Below are positions 1 through 64,000 of a stretch of DNA of 64,000 nucleotides, in pieces; position 1 is the stretch's first letter; the number at the start of each line of letters is the position of its first letter. Under the pieces are notes generated by a model. The model ran no database searches. It had not been told where the DNA came from and saw only the letters and a program-made list of their open reading frames with translations. Source of the DNA: Devriesea agamarum. Lineage in GTDB: Bacteria; Actinomycetota; Actinomycetes; Actinomycetales; Dermabacteraceae. The stretch is taken from NCBI RefSeq assembly GCF_900070355.1, contig NZ_LN849456.1, forward strand, positions 2,418,001 to 2,482,000, written 5' to 3'. The position numbers and the translations under genes were made by a program.

Positions 1-869
1 CTATCCCAATCAGCGTCAGCGAAAACGATCACATCAGGGTTGGCTTTCACCACGTTTTCCCAGGACACGCTGGCCCATCCCTTATCGATATCGCCGAAAA
101 TATTCGTGGCACCCACCGCCGACATAATGAGCTGCGGGCCGCCGGCACCTGCCCCTGCGAACGGTGTTTTATCGCCGGAGTCGTACCAGAAAATCTTCTT
201 CCCCTTACCGGCAGCGGTTTTTTCCACCGTAGCGAGGGTCTTTTTCTGTTCAGCAATCAAGTTTTTGGCGGCGTCCGGTTGGCCGAAGATCGCGCCGACG
301 TCATTCAGCTCTCCCCAGACATTGTCGAAGGTTGCGTCGGCCTTTTTCCCGTCGGGGCAGGAGAACGGGCTGAGATAGGTTTTTATCCCTTTTTTAGCGA
401 GATCTTCGCGGGTGCCGACTCCTTCTTTGTCGGTGAATGCGCTCGCATAGGATGCCAGGACCACATCGGGTGTCGCGGAGATCAGTTTCTCTTTGCTGGG
501 ATAGTTTTTGGCGAGCACGGGGACCGACTCGTACGCTGCCTTCCATTTTTCCGGCACGGGGCTGTCTAGATAGGCGGTTCCCACAAGGTGCTTGTGGAGG
601 CCGAGGCTCAAAACCTCTTCCGTGGCGCCCTGGTTCACGGTGATTCCCCGTGTGGCCGGGCGATCAAAGTGCAAGGTCTGGCCACAATTTGTGAGGGTAA
701 AGGCCTGAGCGTTTGCGGTGGTTGAGGTTGAAGATGAGGATGCGGATGGGGTTGAGGATTGTGGTGCTCCCGCGCACGCGGCGAGGCCAGTCATAGCGCT
801 TAATGTGGCGACGAAGCAGAGAAGTCTCGTCGTGGGTCGTGGCTTAGCGAAAAAGTGCGACGGTGCCAT
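1..869 (-). CDS. ABC transporter substrate-binding lipoprotein, iron-siderophore/cobalamin type (partial)
   Basis: Reading the minus strand from an ATG at 869 gives 289 codons that run off the window edge, so the C-terminus is missing. The N-terminus has basic residues, a hydrophobic stretch and a lipobox LAAC near residue 32. A Ser/Thr-rich linker follows, as in lipoproteins anchored outside the membrane. The mature part resembles class III periplasmic binding proteins (BtuF/FepB/FhuD type): a GITVNQGATEEVLSLGL segment, a YLDSPVP loop, 'ISATPDVVLASYASAF' and later 'VVKANPDVIVFADADW'. Such proteins deliver ferric siderophores, haem or cobalamin to a permease/ATPase pair, which would lie beyond the window start. 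The ligand cannot be told from sequence. No strong ribosome binding site is visible before the ATG. Confidence 0.8.
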   Translation of the reverse strand, partial: MAPSHFFAKPRPTTRLLCFVATLSAMTGLAACAGAPQSSTPSASSSSTSTTANAQAFTLTNCGQTLHFDRPATRGITVNQGATEEVLSLGLHKHLVGTAYLDSPVPEKWKAAYESVPVLAKNYPSKEKLISATPDVVLASYASAFTDKEGVGTREDLAKKGIKTYLSPFSCPDGKKADATFDNVWGELNDVGAIFGQPDAAKNLIAEQKKTLATVEKTAAGKGKKIFWYDSGDKTPFAGAGAGGPQLIMSAVGATNIFGDIDKGWASVSWENVVKANPDVIVFADADWD

Positions 870-1110
870 GGGACGCTTTCTGTCACGAGTTCTCGGGGGG
901 AGAACGAGAAGGCCTGGATACGGCAGTAGGTTAGGTGTGGCTTCTTGGGATTTTCCGAGAATTACTACCTGGCCATGACTGAAGTCCTAGGGGTGAGCAT
1001 TGAGGCAGTGTGGCCGGTGGTGTGGTCGGCGGCTCACAGGCGGGTTGTTTGTGAACGTTTTAACTTGGATGTACACCTTGTCTACAGGGCGGTCTGATCA
1101 GGGTGTGGTT

Positions 1111-2085
1111 TTACCGCTGGGTGTCATCAACCAGCAGTTCAACCGCGGTCTCGCGGTCGGTAACCAGCGCGGACACGAATCCGCCTGCGATAGCCGCCCG
1201 GATCGCCTCCACTTTCTCACGCCCCCACGCGACGCCGATCACCAGTGGGATCGAGCGCATGCGAGAGGGATCCACGGAGATGGTTCTCGCGCATAGCGGG
1301 GTGTCTACATGGGAACCGTCGGCAGCGAAATGGTGCCCGCAAATATGGCCCACAGCTTGGGAATGTGTCAGGTGGGCCGACATTTCCACGTTCTCGTGCC
1401 CGTCGAAAATATGTCCGGAGCGGCCTCGCAGCACGGCACCGATTCCGACCAGGGCAACGTCAGCCCGGGCGGCCAGCTCGAGGGTGGTCGCCACCTGGTC
1501 CTCTTGCCTAAGGGCGATAGCTAAGGCCGATGAGGCGACCACCAGCGGAACCGGCAGGGCGTGGTAGCGGCCGCCAAGCTTAGCCGCCATGCGACGGCAG
1601 GCTTCGGGAGAGTCCAACAAGGTGTCGGAGCGCCCCACGCTGCCGATCATCTGCACCACCCGGGATTGGGTGCGTTCAAGTTTCGGCATTGCATCGACCG
1701 TGGCCGCGACCGCCATCCCGTTTGAAATGGCGAGCACGACGTCGTCCTGGGTGCTTTCGATGACCAGGTCGGCGGCGCAGCGGGCAACAGCGGTCGGGGT
1801 GGACATGGCGCCGCCGGATTCTGCGACTCGGACGGCTTTGAGGCCGAATTGGCGCGTCAGTGCTTCTTCGACGGTGAGCACTCGTTCTAACGGGTGGGAG
1901 ATGTGGACGGTGACGATCCCGCGGCGCCGGGCCTCGGCAAGGAGCCGGGAGACAGTCGGACGCGAGTAACCGATTCTCTGGGCGATAGCGCCCTGGCTGA
2001 GGTTGTTTTCGTAGTACAGGCGTGCCACGTCCAACAGCAACGAGATGTGGTGCCGTTCCTCCATGGTCGCGGTACGCGTGATCAT
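1111..2085 (-). CDS. SorC/DeoR-type sugar-responsive transcriptional regulator
   Basis: The protein has 324 residues (317 if the second ATG at 2064 is used). Residues 10-60 form a helix-turn-helix region with 'LSQGAIAQRIGYSRPTVSRL', the SorC/CggR-type DNA-binding domain. The remainder matches the sugar-phosphate-binding domain of this family, with 'DVVLAISNGMAVAATVDAM' and 'VQMIGSVGRSD'. Members usually sense a phosphorylated sugar intermediate and control a neighbouring catabolic operon. The gene is divergent from the lactonase-UlaD-UlaE-UlaF-kinase-transporter operon starting at 2289, which is its obvious target. The effector is inferred to be a phosphorylated intermediate of that route. 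Inverted repeats in the divergent spacer are good operator candidates. Confidence 0.85.
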   Translation of the reverse strand: MITRTATMEERHHISLLLDVARLYYENNLSQGAIAQRIGYSRPTVSRLLAEARRRGIVTVHISHPLERVLTVEEALTRQFGLKAVRVAESGGAMSTPTAVARCAADLVIESTQDDVVLAISNGMAVAATVDAMPKLERTQSRVVQMIGSVGRSDTLLDSPEACRRMAAKLGGRYHALPVPLVVASSALAIALRQEDQVATTLELAARADVALVGIGAVLRGRSGHIFDGHENVEMSAHLTHSQAVGHICGHHFAADGSHVDTPLCARTISVDPSRMRSIPLVIGVAWGREKVEAIRAAIAGGFVSALVTDRETAVELLVDDTQR

Positions 2086-2086
2086 C

Positions 2087-2112
2087 TGTTCATGTTATCG
2101 CTGTCACGATAA
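2087..2112. promoter_or_regulatory. Candidate operator next to the SorC-type regulator start
   Basis: A perfect inverted repeat TTATCG-N6-CGATAA lies at 2095-2112, only ten bases upstream of the regulator start. It is abutted by the octamer TGTTCATG at 2087-2094. The octamer recurs at 2181-2188, inside the second candidate site. Position suggests autorepression or shared control of the divergent promoters. This is inference from symmetry and position. Confidence 0.4.
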
Positions 2113-2172
2113 TGGTTTCGGGACTGAACTCCCAGTTAGATCACGGGAAGACGTCGCAATCTAGTGGATGCG

Positions 2173-2188
2173 TGAACCGATGTTCATG
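2173..2188. promoter_or_regulatory. Candidate second operator upstream of the sugar-acid operon
   Basis: TGAAC-N4-GTTCA at 2173-2186 is a short inverted repeat whose right half extends into TGTTCATG, the octamer also present at 2087-2094. It lies about 100 bases before the operon start at 2289, where an operator for the divergent regulator could sit. Arms of only five bases make chance occurrence possible. Confidence 0.3.
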
Positions 2189-2288
2189 CGGGTGGTGGTG
2201 AATGCTCTACGAGCTGCCTACATTCACAACGTATCCAGGGCGCGGATTACCGAGGATGTCCGGCCCCATTATCGAAGGAGATCGTCCC

Positions 2289-3287
2289 ATGGCAGCTAAG
2301 CCTTTTGCCCGCACTATCCGAGGCGATGTTGATCCGGCGACGCTCGGTGTGGTTAACGCCCACGATCACCTCATCCGGGTGGGGGCCGGAGAGGTTTACA
2401 TCGACCGCGACCACCAGCTCGACTCGGTCGAGAAAGCCATCGAAGAAGGCACCTACTTCGCCGAAGCCTCCAAGAAATGGAGCCCGAACGGCGGCACCGT
2501 CGTCGATATGTGCCCCATCAACTGTGGCCGCGACCTGGACAAACTCGCCGAAGTTGAGGCCGCCGTCGACGGTCTGCAGGTCATTGCCACCACCGGCTTC
2601 CACCGCGAACACGTCTACCTAGAGACCCAATCCCACTGGGTGAGCCGCTACAGCGTAGAGAAAATCGCTGAACTGATCATCGCCGACATCGAAGAAGGCA
2701 TCGACCGCCACGACTACTCCGGCCCCGTCGTCGAACGCACCCCCTACAAGGCAGGCTGCATCAAAGTCGCCACCGCCTACGGCAAAATCACCGCGTTTGA
2801 ACGCAAATGCATGGAAGCCTGTGCCATCGCCTCCATCGAAACCGGCGCCCCGATCAACACCCACACCACCTACGGCACCTGCGGCCTCGAACAAGCACAA
2901 GAACTCAAAAAAATGGGAGTTCCCGCCGACCGGATCGCCATCGGCCACATCCAGCGCAACGCCGACGTGTTCTACCTGCAGCAGATCCTCGACGAAGGCG
3001 TCTACCTCGAAATCGACGGCACCTACCGCATCAAATACCAGCCCGACTCCAACCGCATCATGGAACTGCGTGAACTCGGCGAGAAAGGCTACGGCGACCG
3101 CATCCTGCTCGGCACCGATTCCGGCAAACGCGGATACCAGAAGGCATACGGCGCAGTGACCGGCGTCGACTTCAACCCCGCGGTAGACGGCCCCCGCATG
3201 ATCGCCGAAGGATTCGACCCCGAGTACGTCCACAAGCTCCTCATGCTCAACGGCCAGCGTTTCTTCACCATGCGAGTCGAGGGCTAA
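2289..3287 (+). CDS. Phosphotriesterase-family metal-dependent hydrolase, probable (phospho)lactonase
   Basis: The start is the ATG at 2289, preceded by AAGGAG at 2275-2280; an upstream ATG at 2202 in the same frame lacks such a site. The 332-residue protein has the amidohydrolase metal ligands of the phosphotriesterase family in order: HDH in 'GVVNAHDHL' near residue 22, a lysine in 'AGCIKVA' suited to carboxylation, His in 'INTHTTYG', His in 'IGHIQRN', and Asp in 'LLGTDSG'. Some family members hydrolyse phosphorylated sugar lactones. It is first in an operon with UlaD-, UlaE- and UlaF-like genes that lacks the usual metallo-beta-lactamase-fold lactonase UlaG. The inferred role is therefore opening L-ascorbate 6-phosphate or a related phospholactone. 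Other esters or lactones remain possible. Confidence 0.8.
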   Translation: MAAKPFARTIRGDVDPATLGVVNAHDHLIRVGAGEVYIDRDHQLDSVEKAIEEGTYFAEASKKWSPNGGTVVDMCPINCGRDLDKLAEVEAAVDGLQVIATTGFHREHVYLETQSHWVSRYSVEKIAELIIADIEEGIDRHDYSGPVVERTPYKAGCIKVATAYGKITAFERKCMEACAIASIETGAPINTHTTYGTCGLEQAQELKKMGVPADRIAIGHIQRNADVFYLQQILDEGVYLEIDGTYRIKYQPDSNRIMELRELGEKGYGDRILLGTDSGKRGYQKAYGAVTGVDFNPAVDGPRMIAEGFDPEYVHKLLMLNGQRFFTMRVEG

Positions 3288-3292
3288 GAACC

Positions 3293-3973
3293 ATGGAAGG
3301 TGCTCGCCACCCACGCCTGCAAATCGCACTCGACACAACCGATCTGCCCTCCGCGCTGCGCCCGCTCAACGCCGCCATCGACCACGTCGATGTCATTGAA
3401 TGCGGCACGATCCTGATCATCAACGAGGGGCTACGTGCCGTCCGCGAAATCCGGGCGCTCTACCCCAACACCACGATCCTCGCGGACGTCCGCATCGCTG
3501 AAGCAGGCAACCTGATCGCCCGCAACTGCCTAGACGCTGGCGCGAACTGGGTCAGCTGTGTCGCCGGAGCCTCCCTGACCACCATCGAACAGGTAGTCAA
3601 AGTCGCGGATGAACTCGGCGGCGAAATTCAGGTAGAGCTGAACGACGACCACTACACGCTCGACAAAGCCCGCCAATGGCGCGACATCGGCGTGCAACAC
3701 GTCATCGTCAAACGCTCGCGCGACCTCGAAGCCGCGGGAATCCTCGAATGGACCTCCCGCGACCTCGACCGAATCGCCGAAGTTAAACAGCTGGGATTCA
3801 CCGTCACCGTCACCGGAGGAATCAAAGCCGACGAACTCGATGTCTTCCAAGGTGCCCCGGTAGATGTCGTGATCGCAGGACGTGAAATCGTCAAAGCCAA
3901 TGACCCCCACGCCGCCGCCGCCAAGCTGCAGCAGCGCATTGCGGAAGTCTGGGCAGATGGGCGCGCCTCATGA
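3293..3973 (+). CDS. 3-keto-L-gulonate-6-phosphate decarboxylase-like protein (HUMPS family, altered active site)
   Basis: This 226-residue beta/alpha barrel belongs to the OMP decarboxylase suprafamily and aligns end to end with UlaD/SgbH. Recognisable elements are 'QIALD', 'IECGT', 'VQVELND' spread across the middle, 'KRSRD', 'TVTVTGG' and 'IAGRE'. Family enzymes decarboxylate 3-keto-L-gulonate 6-phosphate to L-xylulose 5-phosphate with Mg2+. The segment that reads DAKIADAG in E. coli UlaD (from recall) reads DVRIAEAG here, so the catalytic Lys is Arg and a nearby Asp is Glu. The His of YHRSRD is Lys. These changes may mean altered chemistry. The gene starts five bases after its upstream neighbour and overlaps the next by four. 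Confidence 0.8.
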   Translation: MEGARHPRLQIALDTTDLPSALRPLNAAIDHVDVIECGTILIINEGLRAVREIRALYPNTTILADVRIAEAGNLIARNCLDAGANWVSCVAGASLTTIEQVVKVADELGGEIQVELNDDHYTLDKARQWRDIGVQHVIVKRSRDLEAAGILEWTSRDLDRIAEVKQLGFTVTVTGGIKADELDVFQGAPVDVVIAGREIVKANDPHAAAAKLQQRIAEVWADGRAS

Positions 3974-4869
3974 GCGAACACTGCGGATGCGAATGCTCGC
4001 CAGGCCGCCACAACGACGGCGCCATCTCCCTCGGGATCTACGAGAAGGCCCTGCGCCACACCGGGGACTGGGACGCGTTTTTCGCTGACGCCCGCGATGC
4101 GGGTTTCAGCTTCGTTGACCTCAGCGTCGACGAAAGTCCCGAACGGCGCGAACGCCTCACCTGGCCCAGCGCCGAACGCCGAGTCCTGCGCGACACCGCC
4201 CGCCGATACGGCATACAGATCGGCGGACTATGCCTATCCGTCCACCGAGCCGTCGGACCAGGTTCAGCCGACCCAGCCGTGCGCGCCGAAGCCGCCCGGA
4301 TTTTCCGGGACGGAATCGACCTGTGCCAAGACCTTGGCATCCCCGTTTTGCAAGTCGCCGGCTACTACGCGTACTACGAACAGCCCGACCCGGACCAGCG
4401 TGCCCGCTACATCGAGACCCTGGCCCAGGCAGTGCCCCACGCGGCCCGCGCCGGGGTGTTACTCGGCATCGAAAACGTCGACGGCAACGATGTCACCTCG
4501 ATCAGCGGAGCGATGGAGATCGTGCGCGACATTGACTCGCCGTGGCTTCAGCTCTACCCAGACATCGGAAACATCGCTGAACAGCAGCTGGACACCCGCG
4601 ACGAACTGCGCGCTGGACGCGGTCACATGCTGGCCCTGCACGTCAAAGACGTGCTGGTCGGTGAACCACGGCGGATCCCCTTTGGCCAAGGTGTCGCGGA
4701 CTTCCCAACCGCTTTCGATGAACTCGCCCGGCAGCAATGGTCAGGTCGAATCATGCTCGAAATGTGGAACGACGACGCCCCGGACTCCGCTGCGATCAGC
4801 GCCCGCTCGCGTGAACTGATCGCCGGATGGCTGCGCACAGCCGGTCTGACGATCAGCACCCACGCCTAA
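3970..4869 (+). CDS. ulaE: L-xylulose-5-phosphate 3-epimerase (UlaE/SgbU type)
   Basis: The 299-residue TIM-barrel protein aligns closely with UlaE: 'LGIYEKAL' at the start of the barrel, 'VDLSVDES', 'GLCLSVHR', 'QVAGYYAYY', 'QLYPDIGN', 'ALHVKD', 'PFGQGVADF' and 'MLEMWND'. The metal-binding set Glu (GIENVDG), Asp (YPDIGN), His (LHVKD) and Glu (LEMWN) is present. The known reaction converts L-xylulose 5-phosphate to L-ribulose 5-phosphate. The ATG overlaps the stop of the upstream decarboxylase-like gene by four bases, which implies translational coupling. Unusually, about 18 residues precede the barrel and include CGCEC plus two His. This extension is absent from E. coli UlaE as I recall it. 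Confidence 0.9.
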   Translation: MSEHCGCECSPGRHNDGAISLGIYEKALRHTGDWDAFFADARDAGFSFVDLSVDESPERRERLTWPSAERRVLRDTARRYGIQIGGLCLSVHRAVGPGSADPAVRAEAARIFRDGIDLCQDLGIPVLQVAGYYAYYEQPDPDQRARYIETLAQAVPHAARAGVLLGIENVDGNDVTSISGAMEIVRDIDSPWLQLYPDIGNIAEQQLDTRDELRAGRGHMLALHVKDVLVGEPRRIPFGQGVADFPTAFDELARQQWSGRIMLEMWNDDAPDSAAISARSRELIAGWLRTAGLTISTHA

Positions 4870-4903
4870 ACCCCACCACACCGCACCCCACCAGGAGGCA
4901 AAG

Positions 4904-5572
4904 ATGCTTGAACAGTTGAAAGAAGAGGTGTGCGAGGGCAACCTCGCGCTTGCGAGATCCGGACTCGTCGCGTGGACCGGAGGGAATCTTTCCGCTCGCG
5001 ACGAGAGCGGCGACGTGATCGTGATTAAGCCGTCCGGCGTGCGCTACAGCGAAATGACACCGGACGATATGGTCGTAGTGTCCATGGACGGGCGCGTGAT
5101 TGAAGGCCATCGCGGACCATCCTCCGATACCCAGTCCCACCTTGGGATTTACCGGGGTCGAGACGACGTGCGCAGCGTTGTGCACACGCACTCGCGGTAC
5201 GCCACTGCCTTTGCGGCAGTGGGTCGAGAAATCCCCTGCTGCCTGACCGCTATCGCTGACGAATTCGGGGGACCTGTGCCCTGTGGCGGGTACGCACCCA
5301 TCGGCGGCGACGCCATCGGGCGCGAAGTCCTCGCAAAAATTGGGCGCTCCCCGGCTATCTTGATGAAACAGCACGGCGTGTTCACCATCGGACCGTCCAT
5401 TAACAAGGCTCTGCAAGCCGCCGTCATGGTCGAAGACGTGGCACGCACCGTCGCCATCGCGGAATCTCTAGGAGACATCGAAATCCTGCCCGACGAGGAA
5501 ATCGAAGCCAACTACGACCGCTACCACAACCGGTACGGAACCATGGCTGCCAGTCTGGGGGTGACGGCATGA
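4904..5572 (+). CDS. ulaF: L-ribulose-5-phosphate 4-epimerase (UlaF/AraD family)
   Basis: The 222-residue protein is a class II aldolase/epimerase. It has 'LVAWTGGNLSARD', 'VIKPSGVRYSEMTPDDMVVV', 'PSSDTQSHLGIY', the zinc motif 'VVHTHSRYATAFA' near residue 90, and a third metal histidine in 'LMKQHGVF'. Family members interconvert L-ribulose 5-phosphate and D-xylulose 5-phosphate, the exit to the pentose phosphate pathway. GGAGG lies just before the ATG at 4904. Its place after the UlaD- and UlaE-like genes matches the order of the E. coli ula operon. AraD from arabinose use is the close alternative, but no araA or araB is nearby. Confidence 0.9.
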   Translation: MLEQLKEEVCEGNLALARSGLVAWTGGNLSARDESGDVIVIKPSGVRYSEMTPDDMVVVSMDGRVIEGHRGPSSDTQSHLGIYRGRDDVRSVVHTHSRYATAFAAVGREIPCCLTAIADEFGGPVPCGGYAPIGGDAIGREVLAKIGRSPAILMKQHGVFTIGPSINKALQAAVMVEDVARTVAIAESLGDIEILPDEEIEANYDRYHNRYGTMAASLGVTA

Positions 5573-6519
5573 CCTACGACCTCACCACGATTGGTGAAGG
5601 ACAGATCCGCCTGACCGTAGATAAAGGCGAACGCCTGGTCTCAGCCCGGCAGCTGCGCATGACCGCGGCCTGCAGCGAAGCGAACGTTGCCGGTCTGCTC
5701 TCCCAACTCGGACGCCACACCTCCTGGTCATCGGTGATGCCGCAGGGGGACCTCTCCGAGCGGGTGCTTCAGGAATTCCGCAGTGTAGGTGTGGATCTCT
5801 CCCATATGGTGCGGGTTCCCGAGGGTCGCGTCGCCCTATATTTCATGGAACCCGGTGAGTTCCCGATGCCCGGCAAAGTCACCTACGACCGCCAGTGCAC
5901 CCCGTTTAGGGACGCGAAAATTGAGGACTTCGACTGGGACACCATGCTCGATGCCCGAATCCTGTTCCTCACCGGCATTACCGCAGCTCTAACCGAGAAC
6001 ACGGCGCGTTTGGTGCGCTATGCTGCCGACGCCGCCGCCGAACGCGGCGTGGACATCGTCCTAGACGTCAACCATCGCACCATGCTGTGGAGTGGCGACC
6101 AGGCCCGCGAGGTCCTCACCCCGATTGCAGAAAAAGCCACGGTGCTGTTTTGCTCCCGCAAAGACGGCGCCACCGTCTTTGGCATCAACGGAAATGGCCC
6201 CGAGGTCTGCCACGCTTTGCGCTCGCGCTTTGGTAGCCGGCACGTCGTCTCCACGGACCAGGTGGAGGGTGTCTACCTGTCCTCAGAAGACGCCGGCGAA
6301 CACACCTTTACGGTGCAGCGGGTTCCCGTGGTCGACCGGCCCGGCGCCGGCGACTCCTTCGTTGCGGGAACGCTGCATGGTGTCCTGGCCGGAAGCGTTA
6401 TGGACGGCGTCTCCTTCGGAATGCGCACCGCAGCCTACGCCCTTACCCACCACGGCGATCTCACCCATATTTCGCCGCGAGAACTCGATATTCCCGTGAC
6501 GACAGACATTGTGAGGTGA
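5569..6519 (+). CDS. PfkB-family carbohydrate kinase
   Basis: The 316-residue protein has ribokinase/PfkB features: N-terminal 'TTIGEGQIRLTVDKGERL', a substrate-lid region with 'AACSEANVAGLLSQLG', and the C-terminal anion-hole motif 'VDRPGAGDSFVAGTLHGVL' holding the catalytic Asp. KDG kinase-like proteins are the nearest family by general look. The ATG overlaps the upstream epimerase stop by four bases. With no PTS gene in the operon, this kinase is the likely step that phosphorylates the imported substrate. Because UlaD acts on a 6-phosphate, L-ascorbate or 3-keto-L-gulonate is the logical acceptor, but that is inference. Confidence 0.88.
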   Translation: MTYDLTTIGEGQIRLTVDKGERLVSARQLRMTAACSEANVAGLLSQLGRHTSWSSVMPQGDLSERVLQEFRSVGVDLSHMVRVPEGRVALYFMEPGEFPMPGKVTYDRQCTPFRDAKIEDFDWDTMLDARILFLTGITAALTENTARLVRYAADAAAERGVDIVLDVNHRTMLWSGDQAREVLTPIAEKATVLFCSRKDGATVFGINGNGPEVCHALRSRFGSRHVVSTDQVEGVYLSSEDAGEHTFTVQRVPVVDRPGAGDSFVAGTLHGVLAGSVMDGVSFGMRTAAYALTHHGDLTHISPRELDIPVTTDIVR

Positions 6520-6523
6520 TCGT

Positions 6524-7870
6524 ATGAACGCCACCGCATCATCGCCCACCGCGTATGAACAGATCGACTCCCGTCCTCTTACCAAGAATCAAAAGAGCCT
6601 CATTTCCCTGGTCGTGATGGGAAACCTGTCGGAGTTTTTCGACATGTTCCTGATCGGTTTCGTCGTGGCACTGCTGACGAAACCATGGCACCTCACCGGC
6701 TTTGAAGCCGGGACGATCCTGGCCTGCTCGGGGCTCGGCACGGTTCTCGGCGCCATCCTCTGGGGCCGACTCGCCGACCACATGGGCCGACGTCACGCAT
6801 TCTTCTGGTGCGTCGTCATGTTCGTCGGCTTCACCGCGCTCACACTGCTGACACCGGACCGCGGCTGGTGGATGCTCGCCATTTTGCGGGTAGGCGTCGG
6901 CATCGGCGTCGGCGGATTGAACATCACCTCAATCCCGTACGTCCAAGAGTTCGTGCCGTCCAAGCATCGCGGCCTGCTTGCGGGCCTCGGGTCCGTGTTC
7001 ATTCCGCTGGGACTCTTCCTCGGCTCGGTCTCGCAGAAAATCGTCGGTGACGATTGGCGTTTGCTGATCGCACTGGGCTGCCTGCCAGTACTCTTGCTGA
7101 TCTGGTTGCATTTCGTCCCGGAATCGCCCCGGTATTTCCAGAGCAAAGGCCGTGACGACGACGCGCGCAAAGCCCTCGCCTGGGCGTTGGAGCTTCCGAT
7201 CGAGAAAGTGGGATCCCTGCCGCCGCTCGAAGAAACCTCGGCAGCCTCCTACCGTGTGGTGTTCACAAAGTATCTGCGACCGCTGATCGTGGTCACCTTG
7301 GGCTCATTCTGCTTCATCATGGGTGGCTTCGCCGTACAGTCCTGGGGACAGACCCTGCTCAAAGATGGGTTTGGCTACAGCGTGGGCACCGTAGCGCTGC
7401 TGTTCATGCTGGTTTCGTTCGCCGATCTCATTGGCCGTCTCGGATCGGCGTTCCTCGCGGACTTAATTGGCCGCCGCACCACCATGTTCCTGTTCGGCCT
7501 GCTGGGTGCGGTGGGCTGCTTTATCGCGGCTTTCTCACATCACAGCGGTGTTGTGTTCTTCATTGCGGTTCTCGTCATCATGATGTTTGGCGACGGTGCA
7601 TTCGGCATTCTCAACGCCTTCGGCGCTGAACAGTTCCCGACGGCGGCGCGTTCAACCGGCCTTGGCCTCGGCTACGGCATCGGCGCCACCGCGAAAATCA
7701 TCGGCCCCGCACTGCTGGGTTTCATGATCGGCGGAAACGCGGTGAAACAAAATGTCACCTTGGATGTGATCACCCCAGCGTTCAGCTTCTTCGGAATCTG
7801 CCTGATCATCGGCGCCATCACCTACCTGTTTGCACGGGAGACCAAGGGCAAGTCGCTGGAAGAAATTTAG
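6524..7870 (+). CDS. MFS sugar/acid transporter
   Basis: The 448-residue protein has about twelve hydrophobic segments and major facilitator signatures: 'GRLADHMGRRHAF' between helices 2 and 3, 'LADLIGRRTT' in the second half, 'PESPRYF' after helix 6 and 'RETKGKSLEEI' at the C-terminus. These are typical of the sugar porter and aromatic acid/H+ symporter subfamilies. GAGGTGA precedes the ATG at 6524, four bases after the kinase stop. It is the last gene of the operon and presumably imports the unphosphorylated substrate. This replaces the UlaABC phosphotransferase system of enterobacteria. Confidence 0.88.
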   Translation: MNATASSPTAYEQIDSRPLTKNQKSLISLVVMGNLSEFFDMFLIGFVVALLTKPWHLTGFEAGTILACSGLGTVLGAILWGRLADHMGRRHAFFWCVVMFVGFTALTLLTPDRGWWMLAILRVGVGIGVGGLNITSIPYVQEFVPSKHRGLLAGLGSVFIPLGLFLGSVSQKIVGDDWRLLIALGCLPVLLLIWLHFVPESPRYFQSKGRDDDARKALAWALELPIEKVGSLPPLEETSAASYRVVFTKYLRPLIVVTLGSFCFIMGGFAVQSWGQTLLKDGFGYSVGTVALLFMLVSFADLIGRLGSAFLADLIGRRTTMFLFGLLGAVGCFIAAFSHHSGVVFFIAVLVIMMFGDGAFGILNAFGAEQFPTAARSTGLGLGYGIGATAKIIGPALLGFMIGGNAVKQNVTLDVITPAFSFFGICLIIGAITYLFARETKGKSLEEI

Positions 7871-7913
7871 GGCATCGCCACAACGGGAGCACTCGCTCAC
7901 CCCGCAACTAGCG

Positions 7914-7956
7914 GACGACCACGGAGTTTTGGCCTTGGGCCGGACCCGTGGTCGTC
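7914..7956 (+). terminator. Hairpin after the transporter gene, probable terminator
   Basis: A perfect 11-bp inverted repeat GACGACCACGG / CCGTGGTCGTC with a 21-base loop lies 44 bases after the transporter stop. No T-run follows, which is common for actinobacterial terminators. It closes the six-gene operon. Confidence 0.5.
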
Positions 7957-8027
7957 TGCGTGAGATGGGGCAGTATCCATGAAAGCCTGAATAAATCCTC
8001 GGACAGGCTGATCGGCGAAGCGCTACC

Positions 8028-9125
8028 ATGCCAACCGTGTCCAACACTCCCGCATCCCCGGAAAAACTCTCGGCGCATCCCGCCAACCCCACCAGCAGCC
8101 TGACGATCCCTGGCCCGGCCCGCACTGCCACCGCGTGCCCCACCCGGGCATTTAGCATCGTGGTGCATGCAGGTGCAGGTTCGCGCACCGAGGAACTCAG
8201 CCTCGAAGCCCAAGCCGACTACGAAGAGGGCCTTCGCGCCGCGCACGCGGCAGGGGAGAAGATCTTAGAGCGCGGCGGCAGCGCCGTGGATGCGGTGTGC
8301 GCCGCGGTCGCGGAACTGGAAGATAACCCCCTGTTTAACGCTGGACGAGGTGCAGCGTTGACCTCCGAAGGGCGCGTCGAACTCGATGCCTGTGTGATGG
8401 ACGGCGGCAGTAACGCCATGCCCACAGATACTTCTGCCCGCCCGGATGCGGCAGCGGATATGGCATCGATGGCTGATACGCAGGCCCAGCCGGTTCACGG
8501 TCTGCCGCGAGCGGGCGCGGTGGCAACCCTGACGGGTGCGCGCAATCCAGTCCGGATGGCACGTGCAGTGCTCGACGAAGGCCGCCATGTGCTGATGATG
8601 GGGGTGGATACTGAGCGCATCGCGGCCTACGGATGCGAGACCGCCCCGGCGGCCTATTTCATCACCGAGGCGCGGCGGACCCAGCTGGAACGAGTGCGCG
8701 CCGGACTCGAAGAAGGTGAAAAACACGGCACCGTCGGAGCAGTGGCCCGGGACGCGTCGGGTCGCCTCGCGGCGGCCACTTCCACCGGTGGCCTGGTCAA
8801 CCAGGCCCCCGGACGGGTCGGGGACACCCCGGTGGCAGGTGCCGGAACCTATGCCCGAACCGGCCTGGTGGCGATTTCCTGCACGGGCACCGGGGAAGCG
8901 TTCATCGAGGCGTGCACCGGGCACGAGATAGCCTCACGGATGCGATACCGCGAAGACGACCTGGAAACGGCGCTCGCCGGGGTTCTGGATGAGGAGATTG
9001 GACCGCGCTGCGCAGACGGCGGCATTATCGGCGTGGATGCGCGGGGACGGATCGTTGTGGCTCTGAACGCGGAGGCCATGTTCGCGGCGTGGCGCGACGG
9101 CGACGAAATTGTGGTGACCGTCTGA
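8028..9125 (+). CDS. Isoaspartyl peptidase/L-asparaginase (Ntn hydrolase, plant-type)
   Basis: The 365-residue protein carries the type 2 asparaginase pattern: 'FSIVVHAGAGSR' near residue 43, 'GGSAVDAVCAAVAELEDNPLFNAGRGAALT', the autocleavage site 'HGTVGAVARDASGRLAAATSTGG' spread over the middle, and 'GDTPVAGAGTYA'. The nucleophile after self-processing would be Thr235 of HGTVGAV. Family members remove beta-aspartyl residues from peptides and hydrolyse asparagine. About 42 residues precede the conserved core. No good ribosome binding site marks the ATG at 8028, so a slightly later start is possible. The region around residues 130-160 is Ala/Asp/Thr-rich and may be a linker-like insertion before the cleavage site. 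Confidence 0.9.
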   Translation: MPTVSNTPASPEKLSAHPANPTSSLTIPGPARTATACPTRAFSIVVHAGAGSRTEELSLEAQADYEEGLRAAHAAGEKILERGGSAVDAVCAAVAELEDNPLFNAGRGAALTSEGRVELDACVMDGGSNAMPTDTSARPDAAADMASMADTQAQPVHGLPRAGAVATLTGARNPVRMARAVLDEGRHVLMMGVDTERIAAYGCETAPAAYFITEARRTQLERVRAGLEEGEKHGTVGAVARDASGRLAAATSTGGLVNQAPGRVGDTPVAGAGTYARTGLVAISCTGTGEAFIEACTGHEIASRMRYREDDLETALAGVLDEEIGPRCADGGIIGVDARGRIVVALNAEAMFAAWRDGDEIVVTV

Positions 9126-9267
9126 CGGAGCTTTCTGCCGGTGACGGCACCAGTGATGTCATGGCAGGTCTGGGTCGTATAAGGGTGCCGACCAGCTAGC
9201 GTGTCTTGGCGCCGATGAGTGCGCGGGGTTATGTGCCAACGCGCCAGGTCTCATGAGGTGCGGCGGA

Positions 9268-10191
9268 TTACACGCGGCGACGCCGGGCGGTGATACCTGC
9301 CGCGAGCAGGGTGAGCACGGCCCCAGCCAAGGTTGTCCACACCAGATGGGTTCCGGGCGCGGGAGCGATCGTATCCAGCAGAACAGACCCCGTGATTTGC
9401 CCGGCAATAGTGGTCATTGCCAGGGTCAACACCCCCAAGGTGTGCACCAGCTGAGCAGAAATAGCAATAAAAGCCACCCCGATCACCCCGCCAATGTAGA
9501 GAATCGGATCCGTCGGTAGAGCCCGCGGCGGGCCACTCACACCCACGTGAATCAACGCACCGATCACCAACAAGATCGTGCCGAGCACGAAATTCGCCAG
9601 GGTCGCCGTTAAATAGTGGCCCGAATGGGTGGAGACTCGCCCGTTGACCGCTTGTTGCAGGCCGACAAACACTCCGGCGATAACCGGCAGAATGAGCAGC
9701 CCCCACGGGATGCTGTGTTGCGCCGTAGTGATTCCTTCTCCCGACATCGCGAGGATCACCGCCGCCACCATGAGCACCGCACCCAGTACCCGAGAGACCG
9801 AAAGCTGACGGGGTCCGCCTGGTCCGAGCCCCACGCGGTCCACCACCAGGCTGGTTACGGTCTGTCCGGCGACCAAGCTGACAACGAACAGCGCCACCCC
9901 GATGGACGCCACGGTGAGACTCTGTGCCAGGATCAGCATGCCGCCCCCGACACCTCCAAGAGCGAGGTACCAGGGAAAACGTCGTTGCCAAAGGTCGTGG
10001 CAGAACTGGGCGGTGGCGCATCGGGCCCGGGGCAGAGCCAAGGTACATGTGGCCACCAAAATCAAGCCACTCCCGAACGATATGGCTGCGGCCACGTAGC
10101 CATCGTCGAGCTCAGCGGCCAGCTGACCATTGATGCGCGACTGCACGGCAAGTAAGACGCCACTCAAGACTGTTAACGGAATAGCCCACAC
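9268..10191 (-). CDS. DMT-family transporter (DUF606/YdcZ-like, tandem halves)
   Basis: The 307-residue protein has about ten hydrophobic segments. It begins 'MWAIPLTVLSGVLLAVQSRINGQLA', typical of the DUF606 (YdcZ) branch of the drug/metabolite superfamily. The motif recurs halfway as 'LLILPVIAGVFVGLQQAVNGRV', so two DUF606 units are fused. Many family members are single 140-150-residue proteins. Substrate is unknown. It faces the isoaspartyl peptidase gene tail to tail and shares its strand with the small membrane protein gene upstream of it. Confidence 0.8.
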   Translation of the reverse strand: MWAIPLTVLSGVLLAVQSRINGQLAAELDDGYVAAAISFGSGLILVATCTLALPRARCATAQFCHDLWQRRFPWYLALGGVGGGMLILAQSLTVASIGVALFVVSLVAGQTVTSLVVDRVGLGPGGPRQLSVSRVLGAVLMVAAVILAMSGEGITTAQHSIPWGLLILPVIAGVFVGLQQAVNGRVSTHSGHYLTATLANFVLGTILLVIGALIHVGVSGPPRALPTDPILYIGGVIGVAFIAISAQLVHTLGVLTLAMTTIAGQITGSVLLDTIAPAPGTHLVWTTLAGAVLTLLAAGITARRRRV

Positions 10192-10205
10192 GGAACGCCT
10201 CGGGA

Positions 10206-10598
10206 TCAGTCGTCGTGCCGTGGATGCTCGCCCCGAGGATTCTCGTCCGGCTGCTCTTTACGCTGCTGTTCCCGGCGACGGCGTCTGATGTCCTCATCGA
10301 GCTTGCGCAAAAACTCTGGGTCCTCATCGGGAGCCATGGGGCGTCGACGGCGGGTAGCTTCCCGTCGGCGAGCCAGCTCATCGCGCAGTTCTCGACGGAC
10401 GCCGGTGACACCAGCGATGCTGCGATCTTTGCCGACTAAGATCCATGCGATTGGCCCCGCGACGGGGACCAGTGCAATCACGATGAGCCACACGAATTTT
10501 GGCAGCCCTTTGATTCGCGTGTCGTCGGTGGACGCGCAGTCGGCAATCGCATAGATGGTCAGAGCAATTATCACGATCGCGAGGATGACCCTGGGCAT
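10206..10598 (-). CDS. PLDc_N-domain small membrane protein
   Basis: The 130-residue protein has two hydrophobic helices with the pattern 'AIADCASTDDTRIKGLPKFVWLIVIALVPVAGPIAWILVGKDR'-type spacing (residues about 15-58), the phospholipase D N-terminal membrane domain found alone in many actinobacteria. The C-terminal half is very rich in Arg, Glu and Asp and probably cytoplasmic. No PLD catalytic HKD motif is present. Its role is unknown. It lies beside a DUF4229 gene and menA, a neighbourhood often seen in actinobacteria. Confidence 0.75.
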   Translation of the reverse strand: MPRVILAIVIIALTIYAIADCASTDDTRIKGLPKFVWLIVIALVPVAGPIAWILVGKDRSIAGVTGVRRELRDELARRREATRRRRPMAPDEDPEFLRKLDEDIRRRRREQQRKEQPDENPRGEHPRHDD

Positions 10599-10648
10599 GT
10601 AGCCAGTGTATCGGCAGCTTTTTGTTCCGCCCGATAGAGTGGTTTACC

Positions 10649-10960
10649 GTGCGAGACCTTCTGCTGTATGTCTTTCTTCGCGTCCTCATTTTCGCGGCCC
10701 TGTGGTGGCTGCTGTATTGGATTGGGCTCGGGAGTTTAGCCCTGAGCGGGATTTTTGCCGCGGTTCTCGCGATGCTGGTGTCAATTCTTGTCCTCGGGCG
10801 TCCCCGGCAGGGCATTGCGTTGCGTTGGGAACAAGCGGATGCGCGTCGCCGTGCGCGCAAGGCTCCGGTCCGCGATCACGACGCCGATGCTGAAGATCAG
10901 CTCATCGACGGTTCCTCACCCGAGGGTGCGGTGCAACAGCGCTCCGGCGAGAACCAGTAA
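10649..10960 (+). CDS. DUF4229-family small membrane protein
   Basis: The chosen start is GTG at 10649, giving 103 residues that begin 'RDLLLYVFLRVLIF' directly at the first membrane helix; a TTG at 10622 would add nine residues. Two hydrophobic helices (about residues 3-50) are followed by 'RRARKAP' and an acidic tail. This matches the DUF4229 pattern. Function is unknown. It is divergent from the PLDc_N gene and convergent with menA, whose 3' end it overlaps by 45 bases. Confidence 0.7.
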   Translation: MRDLLLYVFLRVLIFAALWWLLYWIGLGSLALSGIFAAVLAMLVSILVLGRPRQGIALRWEQADARRRARKAPVRDHDADAEDQLIDGSSPEGAVQQRSGENQ

Positions 10961-11815
10961 CGAGAACACCAGTTCCAGGCGGCCACTCGACCCGAGGGCC
11001 GGGATGAGGTCGTATCCGGTGAGGCGTCTGATCAGCACATCCCGAAGCGGGGCGATAGTCAGCGGCAATGCGCCGGCCACTAAAGCGACCCAGGGGGCTG
11101 AGATGATCACCGGAATCATGAGAGCAAACGGGACCAGCAGCAATGCGACGATCAGTCGGCGCGAGGCTGAGTCGCCGATGCGCACCGACAGGGTGAGTTT
11201 GCCGCTAGCCCGGTCAGTGGGGATATCCCGCAGATTATTAATGACCAGAAGCGATACGGCGAGTAACCCGACAGCGCACGCCGCACACACCGCGCCGATG
11301 CTGACTGTGCCGGCAATCAGATAGCTGGTGCCCAAAACTGCCACCAGCCCAAAAAACACGAACACGAAGACTTCGCCGAGCCCTCGGTACCCGTACGGGT
11401 TCGTTCCACCGGTGTAGAACCAGGCGGCGGCGATTGCGGCGATGCCGACCAGCACCATCCACCAGGCTCCGGCGAGTGCGACCAGGGTCAATCCGCAGAT
11501 GGCGCCGACGGCAAAGCAGATGAAGGCAGCGCGTTTGACCGCGGCGGGTCGAGCTGCCCCGGAACCGGTGAGGCGGAAAGGTCCGACTCGTTGGTCGTCT
11601 GTGCCCCGGATGCCGTCGGAATAGTCATTGGCATAGTTCACGCCGATTTGCAGTGCGAGACAAAGCCCGAGTGCCAGCAGGGCACGAGGGATGGTAATGC
11701 TTGGTTTGAGACCCGCTTCAATAATCGCCAGCGCGGTGCCCACGGCAACGGGCGCGACGGCGGCGGGTAACGTTTTGGGGCGGGCTGCGCTGATCCACTG
11801 GGCGGGACTGGCCAC
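10916..11815 (-). CDS. menA: 1,4-dihydroxy-2-naphthoate polyprenyltransferase
   Basis: MenA attaches the prenyl chain to dihydroxynaphthoate at the membrane, giving demethylmenaquinol. The UbiA-family motifs are clear: 'NYANDYSDGIRGTD' and 'LLVINNLRDIPTDRASGKLT' supply the two Asp-rich Mg-diphosphate sites, within eight or nine hydrophobic helices. The start is set to GTG at 11815 because AAGGAG lies six bases upstream and the protein then begins 'MASPAQWISAARPKTLPAA', as usual for MenA (299 residues). A frame extension to 11911 would add 32 atypical residues. It follows menB and menE on the same strand. Confidence 0.93.
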   Translation of the reverse strand: MASPAQWISAARPKTLPAAVAPVAVGTALAIIEAGLKPSITIPRALLALGLCLALQIGVNYANDYSDGIRGTDDQRVGPFRLTGSGAARPAAVKRAAFICFAVGAICGLTLVALAGAWWMVLVGIAAIAAAWFYTGGTNPYGYRGLGEVFVFVFFGLVAVLGTSYLIAGTVSIGAVCAACAVGLLAVSLLVINNLRDIPTDRASGKLTLSVRIGDSASRRLIVALLLVPFALMIPVIISAPWVALVAGALPLTIAPLRDVLIRRLTGYDLIPALGSSGRLELVFSLLVLAGALLHRTLG

Positions 11816-11878
11816 GGAACTCCTTGAGGCAATATCGATGGACTGAGACGGTGCTGTGAGGCAACCGGCTGAAGCACC

Positions 11879-11922
11879 TGGCACGGGTGTAGCCGTTGTC
11901 ACGGCTGGCACGGGTGTAGCCG
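11879..11922. repeat. 17-bp direct repeat between menE and menA
   Basis: TGGCACGGGTGTAGCCG occurs at 11879-11895 and again, identical, at 11906-11922, a spacing of 27 bases. It sits in the untranslated stretch between the menE stop and the menA start. No function is evident. Confidence 0.6.
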
Positions 11923-11944
11923 CGGGCCTGTGCTCAGGTGCTGG

Positions 11945-13312
11945 TCACTGTGGCTGTTCGCCGTCGTGAAGCTGAGACAGCGCAAGGTCTGTCGCTGCGG
12001 ACCTGTCGATCTTACCGATCCCGAGCCGGGGAAGTTCTTCCACGGCAAGTAGCCGGTGCGGAGTGTGCCAGCGTTTGAGCCCGAGGCTACGTAGGTGATT
12101 GCGTACGTCATCGCGCGAGGGCAGCTGCTTGCCCGCCTCTGGTGAACACACCAGCAACGCCACGGGTGCTTGGCCCCATTCAGGATCGGGGATACCGACC
12201 ACGGTTGCTTCACGCACACCCGGCATAGTTGCCAGGGCCCGCTCGACGTCCTGCGGAAGGATTTTCTGCCCGCCGCTGATGATGACGTCATCCGCCCGCC
12301 CCAGCACGGTCAGGAGCACATCGGGGGTCGCAGAGGTGATGGGTCCGGTGACGGTGGTGGATGCGGTGGGATCCAGCCGCGCCAGATCTGAGGTGGGCAA
12401 AGGCCTCGGGAAAAGGTCAGCGTGTCCGTCGGGGAATAGGTACCCCAAACCCAGGGTGGGGGAGTCAATCAGCAGACGGTCATCGCGAAGGGTGAGCTGG
12501 ACCCCGCGCAGAGGACGACGATCATAGACGCATCCCCCGGCGGTTTCGCTGGACCCATAGGTGGTGACCACGTGTGCGCCGAGCGTGCAGGCATCCTCCA
12601 GGAGATCAGGGGAGGTGGCGGCGCCGCCGACCAGAATCGCGTCGAAACTGCTGAGCGCATCGGCTATGGACCGCGCGGTAGCGGCATCTGCGGTGGCGGC
12701 GTTGATCAGGCGCTGTAGCTGGGTGGGAACCAGCGAGGTGAATCGTCGGGGTGCGCCCTGGCTCTGGGCATGGACATGAAACGCCTCGACAGCATGTAGG
12801 AAATGGTCGGGGGTGAACGTCTGGGAGAGGTCTGCTAGTCCGGGCTCGTATCCGGCGGCGAGCGACCGGCAAAGCACCTGGATCCCGGCGATATGGGTGG
12901 GTGGAAGCAGGCACAGCCATACTCCAGCACCACCCAGGGCACGATCGGTGATGTCCCATGACGCTTTTAAAGACGCCAGGGAATGCGCCACGGCTTTGGC
13001 GGTGCCTGTGCTGCCAGAGGTCGGGACCACCAAAACAGTGCTGTTGAGCGCCTTCGGTAACCTCCCCGGAGCAGGAAACGGGCCCAGCCATACCCGGGCG
13101 GGGATAGATTCCTCAGTGGCGATGGATGCGACAGCGCTGGGTGCAATGACACCGGGGCCATCCCCGGATACGGCGGGGAAGGGGGTGGCGGGGCGCCGGC
13201 CATCTAGACAGGATGTCGCCACAGGACGCAGCGCCTCGCAGTGCTCGCGCAACGACGCAAGAGATCTGTCATAGGGCGCAGGGATGCGCCAATCCAGCTC
13301 GTTCATACCCAC
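11945..13312 (-). CDS. menE: o-Succinylbenzoate-CoA ligase
   Basis: This 455-residue AMP-forming acyl-CoA synthetase has the P-loop 'VVPTSGSTGTAKAVAHSL', the 'TYGSSETAGGCVYD' motif, and the C-terminal hinge and lysine region 'GRADDVIISGGQKILPQDVERAL' and 'LPRLGIGKIDRSA'. MenE activates o-succinylbenzoate to its CoA thioester before MenB. The GTG at 13312 is two bases after the menB stop; an ATG at 13306 is an equal alternative start. Position between menB and menA on the same strand supports the specific assignment over other acyl-CoA ligases. Confidence 0.92.
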   Translation of the reverse strand: MGMNELDWRIPAPYDRSLASLREHCEALRPVATSCLDGRRPATPFPAVSGDGPGVIAPSAVASIATEESIPARVWLGPFPAPGRLPKALNSTVLVVPTSGSTGTAKAVAHSLASLKASWDITDRALGGAGVWLCLLPPTHIAGIQVLCRSLAAGYEPGLADLSQTFTPDHFLHAVEAFHVHAQSQGAPRRFTSLVPTQLQRLINAATADAATARSIADALSSFDAILVGGAATSPDLLEDACTLGAHVVTTYGSSETAGGCVYDRRPLRGVQLTLRDDRLLIDSPTLGLGYLFPDGHADLFPRPLPTSDLARLDPTASTTVTGPITSATPDVLLTVLGRADDVIISGGQKILPQDVERALATMPGVREATVVGIPDPEWGQAPVALLVCSPEAGKQLPSRDDVRNHLRSLGLKRWHTPHRLLAVEELPRLGIGKIDRSAATDLALSQLHDGEQPQ

Positions 13313-13314
13313 GC

Positions 13315-14316
13315 CTAGCCCTGGGGGTGGGGAAAGGGCGACCAGTCGGGTTCACGCCGCTGCAAAAAGGCATCCCGTCCCTCCACAGCCTCATCCGTCA
13401 TATAGGCCAGCCGGGTAGCTTCCCCCGCAAAAACCTGCTGACCCATCAGGCCGTCGTCGGTGAGATTGAAAGCGAACTTCAGCATCCGAATAGCCTGCGG
13501 CGATTTGGTTCCGATAATGCGGGCCATCTCCAAGGCGGCATCCTCCAACTCGGCGTGGGGAACCACCCTATTGACCGCGCCCCAAGCGTAGGCATCCTCC
13601 GCTGAGTATTCCTCGGCCAGGAAGAAAATCTCCCGAGCCCGTTTCTGGCCAACCTGCTTTGCAAGATAGGCGCTCCCGTACCCGCCATCAAAACTGCCGA
13701 CATTCGCATCGGTTTGCTTAAACCGAGCATGCTCGCGCGAGGCAATCGACAGATCGGCCACCACATGCAGGGAATGCCCCCCGCCTGCCGCCCAACCACC
13801 AACCACAGCGATCACCACTTTGCCCATGGTGCGGATGAGCCGCTGACATTCCAGGATGTGCAACCGTCCGGCCTGCCCTGGGATGACGCTGGCCGAGCTG
13901 ACACCGTCGGCGTACTGGTATCCCGATCGGCCACGAATGCGCTGGTCACCGCCGGAACAAAAAGCCCATCCGCCGTCCTTGGGTGACGGACCATTCCCGG
14001 TCAGCAAAATCACGCCCACCCCCGGGTCGAGCCGCGCATGGTCCAACGCCCTAAAAAGCTCATCCACCGTGTGCGGCCGAAACGCATTGCGCACCTCGGG
14101 CCGGTCAAACGCAATCCGCACGCAGTTCAGATCGCGCACGGTGCCGTCGGCCTGACGGTCAACCGCTCGGTGATAAGTGATGTCTGTGAAGGCGGGACCG
14201 GAGAGCTCATCGGGGCCGATGTCCCGCCACCGGTCAGGGTCGAAAGTTTCGGAAACCTGGCGCGGTCGCTTATCGGTCGCGGGCGCGGAGGCGGACAGGC
14301 GCTCAGAATCTGGCAT
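13315..14316 (-). CDS. menB: 1,4-Dihydroxy-2-naphthoyl-CoA synthase
   Basis: This crotonase-fold enzyme closes the second ring of the naphthoquinone from succinylbenzoyl-CoA. Motifs typical of MenB are 'FDRPEVRNAFRPHTVDEL', 'WAFCSGGDQRIRGRSGY', 'VVIAVVGGWAAGGGHSLHVV', 'FKQTDANVGSFDGGYGSAYL' and 'AREIFFLAEEY'. The chosen ATG at 14316 yields 333 residues. Upstream extension in frame reaches only a TTG at 14421 and adds a sequence without family character. menE follows two bases after the stop, so the two are probably translationally coupled. Confidence 0.95.
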   Translation of the reverse strand: MPDSERLSASAPATDKRPRQVSETFDPDRWRDIGPDELSGPAFTDITYHRAVDRQADGTVRDLNCVRIAFDRPEVRNAFRPHTVDELFRALDHARLDPGVGVILLTGNGPSPKDGGWAFCSGGDQRIRGRSGYQYADGVSSASVIPGQAGRLHILECQRLIRTMGKVVIAVVGGWAAGGGHSLHVVADLSIASREHARFKQTDANVGSFDGGYGSAYLAKQVGQKRAREIFFLAEEYSAEDAYAWGAVNRVVPHAELEDAALEMARIIGTKSPQAIRMLKFAFNLTDDGLMGQQVFAGEATRLAYMTDEAVEGRDAFLQRREPDWSPFPHPQG

Positions 14317-14454
14317 ATGCACAGAATACTGGGCCGCAGGTACGGCGCTGCTGGTGGGACCGAACAATGGGGGAGAACCCGGGTCGGGCTGTGGCCTCCG
14401 TCGGGCTGCCTCTGAGGTCAAAAGTCCCGGTCAGAAGGGGTCTGATAGGGCAAG

Positions 14455-14488
14455 GATGGAGGTGTCTCCTCCTAGAGGCACCCCCATC
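14455..14488 (+). promoter_or_regulatory. Stable hairpin in the 5' leader of the alcohol dehydrogenase gene
   Basis: The arms GATGGAGGTGTCTC and its near complement ending CACCCCCATC pair over about 14 positions, with two G-T type mismatches and a short loop. The hairpin ends a few bases before the ribosome binding site TTAGGAG of the downstream gene. It may be an operator, a processing element or a leader that controls access to the ribosome site. Nothing identifies a ligand. Confidence 0.4.
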
Positions 14489-14504
14489 ATTCTTAGGAGT
14501 TTCT

Positions 14505-15524
14505 ATGACCACCATGCACGCTGCCGTTGTCCCATCGCTAGGGGCTCAGCTCGACGTGAAAGAGGTTGAGATCCCGGAGCCCGGCCCCGGACAGGTCCTC
14601 GTCAAGAACATCGCCTCCGGCGTGTGCCACACCGATCTGCACGCCGCTAAAGGCGACTGGCCGGTGAAGCCTACGCCTCCGTTCATCCCCGGGCATGAGG
14701 GCGTCGGACGGGTTGAGAAGCTTGGCGAAGGCGTCACCGATCTCAAGGTTGGTGACCTCGTGGGCAACGCTTGGCTGTGGTCGGCATGCGGTCACTGCCA
14801 GTACTGCCGTACCGGATGGGAGACCCTGTGCGAATCCCAGGAGATGGGCGGCTACACCGTAAACGGTTCGTTCGGTGAATACATGCTGGTGGACGCCACC
14901 TACGCACCTCGTCTGCCCGAGGGTGTGGACCCGTACGAGGTGGCCCCGATCCTGTGCGCAGGGGTCACCGTGTACAAGGGCCTGAAGATGACCGAGACTC
15001 GCCCGGGCGAATGGGTTGTGATCTCCGGTCTCGGCGGCCTTGGACACATCGCGGTGCAGTACGCGAAGGCGATGGGGATGCGGGTCGTCGGCGTGGATAT
15101 CGCCCAGGAGAAGCTGGACCTCGCGCTCAGCCACGGCGCGGACCTGGTGGTTAACGCGGCCACCGAAGATCCCGGTACGTTCGTTCAGGAGAAGATCGGC
15201 GGCGCCCACGGTGTGCTGGTGACCGCTGTGCATCCGCAGGCATTTGCGCAGGCCACCGCCATGGTTCGTCGCGGCGCTACGGTTGTGTTCAACGGTCTTC
15301 CCCCCGGCGACTTCCCGGCATCGATCTTCGACATCGTGCTGCGCGGTCTGACCATCCGCGGCTCCATCGTGGGCACGCGTCAGGACATGGTCGAAGCTAT
15401 CGAGTTCTACGCTGCCGGCCAGATTAAGCCCACGGTTAAGACTCGTCCGCTGGCCGATATCAACGAGATCTTCGACGACCTCGAGCACGGCCGCATTGAT
15501 GGCCGCATCGTGTTGAAGTACTGA
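14505..15524 (+). CDS. adhP: Zinc-dependent alcohol dehydrogenase (AdhP type)
   Basis: The ATG at 14505 follows TTAGGAG and gives 339 residues, the family's usual length. Zinc sites are complete: catalytic Cys in 'SGVCHTDLHAAKGDW', 'PFIPGHEGVGRV', and structural Cys in 'ACGHCQYCRTGWETLC'. The NAD-binding Rossmann motif is 'ISGLGGLGHIAVQYAKAMG'. AdhP-type enzymes interconvert ethanol and acetaldehyde with NAD(H). It is monocistronic, between menB (divergent) and menC. Its leader holds a strong hairpin. With adhE at 44169-46835 it gives the window two independent ethanol/acetaldehyde enzymes. Confidence 0.9.
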   Translation: MTTMHAAVVPSLGAQLDVKEVEIPEPGPGQVLVKNIASGVCHTDLHAAKGDWPVKPTPPFIPGHEGVGRVEKLGEGVTDLKVGDLVGNAWLWSACGHCQYCRTGWETLCESQEMGGYTVNGSFGEYMLVDATYAPRLPEGVDPYEVAPILCAGVTVYKGLKMTETRPGEWVVISGLGGLGHIAVQYAKAMGMRVVGVDIAQEKLDLALSHGADLVVNAATEDPGTFVQEKIGGAHGVLVTAVHPQAFAQATAMVRRGATVVFNGLPPGDFPASIFDIVLRGLTIRGSIVGTRQDMVEAIEFYAAGQIKPTVKTRPLADINEIFDDLEHGRIDGRIVLKY

Positions 15525-15651
15525 TCGCATCAGCCATCTGAGCACGACACGGCGGGCGAGAGCATCTAGCTTTTTGCCCCCGTGTCACCGGTGTCCGGGC
15601 CGGTCGCGGGGTCGCCCCGTGGCCGGTCCGGTCGTGTTTTACCCTGCTGAT

Positions 15652-16656
15652 ATGGCTGAATCACCCGCACGGCTCACAGTTCCCCCTACCTTGCGTGAGC
15701 AGGGAATCGACGACGCCATCTGCTGGTCGATCCCCATGACCACTCGGTTTCGCCGGATCACGGTTCGCGATGGAGTGCTGCTGAAAGGACCAGCCGGGTG
15801 GGGTGAATTCTCTCCCTTTTGGGATTATGACCCGCCGGAATCCTCGGCCTGGCTGCGGGCCGCACTTGAGGTGGCGACCTCGGATTATCCCCGTCCGCTC
15901 CGGGATCGAGTCGGAGTGAATGTGACGGTGCCGGTGGTATCTGCCGAATGCGCTGCCCAGCTGGTGGCGAGCAGTTCGTGTCGCACGGCCAAAGTGAAAG
16001 TGGCTGATCCGGGGACCAGCCTGGATCAGGATGTGGAACGGGTAGCGGCTGTGCGCGATGCGCTGGGGCCAGGCGGGATGATTCGGGTTGATGCCAATGC
16101 TGCCTGGGACGTTCCGAGCGCTGTGGACGCTATTCGTCGTTTGGACCGTGCCGCGAACGGCCTGGACTATGTGGAGCAACCGTGTCCGACGCAGGAGGAC
16201 TTAGCCGCGGTGCGTCGCCTGGTTAACGTGCCTATCGCCGCGGATGAGCTGGTGCGGCGCGTTGAGGACCCGTTGCGCATTGCTCGCAGCGGTGCGGCGG
16301 ATCTGCTGATTATGAAGGTTCAGCCGCTCGGTGGGGTGAGGCGTTGTCTGGAGCTTGCCGAGCAAGCTGGGCTGCCGGTGGTGGTCTCGAGCGCGCTGGA
16401 ATCCACCGTTGGGCTCGACGCGGGAATTGCTTTAGCAGCCTCGTTGCCGGGCACCGCGCACGACGGTGGTCTGGGTACCATCCGTTTATTTACAGGGGAT
16501 CTCGTGAGCAGATCCGCAATCCCGACTGGGGGAATGCTGGAGGTGCCCGCCACCCGGGCCTGCCCCAATCCGGGGTTACTCGCCCGATTCGCCGCCGACC
16601 CGAACCTGCGGAGCCGGTGGCAGCATCGACTCGATGCCTGCGCCGCTTTACTGTGA
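15652..16656 (+). CDS. menC: o-Succinylbenzoate synthase
   Basis: MenC dehydrates the SHCHC intermediate to o-succinylbenzoate. Enolase-superfamily residues are in order: the catalytic 'AKVKVAD' Lys pair, 'IRVDANAAWDVPSAVDAIRRL' (Asp ligand), 'LDYVEQPC' (Glu ligand), 'IAADELVRR' (Asp/Glu ligand) and 'LLIMKVQPLGG' (second catalytic Lys). The ATG at 15652 gives 334 residues. A frame extension to 15574 adds 26 residues without family character. No strong ribosome site is visible. menD follows 97 bases later on the same strand, so the two probably form an operon. Confidence 0.93.
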   Translation: MAESPARLTVPPTLREQGIDDAICWSIPMTTRFRRITVRDGVLLKGPAGWGEFSPFWDYDPPESSAWLRAALEVATSDYPRPLRDRVGVNVTVPVVSAECAAQLVASSSCRTAKVKVADPGTSLDQDVERVAAVRDALGPGGMIRVDANAAWDVPSAVDAIRRLDRAANGLDYVEQPCPTQEDLAAVRRLVNVPIAADELVRRVEDPLRIARSGAADLLIMKVQPLGGVRRCLELAEQAGLPVVVSSALESTVGLDAGIALAASLPGTAHDGGLGTIRLFTGDLVSRSAIPTGGMLEVPATRACPNPGLLARFAADPNLRSRWQHRLDACAALL

Positions 16657-16753
16657 GATCCTCGCCACGCTCGATCCCCGAACACCGTCATCGGCCTGGT
16701 GAGGACGCCGGGCGGAAACCCAAACTCTCCGATGCGCGCATTAGGCTCGGATT

Positions 16754-18865
16754 ATGCTCTCTGCGCTGCCGTCTCCTGTGTGCTGTCCCGTGCCTGCTCC
16801 GTGTGGCTCGGGTGCGGTGCGTGCCGCGGCGGTTTTTTGGCGCAGCCTGATCGCACTGGGCTTGCGAGAAGTGGTGATCGCGCCAGGGTCGAGGTCTGCC
16901 CCGTTGGTGCATGCACTGCGCAATCCGATTGTGCACGAAGTGAGCGATGACCTGCGTGTTCACGTGCGTATTGACGAACGGGCCGCCGCATTTACAGCGC
17001 TGGGTTTCGCGTTGGAGGACCCGTCCCGGCCCGCCGCCGTGGTGACCACGTCGGGAACCGCGGTCACCCACCTCATGGCTGCGGCCTCGGAGGCGCATCA
17101 TTCAAGGCTTCCGCTCATCTTGATCACGGCTGATCGCCCGGCGGAGTTGCGCGAGACCGGTGCCAACCAGGCGGGCCGCCAGGCGCAACTGTTTCGGGAT
17201 GTTGCGCGATGGCATTTTGATGTGCCAGCGCCGGGTGCGCTGGATGCGACCGAACTAGAACTGCGCACGATGGCGAATGTGGCTGCCCGCGCCATGGCGA
17301 TTGCGACCGGGGATCACCCCGGACCGGTTCATCTCAACCTTGGATTCCGTGACCCGCTTGTGCCAGCGGTGACGGACACAACCGTCGCCGACTCGTCTGC
17401 CGGTGATGTACCAGCCGTTAATGGGTCCGCTGCGCCGATCGCTCTCCCGTTAACGCGGCGCGTGGGCGTGTCCCGGCCCGTGCCGGTCCTGTTGCCCGCG
17501 TGCGCCCGCACCGTGGTGATGGCGGGTGATAAGGCAGAGATCTGGGGGAGTGGCCCACATGACCCGGGTCCAGACGGCTGGGATGCGGGCCCCGGAGGTC
17601 CAGATGGGTGGGGTCTAGATGGCTGGGGTTCAGACGCCGGGGGTCCAGATGGCCGGATTGCGGACTGGGCCGCGCGGCATCGACTGCCGCTCTTTGCCGA
17701 ACCTAGTTCAGGCGCTCGGCGGCCTGGTCCTGGTCTCATCACCCGCTACCTGGACATGCTTCCCGATGTACTTGCCACCCCAGGGCATCCGCTGCGTCCC
17801 CGTCGGGTCATCGTGGCTGGGCATACCACGCTTTCTCGGTCTGTTCTCAGCGGGCTGTTGGCTGCGGATGACATTGAGCTCGTGGTTATGTCGGATGATC
17901 CGCTATGGCCTGACGCTGCTCGGCGCGCCAGCCTAGTGGCGTCCCGGATTGAGCTCGACTCGGACGCGGAAACCGATCGTGAACAGGATCTGTTTGCGCA
18001 AGCTTGGGAGCGCGCCGAACAGGACCTCGGTCAGGCCTTCACCGTGCAGACTCTTCCCTGGCAAACCCGTGCTGCTCTCGCGGTCTGGGAGGCTACGGGT
18101 CCGCGCGACACATTGGTGTTGGCGTCGTCGAGTTTAATTCGCGACCTCGAACGCTATGCCCCAGCCACCTCGGGCCGGATTCTTTCTCATCGGGGATTGG
18201 CTGGTATTGACGGAACCTCCGCAACAGCGGTTGGCGTGGCGTTAGGGATGGCACGACGGGTCGGACGCGTGGCGAGCGGGTTCGGAGACGTTGCTGGCGG
18301 GACCGAACCCGGCGTGAGTGTGCCAGAACATGGCGCTGGCGTGCCGGAACATGGCACTGGTGTCTCAGAACATGGCGCTTGTGGGGCCGAGCCCGGCGTG
18401 AGTGTGTCAGAACATGGCGCTGGTGTGCCGGAACATGGCGTTTGTGGGGCCGAGCCCGCCGTCAGTGGGGCCGAGTGTGTCGCCGGTGACTTAGAGCATG
18501 GTGATGGCGATTCGGCGCAGGCTAACCAGGATCGAGCTCGGTGTCGGGCTCTGCTGGGGGATCTCGCCGCGTTGCACGATCTGACGGGTCTGTTGATTGG
18601 CCCCCTTGAAGAACGCCCTGATCTCGACGTGGTGGTTGTTGACGATGGCGGCGGACGGATTTTTGGGGGTCTTGAGCACGCGTCCGCCGGTGAGGACATT
18701 CTCAGCAGGTTCTTCACCACCCCTCACGGGGCCGATATCGCTGCGATAGCTAAAGGTCTGGGTGCGAGCGTGGTGACGGCAGACTGTGACGCGCTGCCCT
18801 CGGTTCTGAAGACCCCGTCAGTGGGGGTTCGGGTGATCGTCATTCGAGACGATGACCCTGCTTAG
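16754..18865 (+). CDS. menD: 2-Succinyl-5-enolpyruvyl-6-hydroxy-3-cyclohexene-1-carboxylate synthase with repeat insertions
   Basis: MenD is the thiamine-diphosphate enzyme that commits isochorismate to menaquinone. The N-terminal domain is typical: 'VVIAPGSRSAPLVHAL', 'RIDERAAAFTALGFAL', 'TSGTAVTHLMAAASEAHH' and 'LILITADRPAELRETGANQ'. The ThDP domain shows 'SHRGLAGIDGTSATAVGVAL' and 'LGDLAALHDLTGLLIGPLEE'. At 703 residues it is clearly longer than the usual 550-580. Two in-frame repeat blocks explain much of this: a Gly/Pro/Asp/Trp block around residues 272-302 and a heptapeptide block at 516-585. The second block lies immediately before the GDL cofactor motif. The Mg-binding second half reads 'VDDGGGRIF', where related proteins usually have Asn/Asp-rich NDDGGG or NNNGG. 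Cofactor-site function therefore deserves checking. Confidence 0.9.
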   Translation: MLSALPSPVCCPVPAPCGSGAVRAAAVFWRSLIALGLREVVIAPGSRSAPLVHALRNPIVHEVSDDLRVHVRIDERAAAFTALGFALEDPSRPAAVVTTSGTAVTHLMAAASEAHHSRLPLILITADRPAELRETGANQAGRQAQLFRDVARWHFDVPAPGALDATELELRTMANVAARAMAIATGDHPGPVHLNLGFRDPLVPAVTDTTVADSSAGDVPAVNGSAAPIALPLTRRVGVSRPVPVLLPACARTVVMAGDKAEIWGSGPHDPGPDGWDAGPGGPDGWGLDGWGSDAGGPDGRIADWAARHRLPLFAEPSSGARRPGPGLITRYLDMLPDVLATPGHPLRPRRVIVAGHTTLSRSVLSGLLAADDIELVVMSDDPLWPDAARRASLVASRIELDSDAETDREQDLFAQAWERAEQDLGQAFTVQTLPWQTRAALAVWEATGPRDTLVLASSSLIRDLERYAPATSGRILSHRGLAGIDGTSATAVGVALGMARRVGRVASGFGDVAGGTEPGVSVPEHGAGVPEHGTGVSEHGACGAEPGVSVSEHGAGVPEHGVCGAEPAVSGAECVAGDLEHGDGDSAQANQDRARCRALLGDLAALHDLTGLLIGPLEERPDLDVVVVDDGGGRIFGGLEHASAGEDILSRFFTTPHGADIAAIAKGLGASVVTADCDALPSVLKTPSVGVRVIVIRDDDPA
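17568..17657 (+). repeat. 15-bp tandem repeat, six units, inside menD
   Basis: Consecutive 15-base units start GTCCAGACGGCTGGG and vary around GTCYAGAYGGSTGGG, with one diverged second unit. They encode repeated GPDGW-like pentapeptides. The unit length is a multiple of three, so copy-number change would keep the frame. Units run 17568-17582, 17583-17597, 17598-17612, 17613-17627, 17628-17642 and 17643-17657. Confidence 0.85.
18299..18508 (+). repeat. 21-bp tandem repeat, ten units, inside menD
   Basis: Ten 21-base units encode heptapeptides of two kinds, VPEHGAG-like and GAEPGVS-like, ending with GAECVAG and DLEHGDG. The first unit (GTEPGVS) starts at 18299 and the last ends at 18508. An EP-type unit recurs at positions 1, 5 and 8, which suggests duplication of three- or four-unit blocks. 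The array preserves the reading frame. Confidence 0.9.
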
Positions 18866-18981
18866 CGCCAAAAATTCCCCGTGAACTGGTCGTATATGCA
18901 CAGTTCGTGCACAGCTAGAGTCCAGGGCCGGTCTAGGGTGGTGCGATTATCTGTCTCGTGCCCGACACAACGAGGAGCAGC

Positions 18982-20682
18982 ATGATGTCAAGCGAACAAC
19001 GAGACCAAGAGCTTGGGTCTGGACATGGCGGAAGCGGGTTTGGACGCCCTGTGCGCCCCGAGCCTGCATCGAACACTCCTAATCAGATTCCGCAGCAGCA
19101 GGGGTTAGCTCACAGCCAGCCGGGGTCGGGGCAGGACCAGCAGGGGGCGCCGGGGGAAAATCAGCCGGGCCATGCCGCACCGGAGCCGGAGCGCAGCCGA
19201 TGGCAGCGCACGGAGCGAGTGGAATATCCGACTGAATCCTTTGACCAACCCACGGAACGCCTAGGTCAGTTCCCCGCGGGATCATCGACAGCGAGCTATA
19301 ACCAGGCGCCATCCAATCCGACTTTGCCTTTACCAGGCTCCCCATCGCCCTATGAGCCGTCGCCGTACGCGCAGGCTCAGCCCGATCCGAACTCGCAGTC
19401 CGAGGTGGGATTCACACCTCCTGCAGGCGGGTTCTCCGTACCTCCCGGCGGGGGGATGCCTCCCGCAGGCGGCGCTGTACCTCCCGGTGGGAACGGTCCG
19501 GTTCCGCCAGGAGGCCCGATCCCTCCGTTTGGGGGCTACGGCGCACCTACCCCCGGTGCCGTCACGACCGCCTCACGCCGTGGGCCGGGATGGTTTGCTG
19601 TCATCGCTATCGCGGTGGTCGCCGCACTTCTCGGCGCCGTGGGAGCGTTCACCGCCGGCATCGGATACAACGCAATTGCGGGAGTGGCGGCCGATTCCAA
19701 CACCGTGTCCGCGCCACAACAGGCGGAGCCACCTGCGAAGAACTCCACCGCTAACGCCCCGAACTGGGAAGACGTGGCGAAAGCGGTGGCCCCGAGCGTG
19801 GTCGCTATTACGGTGCAGACCGGCCAGGGCGCTGCCGAGGGTACCGGCATCATCTTGGATGCCCGCGGCACTATCGTGACCAATAACCACGTGGTGCAGG
19901 GTGCTGACCGGATTGCGGTGACCCTGCACGATGGTCGCACCTACTGGGCCCGCACGGTCGGGACTGACCCCTCCACCGATATTGCCGTGATCCGCTTGCA
20001 GGATCCGCCGAAAGGCCTGAAGCCTGCAACTCTCGGCGATTCCGCCAAGGTGGTGGTAGGTCAGCCAGTGATGGCGCTCGGTACGCCGCTCGGTCTGCAA
20101 AACACGGTGACCACCGGCATTGTCTCGGCGGTGAACCGGCCCGTGAGCACTAGCTCTGATTCGTCGAACCCGAAGGACTCGGCGTTCACCTCCGCGATCC
20201 AGACCGACGCGTCGATCAACCAGGGCAACTCCGGTGGTCCTCTGGTCGATGCCCAGGGCTACGTGATCGGCATCAACTCGGCGATTGCTTCTACCGGGAA
20301 CGGCAGGGAGAACGCGGGCAGCATCGGCCTCGGTTTCGCGATCCCCGTGAACACGGTCAAGCTCATTGCTGATCAGCTGATCAGCAAGGGAACCGCGCAG
20401 CATGCCCTGCTGGGAGTCACGGCGACTGACGGTACCGCCACCGTGGGCACCACGATTTACCGCGGCGCGAAGGTTGTGGAGATCGTTCCGAACTCGCCGG
20501 CAGCAAGCGGTGGTCTCGCCGTAGGAGATCTTGTGACCAAGGTTGATGACGTCAATATTGGCAGTGCCACCGCCCTCACCGCGTATGTGCGCAGCTTGCC
20601 GGTTGGCTCGTCCCACAAGCTCACCGTGTTGCGCGGACAGGACGAAAAGGTGCTCGACATCAAGCTGTCGTCAGCAGACTGA
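18982..20682 (+). CDS. Membrane-anchored HtrA/DegP-like serine protease with PDZ domain
   Basis: GAGGAG precedes the ATG at 18982, giving 566 residues. Residues 1-200 are a Gln/Gly/Pro-rich cytoplasmic tail with PPGG-type repeats. One membrane helix follows (about 203-228, 'WFAVIAIAVVAALLGAVGAF'), then the extracellular trypsin-like domain with His303 in 'IVTNNHVVQG', Asp333 in 'STDIAVIRL' and Ser417 in 'NQGNSGGPLVD'. A C-terminal PDZ domain holds 'VVEIVPNSPAASGGLAVGDLVTKVDDVNI'. S1C proteases of this layout act in envelope stress and protein quality control. The 3' end including the stop codon is duplicated downstream (20665-20755). Confidence 0.93.
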   Translation: MMSSEQRDQELGSGHGGSGFGRPVRPEPASNTPNQIPQQQGLAHSQPGSGQDQQGAPGENQPGHAAPEPERSRWQRTERVEYPTESFDQPTERLGQFPAGSSTASYNQAPSNPTLPLPGSPSPYEPSPYAQAQPDPNSQSEVGFTPPAGGFSVPPGGGMPPAGGAVPPGGNGPVPPGGPIPPFGGYGAPTPGAVTTASRRGPGWFAVIAIAVVAALLGAVGAFTAGIGYNAIAGVAADSNTVSAPQQAEPPAKNSTANAPNWEDVAKAVAPSVVAITVQTGQGAAEGTGIILDARGTIVTNNHVVQGADRIAVTLHDGRTYWARTVGTDPSTDIAVIRLQDPPKGLKPATLGDSAKVVVGQPVMALGTPLGLQNTVTTGIVSAVNRPVSTSSDSSNPKDSAFTSAIQTDASINQGNSGGPLVDAQGYVIGINSAIASTGNGRENAGSIGLGFAIPVNTVKLIADQLISKGTAQHALLGVTATDGTATVGTTIYRGAKVVEIVPNSPAASGGLAVGDLVTKVDDVNIGSATALTAYVRSLPVGSSHKLTVLRGQDEKVLDIKLSSAD

Positions 20683-20755
20683 CACGGTCGGAACCACGTA
20701 GCGATTGAGCTGCGGAGTCGGGACCTGTCGTCAGCAAGCTGACACGGTCGGAACC
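20665..20755 (+). repeat. 31-bp duplication of the protease gene's 3' end
   Basis: The sequence starting CTGTCGTCAGCA at 20665-20695 includes the last codons and stop of the protease gene. It recurs at 20725-20755 with 29 of 31 bases identical; the changes are a GA/AG swap. The offset is exactly 60 bases. It looks like a local duplication in the untranslated region. Confidence 0.8.
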
Positions 20756-20805
20756 TGGCTGCGGTCGCTGCAACGTCATAGACCTGTCTGAACCTGACTG
20801 AGATC

Positions 20806-20849
20806 GGCCAGGGCGCACTCATGCAAACATCATGAGGCGCGCCCTGGCC
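20806..20849 (+). terminator. Strong hairpin terminator after the protease gene
   Basis: GGCCAGGGCGC pairs perfectly with GCGCCCTGGCC. An inner CTCATG/CATGAG pair extends the stem around a seven-base loop. Only a short TCTTTA follows. It separates the protease gene from the DUF6350 gene. The rest of 20683-21072 holds the 31-bp duplication and no convincing gene. Confidence 0.7.
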
Positions 20850-21072
20850 ATCGCGCGTCTTTAGGGTCGCCGGTACGCCGGATGCACTCAGATGCAACGC
20901 CGTCCCGGCTGCGGCCCACACGGATGTGGAGCACCAAAATAGGGGACTCTGTGGTGAGGACATCACCGGTGATTGTGCGACACCCGTCCGCCGTGCTGGA
21001 CACTGCCGACCTGCAACGACACCATGGGAGCAGGCATGCGGCCATCGGGCCGTCCAGGATGGAGGCTGCCGC

Positions 21073-22605
21073 GTGAGCGCGAACACTACCGAGAAGATCA
21101 CCTCACCTGTCCTCATGGGGATCTCCTCGGCTGTTCTGACAGCTCTGATTGGGGTCACGCTATGCGTGGTGACGGCACTTATTGGCCTGATGACCGCAGG
21201 GGGATCCGGACTCACCACGCTCGATGCCATCATGCTGGGTCTGAACGCATTCTTGCTGTCCCACGGGGGAAGTCTGTTACTGACCACAGGGGTGATCGAC
21301 GGAATTTTCTCGCTCACCCCGCTGGGTCTTGCCGCGATATTGATCTGGATCGGCGCTGCGTTTGTGCGGCGAATGGTTCGATCGCTGTATCCGATTAATG
21401 AGGACGGCTCAGCGCGAGACGGTGGCCTCCGCGATGTCTTGAGCTTGGGGCTAGCCCATATTATCACCTATGCCAGTTTAGTCTTTGTGGTGACGATGGT
21501 GAGCCGCCACCATTCCTTTCACGCGATCTTGGTCTCTGTGGTGGCATCCGGCCTGTTGGTCGCAGTGGTGTCTTTCGTGGTCGGCTACTATCTTGCGCTG
21601 CGTCGGGAACTGAAAGACACCGGTCATGGCAGTCCGTTAGATCGTCTTCCGAGCCTTTACGGTGCGTTGTTCCGCAGTGTGGGGCTGACCCTCGCCGGAC
21701 TTTTCGGGGCGGGGATGCTGGCTGTCAGCGTCGCGATTGTGGTTGCGTTTCCACAGGTGGCAGGAATGCAAACGCGTCTGGATCCGGGGATCGGCGGGGG
21801 TGCGGTGCTCACCTTGATTCAGCTCGCCTTGCTGCCGACGTTCGGGTTGTGGGCCCTATCAGTGCTGGTCGGTGGTGGATTCAACGTTGGTTTAGGCACC
21901 ACGTTTTCATTGCAGGGCACGACGGGTGGGGTTCTTCCTCAGCTTCCGTTGCTAGCTGCTCTTCCCGGCCCGAGCACGGCGACCGCTGGAGGTTGGGCTC
22001 TGCTTCTGGTGCCCGCGCTCATTATCGGGTTTGGGGCGGTCTGCCTGACTCGGGAGGTCCGGCATTTGTCCACGCGAGAGCGCATCATTGGATACATCTT
22101 GTATCCGGTCGGTGTGCTGGTCGGTGTGCTGATCATGATTAGTGCGGCGCGCGGGGGAATCGGTAATGGCCGTTTGCGTTCGCTCGGGCCAGATATCGCC
22201 GCGACGGTGGGGCCACTTGGTGGTCTGATTTTGTTGGCGACCGGGGTGGTGCTGCTGGTGGTGGTGAGTCCGCTGCGGGTTCGTTTACTGAACGTGAGGG
22301 CTGGGATCGGCGATACGGTAGCGCGTCTGTGGGAGCGGGTTGAACGAGCTGAGCGCAAGGAACACGAAGCACTGTCAGGTTCTAAGACCGCCGTACCAAG
22401 TTCAGCGGATTCTTCCTCGGATCCAGGGACGCCTAAACAAGGTGCAGAGGGTTCTGAGGAAACCTCGGAAGCCTCTGGCATCGCGATCCCTTCCAGTGCG
22501 CGGCGCCAGGTTTTCAGTGCACGCCTGCCAGGGCTGGCGGCGCACGATAAGCCTCCGACAGCTACCCCAACGGATGCTAAAAACGACCCCGCGGATCACG
22601 AGTGA
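21073..22605 (+). CDS. DUF6350-family multi-pass membrane protein
   Basis: GGAGG at 21061-21065 sets the start at GTG 21073, giving 510 residues; the frame extends upstream to 20926 but that part has no membrane or family character. About ten hydrophobic helices span residues 15-395, followed by a Ser/Glu-rich cytoplasmic tail. Length, topology and position directly before purN-purH fit DUF6350, which some annotation pipelines name cell-division protein PerM. I see no catalytic motif. A transport or envelope role is possible. Confidence 0.75.
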   Translation: MSANTTEKITSPVLMGISSAVLTALIGVTLCVVTALIGLMTAGGSGLTTLDAIMLGLNAFLLSHGGSLLLTTGVIDGIFSLTPLGLAAILIWIGAAFVRRMVRSLYPINEDGSARDGGLRDVLSLGLAHIITYASLVFVVTMVSRHHSFHAILVSVVASGLLVAVVSFVVGYYLALRRELKDTGHGSPLDRLPSLYGALFRSVGLTLAGLFGAGMLAVSVAIVVAFPQVAGMQTRLDPGIGGGAVLTLIQLALLPTFGLWALSVLVGGGFNVGLGTTFSLQGTTGGVLPQLPLLAALPGPSTATAGGWALLLVPALIIGFGAVCLTREVRHLSTRERIIGYILYPVGVLVGVLIMISAARGGIGNGRLRSLGPDIAATVGPLGGLILLATGVVLLVVVSPLRVRLLNVRAGIGDTVARLWERVERAERKEHEALSGSKTAVPSSADSSSDPGTPKQGAEGSEETSEASGIAIPSSARRQVFSARLPGLAAHDKPPTATPTDAKNDPADHE

Positions 22606-22643
22606 TTCCTGGCCGGGTATAGCCGCGTCTTAATCGACAGCTC

Positions 22644-22673
22644 GGGGCCTGCGCTGCGAATACGCTGAGCCCC
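22644..22673. terminator. Weak hairpin between converging genes
   Basis: GGGGC and GCCCC, with an inner GCG/CGC pair, enclose a short loop between the DUF6350 stop and the converging small membrane protein gene. The stem is short and lacks a T-run. Location between convergent genes is the main argument for a terminator. Confidence 0.3.
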
Positions 22674-22692
22674 TAAGGTGTGTTTGGCGAGG

Positions 22693-23103
22693 TCAGCGGC
22701 CTGATAGCCCTGAGATCCACGAGGTAATGTCGTTTTGAGTCTGCTGAGTGCAGCTGGCAACGGCCTCATGGGTTAGCGCCTGGCTGCGGCATTCCTCAGC
22801 GGAGGAAATCGGCCCGTAGAACAGCAGACTGAGCGCGCTGCCACCGATCAGTAGCAGACACGCGGGTACACCGAACAGCGTGGTCAATACGGCGACGGCT
22901 CGGCGGGGCGTGCGCAGCCCTGCGATCAGCATGCGGATCAGAAACACCATCCCCATGATCCCGAATACCCCGGAGAAAAGACTCGTGGGCAGGGGAAACA
23001 GCATGGCGATCCAGGCACAGACCAAGCACAAAGTCACATAGCCCAGCGACCTGGTGTACATGGAGGTTGCTCGATCAGGACGGGGGCGGTGCTCAGTGCT
23101 CAC
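22693..23103 (-). CDS. Small membrane protein of unknown function
   Basis: From GTG at 23103 the frame gives 136 residues; an ATG at 23061 is an alternative start. Three hydrophobic segments are visible, 'LGYVTLCLVCAWIAMLF', 'GVFGIMGMVFLIRMLIAGL' and 'ACLLLIGGSALSLLFYG', then a polar tail with two Cys ('SAEECRSQ', 'VASCTQQ'). I do not recognise the family. It is convergent with the DUF6350 gene and divergent from purN. The smooth codon pattern and membrane segments support a real gene. Confidence 0.6.
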   Translation of the reverse strand: MSTEHRPRPDRATSMYTRSLGYVTLCLVCAWIAMLFPLPTSLFSGVFGIMGMVFLIRMLIAGLRTPRRAVAVLTTLFGVPACLLLIGGSALSLLFYGPISSAEECRSQALTHEAVASCTQQTQNDITSWISGLSGR

Positions 23104-23263
23104 CGAACTATTCTGCCTGACATTGCGCCCTGTTCCACTGTCGGCTCGGTCTCGATGTGGTCTACACCGGTCACATACAAGACATCCTGTCGCGTCACCG
23201 GTGCTGCTGCCCGAGCTGTGGCACCAAATCGACGCGACCGAGTGGGGCCGTTACTCTTGGACC

Positions 23264-24031
23264 GTGCGCACCCAGGTCGTCGTACTTATCTCTGGTCACG
23301 GATCCAATCTTCTCGCTCTGCTTGAGGATGCCCATCGTGGTGGTGAGGATTCGCCGTACCAGATTGTCGGTGTCATTGCCGACCGCGAGGCTCCCGGCCT
23401 TAGTCATGCGGACCGTCGCGGTATCCCGACCACAATCGTGCGCTGCTCTGATTATTCAAACCGCGCCGCCTGGGATTGTGCCCTTGCCGAGGCCATAGCC
23501 AGCTTCGCGCCGGACTTAGTGGTTCTGGCCGGTTTCATGAAACTTTTGGGCTCGTCGGTGCTTGATCGGTTCCCGGGCCGCATCATCAATACTCACCCCG
23601 CGCTTCTTCCCGCCTTCCCCGGTGCCCACGGTGTCCGCGATGCTCTGGCCTATGGGGTAAAAGTCAGTGGAGCGTCGGTGATCGAGGTTGACGCGGGTGT
23701 TGATACCGGCCGTATCCTCGCGCAGACCGCCGTGCCAGTGTTGGACGACGACACCGAGGACACCCTGCACGAGCGAATCAAAGCTGTTGAGCACGTCATG
23801 CTCGTTGAGGTGGTGCGCCAGCTGGCCGCCGGGCTGTCTTCCGGTGTCTCGGGCGCGTCCCACGACCCTGGCTGCTCGGCACCTCTGTCAGGAGCGGACT
23901 CCCGCCCGGTCTCTGGTTCGGCCTCCGGTGATGAATCGCAGGCCGCGTCCGGTCCCGAACCGCAGGCGGCCTCTCCTATATCCGTGCCGGTTTCGGCATC
24001 TGTTGTTTCCCCTCCCGTTTCGTCAACCTAA
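23264..24031 (+). CDS. purN: Phosphoribosylglycinamide formyltransferase
   Basis: PurN transfers a formyl group from 10-formyl-THF to GAR in purine synthesis. The start is taken as GTG 23264 because the family core begins at once with 'TQVVVLISGHGSNLLALL'. The frame runs further upstream to 23054 without family character. Catalytic elements are 'LAGFMKLLGSSVL', 'INTHPALLPAFPGAHGVRDAL' (Asn-His) and 'VIEVDAGVDTGRIL' (Asp). The last 65 residues, rich in Ser, Ala and Pro, are an unusual extension beyond the normal end. purH follows nine bases later, so the two form an operon. Confidence 0.93.
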   Translation: MRTQVVVLISGHGSNLLALLEDAHRGGEDSPYQIVGVIADREAPGLSHADRRGIPTTIVRCSDYSNRAAWDCALAEAIASFAPDLVVLAGFMKLLGSSVLDRFPGRIINTHPALLPAFPGAHGVRDALAYGVKVSGASVIEVDAGVDTGRILAQTAVPVLDDDTEDTLHERIKAVEHVMLVEVVRQLAAGLSSGVSGASHDPGCSAPLSGADSRPVSGSASGDESQAASGPEPQAASPISVPVSASVVSPPVSST

Positions 24032-24039
24032 GGAGAACT

Positions 24040-25704
24040 GTGACCGCATCGTCGACCCACTCGATCGCATTTGAAGGTGAACGGCAGCCGGTGCGGCGCG
24101 CGTTGATATCCGTATTCGACAAGACGGGTGTGGCGGACCTAGGACGGTCGTTAGCCGCGGAGGGAGTGGAGCTGATCTCCACGGGCTCCACTGCCGCGGT
24201 GCTGAGGGAGGCTGGTCTGCGTGTGCGGGAGGTCTCCGAGGTGACGGGTTACCCCGAGTGTCTGGATGGTCGGGTGAAAACCTTGCATCCTGCCGTTCAC
24301 GCGGGGATTCTCGCCGATCGTCGACGCGCTGAACATCGTGAACAGCTCGCCGATCAGGGTGTCGAGGCATTCGACCTGGTGGTAGTGAACCTCTATCCAT
24401 TTGAGCAGACGGTGGCGGATGGGGGTACGCATGATGAAGTGATCGAAAAGATCGACATCGGCGGACCGACCTTGTTGCGCGGTGCGGCGAAAAACTATGC
24501 GAACTGTGCGGTGGTGGTTGACCCTCGCGATTACGACGGGGTTGCACAGGCGGTGCGAACGGGTGGATTCACTGAACAGCAGCGGCTGAGTTTGGCGACC
24601 GTGGCATTTGATCACGTTGCGGATTACGATGCGGCCATCGCGCTGTGGATGCGTGAGCGGGCAGATAAGACCCAGACCCAGGATGAACAGTCCGAGACAT
24701 TCGATCTGTTCTCGGTGGCGGACGAAGACATGCGTCTGCTCGGGTTGCGAGCTCTGCGTTACGGAGAGAACCCGCATCAGCGTGCGCGTCTGCAGTGGGA
24801 CGACGATGCTCCTGACGGACAACCGTACGGACTTGCCGGTGCATTGCAGCTGGGTGGCAAGGAGATGAGCTACAACAATTACGTGGACGCGGACGCCGCG
24901 GTGCGCGCTGCGCTCGATCACGACGCCCCGTGCGCTGTGGTGATGAAGCACAATAACCCGTGCGGTATCGCGGTGGGTGACCCGCAGGCGGATGATCCGA
25001 TTGCCGACGCGCACACTAAAGCTCATGCCACGGACCCGGTGTCGGCTTACGGCGGTGTGATCGCGGTGAATCGCCGGGTCACGCTTGGCCTTGCGCGCCA
25101 GATTAAGCCGGTGTTTACCGAAGTGATTGTGGCCCCTGACTACGACGAGGATGCGCTGGACCTGCTGCGAACCAAGAAGAATCTGCGTATCTTGCGGGTG
25201 GCGATGCAACGGGATAGTGGTCTGGAGACGCGTCAGATCTGGGGAGGCCGCCTGCTGCAGGATGTCGATGCCGTGGATGCACCGGGCGATGACCCCTCAG
25301 GTTGGACGTTGGTTGCGGGCGCTCCCGCTGACGATCAGACCTTGTCAGATTTGGCCTTCGCCTGGCGCGCCGTGCGTGCGCCAAAGTCCAACGCGATTGT
25401 GCTGGCCAAGGGTGGGGCGGCCACCGGAATTGGGATGGGTCAGGTGAACCGGGTGGACTCCTGCAAACTGGCGATTGAACGGGCTAATACGCTCGCATCT
25501 GACGGTCAGGAGCGGGCACGGGGCAGCGTGGCGGCCTCGGATGCGTTTTTCCCGTTCGCCGATGGCCCACAGTTATTAATCGATGCCGGGGTGCGTGCCA
25601 TTGTGCAACCGGGCGGGTCGATTCGCGACGATGAAGTGATTGCCGCGTGTGAGGCCGCTGGCATCACCATGTATGTCACGGGGACTCGCCACTTTGCCCA
25701 CTGA
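24040..25704 (+). CDS. purH: Bifunctional AICAR formyltransferase/IMP cyclohydrolase
   Basis: PurH carries out the last two steps of IMP synthesis. The N-terminal cyclohydrolase domain starts 'RRALISVFDKTGVADLGRSL' and has 'ISTGSTAAVL', 'GYPECLDGRVKTLHPAVHAG' and 'GGPTLLRGAAKN'. The formyltransferase domain has 'LRYGENPHQRARL', 'GKEMSYNNYVDADAA', 'VVMKHNNPCGIA' (Lys-His catalytic pair) and the end 'ITMYVTGTRHFAH'. AAGGAGA precedes the GTG at 24040. Length 554 is slightly above the usual 510-530. Confidence 0.96.
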   Translation: MTASSTHSIAFEGERQPVRRALISVFDKTGVADLGRSLAAEGVELISTGSTAAVLREAGLRVREVSEVTGYPECLDGRVKTLHPAVHAGILADRRRAEHREQLADQGVEAFDLVVVNLYPFEQTVADGGTHDEVIEKIDIGGPTLLRGAAKNYANCAVVVDPRDYDGVAQAVRTGGFTEQQRLSLATVAFDHVADYDAAIALWMRERADKTQTQDEQSETFDLFSVADEDMRLLGLRALRYGENPHQRARLQWDDDAPDGQPYGLAGALQLGGKEMSYNNYVDADAAVRAALDHDAPCAVVMKHNNPCGIAVGDPQADDPIADAHTKAHATDPVSAYGGVIAVNRRVTLGLARQIKPVFTEVIVAPDYDEDALDLLRTKKNLRILRVAMQRDSGLETRQIWGGRLLQDVDAVDAPGDDPSGWTLVAGAPADDQTLSDLAFAWRAVRAPKSNAIVLAKGGAATGIGMGQVNRVDSCKLAIERANTLASDGQERARGSVAASDAFFPFADGPQLLIDAGVRAIVQPGGSIRDDEVIAACEAAGITMYVTGTRHFAH

Positions 25705-25981
25705 GGATAGATCCCGGGGGACACAACGAGAGAGATAGCCATGATGCTGTCTGCCCTTTCGGTGTTCGTGCCGCGGGGTCTTCCCTGACGGGTTCCCTAA
25801 GGTTCGTTGCTGCTTACGCGGTTGGAAACTTGCGCGAGGCGTCTCTAGGTTGTCGACGGGCCGGTGATCTTAGCCTTCAGCGGCGCGTACGGTCCATGGT
25901 CCCGTCGATTTCGCCCTCGTCGATGGCCTGTGCTCGATAGGGTGGATGCCATCTATCCTGCGACGTTCGAGGAGGCCGTTG

Positions 25982-26893
25982 ATGGCACCGCATAAGTTCC
26001 CCAACCAGAATCTGCGCGAGTATATTGAGCATCTTCGCGAGGCTGGGTATCGGGTGACGGAGGGCCATACCCCGGATCCAGATCTGATCGATCCCCAGGG
26101 CAACCCGGTCTACACCTGGCAGGAGGGCTACCCCTACAAGACCCGAATGGATCGGGACGAATATGAGCTGGAGAAGTATCGACTGCAGGTTGAACTGCTG
26201 AAGTTCCAGTACTGGCTGGAGGACCACGGGAAAAAAGTCATCATCTTGTTCGAGGGGCGTGATGCGGCGGGCAAAGGCGGCACGATCAAACGCTTCACAG
26301 AACATTTGAATCCCCGCACAGCCCGGGTTGTCGCCCTGAATAAGCCGAGTGACCGTGAGCTGGGGCAGTGGTATTTCCAGCGGTATATCCAGCATTTGCC
26401 CACGTCGGGGGAGATGGTTCTGTTCGATCGGTCGTGGTACAACCGCGCAGGCGTGGAACGAGTGATGGGTTTTTGTACTGACCGGGAGTATGAGACTTTT
26501 ATGGCTCAGGCTCCGCAGTTTGAGCGGATGCTGGTTGATTCCGGGATCCACGTCACGAAGTTCTGGTTCTCCGTCTCCCAGACCGAGCAGCGCACCCGGT
26601 TTGCGATCCGCCAGCTCGACCCGGTTCGGCAGTGGAAGCTTTCCCCAATGGATCTGGAGTCGTTGGGCCGGTGGGAGGACTATACGGCGGCCAAGGAGGA
26701 GATGTTCCGCCGGACGGATAAGAAGTACGCGCCGTGGACGATTATCCGCTCCAACGATAAGAAGCGGGCGCGCCTGAATGCGATGCGGTACTTCTTGAAT
26801 CAGTTCGATTATGACGGCAAGGACCCGAACGTGGTGACCGCGCCCGACCCGAAGCTGGTCATGCGCGGTAAAAATGAAGAGGCCGACGAGTAA
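25982..26893 (+). CDS. ppk2: Polyphosphate kinase 2
   Basis: GAGGAGG before the ATG at 25982 sets a 303-residue protein. PPK2 signatures are complete: Walker A 'FEGRDAAGKGGTIKRF' near residue 90, 'ARVVALNKPSDRELGQWYFQRY', Walker B 'VLFDRSWYNRAGVERVMGF' and the lid 'VSQTEQRTRFAIRQLDPVRQWKLSP'. PPK2 proteins use polyphosphate to phosphorylate nucleotides; the single-domain form resembles class I. The 278-bp spacer after purH holds an imperfect inverted repeat GATAG...CTATC at 25936-25957 just before this gene, possibly regulatory. Confidence 0.93.
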   Translation: MAPHKFPNQNLREYIEHLREAGYRVTEGHTPDPDLIDPQGNPVYTWQEGYPYKTRMDRDEYELEKYRLQVELLKFQYWLEDHGKKVIILFEGRDAAGKGGTIKRFTEHLNPRTARVVALNKPSDRELGQWYFQRYIQHLPTSGEMVLFDRSWYNRAGVERVMGFCTDREYETFMAQAPQFERMLVDSGIHVTKFWFSVSQTEQRTRFAIRQLDPVRQWKLSPMDLESLGRWEDYTAAKEEMFRRTDKKYAPWTIIRSNDKKRARLNAMRYFLNQFDYDGKDPNVVTAPDPKLVMRGKNEEADE

Positions 26894-27046
26894 GGGGTGT
26901 AAAACTCGCCGGCCTCCGGTCAGGAGACTTCATTGTATGTCACCTGACGCCTCGATTGCAACCTATTGTCTGGGACGAATCGATTATTGCTGGTAAATTT
27001 GATAATTAGCCTAATCTCTGACTGATATCAGTTTATTAACTGAGGA

Positions 27047-27096
27047 GGGCCCTTAAGGCCACCTTCCTGAGGTGGTCTTAAGGGCCCATTGTTTTA
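27047..27096. terminator. Strong bidirectional terminator between ppk2 and the deacetylase gene
   Basis: A 17-base stem GGGCCCTTAAGGCCACC / GGTGGTCTTAAGGGCCC with one wobble position and a seven-base loop is followed by ATTGTTTTA. It lies between two converging genes and can serve both. The AT-rich stretch before it holds the 12-bp palindrome ACTGATATCAGT at 27021-27032. Confidence 0.9.
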
Positions 27097-27128
27097 TGGC
27101 TAATTGCGAGTTGGTGACCGACCTCGAA

Positions 27129-28778
27129 CTAGCGAGTGAAGTCGAACCCGCGGGTGTACCACTTTCCGGCGTACATCTGGTTTTGGCCGATCTCCGAACA
27201 GGTCATGGTGGTGTAGCCCTCGGCCTCAAGATTCTTGAGGATCTGCGGCACTGCCTTCACTGAGGTCGGATGGATTTCGTGCATCAGCACAATCGCGCCG
27301 CGGCGGGCGTTCTTCTTCACAGAGTCGATATTGTGCTGGACGTTGCGGTACTTCCAGTCTTCGGTATCGACGTACCACAGCTGAACGCTCTGGCTCTGGG
27401 CGCCGACCGAGTCGTCGACGAGGTGATTGTGTGCGCCGTAGGGCGGGCGCATTGTCAGCGGTCGACGGCCCATATGCTTGGCCAGTTCGTCGGTCACTCC
27501 GATGATTTGCTGATCTAGTTTCGGTCCTTGGGCGACCTTCGTCAGGGGTGGGTGTGACCAGGAATGGCAGCCAAGTTCTTGCCCGGCGGCGGCGGTGTCT
27601 GCGCTGTATTTAGGGGCGGCATGAGAGCTGCGGCCGATATTAAAGAATGAGGCTGCGGCTTTGTTGGTGCGCAGGGTGGTCAATAGTTCCCCGTTGAGTT
27701 CCGGACTGGGCCCGTCGTCAAAGGACATGCAGATAGCTTTGAGTCGTGAACCGTCGGGGGCGCACACCGTGGCCGGACGGACTCCGGGGCCTGAGCGGGG
27801 TGCCAGCTGGGAGACGGGGCCGGGGCCCGGGTCGGCGGCGCGGGCTTTCTGCGGTTCGGGCAGGTTCGTGACCTGCTCGTACAGGGCGTCACCGTCGTAA
27901 CGCTTGTTGCCGGATCCGTCGGGTCGCTTAATACTGTTTTTATCGAACGCAGCCGGGGTCATGACAGCAGCTTTAGCGGCGCGACCGAAGGGGGACAGGA
28001 ATGGTTCAGCCGTGGCGGCGTCCATGGTGACCAGTTGCGGGCCTTGGGTGTTGTCAACCTTGGCGGCTGGGAAGAGCAGCTGTAGCTCGCCCTTGCGGGA
28101 GAACATGATGGCGGGTCCGTTACCGAACGGTCGCGGCTGTTCCTGTAAAAAGGTGTCGAGTCCTTGTGTGTCGAGGTTCTTAACCTTTGCGCCGGCAGTC
28201 TGAACCGCCTTGGAGAACTCGCCCCATTTCTCTGGGAGGATGAGGGCTGGCGAGGTGACTGCGCGGTCGCGGCTGGCGTCGTACCAGACCACGCTCGGGG
28301 CGGTATCTTTGCCGACGGTTCCGGTGAGAATAGCGCCGAGGACGGATGCTGCCGAGGCGAAAATCTTCCCGCGAATACTCAGCGTGCCTTTGTCCTGTAA
28401 ATAGCTGTGTTCCCTCAGGATCTTATTGACCGCGATATCGATACCTTCAACTAGTCCTCTGGCGGGGCCGGGGACAGGGAACTGAACGTCGATCGGTGAT
28501 TCGATTTTTGACATGTCCGCCATCGTGAATCCTTCGACCTTGTCGTTTAAGGTCGGCAGATCCTGAATAGCGGCCTCATGCGGGGCTGCGGTGGGCGAGG
28601 GGGAGCCTTTCGATGCTGACGAACCACCTTGACGGGACGTGGTGTCATTGGTGCATGCAGCGACCGCCGCGATCGTGGCGACCGAGAGAGCTCCGCTCGC
28701 GAGGACGGCCCGTCGGTTTGGGCCACCATCGGAATGCTCAGCGGACTGCCATGGGCGGCGTGGGCGGCGTGCTTCCAC
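27129..28778 (-). CDS. Polysaccharide deacetylase (NodB-domain) lipoprotein
   Basis: GGAGGAG upstream sets the GTG start at 28778. The 549-residue protein has a Tat-like or Sec signal ('NRRAVLASGALSVATIAAVAAC') with a lipobox Cys near residue 42 and a Ser/Pro linker. Residues 70-330 form a large unassigned domain. The C-terminal NodB domain has 'CMSFDDGPSPE' (Asp354/355), 'CHSWSHPPLT' (His405/409), 'MRPPYGAHN', 'VDTEDWKYR' and 'VLMHEIHPTSV'. Such enzymes deacetylate peptidoglycan or other N-acetylated polysaccharides outside the membrane. The N-terminal region may be a substrate-binding or RsiV/DUF3298-like part, but I could not identify it. Confidence 0.88.
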   Translation of the reverse strand: MEARRPRRPWQSAEHSDGGPNRRAVLASGALSVATIAAVAACTNDTTSRQGGSSASKGSPSPTAAPHEAAIQDLPTLNDKVEGFTMADMSKIESPIDVQFPVPGPARGLVEGIDIAVNKILREHSYLQDKGTLSIRGKIFASAASVLGAILTGTVGKDTAPSVVWYDASRDRAVTSPALILPEKWGEFSKAVQTAGAKVKNLDTQGLDTFLQEQPRPFGNGPAIMFSRKGELQLLFPAAKVDNTQGPQLVTMDAATAEPFLSPFGRAAKAAVMTPAAFDKNSIKRPDGSGNKRYDGDALYEQVTNLPEPQKARAADPGPGPVSQLAPRSGPGVRPATVCAPDGSRLKAICMSFDDGPSPELNGELLTTLRTNKAAASFFNIGRSSHAAPKYSADTAAAGQELGCHSWSHPPLTKVAQGPKLDQQIIGVTDELAKHMGRRPLTMRPPYGAHNHLVDDSVGAQSQSVQLWYVDTEDWKYRNVQHNIDSVKKNARRGAIVLMHEIHPTSVKAVPQILKNLEAEGYTTMTCSEIGQNQMYAGKWYTRGFDFTR

Positions 28779-28969
28779 AGGTATATCTCCTCCTCGTCGT
28801 ACAAGTGTTCAGTCGCGTGCTGAGGGAATTTCCATCCCCTCTCTTTACCTGGCTTTTACTTATACTCTTCGATCCTGATGGATTCGCCCTCTCGGCCCCA
28901 GGTTTTGATGTTGCACTCATCACATTTTAAGGCGGACCTGGTCACAATTCCGACGAGGTGTGCTTCGGT

Positions 28970-28997
28970 GTGGCGGCGAGTTGAATTGCGCCGCCAC
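28970..28997. other. GC-rich inverted repeat in the spacer between the deacetylase and mdh genes
   Basis: GTGGCGGCG and CGCCGCCAC (9 bp, perfect) are separated by ten bases. The element GCGCCGCCACGC is repeated about 25 bases later. The 327-bp spacer 28779-29105 otherwise holds an AT-richer stretch upstream of the deacetylase start and no gene I can support. The hairpin could end mdh transcription, but no T-run follows on that strand. Confidence 0.4.
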
Positions 28998-29105
28998 GCT
29001 ACGCCGCCTCGCTGCGCCGCCACGCCATAAGGGGTGGTGACTAGGTCAAAACCCGGATGGGCATCAGATTCCAGCAAGCCAGGTGCCCGAAAGCCCACCC
29101 CTCAA

Positions 29106-30122
29106 CTACGAAAGCAACCCGAGACTTTTGATCGCCTCCCGCTCATCCAGAACCTCCTGAAGCGTGTCCGCAAAGGCCTCAGATAGCTCAGGATCGGGCA
29201 CCAACTCCGTGGCCACCTCCCAAGATCCGTTGACCGAACGGGCTGGTGCAGAGAACACAACCCCCTCGGGTACGCCATACCAGCCCTGGGATGGAAGGGC
29301 GACGCTGGTCGTGCTCGCCGTACCGCGAACCCAATCCCGGCAGTGCAACACCACCGCGTGCGCAGCGGACGCAGCCGACGAAGCGCCCAGTGCGTCGATG
29401 ATGGTGGCACCCCGCTGCGCAACGTCCACGCGCAGTTCAGTGTGGGCCCAATGGGCATCCACGAGATCCCGAGCGGGCTGCGCGCCAATAGTGGCATGAG
29501 AAATATCGGGAACCTGCGATGCGGAATGGTTGCCCCAGACCACCACCCCGTCGACCTCACCTGGAAGAACGCCAACAGCTTCAGCGAGGCGAGCTACGGT
29601 GCGCTGATGGTCCAGCCGCATGAGAGCGGTGACCTGCGACGGAGCTAAATGCGGCGCATGTGCCGCGAGCACCAGAGCATTGGTGTTTGCCGGATTGCCC
29701 ACCACAACCACCCGCACATCCGGGCGCGCCGCCGAAAGAGCCCGTCCTAGGTCGCGGAAAATCGCGCCATTAGCCTCAAGCAGATCCCGACGCTCCATAC
29801 CCGGTCCGCGCGGACGAGACCCCACGCACATCACCAGATCGGTATCGCGCAGAGCCTCTTCAGGATCAGTGAACACCTGAATGTCTGACAGCACCGGCGA
29901 TGCCAGATCGCTCAGCTCCATGGCAATCCCCTCGGCAGCCCGCTGCGCGGCAGGGATCTCCAAAAGATTCAAGCGAATCGGCACATCACCGCCGTGCACA
30001 GCACCGAGCGCGAGGTGCGACAACAACGAATAGCCGATGCGTCCGCTGGCCCCTGTCACTGTGATCGTGCGGGGGCGGTCGAAACCACCTGCGTGGTCAG
30101 CTGCCCTGTGGGTCGGGGTCAT
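29106..30122 (-). CDS. mdh: Malate dehydrogenase
   Basis: The 338-residue NAD-dependent enzyme belongs to the cytosolic-type (group 2) malate dehydrogenases. It has 'VTGASGRIGYSLLSHLALG' for NAD binding, 'SRPRGPGMERRDLLEANG' with substrate Arg residues, 'VVVVGNPANTNALVL', 'LMRLDHQRTVARLA' and the catalytic His in 'VVWGNHSASQVPDISHA'. It interconverts malate and oxaloacetate. GGAGG precedes the ATG, and the gene overlaps the end of aspA by 26 bases. This implies an aspA-mdh operon joining aspartate-derived fumarate with malate metabolism. Confidence 0.95.
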   Translation of the reverse strand: MTPTHRAADHAGGFDRPRTITVTGASGRIGYSLLSHLALGAVHGGDVPIRLNLLEIPAAQRAAEGIAMELSDLASPVLSDIQVFTDPEEALRDTDLVMCVGSRPRGPGMERRDLLEANGAIFRDLGRALSAARPDVRVVVVGNPANTNALVLAAHAPHLAPSQVTALMRLDHQRTVARLAEAVGVLPGEVDGVVVWGNHSASQVPDISHATIGAQPARDLVDAHWAHTELRVDVAQRGATIIDALGASSAASAAHAVVLHCRDWVRGTASTTSVALPSQGWYGVPEGVVFSAPARSVNGSWEVATELVPDPELSEAFADTLQEVLDEREAIKSLGLLS

Positions 30123-31605
30123 GAGAGGCCTCCATCGTGGCTGGCGAGGCGATTTCGCCGGAATCGGTCAATGGAACATCCAGCACCGGAATAGTGCCGG
30201 TTTCGGTCGGGCGGTACGGAGCGGTCATACGGGCAGGAGACAACAGCGAATCCAGATGGGCACGATCTAAAAGCCCCGCTTCAATGACCAGATCGGCAAC
30301 GGGCCGACCGGTTTCCAATGCCCGTTCAGCGATCTCGGATGCTTTGGAGTATCCGATCACTGGAACCAGCGCGGTCACCACACCGATAGACGAATGCAAA
30401 TAGTTCGCAAGCACATCGCGGTTGGCGGTAATACCCCGCACACACCGTTCAGAAAGTGTACGCATTGCCCGGGTCATCACCCGGGTCGATTCCAAAATGT
30501 TGAATGCGATAACCGGTTCAAAAGCATTCAGTTGTAACTGCCCAGCCTCCGCTGCGAACGTGACCGTGAGGTCATTGCCAATCACCTCGAACGCCACCTG
30601 GTTTACGACCTCGGGAATCACCGGGTTGACCTTGCCCGGCATAATCGAGCTGCCCGGCTGAGTAGCCGGAAGGTTAATCTCGTTCAACCCGGTGCGCGGG
30701 CCAGACGACAGCAAACGAAGATCATTGCAGATCTTTGAAATTTTGACCGCAATGCGCTTGAGCACCCCAGAGAACGTGACGAACGCGCCGGTGTCACTCG
30801 TCGCCTCCACCAGGTCATCCGCGAGCACAAAGTCGATCCCGGTTTCCTTCCTCAGCTCCGCGACCACTGCCGGGGCGTAGCGAGGATCGGTAGTAATCCC
30901 GGTGCCAATCGCCGTGGCACCCATATTGATTTCATGGAACAACCGTGCGGTCCGGGTCAGCCGTTCCACATCCTCATGGATAGTGGTGGCAAAACCGCGG
31001 AACTCTTGCCCGAGAGTCATCGGAACCGCATCCTGCATCTGGGTGCGGCCCACTTTCAGCACATCGGAAAACTCCTGCCCCTTGGCACGCAAATCAGCGA
31101 TCAGGGTGTCCATCGCCTCGGCGAGCGCAGGGAACGACAACAAAATAGCTAGCCGCACCGCAGTCGGGTACACATCGTTGGTCGACTGTCCCAAATTCAC
31201 ATGGTTATTGGGATGCAGATATTCGTACTCACCTTTGCGATGCCCGAGTATCTCCAGCGCCCGATTCGCGATCACCTCGTTGGCATTCATATTCGTGCTG
31301 GTGCCAGCGCCACCTTGGATCACATCGACCACAAACTGGTCGTGCAAAGCGCCGCCTGCAATCTCTTGACACGCCTGTTCGATGGCTTCAGCCTGTGCGG
31401 TTTCGAGCACGCCAAGCTGCTGGTTGGCGCGGGCAGCAGCGAGCTTGACCAGGGCCAGCGCCCGAATCAGATGCGGAAAGTGCGACAGAGGAACATCGGT
31501 GATGCGGAAATTCTCCCGGGCCCGAAGGGTTTGAATGCCGTAGTAGACGTCGTCCGGGACTTCGCGGTCGCCAAGCAGGTCGTGCTCGGTGCGCAGATTA
31601 CTCAT
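30097..31605 (-). CDS. aspA: Aspartate ammonia-lyase
   Basis: The 502-residue protein of the fumarase/aspartase superfamily releases fumarate and ammonia from aspartate. Signatures are 'GDREVPDDVYYGIQTLRARENF' (typical of AspA), 'GGAGTSTNMNANEVIANRALE', 'NDVYPTAVRLAI' and the mobile-loop motif 'GSSIMPGKVNPVIPEVVNQV'. The C-terminus extends about 30 residues past the usual end and overlaps mdh. An upstream flavoprotein gene ends 50 bases before this start. In a menaquinone-making facultative anaerobe, AspA could supply fumarate as electron acceptor. Confidence 0.95.
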   Translation of the reverse strand: MSNLRTEHDLLGDREVPDDVYYGIQTLRARENFRITDVPLSHFPHLIRALALVKLAAARANQQLGVLETAQAEAIEQACQEIAGGALHDQFVVDVIQGGAGTSTNMNANEVIANRALEILGHRKGEYEYLHPNNHVNLGQSTNDVYPTAVRLAILLSFPALAEAMDTLIADLRAKGQEFSDVLKVGRTQMQDAVPMTLGQEFRGFATTIHEDVERLTRTARLFHEINMGATAIGTGITTDPRYAPAVVAELRKETGIDFVLADDLVEATSDTGAFVTFSGVLKRIAVKISKICNDLRLLSSGPRTGLNEINLPATQPGSSIMPGKVNPVIPEVVNQVAFEVIGNDLTVTFAAEAGQLQLNAFEPVIAFNILESTRVMTRAMRTLSERCVRGITANRDVLANYLHSSIGVVTALVPVIGYSKASEIAERALETGRPVADLVIEAGLLDRAHLDSLLSPARMTAPYRPTETGTIPVLDVPLTDSGEIASPATMEASHDPDPQGS

Positions 31606-31655
31606 GAACTCTTAGCTCCTGGGAATCGGTTTGTCGGCATCATCACCGACGTAGA

Positions 31656-33356
31656 TCATGCTAACCCGCGTTTAAGTGTGATGGCTGGGTCGATCAACTT
31701 TTGGGGGTCAACAAAGAGCGGGCTCTGCGATGTCCATCGGCGCAGCGTAGAGCGCACCGCCGAAGTGTCTTTGGGTGCATCCGCCGCTAAAACGGGTCCG
31801 AGTGCCCACCCGCCACCGATAGCAATCAGCCCAATGGCGGTGAGCGGATCACCCGGTGATGGGGCACATTCGCGGGCCGCTAGGGCCACGTCACCGGGGA
31901 AATCACGAGTCTTGTCGGCGCCTATCCATTGGGCGGCATTGCGCCCGCGCACCACCACCGCGCCTATCCGTTGCACATTGTCGTCGTGACCGGCGGTGAA
32001 AACCTGAATCTCTCGGCCGAACAGCGTGGTGAATGCCGGGAGAGCAGCGGCAACCGGGAGCGTGCCCGGCTCGGAGGCGTGAGGCTCTGCGGTGCGGTTA
32101 GATTGCCCATGTGAGCTGTGGTGATGTCCGACGGTGTCGCCCATAGACATTGGCTCACAGGTCTCGTTCCCCTCCACCTCTTTTCTCTTCTCCTCTGCCG
32201 CTTTCCTCTCCGCTTCCGCCGCAGCGAGCAGATCGGCACCAGCCTGCCCTGAGGCGACCGCCCGGTTCCAGCGCCCTGCGCACCACTGCGCAGCGTCCCC
32301 AATCGCGAGCACGCGCCCGTGTGCGAGGACCTGACCGTTACCGTCAAGCACCCGCTGCAGGGAATCGGTCGCCACATGCGGGGTGAGTGCGATATCGGTG
32401 TCCGCTAGCCATGCGGTCGCTGGATGAGTTCCAATGGCCCACACCGTGGGTTGCGGGGACGTTTCGGTGTCCTCATGCGTAGACAGTTGGATTTTCACTC
32501 CAGAGTCGAGCGCCCAGGAGGTGGGAATAGCCCCGAGCGCGCCAAGATGGGAGGCGAGCAACGGCATCCGCCGGGTCACAATGGTGGCCGGTACGCCGTG
32601 GTGACGCGCGGCGGAAGCGGTTTCGAGGCCGATCCATCCGCCGCCATGGATGAGCACTCCTCGCCCAGCAGATGCGGCATCCTCAGCCCATTGCGCGCGC
32701 AACCGATTGGCATCCGACGGCCACCGAAGCGAAAGGCGATCCCCCCGAGTTGTGCGGTGATCACTGATCGGAGTGCGTGCAACAGCTCCCGTGGCAATCA
32801 CTACCCACGACGCCGACATAATTCTCTGCCCTGAACCATCCCCGCCGTCATCGACGATCACCTGGATGGGCTCGGTCGCTCGATTCTTCCCGCCGGTTGA
32901 CGAGGGTGGTGTGGCAGAAGAAGGCAGATGCAGACCAAGCGCCCGCGTCTTCGGGTGCAGCCTCAGGCGGCCCTGCTGGGCATACTCGGCGCTGAGCTGG
33001 AACTGTTCCATGAGCGACGGGGGAGTGTGAGCCGTCGGGGAGAGAATTGCGTCCGTTATCTGCGGCGCGCTCTGCGCTGAATAGGCCGCTCGCCCCGCTA
33101 AAAGAGACGGGCTCTGCACCGAACGGGGAGCGTCAGCTAACGACTGAGAAGTTGCCATCCTTTGTGGGTTGGGAAGCGGTTGGAGCAAGAGATCTTTGGT
33201 CACCGATCTCGGATCCGCGGCGAAGTTCTCGGCATCAGCAGCGTCAATGACTGTCACCCTGACGTGAGGTGATGTGCGCAGGAGGTGAGCAGCGAAGGCG
33301 AGCCCTGAAACGGATGCCCCGATCACCAGAACAGACGTGTGGGCGGAAGAAGTCAC
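31656..33356 (-). CDS. FAD/NAD(P)-dependent oxidoreductase of unknown substrate
   Basis: The 566-residue protein starts with a Rossmann motif, 'VLVIGASVSGLAFAAHLL'. It has a second nucleotide motif 'VLIHGGGWIGLETASAARHHG' and the FAD-binding 'VLAIGDAAQW'. This layout is that of pyridine nucleotide-disulfide/ferredoxin reductase-like enzymes, but no redox-active Cys pair is seen. Around residues 385-430 lies an insertion rich in Ala, Glu, Lys, Ser and His (GHHHSSHG). It is immediately upstream of aspA-mdh on the same strand, so co-transcription is plausible. I could not assign a substrate. Confidence 0.75.
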   Translation of the reverse strand: MTSSAHTSVLVIGASVSGLAFAAHLLRTSPHVRVTVIDAADAENFAADPRSVTKDLLLQPLPNPQRMATSQSLADAPRSVQSPSLLAGRAAYSAQSAPQITDAILSPTAHTPPSLMEQFQLSAEYAQQGRLRLHPKTRALGLHLPSSATPPSSTGGKNRATEPIQVIVDDGGDGSGQRIMSASWVVIATGAVARTPISDHRTTRGDRLSLRWPSDANRLRAQWAEDAASAGRGVLIHGGGWIGLETASAARHHGVPATIVTRRMPLLASHLGALGAIPTSWALDSGVKIQLSTHEDTETSPQPTVWAIGTHPATAWLADTDIALTPHVATDSLQRVLDGNGQVLAHGRVLAIGDAAQWCAGRWNRAVASGQAGADLLAAAEAERKAAEEKRKEVEGNETCEPMSMGDTVGHHHSSHGQSNRTAEPHASEPGTLPVAAALPAFTTLFGREIQVFTAGHDDNVQRIGAVVVRGRNAAQWIGADKTRDFPGDVALAARECAPSPGDPLTAIGLIAIGGGWALGPVLAADAPKDTSAVRSTLRRWTSQSPLFVDPQKLIDPAITLKRGLA

Positions 33357-33380
33357 GTTCTCATTGTGCTAGGCCCGTCG

Positions 33381-33482
33381 CAGCCGTGCACGACTGCTGT
33401 CCAGCCGTGCACGATTGCTGTCCAGCCGTACACGATTGCTGTCCAGAGGTGCACGATTTGCTGTCCAGCCGTGCATGATCGG
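33381..33482. repeat. 21-bp tandem repeat, five units, upstream of the flavoprotein gene
   Basis: Units of the form CAGCCGTGCACGATTGCTGTC start at 33381, 33402, 33423, 33444 (22 bases) and 33466; the last is diverged. Each has a GTGCAC or GTACAC core within a CGTGCACG-like palindrome. The 21-base step is two helical turns. The block lies in the 321-bp divergent spacer 33357-33677. Confidence 0.85.
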
Positions 33483-33485
33483 CGT

Positions 33486-33522
33486 TTCAGAGGTGTCTCA
33501 GAGTGTCTCAGCGATGTTTCAG
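33486..33522. repeat. Short 10-11-bp repeat next to the 21-bp array
   Basis: Three to four imperfect units of the form (T/C)TCAGAG(G)TGT occur at 33486, 33497, 33507 and 33118-equivalent spacing up to 33522, with steps of 11, 10 and 11 bases. The following segment has two GATCGGTA(C/T)C copies. The rest of the spacer holds no gene that I can support. Confidence 0.5.
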
Positions 33523-33677
33523 TCAGTGATGATCGGTACCTCGGTCATGCATGATCGGTATCCCAGCGATAAAGAATGACTGGCTTTACCGTGCGCGATC
33601 ATGGTCGTTGTCGGCGCGATCACCGCGGAGAACCCATCAACACGACATAGACGCCGTGATCCCTTTAGGATGCCGGA

Positions 33678-33971
33678 GTGACATCACGACGGGATCCCTT
33701 CACACTGCGCGCGGCTATTCAGCGTCAGCTTGTGCTCGTCGTCGCCCTGCCGCTGGCATTTTTGATCATCGTGTTCGGTGCATTCGGATTCGCAGCGGAG
33801 GCCGGGATTGCACTCGCCGTGCTGCTAGGAGCGCTCGCCGTGCTGCGGGCGGTTTTGCCTATCGGCTGGGTCGGGGCGCTTGCCGTGCGGACGCGGGCCG
33901 TAGACGTCGCAGTCTTGACAACGTTTGCTGTGGCACTGGTTTTGCTCGCTCTGTCAGCACCAAACCTCTGA
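33678..33971 (+). CDS. DUF3017-family small membrane protein
   Basis: From GTG at 33678 (AGGA just upstream) the gene encodes 97 residues with three hydrophobic helices, 'LVLVVALPLAFLIIVFGAFG', 'ALAVLLGALAVLRAVLP' and 'DVAVLTTFAVALVLLALS'. Size, topology and the Arg-flanked helix with LRAVLP match DUF3017. The family is restricted to actinobacteria and often lies near folD or mdh. Function is unknown. Confidence 0.7.
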   Translation: MTSRRDPFTLRAAIQRQLVLVVALPLAFLIIVFGAFGFAAEAGIALAVLLGALAVLRAVLPIGWVGALAVRTRAVDVAVLTTFAVALVLLALSAPNL

Positions 33972-34043
33972 CGGAGCGCCGCAGTAAGACGCCGCGGTCA
34001 GCGGTGCGTACTCAACCCCTGTTCTCACGCAGGTCCTCCTATT

Positions 34044-34703
34044 CTAGGTCGCGTCGACCTGCGCAAATATGTCACCGGTTGGTGGTGACACGAGACGTAC
34101 GCGTCCGTCATTGAGCTGATACACCCCGCCTGCGATCAGAAGCTGATGCCGCTGTGCCGTCTTAGACACGATTGACGATGACTGTGCGATGCTCAGCATT
34201 GTGGCCCGAACATGCTGGTCAATATCGGGAATAGCCGCGGCTGGTTCCACGATCGGTTCGCCGGGTTGTTCCAGATGAGGCCTGATGCGGTCGGTCAAGG
34301 TTCCGATGCGCCCAGGTGGTCGCGGCGCACCAGCCATCACGGCCCGAGTTGCGGCGAGTGCCCCGCACCCTTCATGACCGAGCACAAACACCAGGGGCAC
34401 ATGCAACACCGCGACGGCGAACTCAATGGACGCAAGCGATGAATCCCCGACCACCTGGCCCGCGTTGCGGATGACGAATAGATCGCCGAGCCCGTGGTCA
34501 AACGCGATTTCCACAGGAACTCGCGAATCTGAGCATCCGAGCACTGCGGCGAACGGCTCCTGCCCGGCCAAAAGCTCATCGCGACGGCCTGGATGCTGGT
34601 TCATGCGGACCGCTGCGTCCTCGGCAAAGCGTTGGTTCCCGTCGAGCAGCGCTTTCAGTGCGCGATGAGGTCCGGGATGGGAGGCGGCAATCCGATGCGG
34701 CAC
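34044..34703 (-). CDS. Beta-class carbonic anhydrase
   Basis: The 219-residue protein has the zinc ligands and catalytic dyad of beta carbonic anhydrases: 'AVLGCSDSRVPVEIAFD' (Cys, Asp, Arg) and 'VLGHEGCGALAAT' (His, Cys), plus 'DLFVIRNAGQVVGD' and 'GGVYQLNDGRV'. It interconverts CO2 and bicarbonate, feeding carboxylation reactions. It is divergent from the exporter gene starting at 34793. Confidence 0.93.
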   Translation of the reverse strand: MPHRIAASHPGPHRALKALLDGNQRFAEDAAVRMNQHPGRRDELLAGQEPFAAVLGCSDSRVPVEIAFDHGLGDLFVIRNAGQVVGDSSLASIEFAVAVLHVPLVFVLGHEGCGALAATRAVMAGAPRPPGRIGTLTDRIRPHLEQPGEPIVEPAAAIPDIDQHVRATMLSIAQSSSIVSKTAQRHQLLIAGGVYQLNDGRVRLVSPPTGDIFAQVDAT

Positions 34704-34792
34704 GAGGTCTCCTGGGGCGGTTGGGGAATGTGACCCATCGTAGGGTCGATGGACTCTCGCACGGCGAGCGGTCCGTATGTCACGATCGAGGC

Positions 34793-36190
34793 GTGAACAG
34801 CGAGAGCCAGCGACTTCACGCGATCTTCAATCATGCGATCCGGACAGGTGAGCTTATGCTCGCCAATGGAGCGTCGGCTGCTGACGTCACCGCGTCGATA
34901 CTGCGTATTGTGACGGCCTCGGGGATCAGAGACGTGTCGGCCACCGTGACGTTCACGGAAATATCGCTGTCCCATCTGCCCGGGCCCTATGCGGTTCCCT
35001 TCACCCGGATGCGGGTGGTAGAGGCACGAACCCAAGATTTCGGGCGCTTAGACGCCTTGGAGAACGCTACCCAGCGCTATTGCACCGGTGAGATTTCGCT
35101 CTCAGAAGCGGTGGAAGAACTTGAGGCAATTCAGCAGCGTCGGCAGGGATACCCTCGCTGGCTAGTTTTGTCCGCGTGGGGCTTGATGGGAGGATCAGCC
35201 GCCCTGGGACTGGGCAGTGGCACCTTGGTTGCGGTCGCGGCGGCGATTTCCGCCATGGTGCTGACCGTGATGATCGAGATGCTGGGGTCACGGCGGGTTC
35301 CCGATTTTTACATTCAGGTGTGCGGTGGTTTCGTGGCCACCATCGCTGCGATTGTGGTGCAGTTCGTCGACCCGGGCGTCAACTCCTCACTGGTCGTGAT
35401 TTCCTGCCTGATTGTACTGCTCGCGGGCCTGACCTCGATTGGCGCGGTGCAAGACGCCATCACCGGATGGTATCTGACTGCGAACGGACGAATCCTAGAG
35501 ACGGTGTTACTCACCCTGGGATTGGTCGTCGGGGTGCAAGGCGGAATTCTGCTGGCCGACCGGTTTGGGTCGGATATCTCGGTGTCGACGTCGATGCCGG
35601 TAACCCTCGCGTCGTTCACCGTGTTGCTGATAGCGAACTCTTTGATCGGTTTGGGCTATGCGGTGGGAACTCATATGCCAGCCCGGGTCCTTCCGGCGGC
35701 GGTTGCCACGTCAGCTGTGGCGGGCGCCATCACGGTGGGTTTAGAAGTCGCCGGGGTGCAGCGAACCTGGGCGGCGGGCTTTGCATCCTGCGCGGTGGGC
35801 CTTGCCGCGGTCATATTTGGGCGCAGGCTGCGCACCCCGGCGCTGTTGTTCGTGATGTGCGGGGTGGTGCCGTTGGTGCCCGGTTCGGTGATTTACCGCG
35901 GTTTGTTCGGGCTGCAAAACGATCCTGACCAGGGAATGCTGGATCTTCTGACCGCGGCGGGGATTGCCATAGCGCTCGCCGCGGGCGCCGTTTTTGGTCA
36001 ATTTGTGGCCACAGCGCTCAGTTGGCGGATAGCTCGAGCCGGTAGCGCATTCATGCCCGTGATCTCCGCGCCGTTCTCCACTGTGCGTCGTCGTCGGCGC
36101 GCAACTTCGATGGGACGACGCTGGAATCGCAGACAGACGGGACCGAGCGTGGATACGATGACGACCACCAAGCCGTCCGATCTCACGTAA
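34793..36190 (+). CDS. thrE: Threonine/serine exporter family protein (ThrE type)
   Basis: GAGG precedes the GTG at 34793, giving 465 residues; the frame extends upstream but without family features. The N-terminal soluble domain (residues 1-125) has 'GELMLANGASAADVTASILRI', typical of DUF1212. About ten membrane helices follow, with 'YIQVCGGFVATIAAIVVQF' and the DUF3815-like second part 'VMCGVVPLVPGSVIYRGLFG'. ThrE exports threonine and serine by proton exchange in corynebacteria. A basic, low-complexity tail ends the protein. Confidence 0.9.
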   Translation: MNSESQRLHAIFNHAIRTGELMLANGASAADVTASILRIVTASGIRDVSATVTFTEISLSHLPGPYAVPFTRMRVVEARTQDFGRLDALENATQRYCTGEISLSEAVEELEAIQQRRQGYPRWLVLSAWGLMGGSAALGLGSGTLVAVAAAISAMVLTVMIEMLGSRRVPDFYIQVCGGFVATIAAIVVQFVDPGVNSSLVVISCLIVLLAGLTSIGAVQDAITGWYLTANGRILETVLLTLGLVVGVQGGILLADRFGSDISVSTSMPVTLASFTVLLIANSLIGLGYAVGTHMPARVLPAAVATSAVAGAITVGLEVAGVQRTWAAGFASCAVGLAAVIFGRRLRTPALLFVMCGVVPLVPGSVIYRGLFGLQNDPDQGMLDLLTAAGIAIALAAGAVFGQFVATALSWRIARAGSAFMPVISAPFSTVRRRRRATSMGRRWNRRQTGPSVDTMTTTKPSDLT

Positions 36191-36204
36191 CCCTAGGAGT
36201 CAAT

Positions 36205-37269
36205 ATGGACACCCTTGTCGCAACCGGGTGCTACACCACCGCGACCGGAGGCCGCGGTAAAGGGATCGGCTTGTGGAAGCTCGATTCTGATGCCCTCGCG
36301 TTGAGATTGCTCGGGTACGTGGAGGCGGACTCTCCTTCGTTTTTGGCGTGGCATCCCACCCTGCCGGTTCTGTACGCGGTACACGAAACCGCTCCGACGC
36401 AGGTCAGCGCGTTCCGGCTGGTCGGAGAGGACAGCGATACGCCCAGCTTGGAATCCACAGGGACGCTGACCCTCAGCGGCGAGGGGGGCTGCCACATTGT
36501 GGTGGGTCCGCGCGCGCAGACAGTGATCATCTCTGAATACACCTCCGGAATGGTGGAGACCATTTCCCTCACGGAGGATGGTTCCCTCGGCGACGTGATC
36601 GACGTTGACGATCACCATTCCTACGGGCGTACCCGCACGCCGCACCCGCACCAGTGCATTCTGATGCCCGGCACCGGCGACAAACGGTTCCTAGTCAGCG
36701 ACCTGGGACTTGACCGCCTGTTCAGTTACGAACAGGCCGGGGACGGTCACATCGAGATGACCGGTGAAATCGTCCTGGAACGGGGGAGCGGGCCGCGTCA
36801 TGTCGCTGCGGACCACGAGAGTGGGAACCTGTATGTTGCATGCGAGCTGGATGGCACGCTCGTGACTGTTCGGCGTGATGTGGAGCACGTGTCGGAGGCT
36901 GTGTGGCCGCGGGTGGAACCAACCTATTCGGTGGTCTCGCGCATCCCGGCGTCCAGTGTGAGCGGCCCGAATGCTGTCTCCCACATTCAAGTGTCCCAGC
37001 GTGAAAACTTTGTGCTGGTCGCTAATCGGGGCCCGGATTCGCTCAGCGCGTTCTCGCTCGGCGGTATGATCCCCGAACATGTGAGCGAAATCGGGGTTGG
37101 AGCTTCCCCGCGCCATTTCGCGCATGTCGAGGACCTCGTGCTGGTCGCGGCCCAGGAGGCCGACCGTATTGACCTCGTCCGCTGGTCTCGTGACGGCGAG
37201 TTGGAAATCGCTGCCGACCCGGTACCCAGCCCATCTGTGACCTGTATCGCGCCCAAGCTCCGGGCGTGA
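36205..37269 (+). CDS. Lactonase family beta-propeller protein (6-phosphogluconolactonase type)
   Basis: The 354-residue protein is a seven-bladed propeller of the YbhE/Pgl family (PF10282 type). Motifs are 'SPSFLAWHPTLPVLYAVHE', 'YTSGMVETISLTEDGSLGD', 'TPHPHQCILMPG', 'LVSDLGLDRLFSY' and 'GSGPRHVAADHESGNLYVACELDGTLV'. Characterised members hydrolyse 6-phosphogluconolactone; others are less specific. TAGGAG precedes the ATG. galK follows 28 bases later, so an operon for sugar use, perhaps oxidative galactose metabolism, is possible. No galT or galE is in the window. Confidence 0.85.
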   Translation: MDTLVATGCYTTATGGRGKGIGLWKLDSDALALRLLGYVEADSPSFLAWHPTLPVLYAVHETAPTQVSAFRLVGEDSDTPSLESTGTLTLSGEGGCHIVVGPRAQTVIISEYTSGMVETISLTEDGSLGDVIDVDDHHSYGRTRTPHPHQCILMPGTGDKRFLVSDLGLDRLFSYEQAGDGHIEMTGEIVLERGSGPRHVAADHESGNLYVACELDGTLVTVRRDVEHVSEAVWPRVEPTYSVVSRIPASSVSGPNAVSHIQVSQRENFVLVANRGPDSLSAFSLGGMIPEHVSEIGVGASPRHFAHVEDLVLVAAQEADRIDLVRWSRDGELEIAADPVPSPSVTCIAPKLRA

Positions 37270-37297
37270 GTGCATATCCACCTCGGAGGATTACCCC

Positions 37298-38512
37298 GTG
37301 AACACCAGCCCTTCTCCCATCTTTACGGAGGCCCCTGACCGCGTAGATGCCGCGGCCCGGGTGAGTGATCAGTTCGTTGAGGTGTTCGGGTACAGCCCGG
37401 ACGGGGTGTGGTCGGCGCCGGGCCGCGTCAACATTATTGGAGAGCACGTCGACTATCAGGACGGCCTGTGCTTGCCGATGGCGATCGAACATCGCTGTTT
37501 TGTGGCTGCAGCCCGCACCCCCGCCGATGTGGTGCGTCTGCGCAGTGTGCAAAGCGATGAGGTCTTTGAAGGGAACTTCCGCGACCTGGCTCCGGGCGAA
37601 GTCCCGGGCTGGGCCGCCTATGTTGCCGGTGTGCTGTGGGCGGTTCGCCCCTATATGGCGGGCTCTCAGCCCGGCGGCGTGGACATCCTGGTCGATGGTT
37701 ATGTTCCGCTGGGTTCGGGTTTGTCCTCCTCGGCGTCCCTGGAATGCTCAGTAGTGACCACCGTGGATTCGCTGCTCAGCCTCGGCATGAGCGACGCGGA
37801 GAAGATCCGCGCCGCTATTCGTGCGGAGACCGAATTCGCGGGCGCGTCCACGGGTGGTTTGGATCAGTCGGCGTCTGTTCTGTGTACCGAGGGGCACGCG
37901 ATTGTTCTGGACTGTCGCGATATCAGCACCCGGTCGGTGCCCTGGGATCTGGGGCGGCAAGGTCTTGCGCTGCTGGTGATCGACACTAAGGCCGAGCACT
38001 CCCATGTTGACGGTGAGTATGTTGCGCGCCGCCGCGATAGTGAGGCTGCGGCTAAGGCGTTGGGTGTGGCAACTCTGCGCGAGGTCCAGGCGGCTGATCT
38101 GGACTCGCTGCTGCCTCGCATTGAGGATGAGACCGTGCGTCGTCGGGCCCGACACGTGGTTACCGAGATTCAGCGGGTCCGTGATTTCGCGGACCTATTG
38201 AACGCGGGCACGGTGCGGGCTCACGTGGACGCTCTCGGCGCCCTGATGAACGCCTCGCACAACTCTCTGCGCGACGACTACGAGGTGACCTGCAAGGAAC
38301 TCGATCTGGCGGTGGACACGGCCCGCAGTGCGGGCGCTTATGGTGCCCGGATGACCGGCGGCGGGTTCGGTGGCAGCGCCATCGCTTTGGTGGAGGAGGA
38401 CAAGGTCCAGGAAACTGCTCAGGCGATTGCTGACGCTTTTGCTGCGCAGGGTTTGCGTGCTCCGCAGTTCATCGTCTCGATTGCGGCTGACGGCGCCGGT
38501 CAGGACCGCTGA
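37298..38512 (+). CDS. galK: Galactokinase
   Basis: The 404-residue GHMP kinase has the galactokinase signature 'GRVNIIGEHVDYQDGLCLPM', the ATP-binding 'VPLGSGLSSSASLECSV', 'GLDQSASVLCTEGHAIVLDCRD' and the C-terminal 'MTGGGFGGSAIALV'. It phosphorylates galactose at C1. GGAGG lies ten bases before the GTG at 37298. Val instead of Thr in GEHVDY is a mild deviation from the common signature. A clear terminator follows at 38601-38648. Confidence 0.95.
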   Translation: MNTSPSPIFTEAPDRVDAAARVSDQFVEVFGYSPDGVWSAPGRVNIIGEHVDYQDGLCLPMAIEHRCFVAAARTPADVVRLRSVQSDEVFEGNFRDLAPGEVPGWAAYVAGVLWAVRPYMAGSQPGGVDILVDGYVPLGSGLSSSASLECSVVTTVDSLLSLGMSDAEKIRAAIRAETEFAGASTGGLDQSASVLCTEGHAIVLDCRDISTRSVPWDLGRQGLALLVIDTKAEHSHVDGEYVARRRDSEAAAKALGVATLREVQAADLDSLLPRIEDETVRRRARHVVTEIQRVRDFADLLNAGTVRAHVDALGALMNASHNSLRDDYEVTCKELDLAVDTARSAGAYGARMTGGGFGGSAIALVEEDKVQETAQAIADAFAAQGLRAPQFIVSIAADGAGQDR

Positions 38513-38600
38513 GCCGGTGGCCTTTCAGCACCGCTGAACTGCTGGCCTGCAGAGACGCTGAGCTTGAGCTAGCGACCGACCAGGACCGCTAACGTCTTGA

Positions 38601-38648
38601 CTGGACGCGAGACACCGTCATTGATGGCGCCTCGCGTCCAGTTTTTTT
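38601..38648 (+). terminator. Rho-independent terminator of galK
   Basis: CTGGACGCGAG and CTCGCGTCCAG form a perfect 11-bp stem followed by seven T residues. The stretch between galK and this hairpin contains near-copies of the galK end (CAGGACCGCT at 38503 and 38581). No gene is evident in 38513-38789. Confidence 0.93.
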
Positions 38649-38789
38649 GTGTGTGCCGGGGCGCTTTTGTCTCTGTGTCCTCGGCGCGAGCTCACGATGT
38701 ATCCGTGGTGGGTACACACATGTCTTACGATCCTTTACCGGCCCTGTCCGTCAGTAGTGACACCCGGTTGTATGCCGATATCAGGTTCG

Positions 38790-39794
38790 CTACGCCGCTA
38801 TCCAGCGATCTATTCCGCGTAGGAGCCGCTGTTTCACCTCGTCTTCGGCGCGCGATGCGAGCACCGAGGAGCGGGCGAGATCTGCGAGTTCCCGGTCGGT
38901 AAATCCGAGTCGCCGCGCGGTCTCATACTGGTCCAGCAAACGAGTGCCAAACAGCAGGGGGTCATCCGCGCCGAGAGCAACCCGGGCCCCCGCTGACACC
39001 AGGTGGCGCAGGGGGACCTCATTCTCGTGACGGTACACACCGAGCGACACATTGGATCCTGGACAGACTTCGAGGGCGACGCCAGCCTGCACAATGTCGT
39101 CGAGCAGGCGGGGATCTTCGCTCGCACGCACCCCGTGACCGAGCCGGTCAGGACGCAAACTATTCAGCACTTCGCGAATATGCTCCGGACCGAGCAGCTC
39201 TCCGCCGTGAGGAACCAGGGCCAATCCCGCTCGGGACGCAATTTTGAACGCGGGTCCAAACTCCGACGTCACCCCGCGGCGTTCGTCGTTGGACAGGCCG
39301 AACGCCACCACTCGTCCCGCATGTTTGGCGGCTAGGCGGGCCAGCACCCGGGCATCTAAAGGGTGACGGGTCCGGGAGGCGGCAACGATAACCCCGATGC
39401 TGACCCCGGTGTCCTTCTCCGCCTGAGCAGCCTCATCGAGCACGATCTCCAAGGCTGGTGTAATGCCGCCGACAAACGGCGCGTAACTGGTCGGGTCAAC
39501 CTGGATTTCCAGGCGCCCAGAGCCCTCTTGGGCATCATCTTGGGCGGCTTCGCGCACAATACGTCGCATCGCGGATTCATCGCGGACGACCGCCCGTGCG
39601 GCATCGTAATGCCGTTGGAAGCGAAACCAGCCACGGGCAGTAGGCTCAAGACGCAGGGGATCTTCATCGTCGAGCCCACGCATCAGCCGAATACGGTGCT
39701 GATGCGCAAGCTCGTACAGGGTGTCCCTGCGCATCGAGCCGGTGAAATGCAGATGCAAATGCGCTTTGGGAAGGTCCCGCAAATCACGAGGCAC
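38790..39794 (-). CDS. add: Adenosine deaminase family protein
   Basis: The chosen start is GTG 39794, eleven bases after the aminotransferase stop and preceded by TAAGG, giving 334 residues that begin at 'MPRDLRDLPKAHLHLHFTGS'. Zinc and catalytic residues are 'HLHLHFTGSM' (His-X-His), 'VPHGGELLGPEHI' (His, catalytic Glu), 'DRLGHGVRASED' (His) and 'VALGADDPLLFGT' (Asp-Asp). The family deaminates adenosine; some members act on adenine or aminofutalosine. 'LGADDP' in place of the common 'LNSDDP' suggests a possible variant specificity. Confidence 0.9.
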   Translation of the reverse strand: MPRDLRDLPKAHLHLHFTGSMRRDTLYELAHQHRIRLMRGLDDEDPLRLEPTARGWFRFQRHYDAARAVVRDESAMRRIVREAAQDDAQEGSGRLEIQVDPTSYAPFVGGITPALEIVLDEAAQAEKDTGVSIGVIVAASRTRHPLDARVLARLAAKHAGRVVAFGLSNDERRGVTSEFGPAFKIASRAGLALVPHGGELLGPEHIREVLNSLRPDRLGHGVRASEDPRLLDDIVQAGVALEVCPGSNVSLGVYRHENEVPLRHLVSAGARVALGADDPLLFGTRLLDQYETARRLGFTDRELADLARSSVLASRAEDEVKQRLLRGIDRWIAA

Positions 39795-39804
39795 GAGCCG
39801 CGCC

Positions 39805-41013
39805 TTAGCGGGCGAGCAAACGCTGAACGCGCTCGATTCCCTCGACGAGATCATCGTCGGCTAGGGCGTAGGAAAACCGCAGGTGGCCCGGTGCACCGAA
39901 TGCTTCGCCCGGCACGGCCGCGACTTCGGCCTCGTCCAAAATCAGTTCAGCCAGCTCAGCGGAGGTTGAGACGCGGTGACCGGCGATTTCAGTGCCCAAA
40001 GCAGCTGAGACATCCGGGAAGGCGTAAAACGCGCCTTGCGGAGTGGGAACGTTGAATTGAGGAATCTCCGACAGCATCTGGATGATCGTGCGGCGCCTGC
40101 GGTCAAACGCTTCTCGCATCCGGGTGACCTCATCCATCTCGCCGGTCAGTGCGGCAATTGCGGCTCTCTGGGCCACATTGCACGTGTTGGAGGTCAGATG
40201 GGACTGAAGGTTTGAGGCGGCTTTCACCACATCAGCAGGCCCGATCAGCCATCCCACGCGCCAACCGGTCATCGCGAACGTCTTGGCGACACCGTTGAGC
40301 AGGACACAGTGATCAGCAAGTTCCGGAACAGCGTCGAGGACGGAGGTGAACACCGCCCCGTCATAGGTCAGGTGTTGATAGATTTCGTCGGAAATCACCC
40401 ACACGTTGTGCTCAAGGGCCCAGCGTCCAATGTCCTTGATTAACTCGGGGCTGGCGACAGCACCGGTCGGGTTTGACGGCGAACACAGCACAAGCGCCTT
40501 GGTCGCGGGGGTGCGGGCGGCTTCAAGCTGTTCGATCGTGGGGAGGTATCCCTGGTCAACTCCGGAAAACACTTCAACCACCCGGGCGCCGGTGAGCTGG
40601 ATGGCCTCGGGGTACGTGGTCCAGTACGGTGCGGGCAGAATAACCTCGTCGCCCGGATCTAAAAGAGTCTGAAACGCCTGGTATACAGCCTGTTTGCCGC
40701 CGTTGGTGACAAGCACCTGGGACGGTTCAACCTCAATGTGGTCGTAGCGCTTCGTCGCGTCGGCAATGGCCTGGCGCAGCTCGGGCAGGCCCGCGCACGG
40801 CGTATAGCGGTGGTTGCGGGTATCGGCGCAGGCTTCCTGGGCCGCCGCCACGATGTGTGCCGGAGTGGGGAAGTCGGGTTCACCCGCACCGAAACCGATA
40901 ACCGGTCGGCCTTCTGCTTTAAGTCGTTTCGCTTTGGCATCCACGACCAGCGTGGCTGATTCCGAAATGGATCCGATGAGATGGGATATACGGGCGCGGG
41001 TGTTGTCGGTCAC
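39805..41013 (-). CDS. Aspartate aminotransferase (class I, subgroup Ib)
   Basis: Taking GTG 41013 as the start gives 402 residues beginning '[32 protein letters not shown]', which matches the usual family N-terminus; the frame extends to 41097. PLP-enzyme features are '[14 protein letters not shown]', '[20 protein letters not shown]', '[11 protein letters not shown]', '[14 protein letters not shown]' and the Schiff-base Lys in '[15 protein letters not shown]'. The enzyme moves the amino group between aspartate and 2-oxoglutarate. It is upstream of, and probably co-transcribed with, the adenosine deaminase gene. Confidence 0.93.
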
Positions 41014-41225
41014 GACACCTATCGTGGCAGATGGCAGCTGGGATGTCATAGGAATCTGAGATTGGCGTATGCGGGTGCTGTAAGAACTAGGCGGCATGCA
41101 GACGGGGAATCACCCGGGCCTAAGAACTCAGTCCTCGAGATCGGTGTTCAAGATAGGTGCTCGGGATCTGTGCAGCGCATTTGAAGCCTCACAATGCGCT
41201 CTGGATGTGAGGTCGCTCAATCCGA

Positions 41226-41255
41226 TTCGACCGAACGGCCCGCTGACCCTATGAT
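41226..41255 (+). promoter_or_regulatory. Likely promoter of tRNA-Trp and secE-nusG
   Basis: TTCGAC and TATGAT are separated by 18 bases and lie about 40 bases before the tRNA. The -10 box is close to the vegetative consensus. An 8-bp inverted repeat AGCGCATT/AATGCGCT (41174-41200) lies upstream, with no known function. Confidence 0.5.
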
Positions 41256-41294
41256 GGACCTCGGTCTGTCCCTCGGTTATGAGGGCAACTGTTT

Positions 41295-41367
41295 AGGGTA
41301 GTGGCGCAATTGGTAGCGCAGCGGTCTCCAAAACCGCAGGTTGCAGGTTCGAGTCCTGTCTACCCTG
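41295..41367 (+). tRNA. trnW: tRNA-Trp (anticodon CCA)
   Basis: The acceptor arms AGGGTAG and CTACCCT pair fully. The anticodon stem GCGGT/ACCGC encloses CTCCAAA with anticodon CCA. The T-arm has GGTTCGAGTCC. Length is 73 bases with no encoded CCA end. The position directly before secE is common in bacteria. Confidence 0.97.
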
Positions 41368-41401
41368 CTCCGTCCCCCCGGATCCACCGAGGGGAGGCAC
41401 G

Positions 41402-41698
41402 ATGACGCGACGAGAACGGAACGCGAGGAACGTGAACTCAGCGCAGAAGCCGGCTAAGCCCGGCTCAGGCGAGCCCGCTACGCGGGGTCGGGGAAACCCG
41501 TTCCTGGCGATCGGGCTGTTTGTGCGTCAGGTCATCGCCGAACTGAAAAAGGTTGTCACCCCGACGAAGCAGGAACTGTGGTCGTATTCGATCACCGTGC
41601 TGCTGTTTGTGATCGTGATGATCCTGATCGTGTTCGGACTCGACATCGTGTTCGGCTGGCTTGCACGCGTAACTTTTGCGGGGTCTGCCGCCGGCTGA
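41402..41698 (+). CDS. secE: Preprotein translocase subunit SecE
   Basis: The 98-residue protein has a basic, low-complexity N-terminus and the conserved 'VRQVIAELKKVVTPTKQELWSYS', followed by a single membrane helix ('ITVLLFVIVMILIVFGLDIVFGWL'). SecE clamps SecY in the translocon. GGGAGG precedes the ATG. It is followed by nusG, the standard order. Confidence 0.95.
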   Translation: MTRRERNARNVNSAQKPAKPGSGEPATRGRGNPFLAIGLFVRQVIAELKKVVTPTKQELWSYSITVLLFVIVMILIVFGLDIVFGWLARVTFAGSAAG

Positions 41699-41775
41699 GC
41701 CGGACGCATGCACCAGTGGCGCAGGGCTGAACCCTGACCACCACCCCTACGTCGGATACGAAAGCAGGTTGCACG

Positions 41776-42570
41776 GTGAGTGACGAGAAGTCGGAGGAGA
41801 TCCTCGACCACGATGTCGAGGCCGACGAAATGCCTAAGGCCCCCGCTGCGGCCGATGATCACAACGAATCAGCTGACGACACCGTTAACGCCGAATCGGC
41901 TGACGCCGTGGATAGCGCCGACGAGACTGCGGACCAGGCTGAGGCCGAAGATTCCGGTTCCCACCTGCCTGAAGAGGAAGATCCGGCTGCCCTTCTGCGC
42001 CGTAAGCTGCGCAGCGCGCCGGGCGAATGGTATGTCGTACATTCCTATTCGGGGCACGAAAACCGGGTGAAGAACCAGCTCACCACCCGCATCGAAACCC
42101 AGTCCATGGAGGATTACATCTTCCAGGTTGAGGTTCCGATGGAGGATGCCGTCGAGATTAAGAACGGCCAGAAGAAAATGGTGCGCCGGGTACGAGTTCC
42201 CGGTTACGTGCTGGTTCGCATGGAGCTGACCGATGAGTCCTGGGGCTGTGTGCGGCACACCCCGGGTGTGACCGGATTCGTGGGCAATAGCCATCAGCCG
42301 GTCCCGCTTAGCTTCGATGAGATTTACCAGATGCTGTTGCCGATGATTGAACTGTCGGAACGGCCCACCTCCAAGAAGTCTTCTAAGCCGGAGAAGGTTC
42401 CCGCCTTTGAAGTAGGCGAGTCTGTCACCGTCATGGAAGGGCCGTTTGAAACCATGCCGGCCACTATCGCCGAAATCGATGGCGAACACCAAAAGCTCCG
42501 GGTTCTTGTGTCCATCTTTGGGCGTGAGACCCCGGTTGAGCTCGCGTTTAACCAGGTCGCCAAGATCTGA
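41776..42570 (+). CDS. nusG: Transcription termination/antitermination protein NusG
   Basis: The 264-residue protein has an acidic N-terminal extension of about 75 residues usual in actinobacteria. The NGN domain follows ('[18 protein letters not shown]', '[31 protein letters not shown]'), then the KOW domain ('[21 protein letters not shown]'). It binds RNA polymerase and couples it to the ribosome and Rho. The start is GTG 41776. Confidence 0.96.
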
Positions 42571-42672
42571 GCCGCGGGCTTATCCCGCACCGTTCCGCTG
42601 AGCGGGACGCGTCGGGTTGCAGTGGGAGGGGCGTCACCGCCCTGCCCGGACCACGACACACAAGGAAGAGCT

Positions 42673-43104
42673 ATGCCTCCTAAGAAGAAGGTCGCGAGCC
42701 TCATCAAGCTCCAGATCAACGCGGGTGCTGCAACGCCCGCCCCGCCGATCGGCCCGGCACTCGGCGCCGCCGGCGTGAACATCATGGAGTTCTGCAAGGC
42801 GTACAACGCGGCAACCGAGTCGCAGCGCGGCTCCGTCATCCCCGTTGAAATCACGGTGTACGAGGACCGCTCGTTCACCTTCATCACCAAGACCCCGCCG
42901 GCTGCCGAGCTGATCAAGAAGGCCGCCGGACTGGATAAGGGTTCGTCTACCCCGCACAGCGTCAAGGTCGGTTCGATCACGATGGCTCAGTGCAAAGAGA
43001 TCGCGGAAACTAAGATGCCCGATCTCAACGCGAACGATATCGACGCGGCAGCCAAGATTGTGGCCGGAACCGCGAAGTCCATGGGCATCACGGTGGAGGG
43101 CTGA
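42673..43104 (+). CDS. rplK: 50S ribosomal protein L11
   Basis: AAGGAAG before the ATG at 42673 gives 143 residues: '[39 protein letters not shown]' pattern in the N-terminal domain and the rRNA-binding C-terminal domain with '[21 protein letters not shown]'. L11 forms the GTPase-associated region of the ribosome. rplA follows five bases after the stop. Confidence 0.97.
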
Positions 43105-43109
43105 GACAG

Positions 43110-43826
43110 ATGGCATTTCGTAGCAAGGGTTACAAGGACGCTGCCGCAAAGATCGAGGCCGGGCGGTTCTACGCTCCTCTCGACGCCGTACGTCTGGCCC
43201 AGAAGACCTCCCCGGCTAAGTTCGACGCCTCTGTTGAGGTTGCGATGTGCCTGGGCGTGGATCCCCGCAAGGCCGACCAGATGGTGCGCGGTACCGTCAA
43301 CCTGCCGAACGGCACCGGTAAGACCGCCCGCGTGATCGTGTTCGCCACCGGCCCGCAGGCCGAGGCCGCAGTGGAAGCTGGCGCCGACGAGGTTGGCTCT
43401 GACGAGCTGATCGCGAAGGTCGCAGGCGGCTGGACCGACTTCGATGCCGCTGTCGCCACCCCGAACCTGATGGGCAAGGTTGGCAAGCTGGGCCGCGTGC
43501 TTGGCCCCCGCGGCCTCATGCCGAACCCCAAGACCGGCACCGTCACCATGGACACCGCTAAGGCTGTGGCTGACATCAAGGGTGGCAAGATCGAGTTCCG
43601 CACCGACCGCGCCGCGAACCTGCACTTCATCATCGGTAAGACCTCATTCACCGATCAGCAGCTCATGGAGAACTACGTGGCGGCGCTGGAGGAGATCCTG
43701 CGTCTGAAGCCGTCCTCCTCCAAGGGTCGTTACATCACGAAGATCACCGTGTCCACCACCATGGGCCCGGGCATCCCGGTCGACGTGAACCGTACTCGTA
43801 ACCTCACCGAGGGCGAGGACGCCTGA
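43110..43826 (+). CDS. rplA: 50S ribosomal protein L1
   Basis: The 238-residue protein has '[35 protein letters not shown]', '[18 protein letters not shown]' and the signature '[20 protein letters not shown]'. L1 forms the L1 stalk and, in many bacteria, represses its own operon by binding the mRNA leader. A terminator hairpin follows, so rplKA is separate from rplJL here. Confidence 0.97.
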
Positions 43827-43864
43827 GCTTCATCGCTCGCTGATTGAGGCTCAACGCTGACATC

Positions 43865-43903
43865 GCACAGGCCCCTGATCCACAACGGATCGGGGGCCTG
43901 TGC
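43865..43903 (+). terminator. Terminator of rplKA
   Basis: GCACAGGCCCC pairs with GGGGCCTGTGC, extended inside by GATC/GATC, 38 bases after the rplA stop. TTATAT follows. The rest of 43827-44168 holds a 16-bp tandem array and the adhE terminator. Confidence 0.85.
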
Positions 43904-43914
43904 TTATATCGGAT

Positions 43915-44026
43915 CCTGTTGACAACGGGCCCTGCATACAACCGGCCCTGTTGACAGCGGGTCCTGCATACGGCGGGTCCCGTTGACCATGGACCCTGCG
44001 TACAACGGACCCTATTGGGACGGGCT
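43915..44026. repeat. 16-bp tandem repeat, seven units, between rplA and adhE
   Basis: Units start at 43915, 43931, 43947, 43963, 43979, 43995 and 44011. They alternate between CCTGTTGACAACGGGC-like and CCTGCATACAACCGGC-like forms, so a 32-bp pair is the higher unit. The seventh is diverged. The block sits between two terminators at the ends of convergent genes. Confidence 0.9.
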
Positions 44027-44115
44027 GAACACGCGAATTCATCGGCAGACAGTCACCGCGATAGGGACGCGACGGAAGATCGAGCGGTTAGCAACTAACC
44101 CGAGCGCATAAAGAA

Positions 44116-44147
44116 GCGGGCGCGGTGTGTGTTCACACCGCGCCCGC
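44116..44147 (-). terminator. Terminator of adhE
   Basis: GCGGGCGCGGTGTG and CACACCGCGCCCGC form a perfect 14-bp stem with a four-base loop. On the minus strand it is followed by TTCTTTATG, 22 bases after the adhE stop. Confidence 0.85.
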
Positions 44148-44168
44148 CCCTCACTGACGACTAATTCA

Positions 44169-46835
44169 TCAGTTCTTAGCCTTTGGCTTGTCCTTCTTGG
44201 AGGACTTAGGAGCTGAGGCCTGCTTCTTGGTGAAGCCAACCTCGCCCTCATAGGCGTCGTAAATGATTTCCTTCAGTTCTGACACGAGCGGCTGCTTCGG
44301 ATTCGCGGGGGTGCACTGATCCTCGAAGGCGCGATCAGCCAGCTGATCCACCACCCGGTCCAAATGAGCCTTGTCCACGCCGTTGGCCTTCAGCGAGGTC
44401 TCGATACCGAGGTCGTGAGCGAGCTTATAGATCTCGTCGATGAGGGACTGAACGCCCTCCTCCACGGTGTTGGCCTTGAAGCCCATGTAGCGGGCGAACT
44501 CTGCCAGATCCTTGTCAGCGCGGTAGGACTCGTACTTCGGGAAGATCGAGTGCTTGTACGGCTTCTGCGCGTTGTAGTGGACGACATGCGGCAGGAAGAT
44601 CGCGTTGGTGCGTCCGTGAGCGAGATTGAACTCCGCACCGCACTTGTGCGAGAGCGAGTGCACAATGCCCAAAAAGGCGTTCGCGAATGCCATACCGGCC
44701 ATCGCCGATGCGTTGTGCATCTTCTCCTTGGCGTCCATGTCCTTATCCAGAACCGCAGCGCGCAGGTTCTCGAAGATGAGCTGTGCGGCCCGCATCGACA
44801 GACCACGGGTGTAGTCGCTGGCCATGACCGATACGTAGGACTCGATAGCGTGGGTCAGCGCATCCAAGCCGGAATCGGCGGCAGTCCTCGGCGGAACCGT
44901 GTCGACGAACTGGGCGTCCACGATGGCGACATTCGGGGTGATGGCGTAGTCGGCCAGCGGATACTTCACATGCGTTTCGGCGTCGGTGATCACGGCGAAC
45001 GGCGTGCACTCCGAACCGGTTCCCGAGGTGGTCGGGATCGCGACGAACTGGGCTTTCTCGCCGAGCTTGGGGAAACGGTAGGTACGTTTGCGGATATCCA
45101 TGAACTTCTGCTTCATGCCGAAGTATGAGGATTCGGGCTGCTCGTAGAACAGCCACATGCCCTTGGCTGCGTCCATGGCAGAGCCGCCACCCAGCGCGAT
45201 AATGCAGTCGGGCTTAAACTCGTTCATGAGCTGAGCGCCCTTGAACACGGTGGTTGACGTCGGGTTCGGTTCCACCTCGGAGAAAATCGTCCACGCGATC
45301 TCGTTCTTGCGCTTCTTCAGGTGGTGGATCAAAACATCCACGTAATTGAACTGCACCATGCCGGGATCGGTGACGATAAATACGCGCTCAATCGCGGGCA
45401 TCTTTTGCAGGTACTGCACGGAGTAGCGCTCGAAATAGGTCTTCGGTGGGATCTTGAACCACTGCATGTTGTTACGCCGTTCTGCGATGCGCTTTATGTT
45501 AATGAGGTCCACGGCGCTGACGTTGTGGGATACCGAGTTGTGGCCGTAGGAACCGCAGCCCAGGGTCAGCGAGGGGACGAGACCGTTGTAGACGTCGCCG
45601 ATACCGCCGAGTGCGCTCGGTGCATTGCATATGATGCGGCAGGCTTTCATCGCCAAACCGAAGGCGAGTTCGACTTCGCGGTCGGTGGTGTGGATGACAG
45701 CGGTGTGTCCGAGACCGCCGTAATTGAGCATCTGGCGTGCGAACTCGAATCCTTCATCTTGGCTGGACACGGTGGTCATCGCGAGAACCGGGCAGAGCTT
45801 TTCATGAGACAGCGGGTCCTGGGGGCCTACGCTCTCGATGGGGGCGATCAGCAGTTTGGTGTCGGCAGGAACCTCGATCCCTGCCTGCTGGGCAATCCAC
45901 TGGGCGGTGTGTCCAACCACGACGGGGCTAATGCCGCCGCCTTCGGTGACCATGTACGCCTCAAGCTTCTTCTTTTCCTCGGGGCTGAGGACGTAACCGC
46001 CGTAGGCCGCGAACTCTGCGAGCACGGCGTCTGCGATTTCCTGATCGATGATGATTCCCTGCTCGGAGGCGCAGATCATGCCGTTGTCGAAGGTCTTGGA
46101 GATGAGTAGATCGTTGACGGCACGCTGAATCTTGGCGGTCTTCTCAATGTAGACCGGCACGTTGCCGGGGCCCACGCCGAGGGCAGGCTTTCCGGTGGAG
46201 TAGGCCGACTGCACCATTCCGGAACCGCCGGTGGCCAGCACCAAGGCGATGGACGGGTGGTTCATCAGCAGCTTGGTGGCTTCCAGCGAGGGCTGGCTGA
46301 TCCACTGGATGCAGTGTTCGGGGGCTCCTGCTGCGCGTGCGGCTTCATACATCACTTCGGCCGCGCGGGTGGAGCACTGCTGGGCGCTGGGGTGAAAAGC
46401 GAACACTATCGGGTTGCGTGTCTTCAGTGCGATTAGACACTTGAACATCACGGTCGAGGTCGGGTTGGTGACCGGGGTTACACCCGCAACCACGCCCACG
46501 GGCTCTGCGATCTCCGTAATGCCCTGCTGCTTGTCCTCAGCGATGACGCCGACGGTGCGGTTGTACTTAACGGAGTTCCAAATGTATTCGGTCGCGAAAA
46601 CGTTCTTAACGCATTTATCTTCGTACAGACCGCGTCCGGTTTCGTCGACGGCGAGTCTGGCCAACTGCATATGCTGGTCGACGCCGGCGAGCGCCATGGC
46701 GTGCACGATAGCGTCGATTCGCTCCTGATCGAAAGAATCGAAGGCTTGCAGGGCCGTGCTGGCGCGGCTTGCTAGCTCATCGATGACGGCTGCGACGTCG
46801 GGGGAATCGGGCATCTGGGTGGCTGATGGGGTCAT
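44169..46835 (-). CDS. adhE: Bifunctional acetaldehyde-CoA/alcohol dehydrogenase
   Basis: The 888-residue protein has both AdhE halves. The aldehyde dehydrogenase half has 'GVVAGVTPVTNPTSTVMFK', 'VLATGGSGMVQSAYSTGKPALGVGPGN'-type motifs and the catalytic Cys in 'NGMICASEQGIIID'. The iron alcohol dehydrogenase half has 'IIALGGGSAMDAAKGMWLF' and the metal ligands in 'GIVHSLSHKCGAEFNLAHGRTNA'. It reduces acetyl-CoA to ethanol with two NADH and forms spirosomes in E. coli. AAGGAC precedes the ATG. It interrupts the usual rplKA-rplJL neighbourhood on the opposite strand. The C-terminal tail is Lys-rich ('SSKKDKPKAKN'). Confidence 0.96.
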   Translation of the reverse strand: MTPSATQMPDSPDVAAVIDELASRASTALQAFDSFDQERIDAIVHAMALAGVDQHMQLARLAVDETGRGLYEDKCVKNVFATEYIWNSVKYNRTVGVIAEDKQQGITEIAEPVGVVAGVTPVTNPTSTVMFKCLIALKTRNPIVFAFHPSAQQCSTRAAEVMYEAARAAGAPEHCIQWISQPSLEATKLLMNHPSIALVLATGGSGMVQSAYSTGKPALGVGPGNVPVYIEKTAKIQRAVNDLLISKTFDNGMICASEQGIIIDQEIADAVLAEFAAYGGYVLSPEEKKKLEAYMVTEGGGISPVVVGHTAQWIAQQAGIEVPADTKLLIAPIESVGPQDPLSHEKLCPVLAMTTVSSQDEGFEFARQMLNYGGLGHTAVIHTTDREVELAFGLAMKACRIICNAPSALGGIGDVYNGLVPSLTLGCGSYGHNSVSHNVSAVDLINIKRIAERRNNMQWFKIPPKTYFERYSVQYLQKMPAIERVFIVTDPGMVQFNYVDVLIHHLKKRKNEIAWTIFSEVEPNPTSTTVFKGAQLMNEFKPDCIIALGGGSAMDAAKGMWLFYEQPESSYFGMKQKFMDIRKRTYRFPKLGEKAQFVAIPTTSGTGSECTPFAVITDAETHVKYPLADYAITPNVAIVDAQFVDTVPPRTAADSGLDALTHAIESYVSVMASDYTRGLSMRAAQLIFENLRAAVLDKDMDAKEKMHNASAMAGMAFANAFLGIVHSLSHKCGAEFNLAHGRTNAIFLPHVVHYNAQKPYKHSIFPKYESYRADKDLAEFARYMGFKANTVEEGVQSLIDEIYKLAHDLGIETSLKANGVDKAHLDRVVDQLADRAFEDQCTPANPKQPLVSELKEIIYDAYEGEVGFTKKQASAPKSSKKDKPKAKN

Positions 46836-46952
46836 GTCCTTGCCTCGTGCTCGGTGGATGACGCGCTGTCAGTGGCGTCGAGCCTCACGCTACGGATGGG
46901 GAGCGGGACCGGCAACGGCGCGTTGCCTTAGTGACGTGTCTCGGTGTGATGG

Positions 46953-46982
46953 CGGATTAAATATTGAAAAACCGCAGGTCAA
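46953..46982 (-). promoter_or_regulatory. Possible adhE promoter
   Basis: On the minus strand TTGACC is followed after 17 bases by TAATCC within an AT-rich patch, about 120 bases upstream of the adhE ATG. Between them lies an inverted repeat GGCAACG/CGTTGCC (46910-46926). I found no clear Rex-type operator. The remaining part of 46836-47320 contains no gene that I can support. Confidence 0.4.
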
Positions 46983-47319
46983 GACGGGTTCATTGGGGTA
47001 TTTGGGATGCTGCTGGGTGAGGTCTGGGCGGGGACTGATCGAGGTGGTGAGTGGCGCGGTCGGGCGCTGACCGCACTGTAAGACGGGGCGAAGGTCCCGT
47101 CCCTGCCAGGGGTTTTGATGGTCAAATAGATCCTGGGTGCGAAGAACCGTGAACCAGGAGCGCCCCCTAATGGTGGTGTTGTGGTGTCCGGGTGGGTGCG
47201 ACGCGGGACAACGGTCCCCGGCTTGTCCTGATGTGACCGACCTCGCCACGTTGATGTGAGGCAGCTCGCCCGCCGCGTCGTAGCGGCACTCTCGGTGCCT
47301 GTCGTACCCTGTAATCACC

Positions 47320-47463
47320 GAAGACCGCCGGTCGTTATCTCCGCCCATCGGAGATGACTGAAGGTTCCCGAACGGGACGGCCTGCGCAGGTGTGAGAAGT
47401 TCTTGAAGGCTTTGCTATGTGCAGAGCTATGTTCGAGCCTCGACGCCTGCGTCGGGGCTTTTT
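47320..47463 (+). promoter_or_regulatory. Ribosomal protein L10 leader with attenuator hairpin
   Basis: The region upstream of rplJ has the look of an L10 leader RNA: segments TCTCCGCCCATCGGAGAT and 'GGTGTGAGAAGTTC' precede a terminator-like hairpin AGCCTCGACGC/GCGTCGGGGCT followed by five T residues at 47436-47463. L10-L7/L12 binding to such leaders represses translation and transcription of rplJL. The assignment rests on position and recalled pattern. Confidence 0.65.
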
Positions 47464-47509
47464 CCGTATCTGGCCCTCAGACCGGCAGCCGACCTCTGGA
47501 AGGAGGGCC

Positions 47510-48025
47510 ATGGCGAGGCCTGACAAGGCAGCTGCCGTTGCCGAACTCGCGGAATTGTTCCGTGAGTCGAATGCGGCCGTGCTGACCGAGTACCGCGGGC
47601 TCAGCGTGCAGAAGCTCAAGGAGCTTCGTCGTGCACTCGGAGCCGATACCACCTACGCCGTGGTGAAGAACACGCTGACCGAGATTGCGGCGAAGGATGC
47701 CGGCATCGATGCCTTTGAAGGCAAGTTGCAGGGTCCCACCGCTATCGCGTTCATCAAGGGCGAGCCGGTGCAGCCGGCCAAGGTCCTGCGTGACTTCGCC
47801 AAGGACAACCCCCAACTGGTCATCAAGTCCGGTTACTTCGAGGGCAAGGCCCTCTCGGAAGATGACGTGAAGAAGCTGGCGGACCTCGAGTCCCGCGAGG
47901 TTCTTTTGGCCAAGACCGCTGGCGCCCTCAAGGCGTCCATGTCCAAGGCCGTATTTGTTCTCGCGGCGCCACTGTCGAAGACTGTGCGCACCGTGGACGC
48001 GCTGCGCGCCAAGCAGGAGGGCTGA
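47510..48025 (+). CDS. rplJ: 50S ribosomal protein L10
   Basis: GGAGG precedes the ATG at 47510 (171 residues). The protein begins '[33 protein letters not shown]' with '[21 protein letters not shown]' and ends with the helix that carries L7/L12 dimers. It anchors the stalk. rplL follows 89 bases later. Confidence 0.96.
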
Positions 48026-48114
48026 GGTCGCGCCTGCGGGCTCGACGTCAGTTCATCTACCACCCCCGGAATCCGGCGCGAGTGCGCGCCACCAAGCAGG
48101 AAGGACTTGCCATC

Positions 48115-48501
48115 ATGGCGAAGCTCAGCAACGAAGAGCTCATCGAAGCTTTCAAGGAAATGACCCTCATCGAGCTCTCTGAGTTCGTGAAGCAGTTCGA
48201 AGAGGTCTTCGACGTGACCGCTGCTGCCCCCGTTGCAGTGGCTGCTGCCGGTGCCGCCGGTGACGACTCCGCCGCCGCCGAGGAAGAGAAGGACGAGTTC
48301 GACGTCGTCCTCGAGTCCGTTGGCTCGGCCAAGATCGCCGTCATCAAAGAGGTCCGTGCGCTCACCTCGCTCGGTCTGAAGGAAGCCAAGGAGCTGGTTG
48401 ACAACGCTCCGAAGCCGGTCCTGGAGAAGGTTGCCAAGGACGCTGCCGAGAAGGCCAAGGAGCAGCTTGAGGGCGCTGGCGCTACCGTCACCCTGAAGTG
48501 A
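48115..48501 (+). CDS. rplL: 50S ribosomal protein L7/L12
   Basis: GGAAGGA precedes the ATG at 48115 (128 residues). The N-terminal dimer domain is '[29 protein letters not shown]', followed by an Ala-rich hinge and the C-terminal factor-binding domain '[28 protein letters not shown]'. It recruits translation GTPases. A strong terminator follows. Confidence 0.97.
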
Positions 48502-48548
48502 TTTGACGCCGTCGATACGGCGGCATTGCGTCGGAGAATATGACGCTT

Positions 48549-48588
48549 AAAGGGGCCATCCCGCGATATGCGGGACGGCCCCTTTTTT
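48549..48588 (+). terminator. Rho-independent terminator of rplJL
   Basis: AAAGGGGCC and GGCCCCTTT, with an inner TCCCGC/GCGGGA pair, form a long hairpin followed by TTTTTTAT. The 3' arm and T-run are the first unit of the 19-bp repeat. Confidence 0.95.
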
Positions 48589-48633
48589 ATGTGTCGGCCC
48601 CTTCGTTATGCCTCGGCGCCTTTGTTATGTGTC
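48577..48633. repeat. 19-bp tandem repeat, three units, on the rplL terminator tail
   Basis: GGCCCCTTTTTTATGTGTC, GGCCCCTTCGTTATGCCTC and GGCGCCTTTGTTATGTGTC follow each other without gaps at 48577, 48596 and 48615. An 8-bp inverted repeat GTCGACCC/GGGTCGAC follows at 48649-48671. Confidence 0.85.
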
Positions 48634-48691
48634 AGATTTCTGCTGGGGGTCGACCCTTTTTGTGGGTCGACTCAGCCTCGCAGGTGGTGTC

Positions 48692-50029
48692 TCAGCCAGC
48701 GCGGGTGGCGGCGGCTCCTCCGGTCGCAGCGACCTGAATTGCCTCTCGACGTGTGCAATCTGCGTCAGAGGGGTCGCGCCGGACAGCTCGCACGGCGGGG
48801 CGAGCGCCGTCCTTAGCGGCCTGCATCCAGCGTTCAAAGAAGGCCCCGCCCGGGGCACACTGGGCGCGCAAGGGCAGTTCTCCGGTTCCAATCTCTAGAT
48901 CCAGCACCTCAGTGCGCGGTGCGGGGGTAACGCGCGATGCCTCGCCGGCAGGGGTGGAGAAAGCGGCCGCTAGTTCACCGAATACTCGCCCGGATTCTTT
49001 GACTTTGCCGTTGGCGTCGAAGAGGCCAAGGGTGTGCTCGAGCGGGGGGAAATCGGCGAGGTCGGTGGAGACGTCGTGCGAGCACCACCAGGTGATGCCC
49101 CACAGGTTGGTGCAGTCCAGGGAGGTGGTGACGGTGTCGTGGATGAATCCAGGGACGTCGTCGATATCGAGCACGTTCAGCGGGGCGCCGACTTCTTGCA
49201 GCCACACTGGGCGGCTGGGATCGGTCTGGAATCCGCGGGCGAGTTCGAGGAAGTATTCGGCGTGGTGGGAGGTTTCAAACGAGCGGGCACCATATCGTTG
49301 CGCGGTGCCGTTAAAAACCCAAGAGTGCACCACGGTGGCGTCACCGAGTTGCGCCGAGTGGGTGGGTGTGAATGGATGAGCATCCAAATGCCAGGCGGCG
49401 TCGTAGGAAGCCAGGGTGTGTAGGCCCTCAGGGTGGGCTTCGCGGCAGGCAGAGAGCATGGTGCGGGTCCACTGTTCGGCCCCGGCGACGCTGACGCGGT
49501 CGGGGTCGGGGTGGGGGTCTCCCGAGAACTGGTTGATTTCGTTGCCGAGGGTTGTGCCCAGGAAGTTGGGGGCGTCCGCCAGGCGCTCGGTGAGTCGGCG
49601 AACCAGCTCGGCGGTGGAGGTGACGACCTCTGTATCGCTAAACATGTTTCGGCGATGCCAGGTGGTGAGCCAGGACGGTACGAAGTCAAAGCTGGATAGG
49701 TGTCCTTGGAGAGCATCGACGGTGGCGTCGAGTCCCACCTCGGCAGCAGCGTCGACTACCGAACGCACCTGGTCCAGGGCCGCGGACCGGATAAGTGTGC
49801 GGTTGGGCTGGAGGATAGGCCACAGCGGGAAAAGTCGGATGTGGTCGAGCCCGAGCTCAGCAATCGCGGTGAGATCGGCGCGGACCGAGTCGAGGTCCAG
49901 GTCGAGCCAATGATGAAACCAACCCTCGCGAGGTGTGTAGTTCACTCCAAAACGTGGCCCGGAAATGCGCTGGGCCGCGGGGGTGTGCGTGGCGGTGGGT
50001 ACCGTCGCGCGGGGGAAGTCGTCGGCCAT
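48692..50029 (-). CDS. Glycoside hydrolase family 5-like protein
   Basis: AAGGAG five bases before the ATG at 50029 sets a 445-residue protein. It is a clan A TIM barrel: 'FGVNYTPREGWFHHWLDLDLDSV' at the start, acid/base Glu164 in 'TTLGNEINQFSGDP', aromatic 'HSWVFNG', nucleophile Glu279 in 'PVWLQEVGAP' and 'GITWWCSHDV'. There is no signal peptide, so it acts in the cytoplasm on imported oligosaccharides. GH5 beta-mannosidase-like subfamilies in actinobacteria often pair with LacI regulators. That specificity is only a suggestion. The divergent LacI-type gene at 50493 is the likely regulator. Confidence 0.8.
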   Translation of the reverse strand: MADDFPRATVPTATHTPAAQRISGPRFGVNYTPREGWFHHWLDLDLDSVRADLTAIAELGLDHIRLFPLWPILQPNRTLIRSAALDQVRSVVDAAAEVGLDATVDALQGHLSSFDFVPSWLTTWHRRNMFSDTEVVTSTAELVRRLTERLADAPNFLGTTLGNEINQFSGDPHPDPDRVSVAGAEQWTRTMLSACREAHPEGLHTLASYDAAWHLDAHPFTPTHSAQLGDATVVHSWVFNGTAQRYGARSFETSHHAEYFLELARGFQTDPSRPVWLQEVGAPLNVLDIDDVPGFIHDTVTTSLDCTNLWGITWWCSHDVSTDLADFPPLEHTLGLFDANGKVKESGRVFGELAAAFSTPAGEASRVTPAPRTEVLDLEIGTGELPLRAQCAPGGAFFERWMQAAKDGARPAVRAVRRDPSDADCTRREAIQVAATGGAAATRAG

Positions 50030-50126
50030 CACGGCTCCTTCGATGGATGGAATTGACAAAAGTAGCGGCGCATAGATCGACTGAGGTCTCCTGGTCGTCG
50101 TATGGTGCCGCTTCTGAATGAGCCTA

Positions 50127-50140
50127 CTTTATCGTTAAAG
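50127..50140. promoter_or_regulatory. Candidate LacI-family operator
   Basis: CTTTATCGTTAAAG has arms CTTTA/TAAAG around a central CG, the shape of LacI-family operators. It lies 98 bases upstream of the glycosidase start, in the divergent spacer shared with the LacI-type gene. Confidence 0.5.
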
Positions 50141-50172
50141 CTAGAGCCAGTGATATTGGCGGGACCATGCAT

Positions 50173-50194
50173 TGTCAGACTGCGATGTCTGACA
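50173..50194. promoter_or_regulatory. 22-bp perfect inverted repeat, candidate operator
   Basis: TGTCAGAC-N6-GTCTGACA is a perfect 8-bp inverted repeat in the glycosidase/LacI spacer (50030-50492). Its sequence differs from the LacI-like site at 50127-50140, so a second regulator may act here. The rest of the spacer holds a purine-rich stretch with repeated GAGATGGTCG and no gene that I can support. Confidence 0.45.
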
Positions 50195-50492
50195 TGTGAC
50201 AGGCTTATCTTCCAGGAGTCGTCCGCATATGGTGCGCGCGGTGTGCTCGATGCGCTCTTACGGGCCTAAACTCCTGTGAATCAATCACCATCGACCGACG
50301 GATACCAGATCGACCAAAATGTGTAGCCGGTGTGAGAGATCGTTGCCTTCCCGTACGGAGATGGCAGCGCGCATGGAAATCGCCCGGATCGAACCGGACA
50401 GAGATGACAGAGATGGTCGGACGGACGGAGATGGTCGATCACATAAGAGATGTAGGTGCGAGGGAGCCCGATAATGAGGAACCGAGGGTTAG

Positions 50493-51830
50493 ATGTCTAA
50501 GTCAGGATTTGAGCCTGCGACAACGAAACCGTCGCGGGCAGCAGAGGTCACGGAAAAACAGGCAGTGACAACGCAAGAAATAACAGCCAAAGCAGCAACG
50601 GCAGACGTAGCAACCACAAAAGCAGTGACATCACACGACGACGTAGCAGACAGAGAAACAACGCATACCTCAACGACGACAACACAAGCCCCGCACACTC
50701 AGGTCCTCACGGGTGAGGATGGGGCGGCACAAACAGCCGGACCAACCGATACCGGCAGTAACACCGGAACCAAACGAGGACGACGCGCGGGCCGCACCAC
50801 CATTGCCGAAATCGCCCGCGTCGCCGGAGTGACGCCCACCGCGGTATCCATGGCGGTCAATGGCCGGTCAGGGGTATCGGATGCTACGAGGGCGCGCATC
50901 CTCGAAATTGCTCGCGAGATGAACTGGGAGCCGTCGCACGCCGCCCGGGCGCTCGCCGGAGCCAGCGTGAAGTGCATTGGTATCGCACTATCCAGGCCCG
51001 CCGACGTCCTGGGGGAGGAAGCGTTCTTCGGAGCGTTTTTGGCTGGGCTCCAAGACGTATTCAGCCAAGCGGACTACTCACTGCAAATGAAGATTGTGCC
51101 GGGAGTGGTGGAAGAAGCCGAAACCTATCGACGGTGGTTTGCTCAAGGTCGCGTGGACGGCATCATGCTGCTGGACCTGCGTTCCCAGGATCCGCGGGTT
51201 CCGGTCTTGGAAAAGCTCGGCAAACCCACGCTGGTTGTGGGGGGACCGGGACATCATGGCAGCCTTCCGAGTGTGTGGGTGGATGACGCCGCCGCCGTGC
51301 ATGCGATCCTGGCCCACCTGCACTCGCTCGGACATCGCCAGGTGGCGCGCATCGGAGGTGACCCCACCTTTTTACACACGGTCGAGCGCCATGCTGCCTT
51401 CGCCCGGGTGTGCGTGGAGTTCGGAATGTGGGGGCACCAGCTGAGCGTCGGGTTTGACCCGGCGGAAGCTGAACGGGCCACGCGAGAGCTACTGTCCTCG
51501 CCTGCCGCGCCTACCGCCATCGTGTATGACTCCGACGCGATGACGATGGCCGCTCTGCACATGATTTCCGACCTCGGATGGAGCGTGCCCGGCGATGTGT
51601 CGTTGGTCTCGTTTGAAGATTCCGTGGCGTGCCGCAGCTACCGTCCCAGCATCACGGCAATTGGCCGCGATGCCGTGGACTACGGCAGGTTCGCAGCCCG
51701 CCGAATTCTCGCCATTGTGGAGGGGCGAGACGCGGGGGAGATCGAACAGGTCGCCGCCACGCCGGAGCTGATCGTGCGCGAATCGACGGGACCGGTCAAA
51801 GGGTCACCGGTTTCCATTTCTGCTGGATAA
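50493..51830 (+). CDS. LacI-family transcriptional regulator with long Thr/Ala-rich N-terminal extension
   Basis: The 445-residue protein has a typical LacI core from about residue 100: HTH 'TTIAEIARVAGVTPTAVSMAVNG' with 'GVSDATRARILEIAREMNWEP', the hinge 'SHAARALAG', and a sugar-binding domain with 'GRVDGIMLLDLRS' and 'SLVSFEDSVACRSYRPSITAI'. About 95 residues precede the HTH, rich in Thr, Ala and Gln. Their DNA is rich in A and uses ACA and GCA codons, unlike the neighbours. GAGGG lies before the ATG at 50493; in-frame GTG codons at 50564 and 50622 are alternatives. It probably controls the divergent glycosidase gene. Confidence 0.88.
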   Translation: MSKSGFEPATTKPSRAAEVTEKQAVTTQEITAKAATADVATTKAVTSHDDVADRETTHTSTTTTQAPHTQVLTGEDGAAQTAGPTDTGSNTGTKRGRRAGRTTIAEIARVAGVTPTAVSMAVNGRSGVSDATRARILEIAREMNWEPSHAARALAGASVKCIGIALSRPADVLGEEAFFGAFLAGLQDVFSQADYSLQMKIVPGVVEEAETYRRWFAQGRVDGIMLLDLRSQDPRVPVLEKLGKPTLVVGGPGHHGSLPSVWVDDAAAVHAILAHLHSLGHRQVARIGGDPTFLHTVERHAAFARVCVEFGMWGHQLSVGFDPAEAERATRELLSSPAAPTAIVYDSDAMTMAALHMISDLGWSVPGDVSLVSFEDSVACRSYRPSITAIGRDAVDYGRFAARRILAIVEGRDAGEIEQVAATPELIVRESTGPVKGSPVSISAG

Positions 51831-52086
51831 GGGTAGTTTCGCGGGTGTCCAACGGTATTTGGGAGTCCGCGAGACGCATGCGTTTGAGCGTGTCGCTTGA
51901 CGTTCAGGAGGAACCTCGCCATGCTGGTTGCCGACGAGAGCTGTTCCTGTCGCCGCGATAGCGCTCAGCACAGACGCTGTGTGACCCTCGCACCCGCTTT
52001 GCGGTTGACAATCGGACAGGAGGCTCCGCCTTCCGCGCCAGGCATATGGCGGTCGACGCGGATGGGTCAGGGAGGGCTGAGACCCC

Positions 52087-52115
52087 TTGAATCCATCCGT
52101 GCCCTTTGTTATGCT
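52087..52115 (+). promoter_or_regulatory. Likely promoter of rpoBC
   Basis: TTGAAT and TATGCT are separated by 17 bases, close to the vegetative consensus, about 60 bases upstream of the rpoB start. A TTGACA at 52005 has no good partner box. The remainder of the 347-bp spacer 51831-52177 shows no gene that I can support. Confidence 0.6.
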
Positions 52116-52177
52116 CATGGTTTGCGCTGCCCTAATTGCGCCATCCCCGTCAGTCGTTGGCCTGTGGAAGGATCACC

Positions 52178-55100
52178 TTGGCTGCCACGAGCACCGAAAA
52201 CACCGCCGCCCGCACTCTCTCACCTCGCGTCACGTTCGCGAAACTGGGAGACCCTCTTGAGCTTCCCGATCTTCTGTCGCTGCAAACTCGCAGCTTCGAC
52301 TGGCTTCTCGGTAACGAGCGGTGGCAGGAGCGGATCGCTCTCGCCCAGGCCGAAGGACGCAACGACGAGTCCATGCGTTCGGGCCTCGCCGATATCTTCG
52401 AGGAAATCTCCCCGATCGAGGACTTCGGCGGCAATATGTCGCTGTCTTTCCGCGATCACACCTTCGACGAACCGAAATACACCGTTGAAGAGTGCAAGGA
52501 AAAGGACCTCACCTACGCAGCTCCGCTCTATGTCATTGCGGAGTTCATGAACAACGAGACGGGCGAAATTAAAACCCAGACCGTGTTCATGGGCGACTTC
52601 CCACTGATGACGGACAAGGGCACGTTCATCATCAACGGTACCGAGCGCGTGGTCGTCTCCCAGCTCGTGCGCAGCCCCGGCGTGTACTTCGAGGAAAGCA
52701 TCGATAAGTCGAGTGACAAGCACGTTTACTCGGCAAAGATCATTCCCTCGCGCGGCGCGTGGCTGGAATTCGAGGTCGATAAGCGCGACCAGGTGGGTGT
52801 GCGTATCGACCGCAAGCGCAAGCAGTCCGTGACCACGCTGCTGCAGGCGTTGGGCATGAGTCACTCCGAAATCCTTGAAGAGTTCGGCGAGTACGAGTCC
52901 ATGCGGACCACCCTGGAAAAGGACCGCATCACCTCGCAGGATGAAGCCCTGATCGACATTTACCGCAAGCTGCGCCCGGGCGAGCCGCCGACCCGCGACG
53001 CCGGTGAAAACCTGCTGAATGGCCTGTACTTCCAGGAAAAGCGCTACGACCTGGCGAAGGTCGGCCGCTACAAGATCAACAAAAAGCTGGGGCTGACCAA
53101 CCCGCTGGACGAGTCCACCCTCACGCTGGTGGACGTGGTTGCCACCATTAAGTACATCGTCGCTTTGCACGATGGCCTTAAAGAGGTCACCAGTGTCGAC
53201 GGCAAGCGCGTGCGCGTTGAGACCGACGATATCGACCACTTCGGTAACCGTCGTATCCGCGCCGTGGGCGAGCTGATCCAGAACCAGGTGCGCACCGGTC
53301 TGTCCCGTATGGAGCGCGTGGTCCGCGAACGCATGACCACCCAGGACGTCGAGGCCATCACGCCCCTGACCCTGATCAACATTCGTCCGGTGACCGCTGC
53401 AATCAAAGAGTTCTTTGGCACCAGCCAGCTCTCGCAGTTCATGGACCAGAACAACCCGCTGTCGGGTCTAACCCACAAGCGTCGTCTGTCGGCGCTCGGC
53501 CCCGGTGGTCTTTCTCGCGACCGTGCGGGCATGGAAGTTCGCGACGTTCACCCCTCGCACTACGGCCGCATGTGCCCGATTGAAACCCCTGAAGGCCCGA
53601 ACATCGGCCTGATCGGCTCGCTGGCGACCTTCGCGCGGATCAACCCGTTCGGCTTCGTCGAAACCCCCTACCGCAAGGTGGAAAACGGCCAGGTCACTGA
53701 CGAGATCGTCTACCTGGCAGCTGACGACGAAGACCGTCACGTGATCGCCCAGGCCAACGCGCCACTGGATGAGAACGGTCGCTTCATTGAGGACCACGTT
53801 CTGGTGCGTTTGACCGGTGGTGAGCCCGACCTTGTGCCCACCGCTGAAGTTGACTACATGGACGTTTCCGCGCGTCAGATGGTCTCCGTCGCCACCGCGA
53901 TGATTCCCTTCCTGGAGCACGACGACGCCAACCGCGCCCTGATGGGCTCGAACATGCAGCGCCAGGCTGTGCCGCTGCTGCGCACCGAGATGCCGCTGGT
54001 CGGCACCGGTATGGAGCGGCGCGCCGCCGTGGACGCAGGCGACGTGGTCGTGGCCGAGAAGGCCGGTGTGATCGAAGAGCTCTCCGCCGATCTGATCACC
54101 GTGATGGCTGACGACGGTACCCGCCAGACCTACCCGATCGGTAAGTTCCAGCGCTCCAACGCGGGCAACTGCTACAACCAGCGCGTGCTGTTTGACGAGG
54201 GAGACCGTGTCGAAGCCGGCTCGATTCTGGCTGACGGCCCCTCCACCGATGACGGCGAACTCTCGCTGGGTAAGAACCTGCTGGTCGCCTTCATGTCCTG
54301 GGAAGGCCACAACTTTGAGGACGGCATCATCCTGTCCTCGCGCATGGTTCAGGACGACGTCCTCACCTCGGTTCACATCGAAGAGCACGAAGTCGACGCC
54401 CGCGACACCAAGCTCGGTAAGGAAGAAATCACCCGCGACATCCCGAACGTGGGCGATGACGTACTCGCCGACCTCGACGAGCGCGGCATCATCCGGATCG
54501 GCGCCGAGGTTGAGCCGGGCGACATCCTGGTGGGTAAGGTCACCCCGAAGGGTGAAACTGAGCTCACCCCGGAAGAGCGCCTGCTGCGCGCCATCTTCGG
54601 TGAGAAGGCACGCGAGGTGCGCGACACCTCGCTGCGCGTACCCCACGGCGAGTCCGGCACCGTCATTGGTGTGCGGGTCTTCAACGCGGACGATGAGTCC
54701 GACACCCTTCCGGCAGGCGTGAACGAAATGGTGCGCGTCTACATCGCCCAGAAGCGCAAGATCACCGACGGCGACAAGCTCGCAGGCCGCCACGGCAACA
54801 AGGGCGTGATCGCGAAGATCCTCCCCGTCGAAGACATGCCCTTCCTCGAAGACGGCACCCCGGTCGACATCATCTTGAACCCGATGGGTGTTCCCGGACG
54901 TATGAACATCGGACAGGTGATGGAAACCCACCTCGGTTGGGTCGCCAAATCAGGCTGGGAAGTGGATCCGAAAGCCGACTTCGCGAAGGACCTGCCCGAA
55001 GCTGCGCTCCGCGGCGAGCCCGGCACCCCGGTCGCGGTTCCGGTGTTCGACGGTTTATCGGACAAGGAACTCAACGGCTTGCTGGAGTCCACCATCCCCA

Positions 55101-55657
55101 ACCGTGACGGTGTGCGGATGATCGGTGAGCAGGGTAAAGCGCGACTGTTTGACGGACGTTCGGGTGAGCCGTTCCCGGCACCGATCTCCGTCGGCTACAT
55201 GTACATCCTGAAGCTGCACCACCTGGTGGACGACAAGCTGCACGCCCGCTCCACCGGCCCGTACTCGATGATTACCCAGCAGCCGCTGGGTGGTAAGGCG
55301 CAGTTCGGCGGTCAGCGCTTCGGTGAGATGGAAGTGTGGGCCCTGGAGGCCTACGGTGCGGCGTACGCGCTGCAGGAACTTCTGACCATCAAGTCCGACG
55401 ACGTCCCCGGCCGTGTGAAGGTGTACGAGGCGATCGTGAAGGGCGAGAACATCCCCGAGCCGGGCATCCCCGAGTCCTTCAAGGTTTTGCTGAAGGAAAT
55501 GCAGTCCCTGTGCCTGAACGTCGAGGTCCTCTCCAGCGAGGGTGACTCGATCGAGATGCGGGACAACGACGAAGATGTCTTCCGCGCTGCGGAGGAGCTC
55601 GGAATTGACCTGTCGCGCCGGCCCCACGAGGGCGTCGGCTCCATCGAAGAGGTCTGA
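52178..55657 (+). CDS. rpoB: DNA-directed RNA polymerase subunit beta
   Basis: The start is TTG 52178, preceded by GGAAGGAT; the protein then begins '[20 protein letters not shown]' and runs 1159 residues. Upstream codons to 52136 lack family character. The rifampicin region reads '[21 protein letters not shown]' followed by '[10 protein letters not shown]', identical to the sensitive reference as I recall it. Other landmarks are '[18 protein letters not shown]', '[20 protein letters not shown]', '[19 protein letters not shown]' and '[21 protein letters not shown]'. With rpoC it forms the catalytic core. Confidence 0.98.
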
Positions 55658-55747
55658 CGGACCGGCAGGTGGCGGCACACGCCACCTGCCTCCTCGACCC
55701 CCCAGATCCATCAGACCTGACTTTTCCTGACACGAGAGAAGGACACT

Positions 55748-59635
<3,888 letters not shown>

Positions 59636-59655
59636 CTCAATAGTTTGACCGCTGT

Positions 59656-59685
59656 GAAGCCGTCTCCCATGAGGGAGGCGGCTTC
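59656..59685 (+). terminator. Terminator of rpoBC
   Basis: GAAGCCGTCTCCC pairs with GGGAGGCGGCTTC (one wobble) around a four-base loop, 20 bases after the rpoC stop. A short GCCGTATTTG follows. Confidence 0.85.
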
Positions 59686-59994
59686 GCCGTATTTGTAGGA
59701 CACCTCACGCCTCCCGTCAACGGTCGGTAAAACCTCTGAAGGTCCGTGGCAAAACTCAGGCGATGTCCCGTGACTGTGGGCCGATTGAACGCGAGGATCT
59801 ATATATCCCCTCCACCTCCGTGGTCCCGCGCCGTTTCATGGACGGCGCACATGTACATAACTGATGGTGCGCATGCGACGAGTTGTGACTGTGTGAGGCG
59901 CCGTAGCTAGGCCCCGCATGACGTGCGCGAGCGCGATCCGGAGGCTCCGCCTGAGCACCGTGTTCAGGTGTAGACGATGTGAAGGACAGTATTT
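59686..59994 (+). other. Leader/promoter region of the G5-RlpA-like protein gene
   Basis: This spacer holds an AT-rich TATATAT at about 59800 that may be a -10 region, and a small hairpin CCTGA/TCAGG near 59953-59970. I looked for a ydaO-type c-di-AMP leader, found before some actinobacterial rpf genes, and did not see its conserved core. No gene is supported here. Confidence 0.35.
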
Positions 59995-61149
59995 GTGAAG
60001 AAACTGCCAGTGCTCGGTGCGACCGCTGCCCTCGTCTTCGGAGGCGGAACTGTCGCCTACGCCTCGCAGACCGAAGTTCACCTCGATGTGAACGGTGACG
60101 TCAGCACAATCCGCACGTTCGACAGGACCGTGGGTGACGTGTTGGGTTCGCACGGCATCGACATTCAGCCTCACACCTTTGTGGCACCCGGTCCCAATAC
60201 TGCTCTCAGCAGTGGCACCACTATCAAAGTGAAGACGGCGAAGCTGGTGGGTGTCACCGTGGGCACCAAAACCACTGCGGTGTGGACCACCGGTTCCACC
60301 TATGCTGATGCGCTCAAAGGGCTGAAGCTGGATCTGTCGGATGCGAAGTACTCTGTGGATCCTTCGACCCCGCTCGGCGATAACCCGAAGCGGATTGAGG
60401 TCAAGCTCGCCAAGCACATCACGCTGGTTCAGGGCGGTCAGTCCAAGCCGTTGACCTCATATGCGAGCACCGTAGGCGGAATGCTGACGGAAAATCCGTC
60501 CAGTCCGATCGCTGATGGCGATGACCAGGTGACCCCCGGACGTGAAACCCCGTTGGAGAGCGGTATGACGGTCACCGTGAAGACGGTTGACCAAAAGCGC
60601 ATCGTGAACGTTGAGACGATTCCGCACGGCACCAAGAGTGTCGACTCTGATTCCCTGGACAAAGGGAAAACTCAGGTGAAGACCAAGGGCGTGGACGGCA
60701 CCCGTGAGGTGGTGACGTTGCAGATGCTGATTGATGGCCAGGTTGTCGGCACCCAGGTTGTTTCAGACAGTGTCACCAAACAGCCGGTGGAGGAAGTGGT
60801 GCTGAAGGGTACCCGCCCTGCGCAGGATAGTGACTCAGGTGACGGCGCGTCGGCAGTTCCCGCGGGTTCGGGTACCACCTGCCAGGCGTCTAACTACTGG
60901 CAGGGTCAGATGACGGCCAATGGTGAACGTTTCAACCCCAATGCGATGACTGCGGCGAGCAAGACCCTTCCGTTTGGAACCAAGATCCGCGTTACCAATC
61001 CCTCGACGGGAGCGACCGTGGTGGTGCGGATTAATGACCGTGGCCCGTATGTCGGTGGCCGGTGCCTGGACTTGTCACGCGGCGCCTTTGCCAAGATCGG
61101 CAATCTCAGTTCCGGCGTGATGACGGTCCGCTACCAGGTGATTGGATAA
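59995..61149 (+). CDS. Secreted cell-wall protein: DUF348 repeats, G5 domain, RlpA-like double-psi beta-barrel
   Basis: The 384-residue protein starts at GTG 59995 with a short signal or anchor ('KKLPVLGATAALVFGGGTVAYA'). Residues 27-190 hold DUF348-like units ('TFDRTVGDVLGSHGID', 'YADALKGLKLDLSD', 'YASTVGGMLTENPSS'). A G5 domain follows (about 195-275, 'VETIPHGTKSVDSDSLDKGKT'). The C-terminus is RlpA-like: 'ASNYWQGQMTANGERFNPNA', 'KTLPFGTKIRVTNPSTG' and 'VVRINDRGPYVGGRCLDLS', with Asp348 at the lytic-site position and Cys296/Cys357 possibly bridged. Actinobacterial Rpf proteins share the DUF348-G5 front end but carry a lysozyme-like Rpf domain instead. Peptidoglycan cleavage is inferred. Confidence 0.88.
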   Translation: MKKLPVLGATAALVFGGGTVAYASQTEVHLDVNGDVSTIRTFDRTVGDVLGSHGIDIQPHTFVAPGPNTALSSGTTIKVKTAKLVGVTVGTKTTAVWTTGSTYADALKGLKLDLSDAKYSVDPSTPLGDNPKRIEVKLAKHITLVQGGQSKPLTSYASTVGGMLTENPSSPIADGDDQVTPGRETPLESGMTVTVKTVDQKRIVNVETIPHGTKSVDSDSLDKGKTQVKTKGVDGTREVVTLQMLIDGQVVGTQVVSDSVTKQPVEEVVLKGTRPAQDSDSGDGASAVPAGSGTTCQASNYWQGQMTANGERFNPNAMTAASKTLPFGTKIRVTNPSTGATVVVRINDRGPYVGGRCLDLSRGAFAKIGNLSSGVMTVRYQVIG

Positions 61150-61157
61150 TTGCCGTC

Positions 61158-61220
61158 GCTAGCTGAGGCGGAGCAACAGCTCATGGAGTTCTCGCTCATA
61201 GAACGAGGAGCCTAGCTAGC
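61158..61220 (+). ncRNA. Possible structured RNA or cruciform with three-way junction
   Basis: An 11-bp outer stem (GCTAGCT plus AGGC, with one bulged G, against GCCTAGCTAGC) encloses two hairpins: GAGC-aaca-GCTC at 61171-61182 and GTTCT-N7-AGAAC at 61188-61204. It follows the RlpA-like gene stop by eight bases. It may be a 3'-UTR structure rather than an independent RNA. Confidence 0.3.
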
Positions 61221-61261
61221 AGAGTAATGACCACCCAGTGAGACGGCTACTGCCGCTCCTT

Positions 61262-61296
61262 GCAGGGGTTCCGTGCGTGAAGCGCGGGACCCCTGC
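61262..61296 (+). terminator. Terminator after the RlpA-like gene
   Basis: GCAGGGGTTCCG pairs with CGGGACCCCTGC (one wobble). TGTCTTTAG follows. It separates the wall-protein gene from the ribosomal str operon. Confidence 0.75.
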
Positions 61297-61343
61297 GGTG
61301 TCTTTAGGCTTCAAACTGTGAGGCAGACCGCCAGAAACCACCT

Positions 61344-61373
61344 TTGACGAGGTCATGCGCCCGTCGGTAGACT
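61344..61373 (+). promoter_or_regulatory. Likely promoter of the str operon (rpsL-rpsG-fusA)
   Basis: TTGACG and TAGACT are separated by 18 bases. The transcript would have a leader of about 290 bases, which includes a weak AAGG/CCTT hairpin followed by six T at 61397-61419 that may act as an attenuator. The rest of the leader, GC-rich, shows no gene. Confidence 0.6.
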
Positions 61374-61668
61374 GGGGAACTGTGTCCAAGGTGCCCTCTG
61401 GCCTTTTTTGAACACGTCGCTTTCCACAGTGCCTTCGCTGCTCGACGCAAGGTGCCGCACAGTGACGAGGAAAAAGGGATAAGGTGCCGGCCGCACACGG
61501 GCCCGGGGACGACTCCCGGATCCGTGCGGGTCGCCGTCGAGGCCTCGACACGCCCGAGCTCGGGTGTGGGAGGTTGCGGGTCGCGAGGCCGCCGGCTATC
61601 ACCGGTGGTCGCAAGCAGTCGATCCTTCTGTCCGAACAGGTCAGAGGGCTACACAGAGAAGAGAACAA

Positions 61669-62043
61669 GTGCCCACAATCCAGCAGTTGGTGCGCAAGGG
61701 CCGGCAGGATAAGTCTGCCAAGTCCAAGACGCCCGCGCTGAAGGGAAGCCCCCAGCGCCGCGGCGTGTGCACGCGCGTCTACACCACCACCCCGAAGAAG
61801 CCGAACTCGGCGCTGCGCAAGATCGCGCGTGTTCGCCTGTCCTCCGGCATTGAGGTGACCGCCTACATTCCGGGCGTCGGCCACAACCTCCAGGAGCACT
61901 CGATCGTGCTCGTGCGCGGTGGCCGTGTGAAGGACCTCCCCGGTGTTCGCTACAAGATCATCCGTGGCTCCCTCGATACCCAGGGTGTGAAGGGCCGCCA
62001 GCAGGCGCGCTCTCGCTACGGCGCAAAGAAGGAGAAGAAGTAA
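61669..62043 (+). CDS. rpsL: 30S ribosomal protein S12
   Basis: GTG 61669 gives 124 residues starting '[20 protein letters not shown]'. The conserved '[21 protein letters not shown]' spacing and '[21 protein letters not shown]' keep the lysines whose change gives streptomycin resistance, so the sensitive form is present. S12 monitors decoding. The stop overlaps the rpsG ATG by one base. Confidence 0.97.
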
Positions 62044-62513
62044 TGCCTCGTAAGGGTTCTGCTCCCAAGCGCCAGCTCGTGGTCGATCCGGTGTACGGTT
62101 CGCCTCTGGTCACCCAGCTCATCAACAAGGTTTTGCTCGACGGCAAGAAGACCATCGCCGAAGGCATCGTCTACGAAGCCCTCGAAGGTTGCCGCGAGAA
62201 GAACGGCCAGGATCCGGTCGTCACCCTCAAGAAGGCTATGGACAACATCCGTCCGACCCTTGAGGTTCGCTCCCGCCGCGTCGGCGGCGCAACCTACCAG
62301 GTGCCAGTCGAGGTGCGCGCAGGCCGTGCAACCACCCTCGCGCTGCGCTGGTTGGTTACCTACGCCCGCGCCCGCCGCGAGCACACCATGACTGAACGCC
62401 TGATGAACGAGATTCTCGACGCCTCCAACGGCCTCGGGGCCGCCGTCAAGCGTCGCGAGGACACCCACAAGATGGCGGAGTCCAACCGGGCATTTGCCCA
62501 CTACCGCTGGTGA
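62043..62513 (+). CDS. rpsG: 30S ribosomal protein S7
   Basis: The 156-residue protein has '[20 protein letters not shown]', '[22 protein letters not shown]', '[17 protein letters not shown]' and '[42 protein letters not shown]' patterns spread along its length. S7 nucleates assembly of the 30S head. The one-base overlap with rpsL implies coupling. Confidence 0.97.
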
Positions 62514-62584
62514 GTTCCTAACCGGAACCCACCGTCGACATACAAGAAGACGGTCCGACCCCCAGCCTAGAAAGGCAGTTGCCC

Positions 62585-64000
62585 GTGGCACTCGCAGTGC
62601 TCAAGGACCTTAAGAAGGTCCGCAACATCGGCATCATGGCGCACATTGATGCCGGCAAAACCACCACCACCGAGCGCATCCTGTTCTACACCGGTGTTAA
62701 CTACAAGATCGGTGAGACCCACGACGGCGCGTCGACCATGGACTGGATGGAACAGGAACAGGAACGCGGCATCACGATTACGTCCGCCGCGACCACCTGT
62801 TACTGGAACGATAACCAGATCAACATTATCGACACCCCTGGTCACGTGGACTTCACGGTCGAGGTGGAGCGTTCGCTGCGCGTGCTCGACGGTGCCGTTG
62901 CAGTCTTCGACGGTAAAGAGGGTGTTGAGCCCCAGTCGGAGACAGTGTGGCGGCAGGCCGACAAGTACAACGTGCCGCGTATCTGCTTCGTCAACAAGAT
63001 GGACAAACTGGGGGCGGACTTCTTCTTCACCGTCCGCACCATCATCGATCGCCTCGGCGCTAAGCCCATCGTGATGCAGGTGCCGATCGGTGCCGAAAAC
63101 GACTTCACCGGCGTGATCGACCTCGTCGAAATGAAGGCGTACACCTGGCCGGAGAAGTTCCCCGAGGACAACCCGAAGTTCAACGCCAAGAAGGGCGATG
63201 ACACCAAGGGCCAGCTCGAGGTCGTCGTCGAGATCCCCGAGGATCTGCGCGACGTGGTCGATGAGTACCGCGCCAAGCTGGTTGAGGATGTCGCCGAGTC
63301 CTCCGAAGAGCTGATGGAGAAGTACCTCGAAGAGGGCGATCTCAGCATCGAGGACATCAAGGCCGGCATCCGCGAGCTGACCATCACCTCGCAGGCATAC
63401 CCGGTGTTCTGCGGTTCAGCGTTCAAGAACAAGGGCGTGCAGCCCATGCTCGACGCTGTGATCGATTACCTTCCCTCGCCGCTGGATGTTCCGGCAATGG
63501 TCGGCCACAAGCCGAGCGACGAAGATGTAGAGATCACCCGCACCCCGTCGGTTGAGGAGCCCTTCAGCGCTCTCGCGTTCAAGGTAGCGACCCACCCGTT
63601 CTTCGGTTCACTCACCTATGTGCGTGTGTACTCCGGTCACGTCGAGTCTGGCGCTCAGGTGCTGAACGCGACCACCGGTAAGAAAGAGCGCATCGGCAAG
63701 CTGTTCCAGATGCACTCCAACAAGGAGAACCCGGTGGAGGAGGCCTTTGCAGGCCACATTTACGCCTTCATCGGCCTGAAGGACACCACCACGGGCGACA
63801 CCCTGTGCGATATCAACAACCCGGTGCGTCTGGAATCCATGAGCTTCCCCGAGCCCGTCATCTCGGTGGCCATCGAGCCCAAGACGAAGGGCGACCAGGA
63901 GAAGCTGTCCATGGCGATCCAGAAGCTCGCCAAGGAAGACCCGACCTTCCAGGTGCAGCTGGATGAGGAAAGCGGCCAGACCGTTATCCGCGGTATGGGC
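62585..64000 (+). CDS. fusA: Elongation factor G (partial, continues past the window)
   Basis: From GTG 62585 (AAAGG upstream) 472 codons are present before the window ends. GTPase motifs are G1 '[15 protein letters not shown]', the switch region '[21 protein letters not shown]', G3 '[10 protein letters not shown]' and G4 '[13 protein letters not shown]'. Domain II follows with '[26 protein letters not shown]'. EF-G catalyses translocation. It completes the order rpsL-rpsG-fusA. Confidence 0.97.

Follow-up and report, generated by a model that had tools for sequence, protein, structure and literature searches.

A candidate PTS-independent L-ascorbate catabolic cassette in Devriesea agamarum and other actinobacteria

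A compact operon and its divergent regulator

In this article we discuss a locus in the single-contig, 2.96 Mb genome of Devriesea agamarum (GCF_900070355.1, NZ_LN849456.1), found within a window that comprises the whole 64,000-nucleotide stretch analysed (2,418,001-2,482,000), from whose first letter all positions below are counted. Six packed, co-directional genes lie on the plus strand, separated in operon order by 5, -4, 34, -4 and 4 bases. The first encodes a phosphotriesterase (PTE)-family protein of the amidohydrolase type (PF02126; 2289-3287), a putative phospho-lactonase standing in for UlaG. It is followed by a predicted UlaD-like beta-keto-acid decarboxylase of the OMPdecase family (PF00215; 3293-3973) with DxRxxE where DxKxxD is expected, a predicted UlaE-like L-xylulose/L-ribulose-5-phosphate 3-epimerase (3970-4869) with its metal-site residues kept, and a predicted UlaF/AraD-type L-ribulose-5-phosphate 4-epimerase (PF00596; 4904-5572) retaining the epimerase Asp and the Zn ligands. 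The last two genes encode a PfkB protein resembling 2-keto-3-deoxygluconate (KDG) kinases (PF00294; 5569-6519), predicted to act on a sugar acid and altered from GG to AC in its substrate loop, and a major facilitator (MFS) transporter (PF07690/PF00083; 6524-7870) whose nearest subfamily is the acid:H+ symporters of TIGR00895, matched below the cut-off. Divergent from these, on the minus strand at 1111-2085, is a SorC-family regulator (Sugar-bind PF04198 plus an N-terminal HTH), whose orthologue is likewise placed in nearly all related loci. Pfam and NCBIfam searches recovered all seven families, and so the architecture that had been proposed from the sequence, a SorC regulator with PTE, UlaD-, UlaE- and UlaF-like, PfkB and MFS genes, holds.

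The open reading frame of the PTE protein opens at 2202; however, the ATG at 2289 is likely the better start, since an AAGGAG at 2275-2280, the alignment of homologues (from about this ATG onward only) and the structure model agree on it, with residues 1-31 of the longer frame predicted at a pLDDT of about 30. Similarly, the regulator may start a few codons downstream of 2085, because an operator-like palindrome, TGATCATCTGTTCA (2079-2092; one mismatch to TGAACNNATGTTCA), overlaps its annotated start. Another operator-like palindrome, TGAACCGATGTTCA (2173-2186), lies between regulator and operon and occurs in this exact form once in the 2.96 Mb genome; both are listed without strand. The palindrome TGAACnnATGTTCA is conserved in this intergenic position, with paired sites in many related loci, and half-site matches average 9.7/10 over 34 intergenic regions versus at most 6.9 in shuffles, a generous comparison in that the motif was found in the same regions, many of the loci are close kin and the shuffles keep single-base composition only. 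SorC would be the protein that binds these palindromes.

Distribution of the cassette and a second, divergent copy

A scan of a genome collection with the PTE protein as query returned about 35 actinobacterial loci, in Bifidobacterium (including bee and primate bifidobacteria), Bombiscardovia, Corynebacterium, Dermabacteraceae, Flaviflexus, Tessaracoccus, Arachnia, Propionibacteriaceae and other actinobacteria, and the core genes are clustered in nearly all of those for which a sufficiently long stretch is available. Because the same families recur together in these other actinobacteria, the arrangement is not chance. Among 151 Bifidobacteriaceae genomes the kinase is present in 24, always inside the cassette (24/24). 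Outside this family it is rare: in 396 evenly sampled Actinomycetota genomes, which represent part of the known diversity, we found kinase and UlaD only in D. agamarum itself and one genome of the same order. All-against-all comparison of the open reading frames in the cassette loci found no further gene that recurs broadly across genera: the recurrent extra matches, by reading, are antisense or overlapping cassette frames, and the remainder consists of a helicase-like gene and the ATPase of an ABC transporter, each in few loci. In particular, no dehydrogenase recurs with the cassette across genera in that comparison, and the homologous operons do not consistently carry one, so that the dehydrogenase-free operon of the original prediction is matched in its relatives. 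Individual cassettes are incomplete, perhaps through decay: Bifidobacterium indicum carries PTE, UlaD, PfkB and MFS, but its whole 1.7 Mb genome lacks a homologue of UlaE, and in B. subtile the PTE is truncated and we could likewise find no homologue of UlaE.

In two bifidobacteria with the cassette (genomes G546 and G504) there is a further one, divergent in sequence, in which all seven families are again represented; the prediction had made no reference to it. In G546 its proteins are 31-57% identical to those of the window; its decarboxylase has DxRxxR and, at position 169, the Ala typical of hexulose-phosphate synthase (HPS)-like proteins, and its type-2 PTE lacks a 10-residue insert discussed below. 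This second cassette may serve a related acid.

A putative route from L-ascorbate

No protein of the D. agamarum genome matches UlaG (NF008688) in a profile search. Among solved structures, 3msr/3ovg from Mycoplasma synoviae and 3pnz (Lmo2620) are the nearest to the PTE protein in both sequence and fold, and structure prediction confirmed the family and nothing beyond. Of the PTE relatives with an operon context, the closest come from mycoplasmas, where they take UlaG's place in ula PTS operons; three species (M. cynos, M. hyorhinis and M. gallopavonis) share the order PTE-EIIC-EIIB-EIIA-UlaD-UlaE-UlaF, PTE first and UlaG missing. Cassette and mycoplasmal PTEs are joined in the tree with 84/88 support and have in common the 10-residue insert (DYSGPVVERT-like), missing in Lmo2620-like and type-2 PTEs. 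That a PTE-type protein might be the missing UlaG was proposed in 2016 for swine mycoplasmas (PMC4866288), so this part of the idea is not new. Also, the operon encodes no UlaABC PTS, and "PTS-free" holds for the operon itself; the genome has a single UlaA-type EIIC, located away from the operon and adjoined by no ula catabolic gene. The proposal that MFS and PfkB replace the PTS, and the PTE protein UlaG, is thus well supported by context, namely the mycoplasmal PTEs in the UlaG slot and the lack of a UlaG match in the genome, and qualified by that EIIC and by the earlier publication of its PTE half. An ascorbate operon with MFS and a PfkB kinase was not found for actinobacteria or bifidobacteria in the literature searched. 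Two other loci were considered along the way and set aside. One, L155 in genome G185, where a PfkB gene adjoins a UlaG-like protein, was considered as a missing link, but its neighbours resemble, by reading, KDPG aldolase and an enolase-superfamily enzyme, which makes it unrelated. The other, the Brachybacterium-like PTE locus L072, belongs to a different pathway, with FGGY-like kinase, KDPG-aldolase-like and dehydrogenase-like genes, read by eye.

From the families, their conserved catalytic residues and the conserved operon and operator, we infer a route in which MFS would import the ascorbate monoanion, PfkB would phosphorylate it at O6 to give L-ascorbate 6-phosphate, and the PTE-family enzyme would hydrolyse the 1,4-lactone to 3-keto-L-gulonate 6-phosphate; the UlaD-like enzyme would then decarboxylate this to L-xylulose 5-phosphate, which UlaE and UlaF would epimerise to D-xylulose 5-phosphate for the pentose-phosphate or phosphoketolase pathway, all under the control of SorC acting through the conserved TGAACnnATGTTCA sites. 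L-ascorbate would be the best-fitting substrate, and we put the probability of a PTS-independent cassette for L-ascorbate catabolism at about 0.6. Counted against it are an altered Lys64/Asp67 pair in UlaD, the pentono-lactone activities of PTE relatives, the UlaE-less B. indicum, the UlaA-type EIIC and the PTE and UlaD scores below their NCBIfam cut-offs.

The UlaD-like protein deserves the closest scrutiny. Its best NCBIfam family is 3-dehydro-L-gulonate-6-phosphate decarboxylase (KGPDC), with NF009832 scores of 240.6 for the window protein, 231.4 for that of locus L048 and 257.8 for that of locus L022 (curated cut-off 250). Published work describes DxKxxD as a motif that OMPDC retains in all organisms (PMC12874384). 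It is present in all KGPDCs we compared (E. coli, Pantoea, Aerococcus, Ligilactobacillus, mycoplasmas and S. mutans, 3exr), the mycoplasmal enzymes that adjoin PTE keeping both K and D, and in 28 of 28 HPS-type sequences; every cassette UlaD checked has DxRxxE instead (Lys64 to Arg, Asp67 to Glu), with Lys or His at position 136. The prediction had been silent on this motif. The Arg/Glu change, read from alignment, is the most unusual feature of the system. The cassette proteins otherwise keep Asp11 (beyond the read stretch in one row of the alignment), Glu33 and Asp62, together with the KGPDC-type E112, R139, T169 and R192, where HPS has D, I/L, A and G/A. A formaldehyde-fixing HPS role for the UlaD homologue is ruled out by these last four residues and by the tree, where HPS is split from the rest with 100/100 support and the cassette proteins stand beside KGPDC.

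Now considering that this decarboxylase change is found in every cassette and not in PTS-type KGPDCs, that the substrate loop of the kinase is altered throughout the family from GGAE to AACSE (position 33 Gly to Ala in 31/31, position 34 Gly to Cys in 29/31), and that the second cassette reveals a gene set able to diversify, the same enzymes could instead handle another six-carbon substrate, a related vinylogous acid lactone or 3-keto-hexonate such as an epimer or derivative of ascorbate, with the DxRxxE decarboxylase and the kinase's AACSE pocket tuned to it. We regard this as unlikely, since the KGPDC-type specificity residues are retained and the epimerases keep their active sites. The UlaE equivalents of E155/D185/H211/E251 (aligned with 3cqh) and the UlaF equivalents of D76/H95/H97/D120/H171 (aligned with 1jdi) are kept, and the presence of the Asp76 and Asp120 equivalents rules out a class II aldolase for the UlaF homologue. 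Furthermore, in bifidobacteria UlaE and UlaF copies of other lineages have been swapped in beside the same core, and because such enzymes were recruited to it, the simplest reading is that the core still makes L-xylulose 5-phosphate. On stereochemical grounds erythorbate, the 5-epimer, would instead yield D-ribulose 5-phosphate, with no need of either epimerase. A broader version, tentative and in our estimate less likely than not, is that the cassettes form a lactone-acid pathway family with a rebuilt decarboxylase centre (Arg for Lys, and Glu or Arg for Asp), which would work with an ascorbate-type PfkB kinase and exist in two paralogous versions, type 1 (DxRxxE) and type 2 (DxRxxR), each for one of two related substrates.

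The order of kinase and lactonase in the ascorbate route can also be argued from residues. The kinase, whose structure prediction confirmed the family and nothing beyond, keeps the Arg105, Arg167 and catalytic Asp251 of KDG kinases in 31/31 cassette kinases, which would suit an anionic six-carbon acid. Since KDG kinases use keto acids and Arg105/Arg167 bind the carboxylate, the PTE protein might conceivably open free ascorbate (or MFS import 3-keto-L-gulonate), leaving the kinase to phosphorylate the open-chain keto acid, as LyxK presumably does in the E. coli yia/sgb route. We think this improbable, for the invariant phosphate site of the PTE would be hard to explain with an unphosphorylated lactone: across 18 cassette PTEs not only the metal ligands H54, H56, K188, H221, H249 and D306 but also R252, K278, Y279, K309 and Y312, the positions equivalent to the phosphate ligands of MS53_0025, are invariant, with K, K, Y, R and Y (identical or K/R-swapped) in the mycoplasmal proteins. 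These positions support a phosphorylated lactone as substrate, and hence a kinase that would act first. The window PTE scores 232 bits against the phospho-furanose lactonase equivalog NF045706, below its cut-off of 630. The lactonases MS53_0025 and MAG_6390 are reported to be active on D-xylono- and L-arabino-1,4-lactone 5-phosphates (PMC10971088). An operon degrading pentonates or pentonolactones through such activities is very improbable here: the cassettes share no recurrent dehydrogenase or dehydratase, and since pentonate 5-phosphates are not beta-keto acids, UlaD would be left without a role.

Significance and relation to known systems

Should the ascorbate reading prove true, bifidobacteria and other actinobacteria would have a vitamin C catabolic route of their own, built on a kinase type with no earlier link to ascorbate in the literature searched, and its genes could be used to test for turnover of the vitamin in the guts of animals and of bees. 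In the DxRxxE decarboxylases there would likewise be a natural experiment on a motif described as conserved in OMPDC and found in all the KGPDCs and HPSs that we compared.

Among known systems, the E. coli ula operon shares with the cassette the succession of a UlaD-type decarboxylase and UlaE- and UlaF-type epimerases, and presumably the product D-xylulose 5-phosphate, but it relies on the UlaABC PTS and the metallo-beta-lactamase-fold UlaG, where the cassette has MFS and PfkB, PTE, SorC and a DxRxxE UlaD. The mycoplasmal PTE-PTS-ula operons (MAG_6390/MS53_0025-type) come closer, with the same PTE clade and insert, UlaD/E/F and no UlaG, and differ in PTS uptake and a classical DxKxxD UlaD. 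The E. coli yia/sgb operon comprises the FGGY kinase LyxK, SgbH/U/E, TRAP uptake of 2,3-diketo-L-gulonate and the reductase YiaK; it shares with the cassette an ATP-dependent kinase ahead of UlaD-type decarboxylation, and differs in its TRAP transporter, YiaK, the FGGY type of its kinase and the lack of a lactonase. Listeria Lmo2620 (3pnz) has the PTE family, the metal-ligand positions and identical or K/R-swapped phosphate-site residues in common with the cassette protein; however, it lacks the insert and its operon combines a UlaA-type PTS with a KDGP aldolase and a sugar isomerase, not UlaD/E/F. Finally, the 2-keto-3-deoxygluconate kinases 2afb and 1v19 share the fold and the Arg105/Arg167/Asp251 positions of the cassette kinase, which is set apart from them by its AACSE loop in place of GGAE and by having no KDPG aldolase adjoining.

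Second and incomplete cassettes in bifidobacteria

Two bifidobacterial genomes with the first cassette also possess a second, divergent SorC/PTE/UlaD/PfkB/UlaE/UlaF/MFS cassette (L118, G546:C1:956000-974000; L151, G504:C27:37500-55500), and the UlaD of both second cassettes has the motif DxRxxR. In Bifidobacterium indicum (L037, genome G047), the cassette core is present and a UlaE homologue was not found anywhere in the genome, while in B. subtile (L046, G055) the cassette PTE is truncated and a UlaE homologue was not found; these gaps are signs of loss, or of another downstream route.

Elsewhere in the Devriesea agamarum genome

The palindrome TGAACTTTTGTTCA (G000:C1:2007742-2007755) matches the operon's operator with one mismatch on both strands, and may be an additional site for a SorC-type regulator. 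An Asparaginase_2/beta-aspartyl-peptidase-like gene (window 8028-9125, + strand) starts 157 bases 3' of the MFS gene, outside the conserved cassette. The same genome encodes a UlaA-type PTS EIIC (EIIC-GAT; G000:C1:1526330-1527553, locus L069) neighboured by an EIIA-type gene, further PTS genes and a very large beta-galactosidase-like ORF; no ula catabolic genes lie beside it at this locus.

PTE-family genes in other clusters

In a same-family genome (G038), a PTE-family lactonase shares a cluster (L072, 9929-15548) with genes for ABC sugar transport, an FGGY-like kinase, a KDPG-aldolase-like protein and two dehydrogenase-like proteins; the composition differs from that of the cassette, and the cluster perhaps encodes another phospho-lactone pathway. 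In the Listeria cluster (L064, 5892-11172), the Lmo2620-type PTE is accompanied by a UlaA-type PTS and by members of the creatininase, KDGP-aldolase and sugar-isomerase families, which together would form a PTS-lactone pathway that is not the ula one.

Follow-up and report, generated by a model that had tools for sequence, protein, structure and literature searches.

The closest described counterpart of the gene treated here is ulaD of Escherichia coli, which belongs to the ulaABCDEF-ulaG system and encodes UlaD, the 3-keto-L-gulonate-6-phosphate decarboxylase (KGPDC) in which Lys64 stabilises the enediolate and Asp67 lies beside Lys64. Crystal structures of the UlaD mutants K64A, H136A and E112Q are on record and, according to the title of its structure, H136A retains the binding of L-threonohydroxamate 4-phosphate. 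Related systems are the yia/sgb cluster of E. coli, the ascorbate PTS operon of Mesomycoplasma hyorhinis and, within the same suprafamily, hexulose-6-phosphate synthase (HPS). The positions of UlaD and of the S. mutans enzyme have been tabulated (K64/K66, D67/D69, E112/E117, H136/H141, T169/T174; PMC5980557) and, in that source, the table of chemical signatures backs as KGPDC-specific the residues retained in the protein described below. This protein carries Arg64 and Glu67 in UlaD numbering (hereafter the R/E form, the form with Lys64 and Asp67 being K/D). The openly licensed literature searched yielded no description of the R/E form, of an ascorbate kinase or of the operon reported here, and no assayed enzyme of the R/E subgroup was found.

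The window, that is, the whole stretch of 64,000 nucleotides of Devriesea agamarum DNA that was analysed, contains a gene for a UlaD-like decarboxylase within a cluster of genes whose coordinates are collected in Table 1. The gene product matches the Pfam OMPdecase/HUMPS family at 4.1e-28; it scores 240.6 bits on NCBIfam NF009832 (PRK13306, KGPDC), below the cut-off of 250 bits that is reached by some Chloroflexi and bifidobacterial R/E relatives, and 212.5 bits on the UlaD model PRK13305, for which the cut-off is 294. It is 43% identical to E. coli UlaD (1kv8) over 212 columns, and its AlphaFold monomer model (pLDDT 91.5) superposes on UlaD over 215 residues with a Z of about 33 and an rmsd of 1.1-1.3, the (beta/alpha)8 fold matching along the whole chain. 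An artefact of sequencing or a pseudogene is ruled out, since the reading frame is intact and the same residues recur in 88 distinct proteins of many genomes. We regard the product as a HUMPS-family decarboxylase which probably forms L-xylulose 5-phosphate and CO2 from 3-keto-L-gulonate 6-phosphate along the UlaD route, within a PTS-independent, ula-type pathway that includes a kinase.

Table 1. Features of the decarboxylase cluster (positions in the window)
Feature	Position	Strand	Basis or remark
SorC/DeoR-type sugar-binding regulator	1111..2085	-	divergently transcribed; family matches
phosphotriesterase (PTE)-family lactonase, predicted L-ascorbate-6-phosphate lactonase in UlaG's place	2290..3287	+	family/structure matches
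UlaD-like decarboxylase	3293..3973	+	226 aa, intact ORF
DVRIAEAG codons, UlaD 62-69 = window residues 65-72	3485..3508	+	position from ORF start
K140 codon, equivalent of UlaD His136	3710..3712	+	position from ORF start
L-ribulose-5-phosphate 3-epimerase, UlaE-like	3970..4869	+	NF009688 334.6 bits, cut-off 317
L-ribulose-5-phosphate 4-epimerase, UlaF/AraD-like	4904..5572	+	NF005123 320.3 bits, cut-off 251
PfkB-family kinase, predicted L-ascorbate 6-kinase (or 3-keto-L-gulonate 6-kinase)	5569..6519	+	
MFS transporter, predicted importer of unphosphorylated substrate	6524..7870	+	

The first-pass annotation, relying on E. coli UlaD residues that proved correct, had read DVRIAEAG in the place of DAKIADAG, and the gap-free alignment with 1kv8 bears this out. 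Compared with UlaD, the window protein has Arg for Lys64 (R67 in its own numbering), Glu for Asp67 (E70) and Lys for His136 (K140), the last within HVIVKRSRD, which corresponds to VVYHRSRD of UlaD. Because the alignment is ungapped and the model superposes on UlaD throughout, the lysine is replaced and not displaced, and a shifted Lys masked by misalignment is ruled out. In the D-x-K-x-x-D motif of KGPDC, Lys64 and Asp67 have given way to R and E, and the Mg ligands E33 and D62 are present. The annotation was also right that the metal ligands, the Glu of VEL, the Arg of RD, the Thr of TGG and the Arg of AGR are kept (E33, D62, E112, R139, T169 and R192). Its further suggestion of an aldolase-type reaction, comparable to that of HPS, finds a basis in the common suprafamily and fold, HPS following UlaD, the best structural match of the AlphaFold model (Z 33), at Z 29. 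In HPS-type rows, however, residue 112 is Asp, residue 169 is Ala or Val, and R139 is missing, whereas the window protein has E112 and T169 together with R139 and R192; furthermore, its operon is ula-like, with 6-phospho-3-hexuloisomerase absent among the operon genes named. An aldolase is thus very improbable, and an HPS identity was rejected on active-site residues and gene context.

The residue pair at positions 64 and 67 was tallied in 132 distinct HUMPS proteins, after the removal of 17 identical duplicates and of the protein of locus L073, which is shorter than 195 aa after a frame break. It reads R/E in 88, K/D in 42 and R/R in two, part of the set having been fetched by the pattern ADVRIAEA and being therefore biased towards R/E; K/E and R/D pairings occur in none of the 132, so that R64 and E67 are never found apart save in the two R/R rows. 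The same pattern was among those used in a scan of named genomes (80 loci), which for this reason cannot gauge frequency. Samples free of that bias came from profile searches with NF009832, in which the proteins carrying the KGPDC residue E112 were counted, the centre genomes' own loci being counted apart and one profile match (G1362, 75.6 bits) standing outside the counts. R64/E67 was found in 23 of 25 such proteins in Bifidobacteriaceae (151 genomes; the other two are R64/R67), in 29 of 29 in Actinomycetaceae (200 genomes) and in all 14 in Propionibacteriaceae (147 genomes), giving for the three families pooled 66 R/E and two R/R proteins out of 68. The phylum of the proteobacterial locus L078 (398 genomes) has K64/D67 in 15 of 15 E112 proteins, that of L078 itself excluded, and in the phylum of L085 (251 genomes) the sole E112 protein is the R/E protein of the centre genome.

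In a quick tree, built without columns 64 and 67 and showing several long branches, the K/D rows fall on one side of a branch with 98% SH-aLRT and the R/E rows fall together; both R/R rows are nested among the latter, so that the R/E rows need two changes. Loci repeating sampled genomes were left out of the tree, as was L103, a partial second copy in L078 which is included in the E112 residue counts. Judged from these sequences, the R/E proteins hang together as one group that spans actinobacteria, Chloroflexi and a few other lineages, and the view that the substitutions are lineage-specific and conserved, marking a distinct HUMPS subgroup, is supported. Since both residues are exchanged for like-charged ones, and always together, they would form a compensating charge pair; the coupled change would be a conservative re-tuning of one site in which that pair is preserved.

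The change at His136 is of a different kind. The first-pass annotation had included it in one pattern with the other two; the substitution is real in the window protein, but residue 136 is His or Lys within the R/E group, with His136 retained in many members, and at least five changes are required within the R/E rows by parsimony on the tree. His136 to Lys is therefore a separate change, and it was rejected as a member of the signature. Among other variable positions, T169A and G171S occur in four R/E proteins of one Chloroflexi subgroup (L087, L090, L091 and L093), in which they may represent further divergence, and R139C in one Actinomyces member of the group.

Gene order in the window is SorC (divergent), PTE lactonase, UlaD-like, UlaE-like, UlaF-like, PfkB and MFS, and the co-directional genes are joined by start/stop overlaps or short gaps, with the UlaE-like gene overlapping the UlaD-like one by 4 bases. 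The ula-type gene set, that is, a lactonase with UlaD, UlaE and UlaF homologues, is complete. As in the E. coli ula system, a lactonase lies upstream and the UlaE and UlaF homologues downstream of a decarboxylase that shares with UlaD the fold and, save H136, the metal, proton-relay and phosphate residues; the differences, beyond the three substitutions, are that no PTS UlaABC genes occur within the window cluster, which has MFS and PfkB genes, and that a PTE lactonase stands for UlaG and SorC for UlaR. The yia/sgb cluster (LyxK, SgbH, SgbU, SgbE) is likewise PTS-free, with a separate sugar kinase beside a KGPDC-type decarboxylase, but it has LyxK, a TRAP transporter and a decarboxylase (L163) of the K/D type, and the stretch seen contains no lactonase. 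The operon of M. hyorhinis, in turn, combines a PTE-type phospho-furanose lactonase with UlaD/E/F, but it has PTS IIABC for MFS and kinase and a K/D decarboxylase. As to the start of the window PTE gene, the ORF finder gives 2202, and the ATG at 2290, after GAAGGAG, would better fit the length of the relatives, about 330 aa. The stretch that separates the SorC gene from the PTE gene contains TGTTCATG twice, at 2087-2094 and 2181-2188 (the whole window has five matches, 1.88 being expected), and this repeat might possibly, as a weak candidate, be an operator.

Related clusters are found in named Bifidobacterium, Corynebacterium, Cutibacterium, Actinomyces, Arcanobacterium, Propionibacterium and others, and the survey of homologues and of their neighbours that the annotation had proposed showed PTE or UlaG, UlaE, UlaF and PfkB as flanking genes. 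In the 80 named R/E loci the lactonase is of PTE type in 61 and of UlaG type in 15, both never occurring together; the four loci with neither (L080, L082, L084, L088) are on cut contigs, which begin 1.5-2.7 kb from the gene. UlaE-like genes are present in 76 of the 80, UlaF-like genes in 64 and a PfkB kinase in 77. Two of the loci lacking PfkB (L047, L089) end just past the decarboxylase or the UlaE-like gene, and in the third (L023) the gene is 0.8 kb from the contig start, its sister in the tree, L020, having PfkB upstream. A UlaA homologue (EIIC permease) was found in none of the 80 loci.

The PTE and UlaG lactonases appear interchangeable in one pathway, because the UlaG homologues in L076, L078, L081, L083 and L093 score 593-652 bits on NF008688 (cut-off 306; E. 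coli UlaG 715), L078, from a MAG named Acetobacteraceae, combines MFS and PfkB of the window type with UlaG in the place of PTE, and M. hyorhinis has its PTE-type lactonase beside ascorbate PTS genes. At 116-2031, beside its R/E cluster, L078 also has an additional, incomplete copy of UlaD, after which come UlaE- and UlaF-like genes. The nearest PDB entry to the window PTE is 3msr (3e-57), presumably the protein MS53_0025, whose phosphate site we take to be formed by K217, K244, Y245, R275 and Y278. R-K-Y-K-Y is found at these positions in 62 of the 67 PTE rows, the window PTE included, two of the 67 being unaligned, of which L012 shows R-K-Y-K-Y by eye in translation. The retention of these residues argues that the lactone ring is opened after phosphorylation, in which case the kinase would act on ascorbate itself. 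The reverse order, in which the lactonase opens free ascorbate and the PfkB kinase then phosphorylates 3-keto-L-gulonate, would leave the chemistry and the substrate of the decarboxylase unchanged. LyxK of the yia/sgb cluster is thought to phosphorylate 3-keto-L-gulonate, and the E. coli sgbH/ulaD-type gene adjoins LyxK with no lactonase in the stretch seen; moreover, the window kinase is closest to sugar-acid kinases, its best NCBIfam match being KDG kinase, below cut-off. Nevertheless, UlaG, the alternative in like clusters, is an ascorbate-6-phosphate lactonase, and together with the phosphate site of the PTE proteins this makes the reverse order unlikely.

In the preferred reading, L-ascorbate would be imported by the MFS permease (an ABC system in Chloroflexi), phosphorylated to L-ascorbate 6-phosphate by the PfkB kinase, whose specificity is predicted, and opened by the PTE-family lactonase (UlaG in other lineages), presumably in this order; the R/E-type decarboxylase would then act on 3-keto-L-gulonate 6-phosphate, its presumed substrate, and the UlaE and UlaF homologues would yield D-xylulose 5-phosphate. 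Catalysis would follow the usual UlaD course, with Mg2+ on the equivalents of Glu33 and Asp62, a cis-enediolate intermediate and its protonation, Arg64 probably serving as the enediolate cation for Lys64 and Glu67 as a matched partner for Asp67. The operon would then be a variant of the ula pathway independent of the PTS. The window genome does carry an ascorbate-family set of PTS IIA/IIB/IIC genes about 0.9 Mb from the operon (G000:C1:1525404-1527760, equal to L220:5405-7761), the EIIC scoring 543 bits (cut-off 380) and being 31% identical to E. coli UlaA; for this reason the genome-wide absence of a PTS-ascorbate permease was dropped as support, and given this distant cluster the window organism may form ascorbate 6-phosphate through the PTS. 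This PTS cluster adjoins a glucose/GlcNAc-type IIBC gene and a GntR-type regulator. Among 28 other R/E genomes examined, several of them MAGs, a UlaA-like EIIC was found in three and not in the remaining 25.

The first-pass annotation had also supposed a divergent HUMPS activity on a different keto-acid phosphate. The distinct subgroup stands; the different substrate is not favoured. That the R/E group should act on a stereoisomer or another chain, in a pathway merely resembling ascorbate breakdown, would accord with the fixation of the coupled substitutions across the group, with a parallel R/R operon that suggests substrate variation in this architecture, and with the activity of PTE lactonases such as MS53_0025 on pentonolactone phosphates and not on ascorbate 6-phosphate, as reported in PMC10971088. 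We hold it to be quite unlikely, as UlaG is present in 15 of the 80 clusters, UlaE and UlaF homologues come next and the KGPDC signature is whole. The R/R paralogue (motif DIRIARAG, with R64/R67, A169 and S192) occurs in two Bifidobacteriaceae genomes (L217:7046-7693 and L218:6575-7210). Its operon in L217 reads SorC-PTE-decarboxylase-PfkB-UlaE-UlaF-MFS, and the ORFs of L218 match in order and size, the L218 copy having an in-frame TAG inside the matched stretch. In 366 actinobacterial genomes, nothing matches it at or below 1e-25 except the R/E proteins from the window genome and G175. As far as sequence can tell, the R/R paralogue is the strongest candidate for a substrate that is genuinely different, and the least explained form. 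It is doubtful that the R/E and R/R pairs mark two decarboxylase subfamilies which, each served by a lactonase and a PfkB kinase of its own, have come to act on different keto-acid phosphates, the Lys to Arg and Asp to Glu change then being a specificity switch and not a neutral exchange of charge pairs.

If the preferred reading, ascorbate 6-phosphate formed by a kinase and then decarboxylated after ring opening, is true, bifidobacteria, cutibacteria, corynebacteria, Actinomyces and some Chloroflexi would break down vitamin C independently of the PTS, by way of an ascorbate kinase that uses ATP, and the predicted kinase would be the most useful outcome. The coupled substitution would provide, within the OMPDC/KGPDC suprafamily, a natural test of the tolerance of the enediolate-stabilising cation, and the DVRIAEAG motif separates R/E from K/D forms in annotation. 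A gene of the Asparaginase_2 family (isoaspartyl peptidase-like) lies at 8028-9125, 157 bases downstream of the MFS gene.
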